Shown here: positions 1-35,685 of the stretch, piece after piece
Numbering within the stretch: position 1 is the stretch's first letter
How the letters are laid out: each line of letters begins with the position of its first letter
IMG/VR virus record: IMGVR_UViG_3300048924_000378
Location: 1 to 35,685 of that record
DNA from: a virus
Strand: one strand, 5' to 3'
DNA: 35,685 nt
Program-made: the position numbers and the translations under genes
Notes under the pieces: generated by a model
Told to the model about the DNA's origin: nothing
Databases searched by the model: none
Seen by the model: the letters and a program-made list of their open reading frames with translations, nothing else

Positions 1-272
1 TCGCGGCCCAGGCCTTGCGCCAGGGGGCGCACGGTCATGTCATCCAGGACTTGGCGCAGCTCGCCGCCATCGATCACATACAGGCGGGCCTCATCCTTGG
101 TGGCGTAGATGCCAGTCGGTGCGCCAGCCTGGGCCAGCGCATATCCGGCACGCCGCTTCACCCCGCCCGACTCCGTCACATCGACGTTGTCGGCACGGGT
201 GAACCACGACAGGCCGAGCCGCAGCGGGTCGGTGACGTTGTTCAAGCCTCGGAAGGAGCGGATTGCAGCCAT
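1..272 (-). CDS. Phage virion protein, N-terminal part (cut by window edge)
   Basis: About 90 codons of a gene that runs off the left edge. It starts at an ATG at 272, 51 bases after the stop of the giant virion gene, in the same direction. The N-terminus has the look of phage proteins that open with a short 'GLNNV' stretch, then 'A-DNVDV' and a 'G-RRAGYA' segment, followed by short beta-strand repeats such as 'RLYVIDGG'. In podophages this pattern is common in beta-propeller-like tail or DNA-stabilisation proteins, so a structural tail or tail-hub role is inferred. The C-terminal part is not visible, and the upstream Shine-Dalgarno sequence is weak. The virion assignment is fairly sure; the exact role is not. 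Confidence 0.6.
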   Translation of the reverse strand, partial: MAAIRSFRGLNNVTDPLRLGLSWFTRADNVDVTESGGVKRRAGYALAQAGAPTGIYATKDEARLYVIDGGELRQVLDDMTVRPLAQGLGR

Positions 273-323
273 GCCGAGGACTTTGGCAAGGCATGCTGTC
301 CGAGTCACACCCTGCCCGGAGCG

Positions 324-3300
324 TCACCCCACGGTCGCAGCCATCTCCCGCATTTGCTGACGCAGAGCCTTGGGCGATGTGTCCGCGATCCGATCCGTGC
401 GATCCTTGTTCATCTCGCGCACGCGCTTCATCACGTCGGGGATCTTGACCACGATGGGCTGCTCGGGGTTGTTCTTGTTCCAGTCGGCCAGCCGGTCGCG
501 CACGCGCTGCAGGCCGGCTTCATCCTTCTCGAAGACAGCCTGGGCCCATTGCGCCTTTATGTCCGAAGAGGTCTGGGTATAGAAACTCTTGGACCGCTGC
601 ATGAAGCTGTTCGCCTCCTGGACCTCGGCAACGCTCTTGGGCTGGAAGCCGATGGCCTTGGCAGCCGCTTCGGCAAGCGTGGTTTCGATCACCTTGTAGC
701 CCTTTTGGTCGCGGTACATGCCGGTGGCCGCCATGTCGGCGCCCTTGGCCAGATTGCGCACCGCCGTGGGCGACACCTCCAGGGCCGCGCCTGCAATATC
801 CCCCGTCAGCACCTTGCGGCCGGCAGTGAAGCCGCGCGCGACCAGATCGCCGGCAGGGCCGACCACTTCCAGCAGGTCGCGCTCGCGGCTCTGTTTGGTC
901 AGGAACAGTCCAGTGCCGGGAATCAGGTTGCCCATGCCCAGGCGCCCGGACACGTCGATGGGCGCGCCCGGCAGGCCCGACAGGCCCTGCTCCATGAACT
1001 CGCCCAGTTCCTTGCCCACGATCCCCGCCAGCGCCTGCTTGCGCCATTGCTTGCTGCTGATGTTGTAGCCCATCAGCTGGCCCGCGCCGTCAATCAGGTC
1101 CTCCACATCCTCGGCGAAGGGCACGCCGCCGGCACCGCCCATCAGCAGCAGCATGGCCAGGGCCCAGCCCACGGCGCGCTTGCCCTCGGGCCCGCCCTGC
1201 TTCCACATGCGCTGCATCAACTCCAGGTAGCTGACGGAATAGGTCTTGAAGGTGAACAGCGTGCCGCCTACGGCGCCGCGAGCCCACTGGGGTTTGTTGG
1301 CCTTCGAGTAGACGAACTGGGTCTCCAGCACCGCCTTGCGCGCGAAGGCGCCGGGATCGGGCATGCCCTGGGCCTTGGCGATCCGGAATGCCGCGATGAA
1401 GGTGGAGCGGCGGTTGAACTGCTCGGCCAGGGCGAAGGGCTGGCCCCATGCCACCTTGCCGCGTTCCCAGGCATTGCCCGCCGCGGCGCGCGCATCGCCG
1501 GCCCGCGTGCCGTCGCCCGAGCGCAAGCCGCCCACGCCGCGCGCCTGGGCCATCAGCTGATGCACCTCCTGCGGCGAGACCACGCCATCGTCCTCGGCCG
1601 ACTTCAGGGCATGAGCCAGGTCCGTTTCGTATTTCATGCCGCGCGTGCCCATGTCCTTGAGTGCCCGTGTCATCTGGCCGCTGGCCGCACGCATGCCACC
1701 GAACTGGTTCAGCCATGGCAGCGTGACGGCAAAGGGCTGTGTCATGTTCACGAAGGCCGAGGCCAGGGAGCCGCCCAGGTACTGCGCAAACAGCATGCCG
1801 CGCACTGCCTGCCCCTCTTCCTGTGGGTCTCGGATGTAGCTGCGCAGACCCATGGCTAGGTCCTTCAGCTCGCCCTGGTCTTTGGGAATGTCGTTGATCG
1901 CCCGGTCCATCGTGCCCGCGTTCAGGCCGGCCGCGCCCTGGCGTGCATTGCTGTAGACGAAGTTGGCCACCACGCGGCCCACGTCCTGGCTGTAGCCCTC
2001 GATGCCCTTGCGCTGGATCAGGCGCTTGAGCGCGCTGTGGTTGTTCTTTGTCAGCTTCAGGTATTCGTCATAGACCTTGCGCGTGGCCGCGTCGGCCTCC
2101 TTGCCCACCACCATGTCCTTGAAGATCTCCAGGGTCTCTGGCGTGATGCCTGCGAACAGCTTGAAGGACTGCTGGCTCATCGTGCCCTGGGTGATCACGG
2201 CGCCGGGGAAGGCCTGGGCCATCTGGACCTTGGCCAGGTTGGCATCCTTCATGGTCTCGTACATGCCGAAGTACTGCCGGTTGCCATCCTGGTCCACAAC
2301 GTCCAGGGTGTACCGGCCGAAGCGCGACAACGGCGCATACCCGGCGTCCTGCAGGTCCTTGGCCGTGGCGGCGCGGTCAACCACCAGGTTGTTCAGTTGC
2401 ATCAGCCGGTCGGCCAGCTCCGGCTTGGCCTTGGCATCGTGCTGCAGCGTGGTGGTCAGCAGTTCCAGGACATCCGAGAGCTTGGGTGCATCCAGCACCA
2501 TGTCGCGCATCGGGGCGTACTCGTCGCCCAGCGCGCGCATCATGTCCGCCCGAGCGGTCATGTCGATGGAGCGGTCAATCGCCGCGCGGGCCTCGCGGTA
2601 CAACGCGATCTGGTTGGGCGTCGCGCCAAACATCGTCTGCAGCTCAGCATCGGTCCAGACCGTGCCGGCCTTCAGCATCTTGCTGTCGAAGCGGGAATTC
2701 ACGTTGGCCTCGTACTGGGCCAGTGGCAGGGCGCGCCATGCCCGGAGCATGAGGTCATCCAGGCGCCCCGCGCGCAGCAGCAGCTGAGCCTTTTCGTCGG
2801 CAGGCAGATTGCCGTATTTCTTGGCCAATTCGTCCACCAGCACAGCCTTGCCGTCCACGTCCCGGCCCCACAGCAGCGTCCCCTCAAAGAGAGGCTTCGC
2901 CACGGCCTTGTTGTCGGCCGCCGAGACGGGAGTCTTGCGGTTCTTGCCCACCAGGTCGCCGATGGTGTCCACGCGCGGCAGCAGGCGCGGCGCGCGGTCG
3001 GCCGCATCGTTGGCCAGCATGGACACGTCATCGATGTTCTGCTGGGCCGAATCGTAGACCGGCTTGAAGGCTGGCACGCGCTCGGCAAGGTGCCGCATGG
3101 TGCCGATGGTCTTGTCCCAGACAGAGATCTTGCCCGGGTGGGACATCGTCTTCTGGAGCTGGTCCAGAGCGCTGTTTTTGATCTCCGAAAGCCGCGAGCG
3201 GCTGAAGCTCACCTCGTCGTCGGCATCGCCTTGGCGAGGATTGCCTTGATCTGCGCGCTCGCTTCCGCGTCGTCCTTCTTCAGCGATTCGATCTCGGAGT

Positions 3301-6300
3301 CGCTCAGCCGGTTCGAATCGTGCAAGGTATCGCGCCTCAGACTCGGTGAGCGCGTCGAAGCCGTAGCCTGTGGCTGCACGGAATTGGACTTCGAGGTCAC
3401 CATGTTTTTGCCGGAGAGTTGCGAGAATTTCAGGAGAGGGCTGGATTTTTGCACTGTACTGCTTGCCGGTCAACGCAACCACGCCCACCACGTTGCCACC
3501 GCCCTCGCGGATGTGGCTGGCCAGGGCCGCGAACGTGCCACCCTGGGTGAGAGTGTCATCCACCAGCAGGTAGTCGCCAGGCTCCACGGCGCCCGCGAAA
3601 TCGACAGGCGCGAAGATGCGGTCAAGCCCATCCAAGCCGGTGCGACGCGCGCGGTTCGCCTGCACAATGCCTGTCGCCGTTTCCAGGCCCAGGCGCGCTG
3701 CCAGAACTTCGGCCACGGCGCGCGGGATCTTGTTGCGCCCCGAGACCTCTTCAGCCGCCACCGGCAAAACGCGCGGGCGGACGCCACCCAGTGCAGCAGC
3801 GACCTTCGCCACCATCTCGGGTGTGACGAGGTCCACAGCCAGCCGTGTGGCCGCTGCGACATCCCCACCCTTCGCCGCCGCGTAGTCCGGGTGCTTCGAT
3901 GCGCTGCCCAGCGTGCTGCCAATGATTGCGTCAGGCGTGATGGACGGCGAGTCGGAGCGGCTGAACACAGGCTCGACGCGGTCGGACACGGCGCGCTGCC
4001 CGCGCTCCACGAAATCGCGCGCCGGCAGGATGTAGCCCTGGATGATGTCGGCATCCGAGAGCTTGAGGCCCTTGAACCCAGGCACGTTGGCCCGCATCCA
4101 GTTGCGGATGGCGGCCACGGCGCGGCGCACGAAATGCAGCTGCGGCGTCTTCTCGGCCATCTCGGCCAGCACTTCCTCTGTCGCGTGGCCCCGGCTCAGG
4201 TCCGTGACGCCACGCAGGCCGTATTCCTTGATCTTGGCCGCAACCTCTGCCTGGCGCATGGTGGCCACCTGGTTGAGGATCTTGTTCAGCTCCGGCCCAA
4301 ACATGCCGCGCAGGCCATGGTGGCCCAGCACCTCGTGGTGCAGCACGCGGGCCGCGTCGGCGGGCGTGTTCAGCTTGCTGGCCAGCAGGTAGGCGCGACC
4401 TTTCCAGTAGAAGCCCTCGGGCGCGCCACTGGCGCCGCCGCTGCGCTGGCGCAAATCCGCGCGCCGCGCCGCCTCGGGCACTGCCGGATCGTTCATGTCG
4501 AAGGCCACCACGACTTCCGGCCCATTGCTCCAACCCTTGCGGATGGCATCCACCGTCTCACGCACCTGGCCCACGGCCCGGGCCCGCGCCGCATCGGAAA
4601 ACGCCGCCGGCTCGGGCCGCATGATGCGCAGCAGGTTGGCCATCTGTTCATCGGTCAGGCCCTGGGCATCTGCCTCGCCGCGTCGGAATGGGAGTTCCTC
4701 GGCGCGCTCCACCGGGCCGGCCTTCAATTCGCGCGCGCTGGGCGGCGTGGCATGGGTGCGCTCGCGCACGCCCGGCACATCCTCCCAGCCAGAGCCCTGC
4801 TTCTCCACCTGGCGCACCGTCACGCTCCACGCGCCATCGGTGTTGGCCGGCGTGTACGAGACCACGCGGACATGGCTATCCCCGTAGCCCTTCACGATGT
4901 TGCCCGGGGTGAAGTAGTCGGAGCGGTCGGCCTCTTCGGCCGCGGCCTTTTTAGCCAGGACCCCGCGAGGCCGCTTGGGCGTGACGTCAGCAGGCTCGCT
5001 GCCGTTCTGTCCACGCTCGGCACGCACCTTGTCCACCAGATCACGCACGCGCTGGCGCGATTCGGGCACGCTTTCACCTTTGCGGCGAAGCAACCCAGCC
5101 AAGTCGAACTTGTTGTCCACCAGGGGCGCGCCATCGGTGGGCTCCAGCATCACACTGCTGGGGTATCCCGCACGGTCTTTGTTCACGCCGACCAAGGTCG
5201 TGCCTTTGGAAAATTCCGAACGGTCGCCTTTTTTCCAATCCAGAACCCGACCCACCAGCGCAAGATCCTTGGCCAACCGTGCAGCGTCCTTTTCCTGGCG
5301 TGCAGTGGCGGCGGCCTCCCTCGCAGCCTGTACTTCAGCGGGCGTGCGGGCGGCCAGCGCCGCCTCGCGGGATCGGCCAGCTGCTGCAGACACCCAGGAC
5401 GCAAAGCGTTCCATGGCCCGATCCAGGCTGTTGTTCCGGCTTCCGGCCTGCTTGGAGTTCAGGCCGCTGCGGCCTGCCACGAAGCCGCTGTACGTGCCGG
5501 CGCGCACGCCCATCAGCATGCGGTACTGCTGCAAATACTCCTGTCGCAGCTGCTGCATTTCGGATTCCACAGCCGCCCGCTGGGCTTCGGTCTTGGCCAC
5601 GGACATGCCATCGTCGCGCTGGCTGTTCAGGAAGGTTTCGAAGGCCGCTCGGTCGCTTTTTGACCGGGTGTTGCCCTGATGCGAAATGCCAGAGTAGCTG
5701 GCGGCTGCCTCCTGCAGGGGGAATTCGTCGCCGGAAGCGGCTGACACAGAGGCGGCCTGGTCCTGCAGAGCAGGTGCTGCAGCAGCATCGGGCAAGGCAG
5801 CGGCCAGTTTCTCGCGCACCGTGGGCGCAAGATCAGCCCATGCCCGCGTGTGGGCGCCCGCCCGCGCCGGAGCGCTCAACCCCTTCGCTGCCTTGGCCAC
5901 AGCCTGGCGCTCGGCCGCCGGCATGCTGGTCCAGCGCTCGCTCGCGGCCAGCAGTTGCGCGCGCCGCGCGTCGCTCCCTTCCTTTGCCATGACCACGGCC
6001 TGCTGCTGGCCCGCCGTGGGCGCTGGCGCAGCAGCAGGGGCTACGCCGGCAGCCTGTTCGCTGGCGCCACTTCGGCCAGGTACAGCAGATTGCACGCCGG
6101 CAGCAGGCTGTCCGGCAACGCCACCTCGCGGCCCAGCAGGCTGAGCATCTGGCGCGCGTCCTGCCGGCTCACCGCCCCCAGCCGCCGCAGCAGCCTCAGT
6201 GCCTGCTGCGCGTTCATCTGCCATCCGTACTGCAGGTGCGGGTGAATCATTGGTTGCTCCTTGCGGCGCAATGGCGTCCGCGATCTTGCGTTGCAGGTCC

Positions 6301-8366
6301 ACATTCAGCCGCTCCCACGTGGCACCGGGGAGCGCCTTGCGGATGACCGGCTTCAGGCCCTCAAGCCGTCCGGCCAAGGCCTTGCGCTCTGCGGTGGCCA
6401 TGCTGGCCCAGGCCGCGCGCCCAGCATCGATGCGCTGGGCAGGGGTTTGGACTGGCGCTTGAGTTTGCGGGCCTGGCGCCGCACCTGCTTGCGCGCCATC
6501 GTGCTGAGACGAGGTGGTGCCATCGGTCAGCTCCTGCGCAGCCGCAGAACCTGCAACCGGCGCTCCTTGCGCTCCTGCTGCCTGCGAAGATTCCGCGCGC
6601 GGCGGCTGGGCTTGATCGGCTTGTGTGCCATCGATGCTTCCTTGCTGGAGGGTGGATGTGGGAGCAGGCGCGGCGGCTCCGGCCTGCTGCTCGCGCTCGC
6701 CGCGGCGCCGTGCCAGCTCGCGCGCCAGCTGCAGGCGCACGTTCTTCGCCTGGGCAGATCGGAATCCGTTGGACAGGTCCTCATCTGTCCAGGCGGCCAG
6801 AGCCCCGCCTTCGATCTCGCCGGTGGCAGGGTCTGCGGTGACCTGGCGCTCGGAGGCCTTTTTCTTGGCTGGCGCACGGGCGGCAACTTCGGCGGCTTGC
6901 GCCAAGGCATCGGCCTGCTGGGTCTGGGCAGCCGCGCCGGAATCCACAGCCAGGGCAGCAGCTGCGGACAGAGAGCCGGCGGCAGGGTCCAGGCCCATGG
7001 CGCGCGAGGGCGGCATGGCCGCGCCCGTGGATTGCAGGATCTCGTCATCGGGCGATTGCACGGCCCGGTTCGCGGCCATCTCGGCATCGCGTAGGGCCTG
7101 CTCCTGCGCGCGCTGCTGGGCCAGCGCGGCCGCGCCATCGGGCGGCGAGCTCTGCGGGACCTGCGGCTCGCCGCCCTCTTCCTGCTGCAGCTGCGACATG
7201 CGGGCTTCGAATTCCCTGCGCATGGTCTCCAGGCCGGCATTGGGTGGCGTGGCGGCGCCTTCAGCACCCGGGCTCGCGCCAGGGCCAGCAGCACTAGGTT
7301 CGCCGGCCGCGGCCTGCTCGGCCCCGGGCTGATCCGCTGCAGGAGCCTCGCCGGGCTGGCCCGCAGGCACTCGCGGCTCGCGCGCCGCCCGATACCCCGC
7401 CGCACCGCCGCCCATGGCTGCGCCCGACAGCGTGCCCAGCACCACCGCCGTATCCACGTCCTCGGACCAGTCCTTGCCCAGGGCCAGGTTCTGGAAGATC
7501 TGCTCGGCGACCGACTGCGGCAGCTCCTCGAGGAAACCTTCGGAAATCGCGCCCTGGATCACCTGCGTCGGAATGCTCTTGACCGCGCGCTGCTGCACCA
7601 GCGGATTCGCGGCCGCCGTGGCTGCGTCATCGGCGAACTGCTTGGCTATGCCCTTGTTGCCCTGGGCCAGCATGGTCTCGGCATCACCAATGCCCAGCCG
7701 CTGCGCCACGCGCCCGCCGGCATACCCCAGCCCGGCCGTGGCCGCGCCGGTGGCAGCCGCTGCAGCTGTCTGGCCAGGAGAAAGCAGGCCGTCATCCGTC
7801 TCCTGCCGGATCTGCTCGGCCGCCGAGCCCGCGCCCACGATGCCCTCACCCAGCGCACCAGCTGCAGCAGCACCCTTTGCGCCGGCCTGGCCCAGCCGCG
7901 TGGCCGCACCCAGGCCGCGCGCCACCACGCCGCCCGCACCCATGGCCGGCAGCGATTCAACAACCGCGCCGACGATATTGGAAGGATTCTCGATGGCGGC
8001 CTGGAACTTTCCGCCCAGGCCCTCGGCCTCCTGGAATTTGCGCTGCGCTTCCTTGGTTGCGTCGGAGTGCCATTCATTGATGGCCTCGCGCGCCTGCTTG
8101 GGCCGGAAGCCCACATCACCACCCTCGTTCTCCAGGAGCTTGCCCGCGCGCCCGCCGGTGGCTATGTCAGCCAGCCCGACAACAGCCTGGGGCACGGCCA
8201 CGGCGCCCTTGGCTGCCCAGGCCGCTGCGTCCCGAACGTAGTCGGTTGCGCTGCGGCCTGATGGCTCCTTGCCGTAGTCAGGGTCCAAAAAGGGATTCTT
8301 GGACGGCGGCTTGGCGCCTGGCGCGTTGGCGCCGTAGTTGGGGTCGGAGAACGGATTCTGTGCCAT
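324..8366 (-). CDS. Giant polyvalent internal virion protein (2680 aa)
   Basis: One unbroken 2680-residue frame, probably packaged in the capsid and ejected with the DNA. Visible parts in order: two N-terminal motifs, NPFSDPNYG (4-12) and NPFLDPDYGK (24-33); a Gly/Ala-rich helical region (about 70-330); a long low-complexity Ala/Gln/Pro tract (about 330-900); a zincin-like metallopeptidase region with HHEVLGHHGLRGMFG (near 1342); a phosphoribosyltransferase-like domain with VDDTLTQGGT (near 1600), a PRPP-loop-type motif; a PLSRFG motif (near 2012) typical of 'PLxRFG' proteins; and helical segments with hydrophobic stretches towards the C-terminus. Several enzymatic domains joined by disordered linkers match the polyvalent proteins of phages and plasmids, and Bcep22-like podophages also carry a giant virion protein. 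The start has the late element at 8402-8416 upstream. The gene is last but one in the visible late region, downstream of the accessory insertion. Confidence 0.85.
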   Translation of the reverse strand: MAQNPFSDPNYGANAPGAKPPSKNPFLDPDYGKEPSGRSATDYVRDAAAWAAKGAVAVPQAVVGLADIATGGRAGKLLENEGGDVGFRPKQAREAINEWHSDATKEAQRKFQEAEGLGGKFQAAIENPSNIVGAVVESLPAMGAGGVVARGLGAATRLGQAGAKGAAAAGALGEGIVGAGSAAEQIRQETDDGLLSPGQTAAAAATGAATAGLGYAGGRVAQRLGIGDAETMLAQGNKGIAKQFADDAATAAANPLVQQRAVKSIPTQVIQGAISEGFLEELPQSVAEQIFQNLALGKDWSEDVDTAVVLGTLSGAAMGGGAAGYRAAREPRVPAGQPGEAPAADQPGAEQAAAGEPSAAGPGASPGAEGAATPPNAGLETMRREFEARMSQLQQEEGGEPQVPQSSPPDGAAALAQQRAQEQALRDAEMAANRAVQSPDDEILQSTGAAMPPSRAMGLDPAAGSLSAAAALAVDSGAAAQTQQADALAQAAEVAARAPAKKKASERQVTADPATGEIEGGALAAWTDEDLSNGFRSAQAKNVRLQLARELARRRGEREQQAGAAAPAPTSTLQQGSIDGTQADQAQPPRAESSQAAGAQGAPVAGSAAAQELTDGTTSSQHDGAQAGAAPGPQTQAPVQTPAQRIDAGRAAWASMATAERKALAGRLEGLKPVIRKALPGATWERLNVDLQRKIADAIAPQGATNDSPAPAVRMADERAAGTEAAAAAGGGEPAGRAPDAQPAGPRGGVAGQPAAGVQSAVPGRSGASEQAAGVAPAAAPAPTAGQQQAVVMAKEGSDARRAQLLAASERWTSMPAAERQAVAKAAKGLSAPARAGAHTRAWADLAPTVREKLAAALPDAAAAPALQDQAASVSAASGDEFPLQEAAASYSGISHQGNTRSKSDRAAFETFLNSQRDDGMSVAKTEAQRAAVESEMQQLRQEYLQQYRMLMGVRAGTYSGFVAGRSGLNSKQAGSRNNSLDRAMERFASWVSAAAGRSREAALAARTPAEVQAAREAAATARQEKDAARLAKDLALVGRVLDWKKGDRSEFSKGTTLVGVNKDRAGYPSSVMLEPTDGAPLVDNKFDLAGLLRRKGESVPESRQRVRDLVDKVRAERGQNGSEPADVTPKRPRGVLAKKAAAEEADRSDYFTPGNIVKGYGDSHVRVVSYTPANTDGAWSVTVRQVEKQGSGWEDVPGVRERTHATPPSARELKAGPVERAEELPFRRGEADAQGLTDEQMANLLRIMRPEPAAFSDAARARAVGQVRETVDAIRKGWSNGPEVVVAFDMNDPAVPEAARRADLRQRSGGASGAPEGFYWKGRAYLLASKLNTPADAARVLHHEVLGHHGLRGMFGPELNKILNQVATMRQAEVAAKIKEYGLRGVTDLSRGHATEEVLAEMAEKTPQLHFVRRAVAAIRNWMRANVPGFKGLKLSDADIIQGYILPARDFVERGQRAVSDRVEPVFSRSDSPSITPDAIIGSTLGSASKHPDYAAAKGGDVAAATRLAVDLVTPEMVAKVAAALGGVRPRVLPVAAEEVSGRNKIPRAVAEVLAARLGLETATGIVQANRARRTGLDGLDRIFAPVDFAGAVEPGDYLLVDDTLTQGGTFAALASHIREGGGNVVGVVALTGKQYSAKIQPSPEILATLRQKHGDLEVQFRAATGYGFDALTESEARYLARFEPAERLRDRIAEEGRRGSERADQGNPRQGDADDEVSFSRSRLSEIKNSALDQLQKTMSHPGKISVWDKTIGTMRHLAERVPAFKPVYDSAQQNIDDVSMLANDAADRAPRLLPRVDTIGDLVGKNRKTPVSAADNKAVAKPLFEGTLLWGRDVDGKAVLVDELAKKYGNLPADEKAQLLLRAGRLDDLMLRAWRALPLAQYEANVNSRFDSKMLKAGTVWTDAELQTMFGATPNQIALYREARAAIDRSIDMTARADMMRALGDEYAPMRDMVLDAPKLSDVLELLTTTLQHDAKAKPELADRLMQLNNLVVDRAATAKDLQDAGYAPLSRFGRYTLDVVDQDGNRQYFGMYETMKDANLAKVQMAQAFPGAVITQGTMSQQSFKLFAGITPETLEIFKDMVVGKEADAATRKVYDEYLKLTKNNHSALKRLIQRKGIEGYSQDVGRVVANFVYSNARQGAAGLNAGTMDRAINDIPKDQGELKDLAMGLRSYIRDPQEEGQAVRGMLFAQYLGGSLASAFVNMTQPFAVTLPWLNQFGGMRAASGQMTRALKDMGTRGMKYETDLAHALKSAEDDGVVSPQEVHQLMAQARGVGGLRSGDGTRAGDARAAAGNAWERGKVAWGQPFALAEQFNRRSTFIAAFRIAKAQGMPDPGAFARKAVLETQFVYSKANKPQWARGAVGGTLFTFKTYSVSYLELMQRMWKQGGPEGKRAVGWALAMLLLMGGAGGVPFAEDVEDLIDGAGQLMGYNISSKQWRKQALAGIVGKELGEFMEQGLSGLPGAPIDVSGRLGMGNLIPGTGLFLTKQSRERDLLEVVGPAGDLVARGFTAGRKVLTGDIAGAALEVSPTAVRNLAKGADMAATGMYRDQKGYKVIETTLAEAAAKAIGFQPKSVAEVQEANSFMQRSKSFYTQTSSDIKAQWAQAVFEKDEAGLQRVRDRLADWNKNNPEQPIVVKIPDVMKRVREMNKDRTDRIADTSPKALRQQMREMAATVG

Positions 8367-8401
8367 GCCCCCACTCTCAAGGAGAGGTGCGGGGGCGGTC
8401 G

Positions 8402-8416
8402 AACCCTAGGCAGGGG
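8402..8416 (-). promoter_or_regulatory. Late element, copy A (upstream of giant virion gene)
   Basis: The + strand reads AACCCTAGGCAGGGG; on the coding strand this is CCCCTGCCTAGGGTT. Its near edge is 36 bases upstream of the ATG at 8366. Two further copies (9326-9340 and 22737-22751) have the same spacing to their genes. It probably restarts leftward late transcription after the + strand accessory genes. Whether it is a promoter, an activator site or another signal cannot be told from sequence. Confidence 0.6.
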
Positions 8417-8475
8417 AGCAGCCAAGCTTAATTTTCAGGTGCTGTAATATCTTGTTGCAACCATCAGGAGGGCAC

Positions 8476-8901
8476 ATGAAGTCAATCATCGCGGCCATTG
8501 CATTTGGCACAGCAGCACTCAGCGCGCACGCCATTTGCACAGGTTCCGGGTCATCCCGCTACTGCACCGACAACAACGGGAACAGCTACACCGTCCAGCA
8601 GTACGGGAACACCACATACACGCACGGCAGCAATGCCCGAACCGGGAGTAACTGGAACCAGACCAGCAACACCTACGGCAACACCACTTATCACAACGGC
8701 ATGGCGGCCAACGGAAATGCCTGGTCGGGCACCTCCAACGCATATGGGAACACGACGTACCACAATGGCACCGGAGCCAACGGGAACGCTTGGTCGGGCA
8801 CCTCGAGCACCTATGGGAATACGACTTATCACAATGGCGTCAACAGCCGAGGCCGCTCGTACTCTGGGACCACGTACAACTACGGCGGAAACGACGATTG
8901 A
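8476..8901 (+). CDS. Exported Tyr/Asn/Gly-rich tandem-repeat protein
   Basis: 141 residues. The ATG at 8476 is chosen because AGGAGG lies just upstream and because it puts a clean signal peptide first (about residues 1-19, ending AHA). The mature part has a two-Cys N-terminus and then about four tandem repeats of roughly 23 residues, each opening YGNTTYHNG and continuing NGNAWSGTS. No enzymatic motif is visible. The gene is on the opposite strand to the late operon, has its own terminator, and sits between virion genes, as expected for an accessory 'moron' expressed from the lysogen. An envelope or surface role (for example altering phage receptors or adhesion) is possible but not shown. The family is not recognised. 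Confidence 0.75.
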   Translation: MKSIIAAIAFGTAALSAHAICTGSGSSRYCTDNNGNSYTVQQYGNTTYTHGSNARTGSNWNQTSNTYGNTTYHNGMAANGNAWSGTSNAYGNTTYHNGTGANGNAWSGTSSTYGNTTYHNGVNSRGRSYSGTTYNYGGNDD

Positions 8902-8924
8902 CTGGTCAGCTCAACGCGCACACC

Positions 8925-8953
8925 AGGCCCGCCACGCGGGCCTTTTCTTTTTG
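8925..8953 (+). terminator. Intrinsic terminator after repeat-protein gene
   Basis: Perfect 8-bp stem AGGCCCGC / GCGGGCCT (8925-8932 and 8936-8943) with a CAC loop, followed by a T-rich tail TTTCTTTTT. It lies 24 bases after the stop codon of the exported repeat protein. Confidence 0.85.
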
Positions 8954-8968
8954 GCAGATCAGTCTCAG

Positions 8969-9292
8969 CTACATCATCCTCACCGGGAATGTCGCGCCGC
9001 GCTGGGTCGTTTGGGAGCGAACCGTAGCCGGGGAAGCAAAAAGCCCCTGGCCCGCCGCGCTCGGAGCCCTGGCCAAGATCTGGATACCTCGGGACATATG
9101 GTCTTGCAACCATTCGAGGGTTTCGCCGCGCGCGACCTGTTGCCGCTCCGACTCTTTGGCTGAAGCTTCAGCAAGCTCTACAGCGCGCCGTGCGACAGCC
9201 GCAGCCCGAAGCGCTGCGAACGTCGCAAGGAAGGCCAAGACAAGCGCCAGGACCAGCGCGCCAGAGAGGATGAGGGTGGGGAGATGTGCCAT
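8969..9292 (-). CDS. Small single-pass membrane protein
   Basis: 107 residues. Residues about 5-30 form one hydrophobic helix rich in Leu/Ala/Val, followed by a charged, probably coiled-coil helix (about 33-70) and a polar tail, so an N-in or N-out anchored protein with a helical stalk. The layout resembles small phage envelope proteins (spanin- or superinfection-exclusion-like) but no family is recognised. The ATG at 9292 is 34 bases downstream of a late element (9326-9340), which supports both the start and late expression. It stands alone between the repeat-protein gene and the DUF4365 cassette. Confidence 0.6.
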   Translation of the reverse strand: MAHLPTLILSGALVLALVLAFLATFAALRAAAVARRAVELAEASAKESERQQVARGETLEWLQDHMSRGIQILARAPSAAGQGLFASPATVRSQTTQRGATFPVRMM

Positions 9293-9325
9293 GCCCCAGT
9301 GTCAGTACCGGGGCGTGATCGCGCG

Positions 9326-9340
9326 AACCCTGGTCGGGGG
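9326..9340 (-). promoter_or_regulatory. Late element, copy B (upstream of membrane-protein gene)
   Basis: The + strand reads AACCCTGGTCGGGGG, one of three near-identical elements. Its near edge is 34 bases upstream of the ATG at 9292. Copies A and B also share AGCTT at the same distance on the far side and a GGGGCATGGCA-type sequence at the start codon. Confidence 0.6.
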
Positions 9341-9445
9341 CGTAAAAAAGCTCGCGAGATGCAGGCTTCAGATCTTGCAACCCAAATCTGATGCACGTAT
9401 TTCCACACAGCAATAGATGTATTTTAATTAATCAAAATAAAATAT

Positions 9446-10570
9446 TTAGATCAACTCACCAGAAGCCAAAATTCTAAAGCCCGAATGGTTAATGAGTCGA
9501 GCCGTGCGCCCTTTAATATAAACATCACCCAAACACTCAATCCACATCTGCTTATCGTGGGCAGTAACTGCTTCGTGGTACTCCTTAGCGTTTAATTCAA
9601 TCTGTATGCTTCTGTCGGATTCGTTGATACGGGCTTCCACAGACACCTTGCCGACGTCCGCACCTTTATCGCGATGAAGTTTTCGAACGAATCCTCTGAC
9701 CATCCGTTGCGCCAAGACGTAGTCATCCCTGTAGTACCCGGCCGCCACCTTTAGCAAGCGCACATTGTCATGATCAAATGCGAAGACCTTTGTGACGCCA
9801 TCAAACCATGGTCCGGCTGCACCCGAGATCCTGATCTCAAAATCTCTTTGTCTACCCTCGCCACTGAAGCCCATCAATGCATCGCAAAGATTAGCGCTAG
9901 CTCCGGATCGGACCGCAGTATCAAACTCCGTCAACTGACCCGTATCATCATATTTTCCACCTGCTAAAAGAAGTGCCTCTATCCCATGAGCCAAGCTGAG
10001 CGCCACGCCCTCCACAGGCTCCGCTCCATCAATAACGATTTGAGAAGGCGCGTCCGGCTGTGGAACCAAAACATTTACGACATAACTGCCGACCTCGGTC
10101 TGTCCGAGAAGCAAAGAATCTATGTATGACGCTGCATCTTTGGGCGGTTTTCCAGAAAAAATCCGCCTTTTGGAAAACATGGCCATTGCGGCCGACATAA
10201 GCATGTCTTTCGCCTTTTCAATCAGCAAGACTCCATCATTTAGAGGAATAGTTCCACCGTTGGTGTCAGATCCAATGACACGAACCGCAACGATGCTTGA
10301 GAACATGTTAAGAACATCTCTCAATACATCCTTTAATTCTCTTTTTTCGAATTCAGCTATAGCGGTCATCGCATCCTGCATGCGGCGCGTGTAATCCTTG
10401 ATTTCTTCCGATGTTGGCAGTAACACCTCTGCATCGAAGTTCTCGGGCCGATGCCATATGGTCGCAACTGTTCTAAGTAGGCCGTCAGATGCCCACCCTG
10501 ACTTTTTAAGGTAAGCGGACACTTGATCAATAGTCACATGATCTACGATGCGCAATGATGATGGACTCAT
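9446..10570 (-). CDS. Unknown partner protein of DUF4365 nuclease (candidate defence gene)
   Basis: 374 residues, no recognised domain. The sequence looks like a soluble mixed alpha/beta protein: an N-terminal helical part (about 1-110), a middle part with VVNVLVP and VIDGAEPVEGVALSLAHGIEALLLAGG (about 175-215), and a C-terminal part with FDHDNVRLLKVAAGYY and KVSVEARINESDRSIQIELNAKEY. The start codon overlaps the stop of the upstream DUF4365 gene as ATGA, so the two are translationally coupled and probably work together. Base composition is clearly AT-richer than the flanking virion genes, and AT-rich DNA follows the stop, which points to separate acquisition. A role as sensor or effector in phage defence is inference from context only. 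Confidence 0.75.
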   Translation of the reverse strand: MSPSSLRIVDHVTIDQVSAYLKKSGWASDGLLRTVATIWHRPENFDAEVLLPTSEEIKDYTRRMQDAMTAIAEFEKRELKDVLRDVLNMFSSIVAVRVIGSDTNGGTIPLNDGVLLIEKAKDMLMSAAMAMFSKRRIFSGKPPKDAASYIDSLLLGQTEVGSYVVNVLVPQPDAPSQIVIDGAEPVEGVALSLAHGIEALLLAGGKYDDTGQLTEFDTAVRSGASANLCDALMGFSGEGRQRDFEIRISGAAGPWFDGVTKVFAFDHDNVRLLKVAAGYYRDDYVLAQRMVRGFVRKLHRDKGADVGKVSVEARINESDRSIQIELNAKEYHEAVTAHDKQMWIECLGDVYIKGRTARLINHSGFRILASGELI

Positions 10571-11067
10571 ATGCCCACCCCTCGGCTTGCGGCCTCCATC
10601 ATCTTGACCAAAACTTCCGTGGTCAATCTCTGGGACAAAGGGATATCAACAGTCACGGACGCATCGTTGGAAGTTTCAGGAGCGTCGCGCAGTGAAACCC
10701 AAAAGCAATTGTTGTGCAAGGACACGTGCTCCTCATGATGCCTCACCCATGTATCCACAGTATCAGGAACGAGCAGAACAGCAAGATATCTAGGGCACAC
10801 AAAATCTGAGCCCTGAAGATCGGAGTAGTTCTTAACAGACAGCGGAAATTTGATCACGCCACCTTTAACGAGGTCTTGCGACGTGCACTTCAGCTGAAAC
10901 TGAATCTGCGGGCTGCGCACCTTTGCCCCCTTGTATCCCTTCGACTGGAAGAGAACGTCAATGCTGTCATCGTCAACCTCAAGTTTTCCGGGATTGAACC
11001 CGGCTTGAGCCGCCAGTGCGGCCAGATAAGCGCACTGGAATTGCTCCTTTTGCTTTTGCTTGTCCAT
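10567..11067 (-). CDS. DUF4365 family PD-(D/E)xK-type nuclease-like protein
   Basis: 166 residues. The pattern SIDV (D37), then IQFQLKCT (Q58-x-K60) about 20 residues later, preceded by a helix with E8, fits the D...QxK active site of the PD-(D/E)xK nuclease fold as found in DUF4365 proteins. A conserved-looking 'FPLSVKNYSDL...PRYLAVLLVP' segment follows (about 74-101). GGAGGATGA precedes the ATG at 11067. It is the first gene of a two-gene unit ending in an ATGA overlap. AT-richer than its surroundings and located among virion genes, it is likely a phage-carried defence or exclusion nuclease; substrate and trigger are unknown. Confidence 0.75.
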   Translation of the reverse strand: MDKQKQKEQFQCAYLAALAAQAGFNPGKLEVDDDSIDVLFQSKGYKGAKVRSPQIQFQLKCTSQDLVKGGVIKFPLSVKNYSDLQGSDFVCPRYLAVLLVPDTVDTWVRHHEEHVSLHNNCFWVSLRDAPETSNDASVTVDIPLSQRLTTEVLVKMMEAASRGVGI

Positions 11068-11216
11068 TCATCCTCCAGTAACCGCATGTTACTCGAGTGC
11101 TGCAGCAAAATACTGTTGAAATATACAGTATCGACAAGCGGATTGCAAGTCTTGACCGGAACCAACTGATGTTTAAGGCGGGATGCGCTGCTAAAGTCGC
11201 GCCAACAGGAGGAGCT

Positions 11217-11891
11217 ATGGGAGCTGTGAAGAGGTTATTGGTCGCTGCCGCGCTGGCCGCGCTCGGGACGCCTGCCCTGGCGGCGGACTACGCCACCTGC
11301 CTGCTAGACAAGCTGCCTGGAGTGAAGAACGCACCGGCCCATGCTGCCGCGCTGAACCTGTGTGCCCAGCAGCACCCAGACAAGTTCTTCGAGATCCGCC
11401 GCGGCTCTGGCCGTGGCCTGCTGGGCCCGAAGTCTCCAGAGCAGTGCACGCTGGACAAGGCGCGCGACACGTCGTGGCAGCCGGCGGCTGGGATGATCAT
11501 GCGCGCGTGCGGGTGCCTGTACACGCCGAGCGCTGGCCCGACGGACATGTGCGAGCGGTATCCGCTGTCTGCGGAGATTCGCGCGCAGCACCCGCAGGTG
11601 AAGACCGATGCAGACCTGCTGAAGCTGGAAACGCACTACAGGAAGATCTACGCCGTGCACCCGGACGCCGATGCTCTGTTTGCCCGGAAGGACTTCTGGG
11701 CCTGGGTGACGCAGGACAAGGGCCGGGAGCAGACCCTGACCAAGGGCTCAACGGCCGTTGTGGTCAGGGTGTTGGGGGAGTTCAAGTCTTCGAGGAGCGA
11801 GATCGAAGAGGCACTGCGCAACGCGCCGCCCCATCAACCTCGCAACCCCTTCTCGGACCCAAACTACGGCAAGGACCTGTTGCCGAAGTAG
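11217..11891 (+). CDS. Exported six-cysteine protein ending in NPFSDPNYGK motif
   Basis: 224 residues. The ATG at 11217 is chosen because AGGAGG precedes it and it begins a signal peptide (about 1-22, ending ALA before ADYATC). The mature protein has six cysteines, including a CGC cluster, which suggests disulfides in the periplasm. No enzyme motif is seen. The last 15 residues, NPFSDPNYGKDLLPK, repeat the N-terminal motif of the giant virion protein. The gene converges with the downstream internal-protein gene, only 3 bases apart, and is divergent from the DUF4365 cassette, so it is an accessory insertion with its own promoter. Function unknown. Confidence 0.7.
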   Translation: MGAVKRLLVAAALAALGTPALAADYATCLLDKLPGVKNAPAHAAALNLCAQQHPDKFFEIRRGSGRGLLGPKSPEQCTLDKARDTSWQPAAGMIMRACGCLYTPSAGPTDMCERYPLSAEIRAQHPQVKTDADLLKLETHYRKIYAVHPDADALFARKDFWAWVTQDKGREQTLTKGSTAVVVRVLGEFKSSRSEIEEALRNAPPHQPRNPFSDPNYGKDLLPK

Positions 11892-11894
11892 GCG

Positions 11895-13400
11895 TTATCG
11901 GGACGCGACGATGCGAGCCGCGGCGCCCTTCCCGTAAATCTCATCGAACATCGCGGCTTGCCCAGGATTGGCTCGCAACGCAGCAATGTGATTTGCCGAC
12001 GGCTGTGCTGCCCCGCCTCCCTCCACCTGCTGCACCTCGCCCGTGACGGCGTTGTGCCGGATGATGCTCCCCTGGGTTGTTGAGCCATCCGCATTTTTGA
12101 TCGCGGGCGTGACCGTGACCTTCCAGGGTGACTGCTCGGTCTCGCCGTTGATCGCGCGCAGGGATTGCTGGGCCTGCTGACGCTGCTGCGGTGTGGCGTT
12201 GGGATCGAGGAACGTGCTGCGCAGTCGCTCCTCCTGTTGAAGTGCCCGCGACTTGAACCCGCGCGCCGCGATCTCCGAATCAGCAGTGCGGCGCTCGGTG
12301 TCCAGCCGCTGCTGATCCACATTGAAACCGCGTGCTGTGCGGAAGGTGTCGGCCGCGATGCGGTCGCGCTCCAGCTGCTGCTGGCCGGCCGCGAAGCCCA
12401 GGCGGGTGTCGTAGCGCTGAGCCTCCTGCAGGCGTGCCAGGTCGCCGCGATCTGAGGCGCGGAGGTTGCTGGCACGGCGGAAGCCGCGCGCGTCCCCGGA
12501 GCCCATGATGGCCACGCGCTGGATAGGAGATGTGGGTGGCGGCGCCATGGCTGCCTGCACGCGCTGCATGGATTCGGCCTGTTGCTGGCCTGCCAGGTTG
12601 TTGGCGGCGTTCTGGTTGCGCCAGGACGGAAGGCCGCGCGGCTGGTCGCCCAGGGCCGCAGCCTGCGCGCTGTCGGCGTAGCTGTTGCCGCGGCGGAACA
12701 CGCCGGGCATCACCTCGGACGGTCCAGCCGTATCAGGCGGCCCCATGCTGGAGCCAGCCTCACTTGTGCTGCTGGTGACGGAGCTTGCCTGAGTGGGAGC
12801 CGGAGTTGCCTGTGCGGAAGGGGCCACGGTAGATGCCGAAGCCGGGGTCGATACCGCTGCCGCGCCCCCTGCCAAGCCAGCGCCGGACGCCCATCCACGC
12901 GCAGCATTTGAACCGGAGTTGATGGCTCCGCTGATCGCTCCGCCTGTGCGCCCCACAACCGACAGAGAACCACCCAGGGCACCAGGCATGGCGTTGGCCA
13001 AGTTCGATACATTGCGCCCAACGTCGGTATTCATGGCGCTGTCCTGGGAGCCGTCAGGCAACGGTGCCTTAGGGTAGCCATCCGTGGGAATTTGGTCTTC
13101 GGGCCGGCCGCCATTGGCGAAGAACACCTTGGGCTTGAAGCCGCGCGGAACCCAAGCCTCTTCAGCAGCGGGGGTGTGGGTGGCATCGACGGCTGCTTGC
13201 AGCGCGCCCGCGCCGCCCATGGCGTGCACGGTATCGGGAGGCAGGACGAACTCGCCCGGCTTGAACATGCCGGGGATGGAGTCGGGCGCCTGGTTCTGGG
13301 CCTGTGCCAGTGCCTCGCTCTGGCGTTGGTTGCGCGTGCGAAAGCCCAGCTTGGGCTGCGGGGCCGGCGGCGCCTTCTTGTCAGGGTGAAAGCCGAACAT
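11895..13400 (-). CDS. Phage internal or tail virion protein (501 aa)
   Basis: 501 residues from the ATG at 13400 (the frame is open further upstream, but that part reads across the neighbouring gene; GAAAGG lies before this ATG). Near the N-terminus PGEFVLPPDTVHAMGG (about 47-62) resembles a segment found in many tail and internal proteins. Then follows a Gly/Ala/Ser/Thr-rich low-complexity region (about 130-240) and a long Gln/Arg/Ala-rich, probably coiled-coil region (about 310-430) with repeated 'QQLERDR/QQRLDTERR/QQEERLR' patterns. The position, directly after the adaptor and before the giant gene, suits a protein ejected with the DNA or forming part of the tail. The exact role is not established by sequence. 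Confidence 0.7.
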   Translation of the reverse strand: MFGFHPDKKAPPAPQPKLGFRTRNQRQSEALAQAQNQAPDSIPGMFKPGEFVLPPDTVHAMGGAGALQAAVDATHTPAAEEAWVPRGFKPKVFFANGGRPEDQIPTDGYPKAPLPDGSQDSAMNTDVGRNVSNLANAMPGALGGSLSVVGRTGGAISGAINSGSNAARGWASGAGLAGGAAAVSTPASASTVAPSAQATPAPTQASSVTSSTSEAGSSMGPPDTAGPSEVMPGVFRRGNSYADSAQAAALGDQPRGLPSWRNQNAANNLAGQQQAESMQRVQAAMAPPPTSPIQRVAIMGSGDARGFRRASNLRASDRGDLARLQEAQRYDTRLGFAAGQQQLERDRIAADTFRTARGFNVDQQRLDTERRTADSEIAARGFKSRALQQEERLRSTFLDPNATPQQRQQAQQSLRAINGETEQSPWKVTVTPAIKNADGSTTQGSIIRHNAVTGEVQQVEGGGAAQPSANHIAALRANPGQAAMFDEIYGKGAAARIVASR

Positions 13401-13410
13401 GGCTGGCCTT

Positions 13411-14082
13411 TCAGAGAATGATGGATTCGGTGACGTGCGGCACGTCTTCGCGCGTCTCCCGACGCATGTCGGAATCGGGGCGCCGGCCGAAATACTTGGT
13501 GAACTCGCGCTCGGACAACTCGGCACGGGTCGGGTCGAAGGCCTCGGAGTCGGGCTGGGAAAAGCCGCGATACAGTGCCCACAGCACCAGCTTGTCGTGG
13601 CTGAAGGCATGGATCTCGGGCACGTCGGACCCGGACCGCATCTCGCTCAAGGGCAGCCGGTAGCCTTCCAGCATGATCTGGCCGGCGCGCGGCGGTGCCG
13701 GCACCAGGCGAATGGCGCCTTCGCTCTGCACGGCCCATCGCACCCGGTCCATGCGCTTGTGGCGCCACCCCGGTTGATTGCGGTCCAGCCATTCAGTGGA
13801 GACCAGGTCCAGCTGCTGCGGCTCGCTCGCACCGTCGCATGCATAGGACAGGTGCGTGATCTCGTAGAGCGCCGGGTGCAGCTGGTATGTGCTCTGCCCT
13901 TCCTTGGCCGCAATGCGGCAAATTCCCGGAAGGCTGGATTCCAGCAGGAGCCGCCCGCGCACCGCGGCCTCGGCCACCGCGTCGTTCAGCCACATGGTGA
14001 TCTTCTTGTCAGTCCACCGATAGGTCTCGACCTCATCATCGGCCGCGACCCGGAACCGCGCGATCAGGTCTTTGAGGTTCAT
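13411..14082 (-). CDS. Phage head-tail adaptor protein
   Basis: 223 residues. The start MNLKDLIARFRVAADD and the segment WTDKKITMWLNDAVAEAAVRGRLL are typical of the all-helical adaptor proteins (SU10 gp-like, P22 gp4-like) that attach beneath the portal ring after DNA packaging. A beta-rich middle with YQLHPALYEITHLSY and a late helical part (HDKLVLWALYRGFS, then AELSEREFTKYFG) also match that family. It lies downstream of capsid and decoration genes, one base from the preceding reading frame, which suits a connector. Family assignment is good; which ring position it occupies is inference. Confidence 0.75.
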   Translation of the reverse strand: MNLKDLIARFRVAADDEVETYRWTDKKITMWLNDAVAEAAVRGRLLLESSLPGICRIAAKEGQSTYQLHPALYEITHLSYACDGASEPQQLDLVSTEWLDRNQPGWRHKRMDRVRWAVQSEGAIRLVPAPPRAGQIMLEGYRLPLSEMRSGSDVPEIHAFSHDKLVLWALYRGFSQPDSEAFDPTRAELSEREFTKYFGRRPDSDMRRETREDVPHVTESIIL

Positions 14083-14083
14083 A

Positions 14084-14533
14084 TCAGCGGGCTCCGAACT
14101 GCTCTATCAGGGTGGCCACTTCGGCGCGCATCTTGGCCTCGCCCTTGCGCGCGTCCAGCTTGACCTCGTACTTTGCGGCGTACTCGGCCAGGGCGCCCTT
14201 GTCCATGCCTTCGATGGTCAGCAGCATGGCCTCGGTGGCCGCCCGCTCTTGCTGCTGCAGCTGCTCTACCTGCTGTTGGGCGGCCTGGGCCTGTTGAAGC
14301 GCAGCATCGTCCTGCGTCTGCGTGGCGTCAGGCTGCTGTTCCTGTTGGTCGGCAGGCTGCAGCTGCTCTACCTGCTGCTGATCGACGGAAGCGCGGCGGA
14401 ATTCCACGAAGCGCAGCAGCTTGCGCGCGACGGCCTCGGGCACCAGCTTGGTGTCGCCAGGCTCCCAATGGGTGGCAGCGTGACGGTCGTGATAGGGCTT
14501 CTTGCCCGTGTATTCCAGCTTGTCGAACTTCAT
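14084..14533 (-). CDS. Hypothetical phage head-region protein with Gln-rich middle
   Basis: 149 residues. The N-terminus (about 1-45, with YTGKKPYHDRH and WEPGDTKLVPEAVARKLLRF) looks like a small conserved phage domain found next to capsid genes. The middle (about 50-95) is low-complexity Gln/Ala/Glu. The C-terminus (about 105-149, MDKGALAEYAAKYEVKLDARKG) resembles a short HeH/SAP-like helix-extended-loop-helix. It lies between the decoration-type protein and the adaptor, so a minor head protein is likely. Function not recognised. Confidence 0.6.
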   Translation of the reverse strand: MKFDKLEYTGKKPYHDRHAATHWEPGDTKLVPEAVARKLLRFVEFRRASVDQQQVEQLQPADQQEQQPDATQTQDDAALQQAQAAQQQVEQLQQQERAATEAMLLTIEGMDKGALAEYAAKYEVKLDARKGEAKMRAEVATLIEQFGAR

Positions 14534-14555
14534 GATTCGCTCCGTTCATGTGAAA

Positions 14556-14576
14556 CAAGCCGGACAGGCCGGCTTG
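14556..14576 (-). terminator. Hairpin between decoration-type and minor head genes
   Basis: Perfect 8-bp stem CAAGCCGG / CCGGCTTG with a 5-base loop. Read leftward it is followed only by TTTC, so it is a weak terminator or an attenuator that could lower expression below the capsid genes. A second GC-rich hairpin (GCCGCG-AG-CGCGGC, 14591-14604) lies just before it. Confidence 0.4.
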
Positions 14577-14609
14577 CTGCATGGTTCATCGCCGCGAGCG
14601 CGGCTTCGG

Positions 14610-15086
14610 TCAGGCCACGCCTTCGGGGACGCCCAGCACCACCACGTCCAGCGCGCTGGCCTTGGCGTTGTCCGCGCCGCCCACGGTCAGGATCAGGTAG
14701 GCATCCTTCGGCAGCGTAATGACCGGGTTGGCAGTGGCGTTGCGCAGGCGCGCCGTGGCGGCCAGGTTCACGGCCGCGCCGAAGTAGTCGTCGTCCTGGG
14801 GCACGGCCGGCACGTCCACGCCGTCGGCATACTCAAAACCGATCTTGGCGGTGACGGATGCCGTCATGCCAACGGCAACGACGACCAGGCTGTCGATCAG
14901 CTTGAAGCCAGCGGGCAGCAGGCCCAGGCGGATCTTTGTGCCCTGGATGGCGGGCGTCAGGATGTCGCCGCCCAGGGCCGCGCCGGCCGCGTTGGTGGCC
15001 AGGGTGTAATGCAGGGCGCTCAGGTTGCCCCACGGCGTCGCGCCCAGGCGATTGCTGGCGGACTGCACTTTGGTGATGGTTGCCAT
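14610..15086 (-). CDS. Probable capsid decoration or head-fibre-type protein
   Basis: 158 residues, predicted mostly beta strand with many Val/Ala/Thr and Gly, as in small capsid-surface proteins. Segments such as NAAGAALGGDILTP, PAGFKLIDSLVVV and AYLILTVGGADNAKA look like strands of a compact sandwich. GGAGG precedes the ATG at 15086. It follows directly after the major capsid gene and is followed by terminator-like hairpins, the usual position and regulation of an abundant capsid accessory protein. The assignment rests on position, size and composition. Confidence 0.6.
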   Translation of the reverse strand: MATITKVQSASNRLGATPWGNLSALHYTLATNAAGAALGGDILTPAIQGTKIRLGLLPAGFKLIDSLVVVAVGMTASVTAKIGFEYADGVDVPAVPQDDDYFGAAVNLAATARLRNATANPVITLPKDAYLILTVGGADNAKASALDVVVLGVPEGVA

Positions 15087-15159
15087 GTTGGCCTCCGATG
15101 AAATGGTGAAGAACTCAGCGGAGGACAGGCGATCAGCTGACCGCCCGCCCTGGGGCGCG

Positions 15160-16452
15160 TCAGTTGCGCTCGCCGATGATGCGCACTGCCGTGTCGATGG
15201 CCGTGGCGCCGTGATCGGTGTAGTGCTTCTTGCCGTTGCCCTGCGACACCAGCCAGCGGATCTTGAACACGCCCATGATGGCGCCGATCAACAGCTCCAG
15301 CTTGTCGCCGTGGTCGAAGTCCTTCTCGCTCCAGAAGAAGGGCATGCCGCCGTGCTTGGACTTGCCGAAAGCCTGGGCCAGGGACTGGCCGCCCAGCAGG
15401 ATCGCGCGGTCCACTGCGTGGGTGGTGCCGAACGAGGCGGGGACGACGCAGGTGCTTTCCGTCTCGGTCTCGTAGGAGGCGCAGTAGCGCACCGTGTCGC
15501 CGGCATAGAAGCGGATGGGCTTGGGCATCTTGCAGATCAAGATGCCGTTCCACAGGCCTACTTCACCCAGGAACAGGGGGTGGTTGTTGGCCTTGGACGC
15601 GCGTGCCAGGGCGTTCGCTTGGAACTGGCGGAAGCCGGGGTCCTGGGCGAAGGCGTGGTACTGCGCAGGCGAGACCAGCAGAACGCGCAGCGGCGAATCC
15701 TCGGCCACCTTGTCCTCGGGGATCTTGATGGCAGGCGGCGGCAGCGGGATCGATTCCATCGTCGTGCGAATGCTGTCCACCACATCCATGCCGAGTACGT
15801 CGGTGGATGCAATGTCCAGCTCACCCGCGTTGGCGGCCACGGTCTTGATGGCATCGCCATCCGCGACGAAGTGGCGATTGCGTGTGGGCGCCTTCACTTC
15901 ATTGATGGCGAATTCCGCGAACTGCGGATGTGCCTCGGTAGGCAGGCGCCATTCGATGTTGTCGTGGAAGCCGCGCGCGCCGGCCAAGTGGGTCAGCATC
16001 AGCTGGTCCTGGTAGCCGTTCATCAGCGACAGCGCAATGGGTCGGCCGATGCGACGGAATTCCACGGGGGAATTCATATCGGTCATCGTGTCGCCGATGT
16101 CCACCGGGAAGCGGACCTGGTTCACGCGCACGCGGCCGTTGTCCAGCTCGATGCCCGTGCCCTTGCCCTCGGCCATGCGGCTGCCCATGATGGGATAGGC
16201 ATTGGTGGGCTGCACGAAGTGGAACTCCACCTCGGAGCCCTTTCCGCGCGTCAGGTCCACAGTGCGCACGATGGGCATGTCGGTGGAGGTCTGCTTGCTC
16301 AGCACGGCGCTGACGTGAGCCTCGCCCTGGGGGACAGTGCCCACCATGCGGTTCAGCGTCGAATTGCGCTGCATGGACTGAGCGAACAGCCCGGCAGCCT
16401 GGACGAATTGGGCATTCGGCGAACCGGTTGCCACATTGGTTTTTCCGGACAT
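15160..16452 (-). CDS. Major capsid protein, N4-gp56 family
   Basis: 430 residues. The sequence matches the N4-gp56/DUF4043 type major capsid protein in length and layout: an N-terminal helical arm (SPNAQFVQAAGLFAQSMQRN), a region with TDMPIVRTVDLTRGKGSEVEF, helices before VSPAQYHAFAQDPGF, and late strands with FWSEKDFDHGDKLELL and a closing GVFKIRW. These fold as an HK97-type shell protein. TGAGGACAT lies before the ATG at 16452. It follows the scaffold gene with a 70-base gap holding an imperfect hairpin (16474-16497), and precedes the decoration-type gene. Confidence 0.88.
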   Translation of the reverse strand: MSGKTNVATGSPNAQFVQAAGLFAQSMQRNSTLNRMVGTVPQGEAHVSAVLSKQTSTDMPIVRTVDLTRGKGSEVEFHFVQPTNAYPIMGSRMAEGKGTGIELDNGRVRVNQVRFPVDIGDTMTDMNSPVEFRRIGRPIALSLMNGYQDQLMLTHLAGARGFHDNIEWRLPTEAHPQFAEFAINEVKAPTRNRHFVADGDAIKTVAANAGELDIASTDVLGMDVVDSIRTTMESIPLPPPAIKIPEDKVAEDSPLRVLLVSPAQYHAFAQDPGFRQFQANALARASKANNHPLFLGEVGLWNGILICKMPKPIRFYAGDTVRYCASYETETESTCVVPASFGTTHAVDRAILLGGQSLAQAFGKSKHGGMPFFWSEKDFDHGDKLELLIGAIMGVFKIRWLVSQGNGKKHYTDHGATAIDTAVRIIGERN

Positions 16453-16522
16453 ATGTCCTCAGTCTTGGGGAGAGGGCTGCCTCATCACGAGGTGGCCCGG
16501 GTTTCAAAAATGCTTCAGTGGC

Positions 16523-17623
16523 TCACGCCACGCTGTTCATCAGGGCATCCAGCTTTGCCGGTGACATCCCGCTCATCACGTTGATCAGTGCCGCCGGGTT
16601 ATCGGCCAGGGCCTGCACGCGCTCTGCTTCGCTTGCACCGGCCGCCGCGCCCGTCAGTTCGGACAAGCTGACCGGCACGGCCTGTTCGGCCCCAGCCTTC
16701 GCCTTTGCCACGGCCGCATCCACGGCGTTGGCAGGAGCGGCTTGGCTGGCGGCAGGCGCTGCGGCAGGCCTGGCACCCTTGAAGGTGCTGAACACTTCCA
16801 CGATTTCCGCAGCAGAACCGTTCTGCAGGACATTGGCCACAGCTGCGCGCGCGAAAGCAGGCTGGGCATCCACCCACTGCTTGAACTCGGCAGAGTCGGC
16901 AATTTCGTCCGCGTCGGCGTGCGCCGCGTAGATCGCGTTTTCATGCGCCTGCTGCGCGCTGAGCTGTTCGCGCTGCTGGAGCGGCTGCATGGCCTGGGCC
17001 AGTCGCGCGTCCACCAATGCTGCAGCACGCTGGTCCACCAGCGCAGCCACGCCCTTGGCGATCCCCTCTTCCGAGAAGTCGCCGAACAGGGCCATGTCAA
17101 CGCCTTGGGTGGCAGCGGCCTGGGCAATGGCCAGGTTCTTGTCGGCCGAGGTCGGCGCCGCGCCAGCTTGCTCGCGGGCCGCGGCATCCGCCTGGGCCTG
17201 AGCGAGGTTGCTTTGCTGACTGCGGTTCAACTGCTCGATCTGCGCCTTCAAGGTGGCGTTCTCGCTCTCCAGCGAGTCGCCGCGCGCCTTGAACTGGTCA
17301 CGCTCGGTGCGAGCTTGAGCCAGCTTCTCAAACGGGATCGTGTAGTTGCCGGACTTGCTGGCAATGGGCGCGCCGGCCGGCTCGTCATCCTGAGCGGGCG
17401 CCGCGCCTGCAGCAGGTGCAGGAGCCGGTGTTGCTGCGACAGCGGGTGCGGCAGCAGGAGCGGGAGAAGGCGCTGCAGCAGTTTGCTCAGCGCCAGGGGT
17501 GGCGGTTGCGGGAGTAGCAGTGCTCTCGGCGTTGCTGGCTTCGGCGGTCTGGGCCGCGTCCGCGTCCAGATCCAGTTGCCCTGCAAAGGCGGATTCGAGC
17601 AGTTGCTCAGGTGACATCGGCAT
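16523..17623 (-). CDS. Phage scaffolding protein
   Basis: 366 residues from the ATG at 17623 (GGAG 8 bases upstream). Other in-frame ATGs at 17638 and 17617 are possible. The N-terminal third is Ala/Pro/Thr-rich and disordered. Residues about 95-150 form a coiled coil (FEKLAQARTERDQFKARGDSL and on through a Gln-rich helix), and the remainder is helical and Ala-rich, with an acidic start. This composition, with the position between portal and major capsid genes, is typical of scaffolding proteins that guide procapsid assembly and then leave. No protease domain is seen, so release is probably by exit rather than self-cleavage. Confidence 0.78.
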   Translation of the reverse strand: MPMSPEQLLESAFAGQLDLDADAAQTAEASNAESTATPATATPGAEQTAAAPSPAPAAAPAVAATPAPAPAAGAAPAQDDEPAGAPIASKSGNYTIPFEKLAQARTERDQFKARGDSLESENATLKAQIEQLNRSQQSNLAQAQADAAAREQAGAAPTSADKNLAIAQAAATQGVDMALFGDFSEEGIAKGVAALVDQRAAALVDARLAQAMQPLQQREQLSAQQAHENAIYAAHADADEIADSAEFKQWVDAQPAFARAAVANVLQNGSAAEIVEVFSTFKGARPAAAPAASQAAPANAVDAAVAKAKAGAEQAVPVSLSELTGAAAGASEAERVQALADNPAALINVMSGMSPAKLDALMNSVA

Positions 17624-17693
17624 GTAGGTGCTCCACATCCCCGGCTATCCGGCCGGGCCTGTTTGAAGGGGCACGCAGATTCGAGGATCAGGC

Positions 17694-17709
17694 CGGGGCC
17701 GAAGCCCCG
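17694..17709 (-). promoter_or_regulatory. UUCG-tetraloop hairpin between portal and scaffold genes
   Basis: On the coding strand the stem CGGGGC / GCCCCG closes a TTCG loop, a very stable RNA hairpin. No T-run follows, so it is probably an mRNA stability or processing element in the 220-base gap between portal and scaffold, not a terminator. Confidence 0.4.
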
Positions 17710-17843
17710 ACCATCACGCTCTCCAGCTGCGGGAGGTGCCGACCCATCACGGGCAGGCTTCTCGTCTCTGGCTTTCGCCTTTAACGTGGAACACAGTGTC
17801 AGGCGGCACGCCCGCCGCATCCAACTCTGGACGGAGTGACCAG

Positions 17844-20105
17844 CTACAGGTTGTCGGCAGGGGTGGCGGTCTCGATCCCCTGCATGCCGCGCGACGGCTC
17901 CTGAGGGATGGGCGGGAATGAGGGGCTGGTGTTCTCGCGCACCTGGCCAATGTCGCCGGCCGCGCCCGGCCCGCCAGACTGAGGCGCGGGGCCACCGGCA
18001 ACAACGCCCGGCACCGGAAAGTCCGGATCATCACCGCCTGCATTCGGCTTCTGGTAGCCCGCGCCCTGCATGATGGCGTCCGCGATGGGGGCGATGGCAG
18101 GATTCATGGCGACCTGGGCCCCGCCCTGCATCGCCGAGAAAGCGGCCTGCACGCCCACCTGCACGGCGTCGGCCATCACCTTCTTGATCTGTGCGTCCGT
18201 CAGGCGCTCCTTCATCTCCAGCTCCCGCGCCTTCAACTCGTGGCCGGCCTTCAGCAGTGCGGCCTGGACCTCCTGCTGCACGCGCTGCTCGATCTGCTCC
18301 GGCGTCTGCTGACCAGTCGCCGCGCGGATGGCCTCCACCACCTGCTTCTTGCGCGGCAGATCCATCAGATCGATCAAGAATGGCAGCGCGACCACCTGGA
18401 TATGCTCCGGCAAGGACTTCACCGCCTCGGACAGCGAGCTGAGCTGCTGGCCTCGGAAACTGCTGGTGCTCGGCACATCCTCCAGAGCGACCTTCATGCG
18501 CGTGCGCAGAACGTCATTGGACCGATAGGCCAGGCCTGTGTCGGGGTCCTCTTCGGCCTTGTTCAGCACCACGGTGCGCGGCGGGTTGAGCACATCCCCC
18601 TCGATCACGATGGTCTGCTCCTCGTCTCCCATGTCCTCGATGATCAGGGACATCAGCAGCTCGCCCACCATCGTGCGCCCGTCCTTGGTGTTGTCCATCA
18701 TGTCGGCCATGCCTATCTGGGACTGCTCCACCTGGGTGGTTTCCTGCAGGCCGCTGCGCGCGGTGCCAGCCTGGCCCTGCATGGCCGGCGTGACGGGGCT
18801 GACCCGGCCCAGAGCGCGCCGGCTGTCTTCCATCAGCTGCAGGTGCTGCGCGTTGAGCTGGAAATCGCGTTCCACCTCGAATATGCCGCCGTCCTTCATG
18901 TGCTCGACGTCCAGCACGATGTCGGCGTCCGGGCGGGCCAGCTGCTGGCGGATCTGAGCACTGGTCATCTCCGTTGCGCCCTTGGTACGCCGCACCCGCG
19001 TCGAGGCCATGCCCCAGCGCAGCTTCGCCATGGTGCTGTTCAGGTTGTCCTGTGGGAACAGCATGTCGCGCACCAGGCCGAACGGCATGCCCGTCTGGTC
19101 TTCCCGGTAGCCCCAGAACGGCACGTATGGGAAATGCTGGTGCGGATAGGGCGTAGGCCCATCGTGCAAACAGAAGGGTCCGATCCAGTAGGACCGACGC
19201 AGCCGCGTGACGGTCTCGCGCGACAGCGTGCCCGCGCCCGAGGCCACGGCCAGGCGGTGCTGCTGGTTGGATTCATCGAACTCGACCACGCGGCCGCCGC
19301 GCAGGCGCAGCACCAGCGCCGACACCCAGCGTCGGTACCAAAGCTCGCACAGGCTGAGCTCGTCGGTCTCCGAGCGGTACCAGGCATGCTCGCGCGGCGT
19401 CCAGGCCCGCGACACATCCAGTCCCGGCACCAGGCCCGTGGAATAACCGCCTTCGCCAAGGTAGCCACCGTATCCGCCAGGACCTGATGCCGAGTCCGCG
19501 CGCATGATCAGTTCGCGGTGCTTGGGGAATGCCGCCGCGACCCGGTCTTTGCGGATGAACCGCTCCCGAAGCAGCCAGTGTGCGTCGGACAGATCAGCTT
19601 CTTGCGCCCGGATGTCCCACCAGATTTCATTGCGGTGCACATACCGGCAGCGGTAGGGGTAGGCAAACGGATCGCTGGCCCGCGCGACCTCCACCCAGCC
19701 CAAGCCCACGCTCACCTGCGGCTTGAAGGCGTCGCTGATCGCGCGATCTGCCCGGCTGTGCCGTTCGGCCTGGTTCAGGCGGAAGTTGAGCGCATCGGCC
19801 ACGTCCTGGCCGCCCGGGTCGCCGTCCGGCGTCACGCGCCAGTCGGTCCGCGTCTTGGCCTCATGGCCGCACACGGCCGTAATCGCCGGGCCGATGATGT
19901 TCTCCTTGGCCGGCGGGATGCCGAAGCGCTTCATGCGAGCGAGCAGTTCGCTGCCCAGCTGGTTGCCGTCGGCATAGTCGGCTTCCATGTCCGCCTGCCG
20001 GCGCCACGGGGGCTGCTCCAGGATGTCATCGATGATGCGGGCATATTCGTGCGGCGTCAGGGCCGCGCCCAGGTCTGCAGTGCTTGGGGGTTTTGCATAG
20101 TTCAT
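17844..20105 (-). CDS. Portal protein, P22-like
   Basis: 753 residues, the usual length for P22-type portals. The N-terminal part shows AKENIIGPAITAVCGHEAKTRTDWRV, then RADRAISDAFKPQVSVGLGWVEVAR, features typical of this family, and the centre has the stem/wing region with PHQHFPYVPFWGYREDQTG and DMLFPQDNLNSTMAKLRW. A helical barrel-like C-terminal part (about 590-690) has coiled-coil character (EQIEQRVQQEVQAALLK). It forms the dodecameric ring at one capsid vertex through which the terminase loads DNA. The start at 20105 lies 10 bases from the stop of the large terminase, as expected for a packaging operon. Confidence 0.88.
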   Translation of the reverse strand: MNYAKPPSTADLGAALTPHEYARIIDDILEQPPWRRQADMEADYADGNQLGSELLARMKRFGIPPAKENIIGPAITAVCGHEAKTRTDWRVTPDGDPGGQDVADALNFRLNQAERHSRADRAISDAFKPQVSVGLGWVEVARASDPFAYPYRCRYVHRNEIWWDIRAQEADLSDAHWLLRERFIRKDRVAAAFPKHRELIMRADSASGPGGYGGYLGEGGYSTGLVPGLDVSRAWTPREHAWYRSETDELSLCELWYRRWVSALVLRLRGGRVVEFDESNQQHRLAVASGAGTLSRETVTRLRRSYWIGPFCLHDGPTPYPHQHFPYVPFWGYREDQTGMPFGLVRDMLFPQDNLNSTMAKLRWGMASTRVRRTKGATEMTSAQIRQQLARPDADIVLDVEHMKDGGIFEVERDFQLNAQHLQLMEDSRRALGRVSPVTPAMQGQAGTARSGLQETTQVEQSQIGMADMMDNTKDGRTMVGELLMSLIIEDMGDEEQTIVIEGDVLNPPRTVVLNKAEEDPDTGLAYRSNDVLRTRMKVALEDVPSTSSFRGQQLSSLSEAVKSLPEHIQVVALPFLIDLMDLPRKKQVVEAIRAATGQQTPEQIEQRVQQEVQAALLKAGHELKARELEMKERLTDAQIKKVMADAVQVGVQAAFSAMQGGAQVAMNPAIAPIADAIMQGAGYQKPNAGGDDPDFPVPGVVAGGPAPQSGGPGAAGDIGQVRENTSPSFPPIPQEPSRGMQGIETATPADNL

Positions 20106-20114
20106 GACAGTGCC

Positions 20115-21725
20115 TCACGCGCGCCAGTCCGGCGCATCCTCTTCCTCTTCGGGCTCAGCGCGCGCGCCGTACCCATCGTCATTGGGGTTGAACAGCCCGC
20201 TTTCCTTGGCCTGTGCCCACTGCCGAAGCGCGTCCGCGCCTTCCGTGCAGCCGTTGGACTTGTCGGGCTCATCGATGAATTTGTTCAGCGCCCGGCTGAA
20301 TTTCTTGCTGTAGCCGCGCAGGCGCTCCAGGCCGAAGGCACAGGCTTCCCGGTCGAACCAGGCGCCGCGCAGGTGCTTACGCACCAGGTTAACGCCCGTC
20401 TGTAGCTCGGTGATGCGCGGCACCACCGTGAATTTCTGGCCAGGCATGAGGGCCTGCAGCTGCTGCTTGGTGGATCGGTTGGTGTCGCCCAGGCGCTTGT
20501 GATTCGCGTCGTGCGGCAGGAAGTGCGCGCCGAACACGTAGCCGAGGCCCTGCAGGTGGCGCACGTAGTGCCGCAGGTCTTCCTCGTGCTCCTCGTAGTA
20601 GTTGATGAAGCGATCCTCGCCGCGCAGGGACTGCATGAACCAGATGGCCGTCCCGTCCGCGCGCCCGATATCCCAGAAGGTGTAGACCGGCAGATCCAGC
20701 TCTGGCACCGAGGTGATACCGCCGCGCTTCGTGAGCGCGACCATGGCCTTGGCGTAGTACCGGCCCGCGCTCGACTGTTGGAATGCCTCGGCAGGCGTGG
20801 AGGGGTACTCCTGCCACATGCGCTCAGGCGCGCCGGGGAAGTCCGCTTCCTGGGTGGCCACATACCAGGCCCGCTGCTCCAGATCGATGGTGCACTGCAT
20901 CTCGACCTCGACCTGGTCGAAATAGTCGTGCTGCTCGCGCGTGACATGGACCAGACCCGCGTCCATGCGGTAGTTGGGCTCCTGCCACCAGGCATAGAAG
21001 TGGAAGCGATAGTCGCGCGGACTCAGCTTCTTGTGCGTGTAGTGCAGGGCCTCCGCACGCTGGGACAGGTGGTAGAACTCGCCGTTGGCGCCTTCGGCCG
21101 TGCTCTCGATCACCAGGATGCCCGTGGTGGGCACGGCCGGGATGGAGCCGGTCATCACCTCCTTGGCCTTGTGCGGGAAGCGCGCCGAGATCTTGCCCAG
21201 CTCGGAGACGTGCAGCCTGTGGATGGTGCCCGAGCGCATGGAGGTGGCCACGCGCACGCTGCTGTTGTTGTGGGCGAAAAGCAGTTCCACCGCACTATCG
21301 CGTGCCAGGGGGAAGCGGTCGCGGATCTCCTCGGGCAGGTTCTCGTAGGCGTATTTCACCTTGTCCCGGAAGATGGCCTCGGCCGCCTCGCGGTCGTGCG
21401 CGATGATGCCGCAGCGCTGATCCGCATTGAACAGCGCATGGTCCAGCCACAGGATGGCGATCAGTGTGGTGAAGCCGAGCTGCCGCGCCTTCAGGATGAT
21501 GTTGCGGTGCCAGAGCCGGCTGATGAACCGCTTCTGCGCGCGATTGGGCCGGAAAGGCATGGTGAAGGTGTCAGCCTCTTCCCCATCCTTGGAATCGCCC
21601 TTGACCATGATCTTGTACAGGCAGCCGGAGAACAGGCGCCATTCGGGATCGCGCAGGCACCGCTCCAGCTCCTCGGGAGTGTCCGGGAGCCGGTTCAGGG
21701 GAGCACTGTGGACGCGCGCGGCCAC
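20115..21725 (-). CDS. terL: Terminase large subunit (packaging ATPase/nuclease)
   Basis: 536 residues. The ATPase half has a Walker A-type loop KARQLGFTT (79-87, a variant without the usual GKT), an acidic Walker B-type VSELGK (173-178) and a coupling-type segment GILVIESTA (202-210). The nuclease half begins around YTFWDIGRADG (D352), with a later HFLPHDAN segment typical of the RNase H-like metal site. It cuts concatemeric DNA and pumps it into the procapsid through the portal. It lies immediately after the small subunit (4-base gap) and before the portal. Confidence 0.92.
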   Translation of the reverse strand: MAARVHSAPLNRLPDTPEELERCLRDPEWRLFSGCLYKIMVKGDSKDGEEADTFTMPFRPNRAQKRFISRLWHRNIILKARQLGFTTLIAILWLDHALFNADQRCGIIAHDREAAEAIFRDKVKYAYENLPEEIRDRFPLARDSAVELLFAHNNSSVRVATSMRSGTIHRLHVSELGKISARFPHKAKEVMTGSIPAVPTTGILVIESTAEGANGEFYHLSQRAEALHYTHKKLSPRDYRFHFYAWWQEPNYRMDAGLVHVTREQHDYFDQVEVEMQCTIDLEQRAWYVATQEADFPGAPERMWQEYPSTPAEAFQQSSAGRYYAKAMVALTKRGGITSVPELDLPVYTFWDIGRADGTAIWFMQSLRGEDRFINYYEEHEEDLRHYVRHLQGLGYVFGAHFLPHDANHKRLGDTNRSTKQQLQALMPGQKFTVVPRITELQTGVNLVRKHLRGAWFDREACAFGLERLRGYSKKFSRALNKFIDEPDKSNGCTEGADALRQWAQAKESGLFNPNDDGYGARAEPEEEEDAPDWRA

Positions 21726-21729
21726 AGCC

Positions 21730-22701
21730 TCAACCCTCCTCGTCCGTCGGGTCTTGCTTCACCTGCAGCGTGGAGCCCGCGCGCGGGCCTGTGCGCTCCG
21801 GGTCATCTGCAATCGGTGCGAAGCCGTTGCCGTTCTCCTTTGAGATGCGATGCAGCAGCGCGGCCAGTGGGTCCGACTTCTGCTGGTTGTCCTTCTCGTA
21901 CAGGCCCAGGTACTTCCACAGCTTCTCGGCAAATGCCTCCTTGCTGTGCATCAGGACCTGCAGCCCTTCCTTGGTGCGCTTCACGCCGGCATAGAGCTGG
22001 ACTGCGGCCGGGCTCAGGGTGCGGGTGTCCTTGATGACCTCGCGCGCATATCCATCGCCAACGCATGCAGTGCACTCCGGGTGCGGCGGCCGGTGAGGAT
22101 TGAAGCCGATGCCGCCCTCTTCATCGAAGTCCTCGGGCGCCTTGCCTTCAGCGCGCCATGCTTCGCGGGCATGGTTCATCTCGCTGACGGTGCGCTGGTA
22201 GCGGAAGTTCTCCCCCCAGCAATGGCGGCAGCATGCGACCTTGGTCTCGATCAGCTCACGCGCATCGGCTGTGGTGATCAGCCAGGCCTGCTGCAGCATG
22301 GCATCGGCAGTGATCTGCGTGCGCTCCTGCTGATGCTTTCGGGCTTCCGCTATCGCGGCTTGGATGTGAGGTTTTGACAGGTTCTCAGAGGCGATCTGCC
22401 GAGCTGTCTTGACGCTGTAGCCGGCCCGGATCGCCGCTTGGGTTCCATTCAGGTCCACCAGGAATTCATCGATGAATTTCGCCTCCCTCGCGGTCAGCGC
22501 CTGGGCGGCGGTGCTCTTGGTGCGGGTGGCCTTTTTTGCCGGAGCCTTCTTCGATACCGGTTTCGCGGCGGCGCGCGGAGGCTTCTTGACCGCTGGGCGC
22601 TTCGCAGGAACAGCAGAGCCTGCGGCCTTCTTGGCGGCAGCAGGTTTCTTGGGGAGAGGTTTTTTTGAAGGGTCGGGCTTGCCGGCAGGACGTTGGGCCA
22701 T
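21730..22701 (-). CDS. terS: Terminase small subunit with histone-H1-like basic tail
   Basis: 323 residues. The first 65 residues are almost only Lys/Pro/Ala (KKP, AKK repeats), like histone H1 tails or bacterial AlgP-type proteins. The recognised core (about 68-135) is a Terminase_2-type DNA-binding domain with ALTAREAKFIDEFL and LNGTQAAIRAGYS (helix-turn-helix). Then come two CxxC pairs (158/161 and 210/213) that could form a zinc ribbon, and a helical C-terminus. It recognises the phage pac or cos site and hands DNA to the large subunit. It is the first gene of the late operon and has a late element 36 bases upstream of its ATG. Confidence 0.85.
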   Translation of the reverse strand: MAQRPAGKPDPSKKPLPKKPAAAKKAAGSAVPAKRPAVKKPPRAAAKPVSKKAPAKKATRTKSTAAQALTAREAKFIDEFLVDLNGTQAAIRAGYSVKTARQIASENLSKPHIQAAIAEARKHQQERTQITADAMLQQAWLITTADARELIETKVACCRHCWGENFRYQRTVSEMNHAREAWRAEGKAPEDFDEEGGIGFNPHRPPHPECTACVGDGYAREVIKDTRTLSPAAVQLYAGVKRTKEGLQVLMHSKEAFAEKLWKYLGLYEKDNQQKSDPLAALLHRISKENGNGFAPIADDPERTGPRAGSTLQVKQDPTDEEG

Positions 22702-22736
22702 GACCGGGAGTGTTTCGACCGGACCCTTCTATGTCT

Positions 22737-22751
22737 AACCCTAGACGGGGG
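22737..22751 (-). promoter_or_regulatory. Late element, copy C (start of late operon)
   Basis: The + strand reads AACCCTAGACGGGGG, the third copy of the element. Its near edge is 36 bases upstream of the small terminase ATG, the expected start of the late transcript. The region is shared with the divergent AT-rich gene that begins at 22799. Confidence 0.6.
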
Positions 22752-22798
22752 ATCAGAGTCCAGCACTCTTCCATCGGCTGCTTCGGGAGCCTTTGGAA

Positions 22799-23617
22799 AT
22801 GGATAGGCCTACGCAAGATGCCGACCTCATTTATTCCTGTATGCTGTCGGACACACATCAATCAATTCATGGAAAGCTAATGGCAGACTATTTGGACTGG
22901 GAGTTCATGCTGGATGGTGACACTCAAGATTTCCGAGGACTCGTCACCCAGCCGGGGACAAGATTTTTTAACCTGTACGGGGGCGTTGACCACTGGCTAG
23001 ATTGCCAGAATGATGACTTCCGGATGAATACCCTCTATGCAGAAGGGGAGAACGACCCGAATGTCGTGTGGCAGGTTGGTCATGAATTGGTTAGTCTCTT
23101 TAACGGTGCCTCCATTCTTTTTCAGAAGGACTATAGAAAAGCAACAATCAACAAGCTTTACCACAAGGAAGAAGAGGTTGACTACGTCGCTCCTCAAGGG
23201 TCTACAGCACTTTTAGGACGACCAAATTGCTCGAACGAAATCTTGAGGGAGGAGCTAGCTAAAATCGAACGATCCGGGATAAAATTCCAGCTTATATACT
23301 TGGCAACGAAGCATGAAGATATCTATTACATCCTTAAGTATCTTGACATGGAAGCAGGCTGGGTAACGTATTACAAGTTGCTCGAGGCTATCGAGCACTG
23401 CGCCAATAAGAATTCCATACAATTGGTAGTTGATGAAAATAGACGCAAATCTTTTACCAACACAGCCAACAATTTCTCCCTGTCCGGCTTTGACTCTCGG
23501 CACGGATTCAAAGAATTGACGAAAAAGAATAAAACTCCCTCAATGAAAATTCATGAGGGTTATAAATTCATCACAGACTTGGCGAAACAGTATTTGAAAC
23601 TGACTCACTTCAAGTGA
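22799..23617 (+). CDS. AT-rich accessory gene of unknown function
   Basis: 272 residues, family not recognised. The ATG at 22799 is preferred because GGGAG lies 9 bases upstream; a TTG at 22793 is in frame but too close to it. The protein is soluble and acidic at the N-terminus (DYLDWEFMLDGDTQDF), with aromatic-rich middle segments (IKFQLIYLATKHEDIYYILKYLDMEAGWVTYYKLLEAIEHC) and a basic C-terminus. The gene is clearly AT-richer than all neighbours, stands alone on the + strand between the late and early leftward operons, and so looks like a recent, independently expressed insertion. A defence, exclusion or host-modifying role is possible but nothing in the sequence shows it. Confidence 0.7.
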   Translation: MDRPTQDADLIYSCMLSDTHQSIHGKLMADYLDWEFMLDGDTQDFRGLVTQPGTRFFNLYGGVDHWLDCQNDDFRMNTLYAEGENDPNVVWQVGHELVSLFNGASILFQKDYRKATINKLYHKEEEVDYVAPQGSTALLGRPNCSNEILREELAKIERSGIKFQLIYLATKHEDIYYILKYLDMEAGWVTYYKLLEAIEHCANKNSIQLVVDENRRKSFTNTANNFSLSGFDSRHGFKELTKKNKTPSMKIHEGYKFITDLAKQYLKLTHFK

Positions 23618-23712
23618 ATTTAGTGCCGCCGTGCAAATCCACAGCTCATGCTATGGTAATCGGCGGCTTCCGAGCATTCCCTATTGACGTTGCCCATAAT
23701 GCAGCGACGTAC

Positions 23713-24261
23713 TCATGGCGCAAGATGCGAAAGTAAGTCTGCCTGCCTGTGATCTTGGTGTTTTAAATTCTTCAGCGCCTTCACTTCTCTTTCCAAAGCG
23801 CGCCGCTTGGAAGCCTCCTCCAGCAGTTGGTCCTGCAACTCCGTGACGCGCGCCAGGGCGGTGTGCTCGAGAGCGATGCCAGCATAGGCCTGGCCCACCA
23901 TTCCGCCCTCGGTCCTGCTGAAGTGGACAACATGTTCTCCAATCTCCAGGATGGAGCGCCCATCAGTCAGATGCGTGACGGTCACCGCCCGTGCGGGGCC
24001 GTGCTGGTGCACCGGGCGATAGCACTGCTTCACCGCAGAAATCATCCCCTCGCCGCGCAGCACCTTGATCCGGTCGTCCACCGTGGTGAGGTTCAGGCCC
24101 GTCATCTTGTGGATGCGGTCGCGCGTGGGCTCCTCGCCAGCCTCATGCAACTGGCGGATCGCTTCATAGACCTGAGTCAGCGTCGGCACGGCCTCGACCG
24201 CGCCCGTGTCCGGATTGCCGCCGGCTGTCTTGTGGATGGTGCTGGTGGTGGCTTGGTTCAT
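23713..24261 (-). CDS. Winged-helix DNA-binding protein with C-terminal coiled coil
   Basis: 182 residues. Residues about 27-85 form a winged-helix-like domain (VYEAIRQLHEAGEEPTRDRI, then GLNLTTVDDRIKVLRGEGMI). A beta-rich middle follows, and a C-terminal coiled coil (about 135-170) suggests dimerisation. It is the last gene of the leftward early operon, overlapping the upstream HNH-type gene as ATGA, and the gene nearest to the late operon. That is where phages often keep their late-gene regulator, so it is a candidate activator of the three late elements; this link is inference only. Confidence 0.65.
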   Translation of the reverse strand: MNQATTSTIHKTAGGNPDTGAVEAVPTLTQVYEAIRQLHEAGEEPTRDRIHKMTGLNLTTVDDRIKVLRGEGMISAVKQCYRPVHQHGPARAVTVTHLTDGRSILEIGEHVVHFSRTEGGMVGQAYAGIALEHTALARVTELQDQLLEEASKRRALEREVKALKNLKHQDHRQADLLSHLAP

Positions 24262-24782
24262 GCGTTTTCACTCCAGAGAGGCAGACGTTGCGGCCATTGG
24301 CCGGATTCAAGAATCGTGTGGCGGGTGATGCGGCCCCATTCGAGGCCGTAGTCGCGGTGAGCTTCGCGGCCGCCGTCAACAAGGCGGTATTGGTCGTAAG
24401 CGACATGGCATCCCTCGATGTCGGGGCGAGTGCAGCACAGCGGGAAGCCGGTGCGGTCGTCGGTCTTGAGCGCGAAGCCCTTGCCGAGGTTGAGGTGCGC
24501 GTGCTGGGAGAACCCGCAGATGCCGCACCACATGCACGGGAGCTCGGCCACGGCGCGGCGGTAGGCCTCACATTCGAGGATTTCGGCCTTGGGCACGACC
24601 AGGCCTGAGCTGGCCGCACCCATCACCACGATGCTGGTGCACGCCAAGCCGGCAGTGGCGCGGGCGCTGTCCATGGCTCGGGCCGCGCGCTGCGCCAGGC
24701 GCTCCTCTCGGTCTTGCGCTGGTGCGACGGCGGGCCGGCGGCCGAAGCCGCGGCTGGGCCATGTGCTCCGGCTCTGGATCAT
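24258..24782 (-). CDS. HNH-type zinc-finger nuclease-like protein
   Basis: 174 residues from the ATG at 24782, which overlaps the preceding stop as ATGA; the frame is open further upstream but that part lies inside the neighbouring gene. The core (about 83-130) has C83-x2-C86, then HAHLNLGKGFALKTDD, FPLC (C116) and GCH (C125, H126), the pattern of phage HNH proteins that read 'AHxNxGKGxxxKxxD...PLC...CH'. A recombination or replication-related nuclease (Ref/DUF968-like) is likely. The N-terminal 60 residues are basic and Ala-rich. It belongs to the coupled replication/recombination gene run. Confidence 0.65.
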   Translation of the reverse strand: MIQSRSTWPSRGFGRRPAVAPAQDREERLAQRAARAMDSARATAGLACTSIVVMGAASSGLVVPKAEILECEAYRRAVAELPCMWCGICGFSQHAHLNLGKGFALKTDDRTGFPLCCTRPDIEGCHVAYDQYRLVDGGREAHRDYGLEWGRITRHTILESGQWPQRLPLWSENA

Positions 24783-25036
24783 CGGATGTCGCCCTCCACG
24801 TCCACCTGCACCAGGAAGCCGTGATCGCCCATCACGCATACACGCGTGGGGCCGTACTGCTCCAGGCGGCAGCAGCGGTTTTCCGACCAGACGGAGAAGC
24901 GGTAGCGCCCCAGGGCATCAGGGCCTTCGATGCGCACGCGCATTGCGGCGCCACGCCACAGGGGCGGGTGCAGGGGCGCGGCGCGCACGGGGCCGCGCTG
25001 GCCACGGCGCGGAAGGTCGGGGCGGAAATCAAGCAT
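24779..25036 (-). CDS. Small hypothetical early protein (85 aa)
   Basis: 85 residues. The ATG at 25036 overlaps the end of the upstream DUF4406 gene, and its stop overlaps the next start as ATGA. A basic N-terminus is followed by a compact beta-rich part (MRVRIEGPDALGRYRFSVW ... YGPTRVCVMGDHGFLVQVDVEG). An internal ATG at the 'MRVRIEG' position (about residue 32) could be the real start. No family recognised; the tight coupling on both sides supports it being a real gene. Confidence 0.6.
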   Translation of the reverse strand: MLDFRPDLPRRGQRGPVRAAPLHPPLWRGAAMRVRIEGPDALGRYRFSVWSENRCCRLEQYGPTRVCVMGDHGFLVQVDVEGDIR

Positions 25037-25349
25037 GTGTACCGCACTCCCCTGCGCTGGCATCGAAGTCCTGCACCTCCAGACCCAGCACGCGCGCCAC
25101 AAAGCTCTCCAACCGGGCACCGCGCGACTGCTTCCAGCCCGGCAGCCGATGCACGGCATCGCAGGTGCACAGCTGCGGCAGCGCCAGGCGCATGTATCCG
25201 GCCCAGCTGCCGCACTCCGGCGCGGGGTTCTCCGCAGGGTTCTCGACGTGGTGGCCCTGGGCGCGCAGCGTGGCGGCGGCGCGGTTGAAGGCCGGGTAGT
25301 TGAACTCTGGCAGGCCTGTCATGGGGCCGGCGATGTAGATCCGCTTCAT
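25029..25349 (-). CDS. DUF4406 family protein (nucleoside deoxyribosyltransferase-like)
   Basis: 106 residues. MKRIYIAGPMTGLPEFNYPAF followed by AAATLRAQGHHVENPAE, and later LPGWKQSRGARLE, is the clear DUF4406 signature, a Rossmann-like fold related to nucleoside 2-deoxyribosyltransferases. Members are common in phage early regions; a role in nucleotide metabolism is likely but the substrate is unknown. The ATG at 25349 overlaps the stop of the resolvase-like gene (ATGA) and has GGAGGG upstream, so it is preferred to an earlier in-frame start. Confidence 0.82.
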   Translation of the reverse strand: MKRIYIAGPMTGLPEFNYPAFNRAAATLRAQGHHVENPAENPAPECGSWAGYMRLALPQLCTCDAVHRLPGWKQSRGARLESFVARVLGLEVQDFDASAGECGTHA

Positions 25350-25813
25350 GGCCGGGCCCTCCGGAAGGACCACGCGATCATTGCGGCGTCACGCTGGTGC
25401 TGATTGCTGCGGCCGGCCCAGCCGGTCAGGCGGCTGAAGGTGGCGGCGTCGATCTTGGCGCCGTGGGCGCCGCCGGCCTTCGCGCTGGGCGGCATGCCGT
25501 GGCATGGGATGCCCAGCGCCGCGCATAGGCCAACAATCAGCTTGCACCAGGCGTCGATCTCGCCGACGTTACGGGCGATCTTCTTGCGGGCGCCGTCGCT
25601 GCCCTTGGCCGTCCAGGTGCGGCGCGCGGCGCGGCTGTCCTCGAAGATGACCAGCGTGGGCCGGCGCTCCTGCAGCACCAGGGCGATCTGCGCCGGCTCG
25701 ATTTCCTCCAGCGCTTGCAGCTGGCCGTCCACGATCCAGGCCAGGCCCGTGTGCTTGCCCGGGTCCATACCCAGCACCGTGATCGGGCCTTGGTGGCCAG
25801 CAGGCACCGTCAC
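25346..25813 (-). CDS. RuvC-like Holliday-junction resolvase-type nuclease
   Basis: 155 residues if it starts at the GTG at 25813, which overlaps the preceding stop (GTGA). The core opens with ITVLGMDPGKHTGLAWIVDG, in which D17 is the first catalytic Asp of RuvC/RNase H-like resolvases. LVIFEDSR supplies the second acidic residue, and HQRDAAMIA near the end supplies the last acidic pair. The role is to cut branched DNA during replication, recombination or packaging. It lies in the coupled early operon between a small unknown gene and DUF4406. Confidence 0.75.
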   Translation of the reverse strand: MTVPAGHQGPITVLGMDPGKHTGLAWIVDGQLQALEEIEPAQIALVLQERRPTLVIFEDSRAARRTWTAKGSDGARKKIARNVGEIDAWCKLIVGLCAALGIPCHGMPPSAKAGGAHGAKIDAATFSRLTGWAGRSNQHQRDAAMIAWSFRRARP

Positions 25814-26037
25814 GCGCGGGGCGGCGGGCGCCACGCGAGCGCCCGCAACTGCTGCACCACCTGCTGCTCGATGTCCACGAACAGCCGGGACTCGTCCCTG
25901 TCCAGCTCCCTGGCCCTGGCCTTGACGTACTCCCACCAACCGGGTTGCTGGGCCAGCTTGACGAGGTGCGCTACGGCTGCCTCGCTGAGATTGATTTTGT
26001 GTTGCTGCCATTGGTGTTCAGACGACGATGAATTCAT
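25810..26037 (-). CDS. Small hypothetical early protein (75 aa)
   Basis: 75 residues, mainly helical: LSEAAVAHLVKLAQQPGWWEYVKARARELDRDESRLFVDIEQQVVQQLRAL. The ATG at 26037 overlaps the end of the upstream gene by 20 bases, and its stop overlaps the resolvase GTG. It looks like a small accessory protein of the replication module. No family is recognised. Confidence 0.6.
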   Translation of the reverse strand: MNSSSSEHQWQQHKINLSEAAVAHLVKLAQQPGWWEYVKARARELDRDESRLFVDIEQQVVQQLRALAWRPPPRA

Positions 26038-26524
26038 GGGTGTCGCTGCCGTGGCTGTTGACCAGCAGCTCGCGCAGGCGGCGTTCGGTGGCGCGGTGCG
26101 CTCGGATAAAGGTGCGGGCCGGGATTACCTCCAGCACCTGGCCGTAGGCGTCGCCGAACTCGACCAGGTGGCCCAGCTGCACAGCGTTCAGGCGCATCTC
26201 CTGACCATGGCCGTGCTTGCGACCAAGATCCACGAAGGCGGCCACCGCATCAGCAAACAGGCTCTGGGCCTCGGGCTCGGTGAAGACGCCCATGCCCAGC
26301 AGCGTTTCGGACAGGTTCGCGGCGTCGGCCAGGTCGCGCCAGTGCTGCACCGTGGGAGCGGCGTAGCCCACGGCATGCACGGCGGCCTGGACTGCAGCAG
26401 CCAGGGGCTCGCGCTTACGCTGGTGCAACGGCTGCCGCTCGCTGGCCGACAGCTCCTGTGCCAGCGTGTAGGTGTAGGGCAGCGTCAGGTAGTCGCGGCT
26501 CACGGAGCAATGGATAGCGCTCAT
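26018..26524 (-). CDS. Hypothetical early protein (168 aa)
   Basis: 168 residues from the ATG at 26524 (MSAIHCSVSRDYLTLPYTYTL), which overlaps the stop of the upstream gene as ATGA. The much longer open frame upstream is only a shadow of the neighbour. Mostly helical (AQELSASERQPLHQ, LGMGVFTEPEAQSLFADAVAAFVDLGRK), with no recognised motif. Position suggests a role tied to replication. Confidence 0.6.
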   Translation of the reverse strand: MSAIHCSVSRDYLTLPYTYTLAQELSASERQPLHQRKREPLAAAVQAAVHAVGYAAPTVQHWRDLADAANLSETLLGMGVFTEPEAQSLFADAVAAFVDLGRKHGHGQEMRLNAVQLGHLVEFGDAYGQVLEVIPARTFIRAHRATERRLRELLVNSHGSDTHEFIVV

Positions 26525-27303
26525 GGCTGGCTCCCCTGCTGGTGCTGCGCCACAGCGGCGGCAGTGCGGCGCTTGGCCCGCCCCAGGCGCATGCGGTCTG
26601 CGCGTGCCTGCACTTGCACGGGCGTGAAGCGCGAGGCCTTGAGCGCGAAGGCTTCGCGCAGGGTGGCCAGCTTGGACAGCACCTCGCGCTTCGGGCCGCT
26701 GGGCATGGACTCGGGCGCCGGCAGCGCAAGTGCTGCGCGCGGGGCCGGCAGTTGCAGCTGCTCGCGCAGGTCGTCGGTCAGGCCATCCATACCGCCCGGC
26801 AGCCGGCCTGCCGTGATGGCTTCCTGCACGGCGCGGGTGCGCGCTTCGGGGTCGTGGCCCAGGCTGACCTGCACCACCGGGCGGCGGCGCAGCGCGCGGG
26901 CCTCGCCCGTGATCCGGCCGTAGGCCTCGATGAATGCCTGCCGGGCCCCGAACTTGTCGCCGGCACTGAGCAGCGGCGCGGCCACGGCCCAGGCCTCGGC
27001 AATCTCGTCGGTCCACACCACGGTGGCCTGCTGGTCAGCACTGGTCAGCGCCAGGCCATAAGCTTCGGCGGGCAGCATGCGGCCCATGGCGTGGTCCACG
27101 TACTGCAGCACGGTGCCGGTCAGGATCGGGCCGCGGTGCTCGGCGCGGATCCGGGCCAGGGCCAGACGTAGCACCGGTTTCTCGATGTGGGCGAGGTCTT
27201 CAGCCAGCAGCAGCAGGGCTGCAGTTCGGACCTGCTGGCCGCTCAGCTCCATCGTGGCGCCCAGCTCTTCCAGCAGCCAGTCGGTGTCGTGGTCGTCACG
27301 CAT
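26521..27303 (-). CDS. Possible helicase-loader-like replication protein
   Basis: 260 residues. It directly follows the O-like initiator (the two overlap by 8 bases), where lambda-type phages keep gene P. The N-terminal half is helical, with AALLLLAEDLAHIEKPVLRLALARIRAEHRG and PILTGTVLQYVDHAMG, resembling the short helical domains of phage replication partner proteins that test partial overlap of 'working area' helices. No Walker motifs are seen, so it is not an AAA+ loader. The role as initiator partner or loader is inferred from position. The stop overlaps the next ATG (ATGA). Confidence 0.45.
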   Translation of the reverse strand: MRDDHDTDWLLEELGATMELSGQQVRTAALLLLAEDLAHIEKPVLRLALARIRAEHRGPILTGTVLQYVDHAMGRMLPAEAYGLALTSADQQATVVWTDEIAEAWAVAAPLLSAGDKFGARQAFIEAYGRITGEARALRRRPVVQVSLGHDPEARTRAVQEAITAGRLPGGMDGLTDDLREQLQLPAPRAALALPAPESMPSGPKREVLSKLATLREAFALKASRFTPVQVQARADRMRLGRAKRRTAAAVAQHQQGSQP

Positions 27304-28252
27304 TGCCGCCCTCCCCGTTGCCCCGGCCGCCGCGCTGGCGCAGCAGCCGCTTAGCCGCCTCGATGGCGTCGAAGTTGGCGCTCGTCTTGTCGGCCGCCTG
27401 CGCTGCCGTGCCGGTCACGGCCTGGCCACGAGCCCACTGGGTGCGGAAGCTCTCGGCCTGGTTCACCAGCACGCCGACGCCGTGTGAGTTCTTCACCACG
27501 AATGCCTCGTTCACGCTGGCCACGTACCAAGCCGCCACCAGCGGTGCCTCCTCGAAGCCCAGGCGCTTGACCAGCGTCTTCACGTTGGCGTTCACCACCT
27601 GGTTGCGCACCGGCTTGACGCCGTACCGCTGCTCGTAGGCCAGGCTGTACGCTGCCCAGGTGAGCTTGCAGGCTGCCTGCAGGGCTGTCTCGCCGTCGCC
27701 TGGTTCGCCGCCAACCCCATCGCGGCCCGGCGGCGCAGCCGGCGGGGATGGTTCTTTGGCGGTTCCTTTACGGTTCCTATTACGGTTCAATGATGATTTG
27801 GGTGCGCCATCTGCACCCCTGGGGTGCGCCATCTGCGGGGGTTGAGGTGCGCCATTTGCACCCCCTGGTGCGCCGGCTGCGGGGGGTGGTGCGCCGTCTG
27901 CACCCGGTGCGCCATTTGCGGGGGGTGCGCCATTTGCACCCGGTGCGGCATCTGCACCCGTGCCGCGTTTACGCTTCGCGGGCGCTGCAGCCGGGTTGAA
28001 GTTGGCTGGCGTGATGGTGTAGCTGGTGCTCGAGTTGATGCGGTACTCGCGGTACACCACGCCCACGGTCTGCAACCAGGCGATGGCATCCTGCACCGCG
28101 CGCTCGGACAGGCATGTGCGCTTCGCAATCGTCGCAACGCCGGGCCAGCACACGCCGTCATCATTGGCCTGGTCGGCCAGGGAAATCAGCACAGCCTTCT
28201 GCGCCGGGGACATTGCCAGCGGCCAGCAGGCCGCCATGATCATCGTGCTCAT
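27296..28252 (-). CDS. O-like replication initiator with origin iterons in its linker
   Basis: 318 residues from the ATG at 28252 (ATGA overlap with the Rha gene). The N-terminal 85 residues are a winged-helix DNA-binding domain (MSPAQKAVLISLADQANDDG, GVATIAKRTCLSERAVQDAIAWL), as in phage O-type initiators. A low-complexity Gly/Ala/Pro linker (about 97-150, repeated NGAP and DGAP) is encoded by eight 19-bp repeats, and then a basic SLNRNRNRKGT stretch by AT-rich DNA. The C-terminal domain (about 200-318; LTWAAYSLAYEQRYGVKPVRN, NANVKTLVKRLGF) is typical of replisome-organiser proteins. The layout matches lambda O, where the origin lies inside the gene. Confidence 0.75.
   Translation of the reverse strand: MSTMIMAACWPLAMSPAQKAVLISLADQANDDGVCWPGVATIAKRTCLSERAVQDAIAWLQTVGVVYREYRINSSTSYTITPANFNPAAAPAKRKRGTGADAAPGANGAPPANGAPGADGAPPPAAGAPGGANGAPQPPQMAHPRGADGAPKSSLNRNRNRKGTAKEPSPPAAPPGRDGVGGEPGDGETALQAACKLTWAAYSLAYEQRYGVKPVRNQVVNANVKTLVKRLGFEEAPLVAAWYVASVNEAFVVKNSHGVGVLVNQAESFRTQWARGQAVTGTAAQAADKTSANFDAIEAAKRLLRQRGGRGNGEGGNA
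27752..27800. other. AT-rich block next to iterons (probable DNA-unwinding element)
   Basis: By direct count 27751-27800 is 42% GC, inside a gene that is otherwise very GC-rich. It contains three ACGGTTC-type direct repeats at about 12-base spacing. It lies on the downstream side of the iterons with respect to gene direction, the same order as in the lambda origin. Confidence 0.5.
27801..27960. repeat. Eight 19-bp iterons, probable phage replication origin
   Basis: Copies of GGTGCGCCATYTGCACCCC or the same with a GGGGG end start at 27801, 27823, 27846, 27867, 27888, 27906, 27924 and 27942. Spacing is 21-23 bp for the first five and exactly 18 bp for the last four. The ACCC-ended copies have dyad symmetry (GGTGC...GCACC). 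They lie in the initiator gene between the DNA-binding and C-terminal domains. The repeats also encode a low-complexity linker, so repeat expansion alone is an alternative. Confidence 0.6.
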
Positions 28253-28965
28253 TGCTGCGCGCCCCCCTGCGCCAGGCGGGCCTGGTGCTGGCCCCACAGG
28301 CCGGCCACCCAGTTCACGCCCTTGGGGGTGAACTTCGTCGCGTTGAAGGCATGCTCGTTGGCCTGGGCCACGCCTGTCTTCACGACAAAGCGGCCGGCAT
28401 CGATGTGACACTGGTGCGCGGTCCACTCGCCGCCCAGGCGGTACATGATCTTTTCGTCCTGCAGCCAGGCCCGGAATGCGTGCTCGTTCGCGCCCAGCAG
28501 CTTGGCCACCTGACGGAAGCCCTTCGCGCCGTTGGCGGCCACGTAGCGGTCCACGTATTCAGCCTTGGGCGCGGCCAGTGCCAGGGCGGCCTGCTGCTGC
28601 TCGATCTGCTCGGCCTGTTCAGCGGCCAGGCGCAGCGCCTGAGACATCGTGCGCGGAACGGCTGGAGCGGCCTGGACCTCCAGCTCCTGCCACCGCTTCA
28701 CCACCTTCATGCGCGCCACGGCGTCGTAGCCCAGCAGCAGGGTCAGGCAGGTGTCGCGGTCCAGTTCGTACTGCGGGTAGCGCTGGCCGTTGGCACCCGC
28801 GTAAGTCGTTGTTTCGCAAGCAGGATTCAAATTTGAAGCCTGCAGGTCGTCCAGCATCGTGCGGATGTCGCGCATCACGTTGCCATGGTCGCGGCCCGTC
28901 AGCTCGGCGATTTCGCGGCTGCTCATGGTCAGCACGGCGGAAGAAATTGCGGTGATCGCGTTCAT
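28249..28965 (-). CDS. Rha/KilAC-type antirepressor or regulatory protein
   Basis: 238 residues. The N-terminal domain (about 12-95) is the Rha family: LTMSSREIAELTGRDHGNVMRDIR, then YELDRDTCLTLLLGYDAVARMKVVKRW. The C-terminal domain (about 135-235) is a KilAC/ANT antirepressor domain: FRQVAKLLGANEHAFRAWLQ, IMYRLGGEWTAHQ, KTGVAQANEHAFNATKFTPKG. Such proteins interfere with repressor control or modulate lysogeny. The start at 28965 overlaps the upstream stop (ATGA), and its own stop overlaps the initiator start. Confidence 0.82.
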   Translation of the reverse strand: MNAITAISSAVLTMSSREIAELTGRDHGNVMRDIRTMLDDLQASNLNPACETTTYAGANGQRYPQYELDRDTCLTLLLGYDAVARMKVVKRWQELEVQAAPAVPRTMSQALRLAAEQAEQIEQQQAALALAAPKAEYVDRYVAANGAKGFRQVAKLLGANEHAFRAWLQDEKIMYRLGGEWTAHQCHIDAGRFVVKTGVAQANEHAFNATKFTPKGVNWVAGLWGQHQARLAQGGAQQ

Positions 28966-29390
28966 TGCCCGGGCCCCCAGAATTTCCGGGCCGGAAATGG
29001 GCCTGTCAAATGCTCACGCAGGTCCATAGCATCAGCGTCATGCAACGCTTTTTCCGCAACCATCAACGTGTAAGTCTTCTCGTGGACCAGCAGGTAAATG
29101 CAGTCCCGCTGGCAGGCCGACGAGTTCTGTTTGCGCATGGCCGCTCGACGCCTGAAAAGCTCCGCAGTGCCACTGTCAACCCACGTCTTCATGCAGGTGT
29201 CCAGAGCCCCATTCGGCCCAGCGATGCCACGGGCAAACATCACGCCGCCACCTTCAGCCTCGTCCAACCGGGCCTGGACATGCGTCAGCACGCGCTCTGC
29301 TTCCTCAGGGGCCAGCCCCTTCAGTGCCTTGATGATTCGTTCCGCCGCGTCAATCTCCGCGCGGCTCAGTACTTGGGGGGCGTCACGCAT
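28962..29390 (-). CDS. Hypothetical early protein (142 aa)
   Basis: 142 residues. GAGGAG precedes the ATG at 29390. The N-terminal half is helical (LSRAEIDAAERIIKALKGLAPEEAERVLTHVQARLDEAE); the second half has cysteines and hydrophobic segments (CIYLLVHEKTYTLMVAEKAL). It has no recognised domain. It lies in the leftward early operon just before the Rha gene, coupled by ATGA, so probably a regulator or host-takeover protein. Confidence 0.6.
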   Translation of the reverse strand: MRDAPQVLSRAEIDAAERIIKALKGLAPEEAERVLTHVQARLDEAEGGGVMFARGIAGPNGALDTCMKTWVDSGTAELFRRRAAMRKQNSSACQRDCIYLLVHEKTYTLMVAEKALHDADAMDLREHLTGPFPARKFWGPGQ

Positions 29391-29487
29391 GCGGACTCAC
29401 TCCTCGGCTTGATTTTTCAAAGGGGTGCCCGCCACCTCCCGGGGCAGAATGGAAGTTCCTACACAACCATTTCCAGGAGGGGCGGAC

Positions 29488-29745
29488 ATGAAACTGGAGA
29501 ACACGGAATTGCTTGTCGCCGCGCAGGTGTTGGACCTGGCTGCTGCGAACCGCCAGACGGCCTGGGCGAGGTACGCCAGGGAGAACGACTTGCCCGCACA
29601 GGCCTCACCCCAGGAACGGAAAGCCTGGAGGGAAGAGCACCCGGTGTCGGAGTTCGTGCCTGGGGCGCTTGCTGCTCTACAAGCCGTCGCGATGCAGATA
29701 CGCGAACTCACGGCAGCCTCCAATCGGGATCCGGCGAAGGGCTGA
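29488..29745 (+). CDS. Small hypothetical gene against the early operon
   Basis: 85 residues from the ATG at 29488 (AGGAGG upstream); an earlier in-frame start exists but is less likely. Helical throughout: NTELLVAAQVLDLAAANRQTAWARYARE and VPGALAALQAVAMQIREL. It is on the + strand, opposite to the leftward early operon, and its 3' end overlaps the small - strand gene by 38 bases. It would be transcribed in lysogens or by its own promoter; no promoter is obvious. Function unknown. Confidence 0.55.
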   Translation: MKLENTELLVAAQVLDLAAANRQTAWARYARENDLPAQASPQERKAWREEHPVSEFVPGALAALQAVAMQIRELTAASNRDPAKG

Positions 29746-29938
29746 CGGTCAGCGCCAAGGCGGTGATCGACTGCTGGGCAGCCACTGTGGCCTGCTGCGA
29801 CATCAGCCTTTTCATGTCGGCGTGCAGATTCAGGCTGGCCTTGTGCCAAGCCTCCATGCGACGCTCCTGGCGGACGCGGTGCAAGCGCTTCTGGAACGGC
29901 AGTGGGCCCGGCCGCTTGGACTTGCGGGGGCTATGCAT
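29708..29938 (-). CDS. Small basic early protein (76 aa) after cro
   Basis: 76 residues from an ATG at 29938 that overlaps the end of the cro-like gene by 8 bases. The N-terminus is strongly basic (SPRKSKRPGPLPFQKRLHRVRQERR), followed by a helical region. The small size, basic charge and coupled position suit an early regulator or nucleic-acid-binding protein (for example an antitermination-type factor), but no family is recognised. Confidence 0.5.
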   Translation of the reverse strand: MHSPRKSKRPGPLPFQKRLHRVRQERRMEAWHKASLNLHADMKRLMSQQATVAAQQSITALALTVSPSPDPDWRLP

Positions 29939-30182
29939 GACCCGGCTCCTGGGCGGCGGGCTGCGCAAGCTCGGGCAGCGGATCTCGCCCATAGACCTGG
30001 TCCAAGGTCACGGACAGGCCGCGCCCGAGCGCGAAATCGATCAGCCTCAGGGCAACGTGCACAGGCATGGACTGCAGCCCGGACTCGTAGTTGGCGATGT
30101 TTCCTTGGCTGCATTCGATTCCAACGCCAAGCTCTTTTTGGGTCACACCCAGGAGCGACCGTATGGGTTTGAGTGTCTGCAT
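29931..30182 (-). CDS. Cro-like helix-turn-helix repressor
   Basis: 83 residues. A compact XRE-type helix-turn-helix domain lies in the first half: LGVTQKELGVGIECSQGNIANYESG, followed by a short C-terminal part. It reads leftward from a promoter over which operators O1 and O2 lie, divergent from the repressor gene, the position of lambda cro. The ATG at 30182 lies exactly 7 bases after the -10 box, so the mRNA is probably leaderless; an ATG at 30191 is in frame but lies within the -10 region. It should repress the repressor promoter and commit to lytic growth. Confidence 0.78.
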   Translation of the reverse strand: MQTLKPIRSLLGVTQKELGVGIECSQGNIANYESGLQSMPVHVALRLIDFALGRGLSVTLDQVYGRDPLPELAQPAAQEPGHA

Positions 30183-30189
30183 GACATTC

Positions 30190-30218
30190 ATTATCAGCGG
30201 CGCTGGTTCTTGCGTCAA
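30190..30218 (-). promoter_or_regulatory. Leftward early promoter (cro/replication operon)
   Basis: On the - strand: TTGACG (30218-30213), a 17-base spacer, and GATAAT (30195-30190). Transcription should start at about 30182, at the A of the cro ATG. Operators O1 and O2 overlap the -10 and -35 regions. Confidence 0.8.
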
Positions 30219-30255
30219 CCAGCGCCGCTGATCATAAATAATCAGCGCGCCTGAT
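30193..30255. promoter_or_regulatory. Left operator region, O1-O2-O3
   Basis: Three 15-bp imperfect palindromes: O1 ATCAGCGGCGCTGGT (30193-30207), O2 ACCAGCGCCGCTGAT (30218-30232, inverted O1), O3 ATCAGCGCGCCTGAT (30241-30255), centres 23-25 bp apart. O1 and O2 cover the leftward promoter; O3 covers the -10 of the repressor promoter. This matches the lambda OR logic of repression plus repressor autoregulation. Confidence 0.8.
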
Positions 30256-30258
30256 ACT
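30230..30258 (+). promoter_or_regulatory. Repressor-maintenance promoter
   Basis: The -10 is GATACT (30253-30258) with a preceding T. The -35 position (30230-30235, GATCAT) is poor, so activation by repressor bound at O2 is likely. The predicted start is the A of the ATG at 30265, giving a leaderless repressor mRNA, as in lambda PRM. Confidence 0.55.
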
Positions 30259-30264
30259 AAAGAC

Positions 30265-30972
30265 ATGAGTAGCAAGAAAGCCATCGTCACGGACGAGCAC
30301 CGCGAAGAGGCGCGTGCCCTGCGTGAAATCTGGAACAGGGTCAAGCCCAGAAACCAGAAGGAATTCGGCGCGGAGTTTGGGATCGGCGGGCAGACTGCTG
30401 TCAGCAACTTCCTGAGCGGCACATCCGCCCTCAGTCTGAAGGCAGCCGCAGGATTTGCCGCTGGTCTAGGCTGTCGCATTGAGGATTTCAGCCCGCGACT
30501 GGCAGCCCCTGCGGCCCAAATCGCAGAGCTGACCCCGCCGCCCCCACCCTCCAGCGACGAATACACGTCAGTGCGATACGCCAATGTCCGCTTTGCAAAC
30601 GGCACTGGCAAGGTGGCCTACGTCGCTGCCGACAAACCTGCCCTCGTGTTCCGGACCGATTTTTTGAAGAAGGCTGGCGTCTCTCAGGCAAATGCTGTGG
30701 TCGTGGATGCGACAGGCCACAGCAACGAACCAAAAATCCCAGACGGGTCGATCGTCCTGGTAAACCGTGGGGACAAGGAGCGGCTGAACGGTGACTTCTA
30801 TGCCTTCCGTGCCGACGGTGAGCTGCTCATCAAGCGTCTTCAGGATGTCCCTGGGGCCGGCGTCTTGGCGATAGCCGACAACCCCAGCTTCAAGCCCAAG
30901 CAAATCATGTACCGAGAAGGTGATGATTTCGAAGTAATTGGCCGCGCCGTATGGGCAGGAATCATGCTCTGA
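30265..30972 (+). CDS. CI-like repressor, HTH plus S24/LexA-type domain
   Basis: 235 residues. An N-terminal helix-turn-helix (about 28-75) is followed by a Pro-rich linker (about 80-98). The C-terminal LexA/S24-type domain (about 115-235) has GHSNEPKIPDGS, in which S153 sits where the catalytic Ser of GDSMEP lies, and LLIKRL with K190 as the partner Lys, so self-cleavage on SOS induction is plausible. The gene is divergent from cro, flanked by operators on both sides, and ends in a strong terminator. Confidence 0.88.
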   Translation: MSSKKAIVTDEHREEARALREIWNRVKPRNQKEFGAEFGIGGQTAVSNFLSGTSALSLKAAAGFAAGLGCRIEDFSPRLAAPAAQIAELTPPPPPSSDEYTSVRYANVRFANGTGKVAYVAADKPALVFRTDFLKKAGVSQANAVVVDATGHSNEPKIPDGSIVLVNRGDKERLNGDFYAFRADGELLIKRLQDVPGAGVLAIADNPSFKPKQIMYREGDDFEVIGRAVWAGIML

Positions 30973-31000
30973 CGCGACTGCAACTCATCTTCCCAACGTC

Positions 31001-31031
31001 AAAAAAGACCCGCCTTGTGCGGGTTTTTTTA
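31001..31031 (+). terminator. Intrinsic terminator after repressor gene
   Basis: Stem ACCCGC / GCGGGT with a CTTGT loop, flanked by AAAAAA on the left and TTTTTT on the right, so it could act in both directions. It lies just after the repressor stop codon and before the right operators. Confidence 0.88.
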
Positions 31032-31070
31032 CGGCCATTCGCCGATGGCACCAGCGCGCACGAAACAAAA

Positions 31071-31110
31071 ATCAGCGGCGCTGGTTGACACACAAACCAG
31101 CGGCGCTGAT
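31071..31110. promoter_or_regulatory. Right operator pair
   Basis: Two 15-bp operators, ATCAGCGGCGCTGGT (31071-31085) and ACCAGCGGCGCTGAT (31096-31110), with centres 25 bp apart. They are near-identical to O1 and O2 on the left side of the repressor gene and overlap the rightward promoter, like lambda OL. Confidence 0.82.
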
Positions 31111-31113
31111 AAT
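31085..31113 (+). promoter_or_regulatory. Rightward early promoter
   Basis: TTGACA (31085-31090), a 17-base spacer, GATAAT (31108-31113): nearly consensus. It drives the arm that reads towards rdgC and is overlapped by both right operators, so it should be off in the lysogen. Confidence 0.85.
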
Positions 31114-31176
31114 AAATCTCAGCATCCCAGCCACCGCACATCGCGGACCGGTTGGGAAGTTGGGCACCACGGCATC

Positions 31177-31195
31177 GACCGGGATGGCCCCGGTC
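31177..31195 (+). terminator. Hairpin just downstream of rightward promoter
   Basis: Stem GACCGGG / CCCGGTC with a 5-base loop followed by TTTAAC. The T-run is short, so it may be a weak terminator or pause site about 60 bases into the rightward transcript. Confidence 0.35.
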
Positions 31196-31196
31196 T

Positions 31197-31388
31197 TTAA
31201 CAAGAGAGCCTGAGTACAGATTGGTTGAGGCGGCCGCTGACGGCGCGTGAGAAGTTCAGCGGGAAGCGGGGTGGATAGCTCCAGCCCGCCCCACTCGGGC
31301 ACATCATCAGTAGCAGAAAGATGTAGCCGATGGCTTGGAGGCACTTGGCCACGTCGATCTTGATGCTCACACGCACAGAAGTCTTCAT
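31197..31388 (-). CDS. Possible small membrane protein (63 aa)
   Basis: 63 residues: a short N-terminal region with basic residues, then a hydrophobic segment (AIGYIFLLLMM, about 19-29) and a polar tail. GGAGC lies 7 bases upstream of the ATG at 31388, and an 18-bp perfect palindrome lies 19 bases upstream of that ATG. It is antisense to the rightward early transcript. It could be a small host-membrane-acting peptide, but with this length chance cannot be excluded. Confidence 0.4.
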   Translation of the reverse strand: MKTSVRVSIKIDVAKCLQAIGYIFLLLMMCPSGAGWSYPPRFPLNFSRAVSGRLNQSVLRLSC

Positions 31389-31406
31389 TTGGATTGCTCC
31401 GGTGAA

Positions 31407-31424
31407 GACCCGTGGCCACGGGTC
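31407..31424. promoter_or_regulatory. 18-bp perfect palindrome
   Basis: GACCCGTGGCCACGGGTC is perfectly self-complementary with no loop, so it is better read as a protein-binding site than as an RNA hairpin. It lies 19 bp upstream of the small - strand reading frame at 31388. Confidence 0.4.
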
Positions 31425-31582
31425 AAGAACCCGCTTTGCACTTATTACGCGCCCTTGCTGGCGCGGCCAGTTGCTTACCGCGAATGGGCTTCTGGCATCG
31501 GCTTGGTGAAAGGGGGCGATGCTCTTGTCGCCGAGCAGGCGGGACATCCATCCCATACCACCCAAAGTCACCGTACCTGTAA

Positions 31583-31621
31583 GCGCCTTGCTAAGGCGCA
31601 GTGGGAGTTAGCGGCTCCCAC
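31583..31621 (+). ncRNA. Two-hairpin RNA module, put-like in architecture
   Basis: Stem I GCGCCTT-GCT-AAGGCGC (31583-31599) and stem II GTGGGAG-TTAGCGG-CTCCCAC (31601-31621) are separated by one unpaired A. Both arms are perfect 7-bp pairs. The arrangement of two stem-loops with one unpaired base recalls HK022 put RNA, which makes RNA polymerase read through terminators. It lies on the rightward early transcript ahead of two terminators. Confidence 0.45.
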
Positions 31622-32092
31622 AGCAAGTATCTCAGATGGCCGCCTCATCCAATCTGCACTCAGCTCTCGCACTGCACGCCGATGTTGCTTGCCCCACGAG
31701 CGGGGCATTCGTCCGGCGCAATGGCGCTCCTGGGCATGGGCCAGGTGAGCGCGCCGCGTCTCCGCGCGGTTGCCAGTCCGTCAAAGCACGGTTCACGGCA
31801 TAGGGAAGGAACTGCGGGCGGGATGCCCTGTAGAGAGTAGGCGGGAGGCAGTGAAGGGTGTGCGCCAGCGCATCTGGAGCCGACGATGGAACACCGCCCG
31901 GGCATTCCGGTGACGAACGCAGTGAGATGACACCACGGAGCAAATAAACGGTGCGGCATGTTGATGCCGCGCAGCTGCTACCAGATGCAGCACGCCCTCC
32001 CCGAGCGCATCGGGGCGAAACAAAAGAGGCTCTCGTTGGGGGACGCGTTTAGTGCATGTGTTACAAACTGCCCATCCAAGAAGGGAGAGACC

Positions 32093-32659
32093 ATGTTCAA
32101 AAGCCAGCAGACACTGGCCGCCATTGCCCTGGCATTCGCTGCAGTAGGCCCTGCATCGGCGCAGGTGAAATGCACAATGCCAAATCAGAAAGTCATCACG
32201 CTTCAGACGGCCAGCAAATGTCCGGCGGATGCCTTGAAAGCAGAGACGCTGGATGGCAAGGACATCACGCCACCGCAAAGCGAACGTCGTACCCCGACAC
32301 CAAAGCCGACCACCACAGCCGCTCCACCGCCGACGCCCAAGCCTATCGAAAACCATATCGTGAGACCCAGGCGGGAGGAGTACGTTGAGCCATTCGATGT
32401 TGCACGCAACATCTGCAAGGTTGTCAAAGATCACAAGGCAGGCATTTGCAGCATCAGTCAAGCAAACAGGGTCGAAAACACCCCTTACATTCGTGTCACC
32501 ACCGACGGCACAGCTGACGAGTTACGCAAGCTATGCCAGATGCTCGCAAAATCTGCCCACGAATCGAGTAAAGGCAGTATGCGTGATCACTTTTGGTATG
32601 TGAGGGTGTATTCACGGCATGATTTCTTCACACCAGTGGACACTTGCAGGATTCAGTAG
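32093..32659 (+). CDS. Exported six-cysteine protein with Pro/Thr linker
   Basis: 188 residues from the ATG at 32093 (GGGAGAG upstream). A signal peptide (about 1-23, ending ASA) precedes QVKC. A small N-terminal part with two Cys is joined through a Pro/Thr-rich linker (about 66-86) to a C-terminal domain with four Cys (NICKVV, GICSI, KLCQM, DTCRIQ). No family is recognised. It is the first + strand gene after the rightward early promoter and could be made during infection or independently as an accessory gene. Periplasmic location is predicted. Confidence 0.7.
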   Translation: MFKSQQTLAAIALAFAAVGPASAQVKCTMPNQKVITLQTASKCPADALKAETLDGKDITPPQSERRTPTPKPTTTAAPPPTPKPIENHIVRPRREEYVEPFDVARNICKVVKDHKAGICSISQANRVENTPYIRVTTDGTADELRKLCQMLAKSAHESSKGSMRDHFWYVRVYSRHDFFTPVDTCRIQ

Positions 32660-33012
32660 CTAGCTGCCGTGCCTGCTGCACGGGAAGTACGCAGTCGGCG
32701 GCCCCAGGAATCCATCTAGCCCCCTCGAAAGCAGCGGGGAGGTCAACAATACTCTGATCATGGATCGCAGAGGGCTTACCAATCACGGAAGGTTAAGCCC
32801 TGCAAATTTTACCTCTTGTACACGATTGCGAAAGCGTGTGCCGGGCATACTGACCTGAACAGTTTCTCGCCGAGCCTGGGCTTCCTCCTCCCTCCCTCTC
32901 TAATTCCCAGGCACGCCTTCAAGGCATCGGCACTTTCCAGCAAGGCCCTGCAGCTTCACCAGTTGCAGGGCCTTTTGTTTTTTGGCCCGCGCGGCCGCAA
33001 TCTGGAGCCCCC
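32660..33012 (+). other. 353-bp gap with hairpin and terminator
   Basis: No gene is seen. The gap contains a hairpin CCGTGC-CTGCT-GCACGG (32667-32683) without a T-run right after the exported-protein gene, and a strong terminator (32942-32983) near its end. No clear promoter for the following genes was found. Confidence 0.5.
32942..32983 (+). terminator. Intrinsic terminator inside rightward early arm
   Basis: 11-bp stem AAGGCCCTGCA / TGCAGGGCCTT (32942-32952 and 32964-32974) followed by TTGTTTTTT. It lies 30 bases before the next start codon, so downstream genes need readthrough or another promoter. Confidence 0.85.
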
Positions 33013-33699
33013 ATGGAAATCAAGATCGAATTGGACCTGCCCGCAATCGTCGCCCAGGCCGTCAGCGCCGAGCGCATCCAACCCATCGTAGACAAGGCCA
33101 TCGCGGAAGCGGTCAAGGATGCAATCAGCGATGCCACCGGCTATCGGAGCAAGTTCCGTGAAGCCATGAAAGAGCAGCTCAGCGACGCCATGCCGCATGG
33201 CCTGCGGATCGATGACGTTGCCAAGTTCCAGCAGGTGCTCAATGCAGCAGTTTCCAGCGCGGTGCAGGGGGAAAACGCGAAAGCCGTGCAGACGGCCATC
33301 ACGTCTGCAGTGGGCAGCTTCATGCCAGATCTTCCCGCACGCATCAAGCTCTCGGTTTTGCTGCAGCAGGCGCGTATCGGATTCCTCAAGGAATCCCACG
33401 AAGCCTTCTATGCCGAACTCGAAATGAGCGAGTACAGCGGCGGTGGCGGATGGCTTTATTTGGACGGCGAAGAATCCACACGCGGAAAGCACTCTGCCTC
33501 CATGCGACTCGCCTTCACCAAGGAAGGTCAAGTCTATTCGCTCACGCTGAACGACAAGGTGGTCACCCCTATGAGCCTGCCAAACGCAGTCGGTGAATTT
33601 GAGGCCATGCTTCTTGCTCTTTATGTCGGCCGCACAAGCCTGGAAATCGATATGCATGAGCACGACGTCAAGTCCGCCGCCAGCGAGCAATACGACTGA
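33013..33699 (+). CDS. Hypothetical early phage protein (228 aa)
   Basis: 228 residues; GGAG precedes the ATG at 33013. The N-terminal half is helical (LPAIVAQAVSAERIQPIVDKAIAEAVKDAI, then DVAKFQQVLNAAVSSAVQG), and the C-terminal half has beta-like segments (GGGGWLYLDGEES, EGQVYSLTLNDKVV). No family is recognised. It sits between two terminators at the start of the small-gene run that leads to rdgC. Confidence 0.65.
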   Translation: MEIKIELDLPAIVAQAVSAERIQPIVDKAIAEAVKDAISDATGYRSKFREAMKEQLSDAMPHGLRIDDVAKFQQVLNAAVSSAVQGENAKAVQTAITSAVGSFMPDLPARIKLSVLLQQARIGFLKESHEAFYAELEMSEYSGGGGWLYLDGEESTRGKHSASMRLAFTKEGQVYSLTLNDKVVTPMSLPNAVGEFEAMLLALYVGRTSLEIDMHEHDVKSAASEQYD

Positions 33700-33735
33700 G
33701 TCAATGTTTCGTGGGGGCCGCTTTGTGCGGCATTT

Positions 33736-33771
33736 GGCCGCTCTGCAGCGATGTGGAGCGGCCTCTTTTTT
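33736..33771 (+). terminator. Second intrinsic terminator in rightward arm
   Basis: 8-bp stem GGCCGCTC / GAGCGGCC (33736-33743 and 33756-33763) followed by TCTTTTTT. The T-run ends only 10 bases before the next ATG, so terminator and ribosome-binding site nearly overlap. Confidence 0.82.
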
Positions 33772-33781
33772 GGAATTCACC

Positions 33782-33979
33782 ATGAGATCCAGATTCAACC
33801 GCCTGCGCGGCGAACGCGGCCGCGTCGCGTATGAGCCGCAGACCTATGCCGACTGGCGTGAAGAAGAACGCCTCATCGCCGAGCAGGAAGCCCAGCGCCT
33901 GCAGCGGCAAGCAGCCGCAACCCCGATCCCGCCCTCTGGCGGGATTGCTGTTCCTGGAGAGCCCAAATGCAACGAGTGA
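33782..33979 (+). CDS. Small basic hypothetical protein (65 aa)
   Basis: 65 residues, rich in Arg and Glu (RSRFNRLRGERGRVAYEPQTYADWREEERLIAEQEAQRLQRQ), with a Pro-rich C-terminus. It starts directly after a terminator, with GGAA as the likely ribosome-binding site, and its 3' end overlaps the next gene by 13 bases. No family recognised. Confidence 0.55.
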   Translation: MRSRFNRLRGERGRVAYEPQTYADWREEERLIAEQEAQRLQRQAAATPIPPSGGIAVPGEPKCNE

Positions 33980-34278
33980 TCCCATCCGAGCCCTTCAATC
34001 CTGACCCCGACGCTCGCTTTCTGCGCACTGCCTCCCGCCCTGACCCTGTGGCCGAGCCGGACCCGGTGCCCACGCCCGGCGGCTGGCTGCTGCTGTGCCT
34101 GGCATTGCTGGTGGCCTTGGTGCTCAGCGCATGCGCGGATGCAGGTGCGGCCCAGGATCCCGTGGCCAGCGCAACGGACGAGCAGCGCGCGCACAGCGCT
34201 GCCCAGGCCTGCCCGCCCGGTCACGCAGTCGTGTGGACCGGCCCGCAAACCATGGAATACCTGCGCGAGCTGCCATGA
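33967..34278 (+). CDS. Membrane-anchored hypothetical protein (103 aa)
   Basis: 103 residues. A Pro/Asp-rich N-terminus (1-37) is followed by a hydrophobic segment (about 39-54, WLLLCLALLVALVLSA) ending in a Cys (LSAC, lipobox-like but too far from the N-terminus for a normal lipoprotein), then a polar part (ADAGAAQDPVASATDEQRAHS). GGAGAG precedes the ATG. Its stop overlaps the next start as ATGA. Possibly an envelope protein of the lytic cycle; family unknown. Confidence 0.6.
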   Translation: MQRVIPSEPFNPDPDARFLRTASRPDPVAEPDPVPTPGGWLLLCLALLVALVLSACADAGAAQDPVASATDEQRAHSAAQACPPGHAVVWTGPQTMEYLRELP

Positions 34279-34367
34279 CCAAGCTTCTCGGATTTTTCCT
34301 CTGGTCTGCCGTCTCGGCCTTCTGCATCGCCGCTGCGGCAACCATGGCCGACACCCCCCTCTTCTGA
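34275..34367 (+). CDS. 30-residue membrane peptide
   Basis: 30 residues: MTKLLGFFLWSAVSAFCIAAAATMADTPLF, shown here only as its composition of one hydrophobic helix (about 4-23) and a short polar end. The ATG overlaps the stop of the preceding gene (ATGA), which argues that it is translated. Role unknown; coupling to another membrane protein suggests that they act together. Confidence 0.5.
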   Translation: MTKLLGFFLWSAVSAFCIAAAATMADTPLF

Positions 34368-34384
34368 ACCTGGAGCACCAGCTC

Positions 34385-34681
34385 ATGAGCCATTCCACGG
34401 ACCCCATCGAAGGCGCGCGCGTCACCCGCGAAATCACTTCCAACCACCTCGCCCATGCAATGACGCATGTGGCCGAGCCCATCATCGAAATTCTGAGCGC
34501 CTATGGCCAGCGCAATGGCAACGCGTTCGCAGTCTATGGCGGCCTGTATGCCATGGGCTGCGCCCTGGCCAGCATCGGCACGAGCCTGGAGCCCGGCGTG
34601 GATCTGCGTCAGCAGCTCGAACCGATGCTCGCCGGCTACCAGGCGATGCGCGAGTCCCAGCTCAAGGCACAGGCCCACTGA
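34385..34681 (+). CDS. Hypothetical early phage protein (98 aa)
   Basis: 98 residues, helical, with EITSNHLAHAMTHVAEPIIEILSAYG and NAFAVYGGLYAMGCALASIG. GGAG lies upstream of the ATG at 34385. No family recognised. Its stop overlaps the next gene at CTGA. Confidence 0.6.
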   Translation: MSHSTDPIEGARVTREITSNHLAHAMTHVAEPIIEILSAYGQRNGNAFAVYGGLYAMGCALASIGTSLEPGVDLRQQLEPMLAGYQAMRESQLKAQAH

Positions 34682-34974
34682 TCGCCACGCCGAATCCCGA
34701 GAAGCTCAACCTCTCGCAGATCTGCGCCGCCTTCGCGCCTGTGCTCCAGCTCAGCGCCGCCAACCTCGTCGCCCTGGGCGTGCACTTCGAGAAGGACCGC
34801 AGCGCAGTGCTGATGAACGCCCGCGACCTGCCCCGCCTGGCCGACGCCCTGATCGACCAGCTCTACCTGAAGCGCGAGGAATTCCTGACCGGGCCTGCGC
34901 CGCGCGCGCCAGCCATCCCTGCTCCCGCCATCCAGTACCTACCTGCCGACGACACCGAAGGCGGCGCCCTGTAA
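34678..34974 (+). CDS. Hypothetical protein (98 aa) with non-ATG start
   Basis: The frame is open from the end of the previous gene, but no ATG, GTG or TTG occurs before the GTG at 34741, which would cut into a continuous protein-like stretch (ATPNPEKLNLSQICAAFAPV). A CTG at 34678 overlaps the previous stop as CTGA, in the place where neighbours have ATGA, and is the likely start (98 residues). The helical core is LSAANLVALGVHFEKDRSAVLM and DLPRLADALIDQLYLKR. No family recognised. Confidence 0.5.
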   Translation: MIATPNPEKLNLSQICAAFAPVLQLSAANLVALGVHFEKDRSAVLMNARDLPRLADALIDQLYLKREEFLTGPAPRAPAIPAPAIQYLPADDTEGGAL

Positions 34975-34994
34975 CCCACCGTTTGGAGAACCCC

Positions 34995-35462
34995 ATGTCG
35001 CAAACACCGGCAGATCTCTACGCGCAAGAAATGATCATGCGTGCCAAGGTCAAGGTCAAGGCCAAGGCCACCGAGGCCGCCGCGCTGCGCGTTGAAGCAA
35101 AGGCCGAGAAACGCGCCGTCGAAGCCTACAACCTGCGGGCACGCGCGAAAGCACTTTCGGCCGAGGCGGCCCAGTTGCGCAACGAGGCCAAACTCGTTCA
35201 CAGGGAAGCCGTGAAGGGCATTGGGGTTCAGGCCGAACAGATGGTGAAGCGCATGCCAACCGAGTTCGGTGGCTGGGGGATTCTCAAGACCCGCGCCTAT
35301 ACCAAGCTGCTGGACCTGCTCGTCTCCCAAGCGAAGCGCGTGCAGCCCAACCTGGCACTGGCCACCCAGGCCCACACCCTCCTGCTGGGCCACGCGGCTT
35401 GGTCCGACGCAGAAGCCAACCGCCTGGGCTGCCTGCCCAAGAACCCTAAATCCCTGGCCTGA
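34995..35462 (+). CDS. Lys/Ala-rich coiled-coil protein upstream of rdgC
   Basis: 155 residues; GGAG precedes the ATG at 34995. Residues about 10-75 form one long Lys/Ala/Glu-rich helix (RAKVKVKAKATEAAALRVEAKAEKRAVEAYNLRARAKAL), probably a coiled coil, followed by a compact C-terminal part (GGWGILKTRAYTKLLDLLVSQAKR). It lies just before rdgC, so a recombination or DNA-binding accessory role is possible. No family recognised. Confidence 0.6.
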   Translation: MSQTPADLYAQEMIMRAKVKVKAKATEAAALRVEAKAEKRAVEAYNLRARAKALSAEAAQLRNEAKLVHREAVKGIGVQAEQMVKRMPTEFGGWGILKTRAYTKLLDLLVSQAKRVQPNLALATQAHTLLLGHAAWSDAEANRLGCLPKNPKSLA

Positions 35463-35467
35463 ACACC

Positions 35468-35685
35468 ATGCTCAAGAACCTGATCATTTACCGAATCGCC
35501 GATTCCTGGTCTCCTGACCTGCAGGCCGTCGAGGCCGCCCTGGCCAAGTCGCCCTTTGCTGAGTGCGGCGCCACGCAGGAGCGCAACGCCGGCTGGGTGC
35601 CGCCGCGCGGCGAGCCCCATGGCCCGCTGGCCGAGTCCGTGGCCAATCAGTGGGTGATGCGCTTCATGACCGAGGCCAAGATGCT
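35468..35685 (+). CDS. rdgC: Recombination-associated protein RdgC (N-terminal part)
   Basis: First 72 residues of a gene that runs off the right edge. MLKNLIIYRIADSW at the N-terminus, WVPPRGEPHGPLAESVANQW and the closing FMTEAKM are the RdgC signature. RdgC binds double-stranded DNA as a ring-shaped dimer and limits RecA loading; phages carry it next to recombination genes. It is the last visible gene of the rightward early arm, 5 bases after the preceding stop. Chromosomal RdgC cannot be excluded, but the phage gene run reads directly into it. Confidence 0.85.
   Translation, partial: MLKNLIIYRIADSWSPDLQAVEAALAKSPFAECGATQERNAGWVPPRGEPHGPLAESVANQWVMRFMTEAKM

Follow-up and report, generated by a model that had tools for sequence, protein, structure and literature searches.

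A probable lambda/P22-type lysogeny switch with apparently leaderless cro and cI messages in a temperate phage of Delftia or a closely related host

We found that a CI-type repressor gene in a phage sequence of 35,685 nucleotides (the whole stretch analysed, here called the window) is flanked on either side by an operator-promoter module of 47-51 nt, the two modules being inverted and facing outwards. The locus is very probably the immunity region, or lysogeny switch, of lambda/P22 type in a temperate phage of Delftia (Burkholderiales) or a close relative, the host being inferred because one relative bears a named organism (L012, Delftia acidovorans NBRC 14950). We hold the lambda-type switch with leaderless cro and cI messages, taken as a whole, to be a highly probable reading, built on the sequences and layout of the elements, protein homology, conservation among relatives and the absence of Shine-Dalgarno sequences. 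This documents, for Burkholderiales phages, a complete OL-cI-OR switch in which cI and cro both appear to be leaderless. The coordinates of its elements are collected in Table 1.

Table 1. Elements of the putative switch and of the adjoining PR-side operon, in window coordinates.
Feature	Position	Strand	Basis
cI, CI-type repressor, 235 aa, lambda-CI-like N-terminal domain and S24 domain	30265-30972	plus	homology searches
-10 box GATACT of the PRM-type repressor promoter, with a weak -35; kept in relatives	30253-30258	plus	promoter reading
PR-type promoter, TTGACG-17-GATAAT	30218-30190	minus	promoter scan
PL-type promoter, TTGACA-17-GATAAT, pointing away from cI	31085-31113	plus	promoter scan
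Putative operator OR1, centre 30200, overlapping the PR spacer and -10	30192-30208		matrix scan
Putative operator OR2, centre 30225, abutting the PR -35; OR1-OR2 25 bp	30217-30233		matrix scan
Putative operator OR3 (degenerate), centre 30248, covering the repressor promoter with its -10; OR2-OR3 23 bp	30240-30256		matrix scan
Putative operator OL2, centre 31078	31070-31086		matrix scan
Putative operator OL1, centre 31103; OL1-OL2 25 bp	31095-31111		matrix scan
Intrinsic terminator CCCGC-CTTGT-GCGGG-TTTTTTT, 3' of cI; kept in relatives	31009-31030	plus	direct reading; minus-strand counterpart in scan
cro-like gene, 83 aa, divergent from cI	29931-30182	minus	ORF and homology
Rha/KilAC antirepressor, PR-side operon	28249-28965	minus	domain and PHROG matches
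Replication initiation O-like protein, PR-side operon	27296-28426	minus	homology

The repressor matched the full-length lambda repressor in the PDB (3bdn, E 2e-8, residues 2-203) as well as the lambda N-terminal-domain structures 1rio and 1lmb, carried a Peptidase_S24 domain (E 2e-15) and was assigned to PHROG 4 (phrog_4), 'transcriptional repressor'. The protein of the divergent cro-like gene, which begins MQTLKPIRSLLGVTQKELG..., matched a PDB chain named 'lambda repressor-like protein' (E 2.8e-4) and, below the Pfam curated cut-off, HTH_31 (E 1.7e-5); the gene is kept in relatives. These matches bear out the repressor and cro identifications that a preliminary description had made from the letters alone, and both also survived comparative testing. 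The range given there for the switch, 30190-31113, does not include cro itself.

We then examined the two modules statistically. The arm to the left of cI (30182-30232) and the arm to its right (31071-31121) form a 51-nt inverted repeat with 88% complementarity. The best ungapped inverted 47-mer between the two cI flanks was identical at 42 of 47 positions, against 23-25 of 47 in 12 shuffled controls with approximately the same dinucleotide content. The pattern TTGAC-N18-[TG]A[TA]A[AC]T occurred at only two sites in the 35.7 kb window, which are PR and PL, and the same two were the sole promoter-like matches in a promoter scan of positions 28900-32800. Each module carries two strong putative operators, all four being 17-bp near-palindromes around CAGCG-S-CGCTG. 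When every window position was scored with an operator matrix, the five putative operators ranked first to fifth: the four strong sites at 25-28 bits, OR3 at 16.0 bits, and the next best position at 6.9 bits. The matrix was derived from the strong operators found in the window and its relatives, so that the four strong sites are partly self-scored while OR3 is not. OR1 and OR2 are centred 17-18 and 42-43 bp upstream of the cro start, and OR2 and OR3 lie 40 and 17 bp upstream of the cI start. On the other side of the gene, a possible OL3 half-site (ACCAGCGC, 31050-31057, 21 bp from OL2) is kept in five sequences, with a matrix score no better than chance.

These results uphold the earlier proposal that O1/O2 operators and a TTGAC-N17-GATAAT promoter face outwards on both sides of the repressor gene. 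The third operator that it had placed over the repressor's own promoter is indeed found there, but in a degenerate form (TCAGCGCGCCTGA). The reading of the locus as twin modules is likewise supported, but it amounts to the classical OL-cI-OR layout of lambda, P22 and N15, and is thus less unusual than the title of that description implied.

Given that the two copies are highly similar, the right-hand one might instead be a recent inverted duplication without function that governs no regulated operon. Comparison with relatives makes this extremely improbable. Three independent relatives, the viral contigs L004, L005 and L006, encode repressor proteins 97-100% identical to that of the window within regions of 82-98% nucleotide identity, and they carry the right-hand copy at the same place. 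L007 and L012, whose contigs have the same length (41634), hardly differ from L006 here. In the alignment, both -35/-10 pairs, their 17-nt spacings, the four strong operators, the cI -10 and the terminator are all kept, while the flanks diverge, including the stretch from the terminator to OL. Among the relatives, the S base at the middle of each operator switches freely between C and G, as expected of a dyad centre. Moreover, the relative L008 carries a RecE/RecT early operon downstream of PL, comprising genes for an HNH endonuclease, a RecE-like exonuclease and a RecT annealing protein. Similar outward right-hand promoters, beside unrelated operators, also occur in two phages, L052 and L047, whose repressors were not recovered by any search with the window repressor and whose operators differ from those of the window. 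In L052 (about 1083-2120), a LexA-like repressor gene lies between outward promoters TTGACA-16-TAAAAT on the cro side and TTGACA-18-TAAAGT on the other side, with inverted 10-mers common to both flanks of the gene. In L047 (about 2027-3030), a right-hand TTGACA-17-TTTAAT stands beside operator-like sequence that resembles the cro side; no shared 10-mer was found between its flanks. These two phages appear to have a similar outward OL/OR arrangement built from unrelated repressors and operators.

The relatives came from several searches. A scan of genome contigs with the repressor gave a single match, a 97% Delftia acidovorans copy. A family-wide search returned mostly matches to the C-terminal domain; of these, L030, L033 and L035 entered the comparison because their N-terminal domains are related. 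Repressors found by tblastn in the phage collection, at no more than 31% identity among the best matches, were dropped as too distant for operator comparison.

Besides the antirepressor and O-like genes of Table 1, the minus strand further downstream of cro encodes a RuvC-like resolvase, followed by terminase, portal and head genes. Together with the genes downstream of PL as read in L008, this predicted content is that expected of the lambda early right and left operons.

We next considered how cro and cI would be expressed. The distance between the -10 box and the cro ATG is 7 nt in the window, L005, L006, L047 and L052, 5 nt in L030 and 6 nt in L035; for cI it is 6 nt in the window, L005, L006 and L052, and 8 nt in L033. 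The preliminary description had put both ATGs exactly 7 nt after a -10 box, which is right for cro, while the repressor gap is one of 6 nt. A normal sigma-70 start falls 6-8 nt after the -10, so the 5' end of both messages would coincide with the AUG or lie right beside it. In the window, no Shine-Dalgarno sequence precedes either gene: the predicted anti-Shine-Dalgarno energy was 0.4 kcal/mol for cro and 0.3 kcal/mol for cI, compared with -5.6 to -9.3 kcal/mol for about half of 18 other starts, which were taken from ORF calls and are hence approximate. This lack is only supportive because weak Shine-Dalgarno sequences are also predicted for several other genes. With predicted starts and gaps that recur across loci, the leaderless messages proposed earlier are well supported, and the cro and cI messages probably open with their start codons, give or take one base.

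The same switch could also work with normal short leaders, cro being read from an upstream promoter and cI from an AATAAT box at a gap of 22 nt, with weak upstream sequence aiding translation. In the window, this AATAAT 22 nt before the cI ATG does outscore GATACT, and by direct reading an in-frame ATG at 30191-30189 lies upstream of the chosen cro start. Yet AATAAT is absent in L006 and reads AAAAAT in L005, while GATACT at a gap of 6 nt is kept in all of them, and the upstream cro ATG shares bases with the PR -10. The missing Shine-Dalgarno sequences and the cro gap of 5-7 nt, which recurs in phages with unrelated repressors, also speak against leaders of ordinary type, and we consider this alternative quite unlikely. 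Since the repressors and operators of L047 and L052 are unlike those of the window, the leaderless spacing of cro would not simply be inherited along with the repressor sequence. The leaderless state appears less general for cI than for cro, because no suitable -10 box was found before the cI ATG of L030 and L047. When start codons and promoters are called in such phages, a leaderless cro should be kept in mind.

From these sequences we infer protein binding, repression, activation, transcript 5' ends and possible OR-OL looping that would together operate as follows. In the lysogen, repressor dimers would occupy OR1/OR2 and OL1/OL2, and the bound repressor would shut PR (cro, antirepressor and replication) and PL (the recombination operon). 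The repressor would be made from PRM next to OR2, a promoter with a good -10 and a poor -35 that would depend on repressor at OR2; OR2 is shifted by 2 bp relative to lambda, which makes the activation of PRM by repressor uncertain. OR3, lying over PRM, would provide shut-off by Cro or by high repressor. Both messages would have their 5' ends no more than a base away from the AUG and be translated without a Shine-Dalgarno sequence. Looping between OR and OL would be possible across 878 bp; in lambda, the OR-OL loop spans more than 2 kb.

How such a switch would be induced is less certain. The catalytic Ser (in GHS) and Lys (in LLIKRL) of the S24 domain align with those of lambda CI. RecA-cleavable repressors of the S24 type carry Ala-Gly, or Cys-Gly, at the scissile bond. 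The lambda, P22 and F116 repressors have Ala-Gly at the corresponding place of the alignment, whereas the window repressor, L006 and L028 appear to have Asn-Gly at the nearest place, the linker being only loosely aligned. Because the scissile Ala-Gly appears to be replaced by Asn-Gly, RecA-triggered self-cleavage is uncertain, and the window repressor may not be RecA-cleaved. Accordingly, an alternative that departs from the preferred model in the induction step only is that repression is relieved by an antirepressor, either the Rha/KilAC protein of the PR operon or one encoded elsewhere. The apparent Asn-Gly and the presence of an Ant/KilAC gene within the PR operon are both in keeping with it. 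We nevertheless regard antirepressor induction as somewhat unlikely, given that the S24 catalytic residues are kept and that an antirepressor whose own operon is repressed would need a further trigger before it could set off induction.

We compared this lambda-type switch with characterised systems. It shares with lambda a homologous CI-type repressor, a divergent cro, OR1/OR2/OR3 and outward PL and PR, with OR spacings of 25/23 in the window versus 24/23 in lambda; by the lambda annotation, OR2 and OR3 lie 42 and 19 from the cI start, compared with 40 and 17 here. In contrast, lambda has rex genes between cI and OL (OL-rexB-rexA-cI-OR-cro) and a third OL operator, and the operators of the window form a different palindrome. 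The lambda cro is also further from its promoter, with 26 nt between the annotated OR1 end and the cro start, while the window cro is apparently leaderless. The immC region of P22 (OL-c2-OR-cro) is similar in that the repressor gene stands directly between OL and OR with no gene intervening, but it has three annotated OL operators, and 29 nt lie between the end of its annotated PR promoter and the start of cro. The immB region of N15/phiKO2 has three OR and two OL operators for one repressor (PMC4488713), the same operator count as in the window; unlike the window, these phages are linear plasmid prophages with OL upstream of repA and regulatory genes spread over several loci.

Leaderless messages also have precedents. 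That of lambda cI is a textbook case. It is so described in the literature, together with leaderless translation of the PaaR2 regulator of an E. coli O157:H7 prophage (PMC8630535). In PY54, both the cI and cro transcripts were leaderless by RACE (PMC4488713); only one operator of that phage (OR3) fits the N15 scheme, whereas the window has five clear sites. PY54 is the only proven leaderless cro that we found in the literature, and our comparison suggests that leaderless cro recurs in phages with unrelated repressors. Every feature of the switch therefore has a characterised precedent, and the locus is a clean fresh example that does not define a new type of system. We found no single described phage that combines five operators, two leaderless messages and the lack of any intervening gene; this combination we regard as a minor variation.

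Next to PL we observed a structured small-ORF element (31197-31663, minus strand), antisense to the predicted PL transcript, and this RNA may be more novel than the switch. Between PL and the first gene of the right operon, the window has about 540 bp that are absent from the closest Delftia relatives. The element occurs in nine phage contigs (the window, L047, L048 and L051-L056), and in genome G196 it occupies the equivalent place downstream of a different repressor and PL. Read on the minus strand, the element comprises an extended -10 (TGnGATACT), a structured leader containing a 29-nt core that is almost invariant (in eight of the contigs this invariance is a selection effect, since they were retrieved via the core), a hairpin just before the Shine-Dalgarno (GGAG in the window type), an ORF for a hydrophobic peptide of 27-30 aa (MKTSVRVSIKIDVAKCLQAIGYIVLLLML in L054) and another hairpin after the ORF. 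In the window, the peptide frame is without the stop seen in other copies and runs on to 63 aa. The consensus fold has 73 pairs, 22 of them with compensatory changes, with a small covariation energy term (-2.8) and some pairs within the coding part.

No matching family was found in Rfam, Pfam or NCBIfam. The core had no match in annotated phages or plasmids and none in 399 genomes of the order, and a single match in 401 genomes of the family. A literature search on the Rfam family and on type I toxin-antitoxin pairs in Comamonadaceae gave nothing useful. A transposon-like insertion, suggested by 26-nt inverted end repeats, was set aside given the internal conservation, covariation and small ORF; the element may be mobile as a cassette. 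As a hypothesis, it would be a type-I-toxin-like small-ORF mRNA. It is conceivable, if unlikely, that the right arm also controls this undescribed small hydrophobic peptide, with PL transcription running antisense through a structured mRNA whose promoter faces PL. If so, derepression of PL would turn off a peptide of type-I-toxin-like or exclusion function and so link its expression to lysogeny.

Several minor observations were also made. Directly upstream of the small-ORF element and on the same strand lies an Rfam Burkholderiales-2 RNA (RF02917, 77.4 bits, 31678-31752, minus), which was not found in L008, L009, L010 or L012. Within the PL leader, a 26-nt block (AAGTTGGGCACCACGGCATCGACCGG, 31157-31182, alignment columns about 1100-1126) is nearly invariant in the five aligned phages while both of its flanks diverge, and is possibly an antitermination or RNA-processing signal. 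Elsewhere in the window, the minus strand holds a 2680-aa ORF (324-8366), opposite which a 1208-aa ORF is open (2037-5663); the latter is probably a composition effect of high GC.
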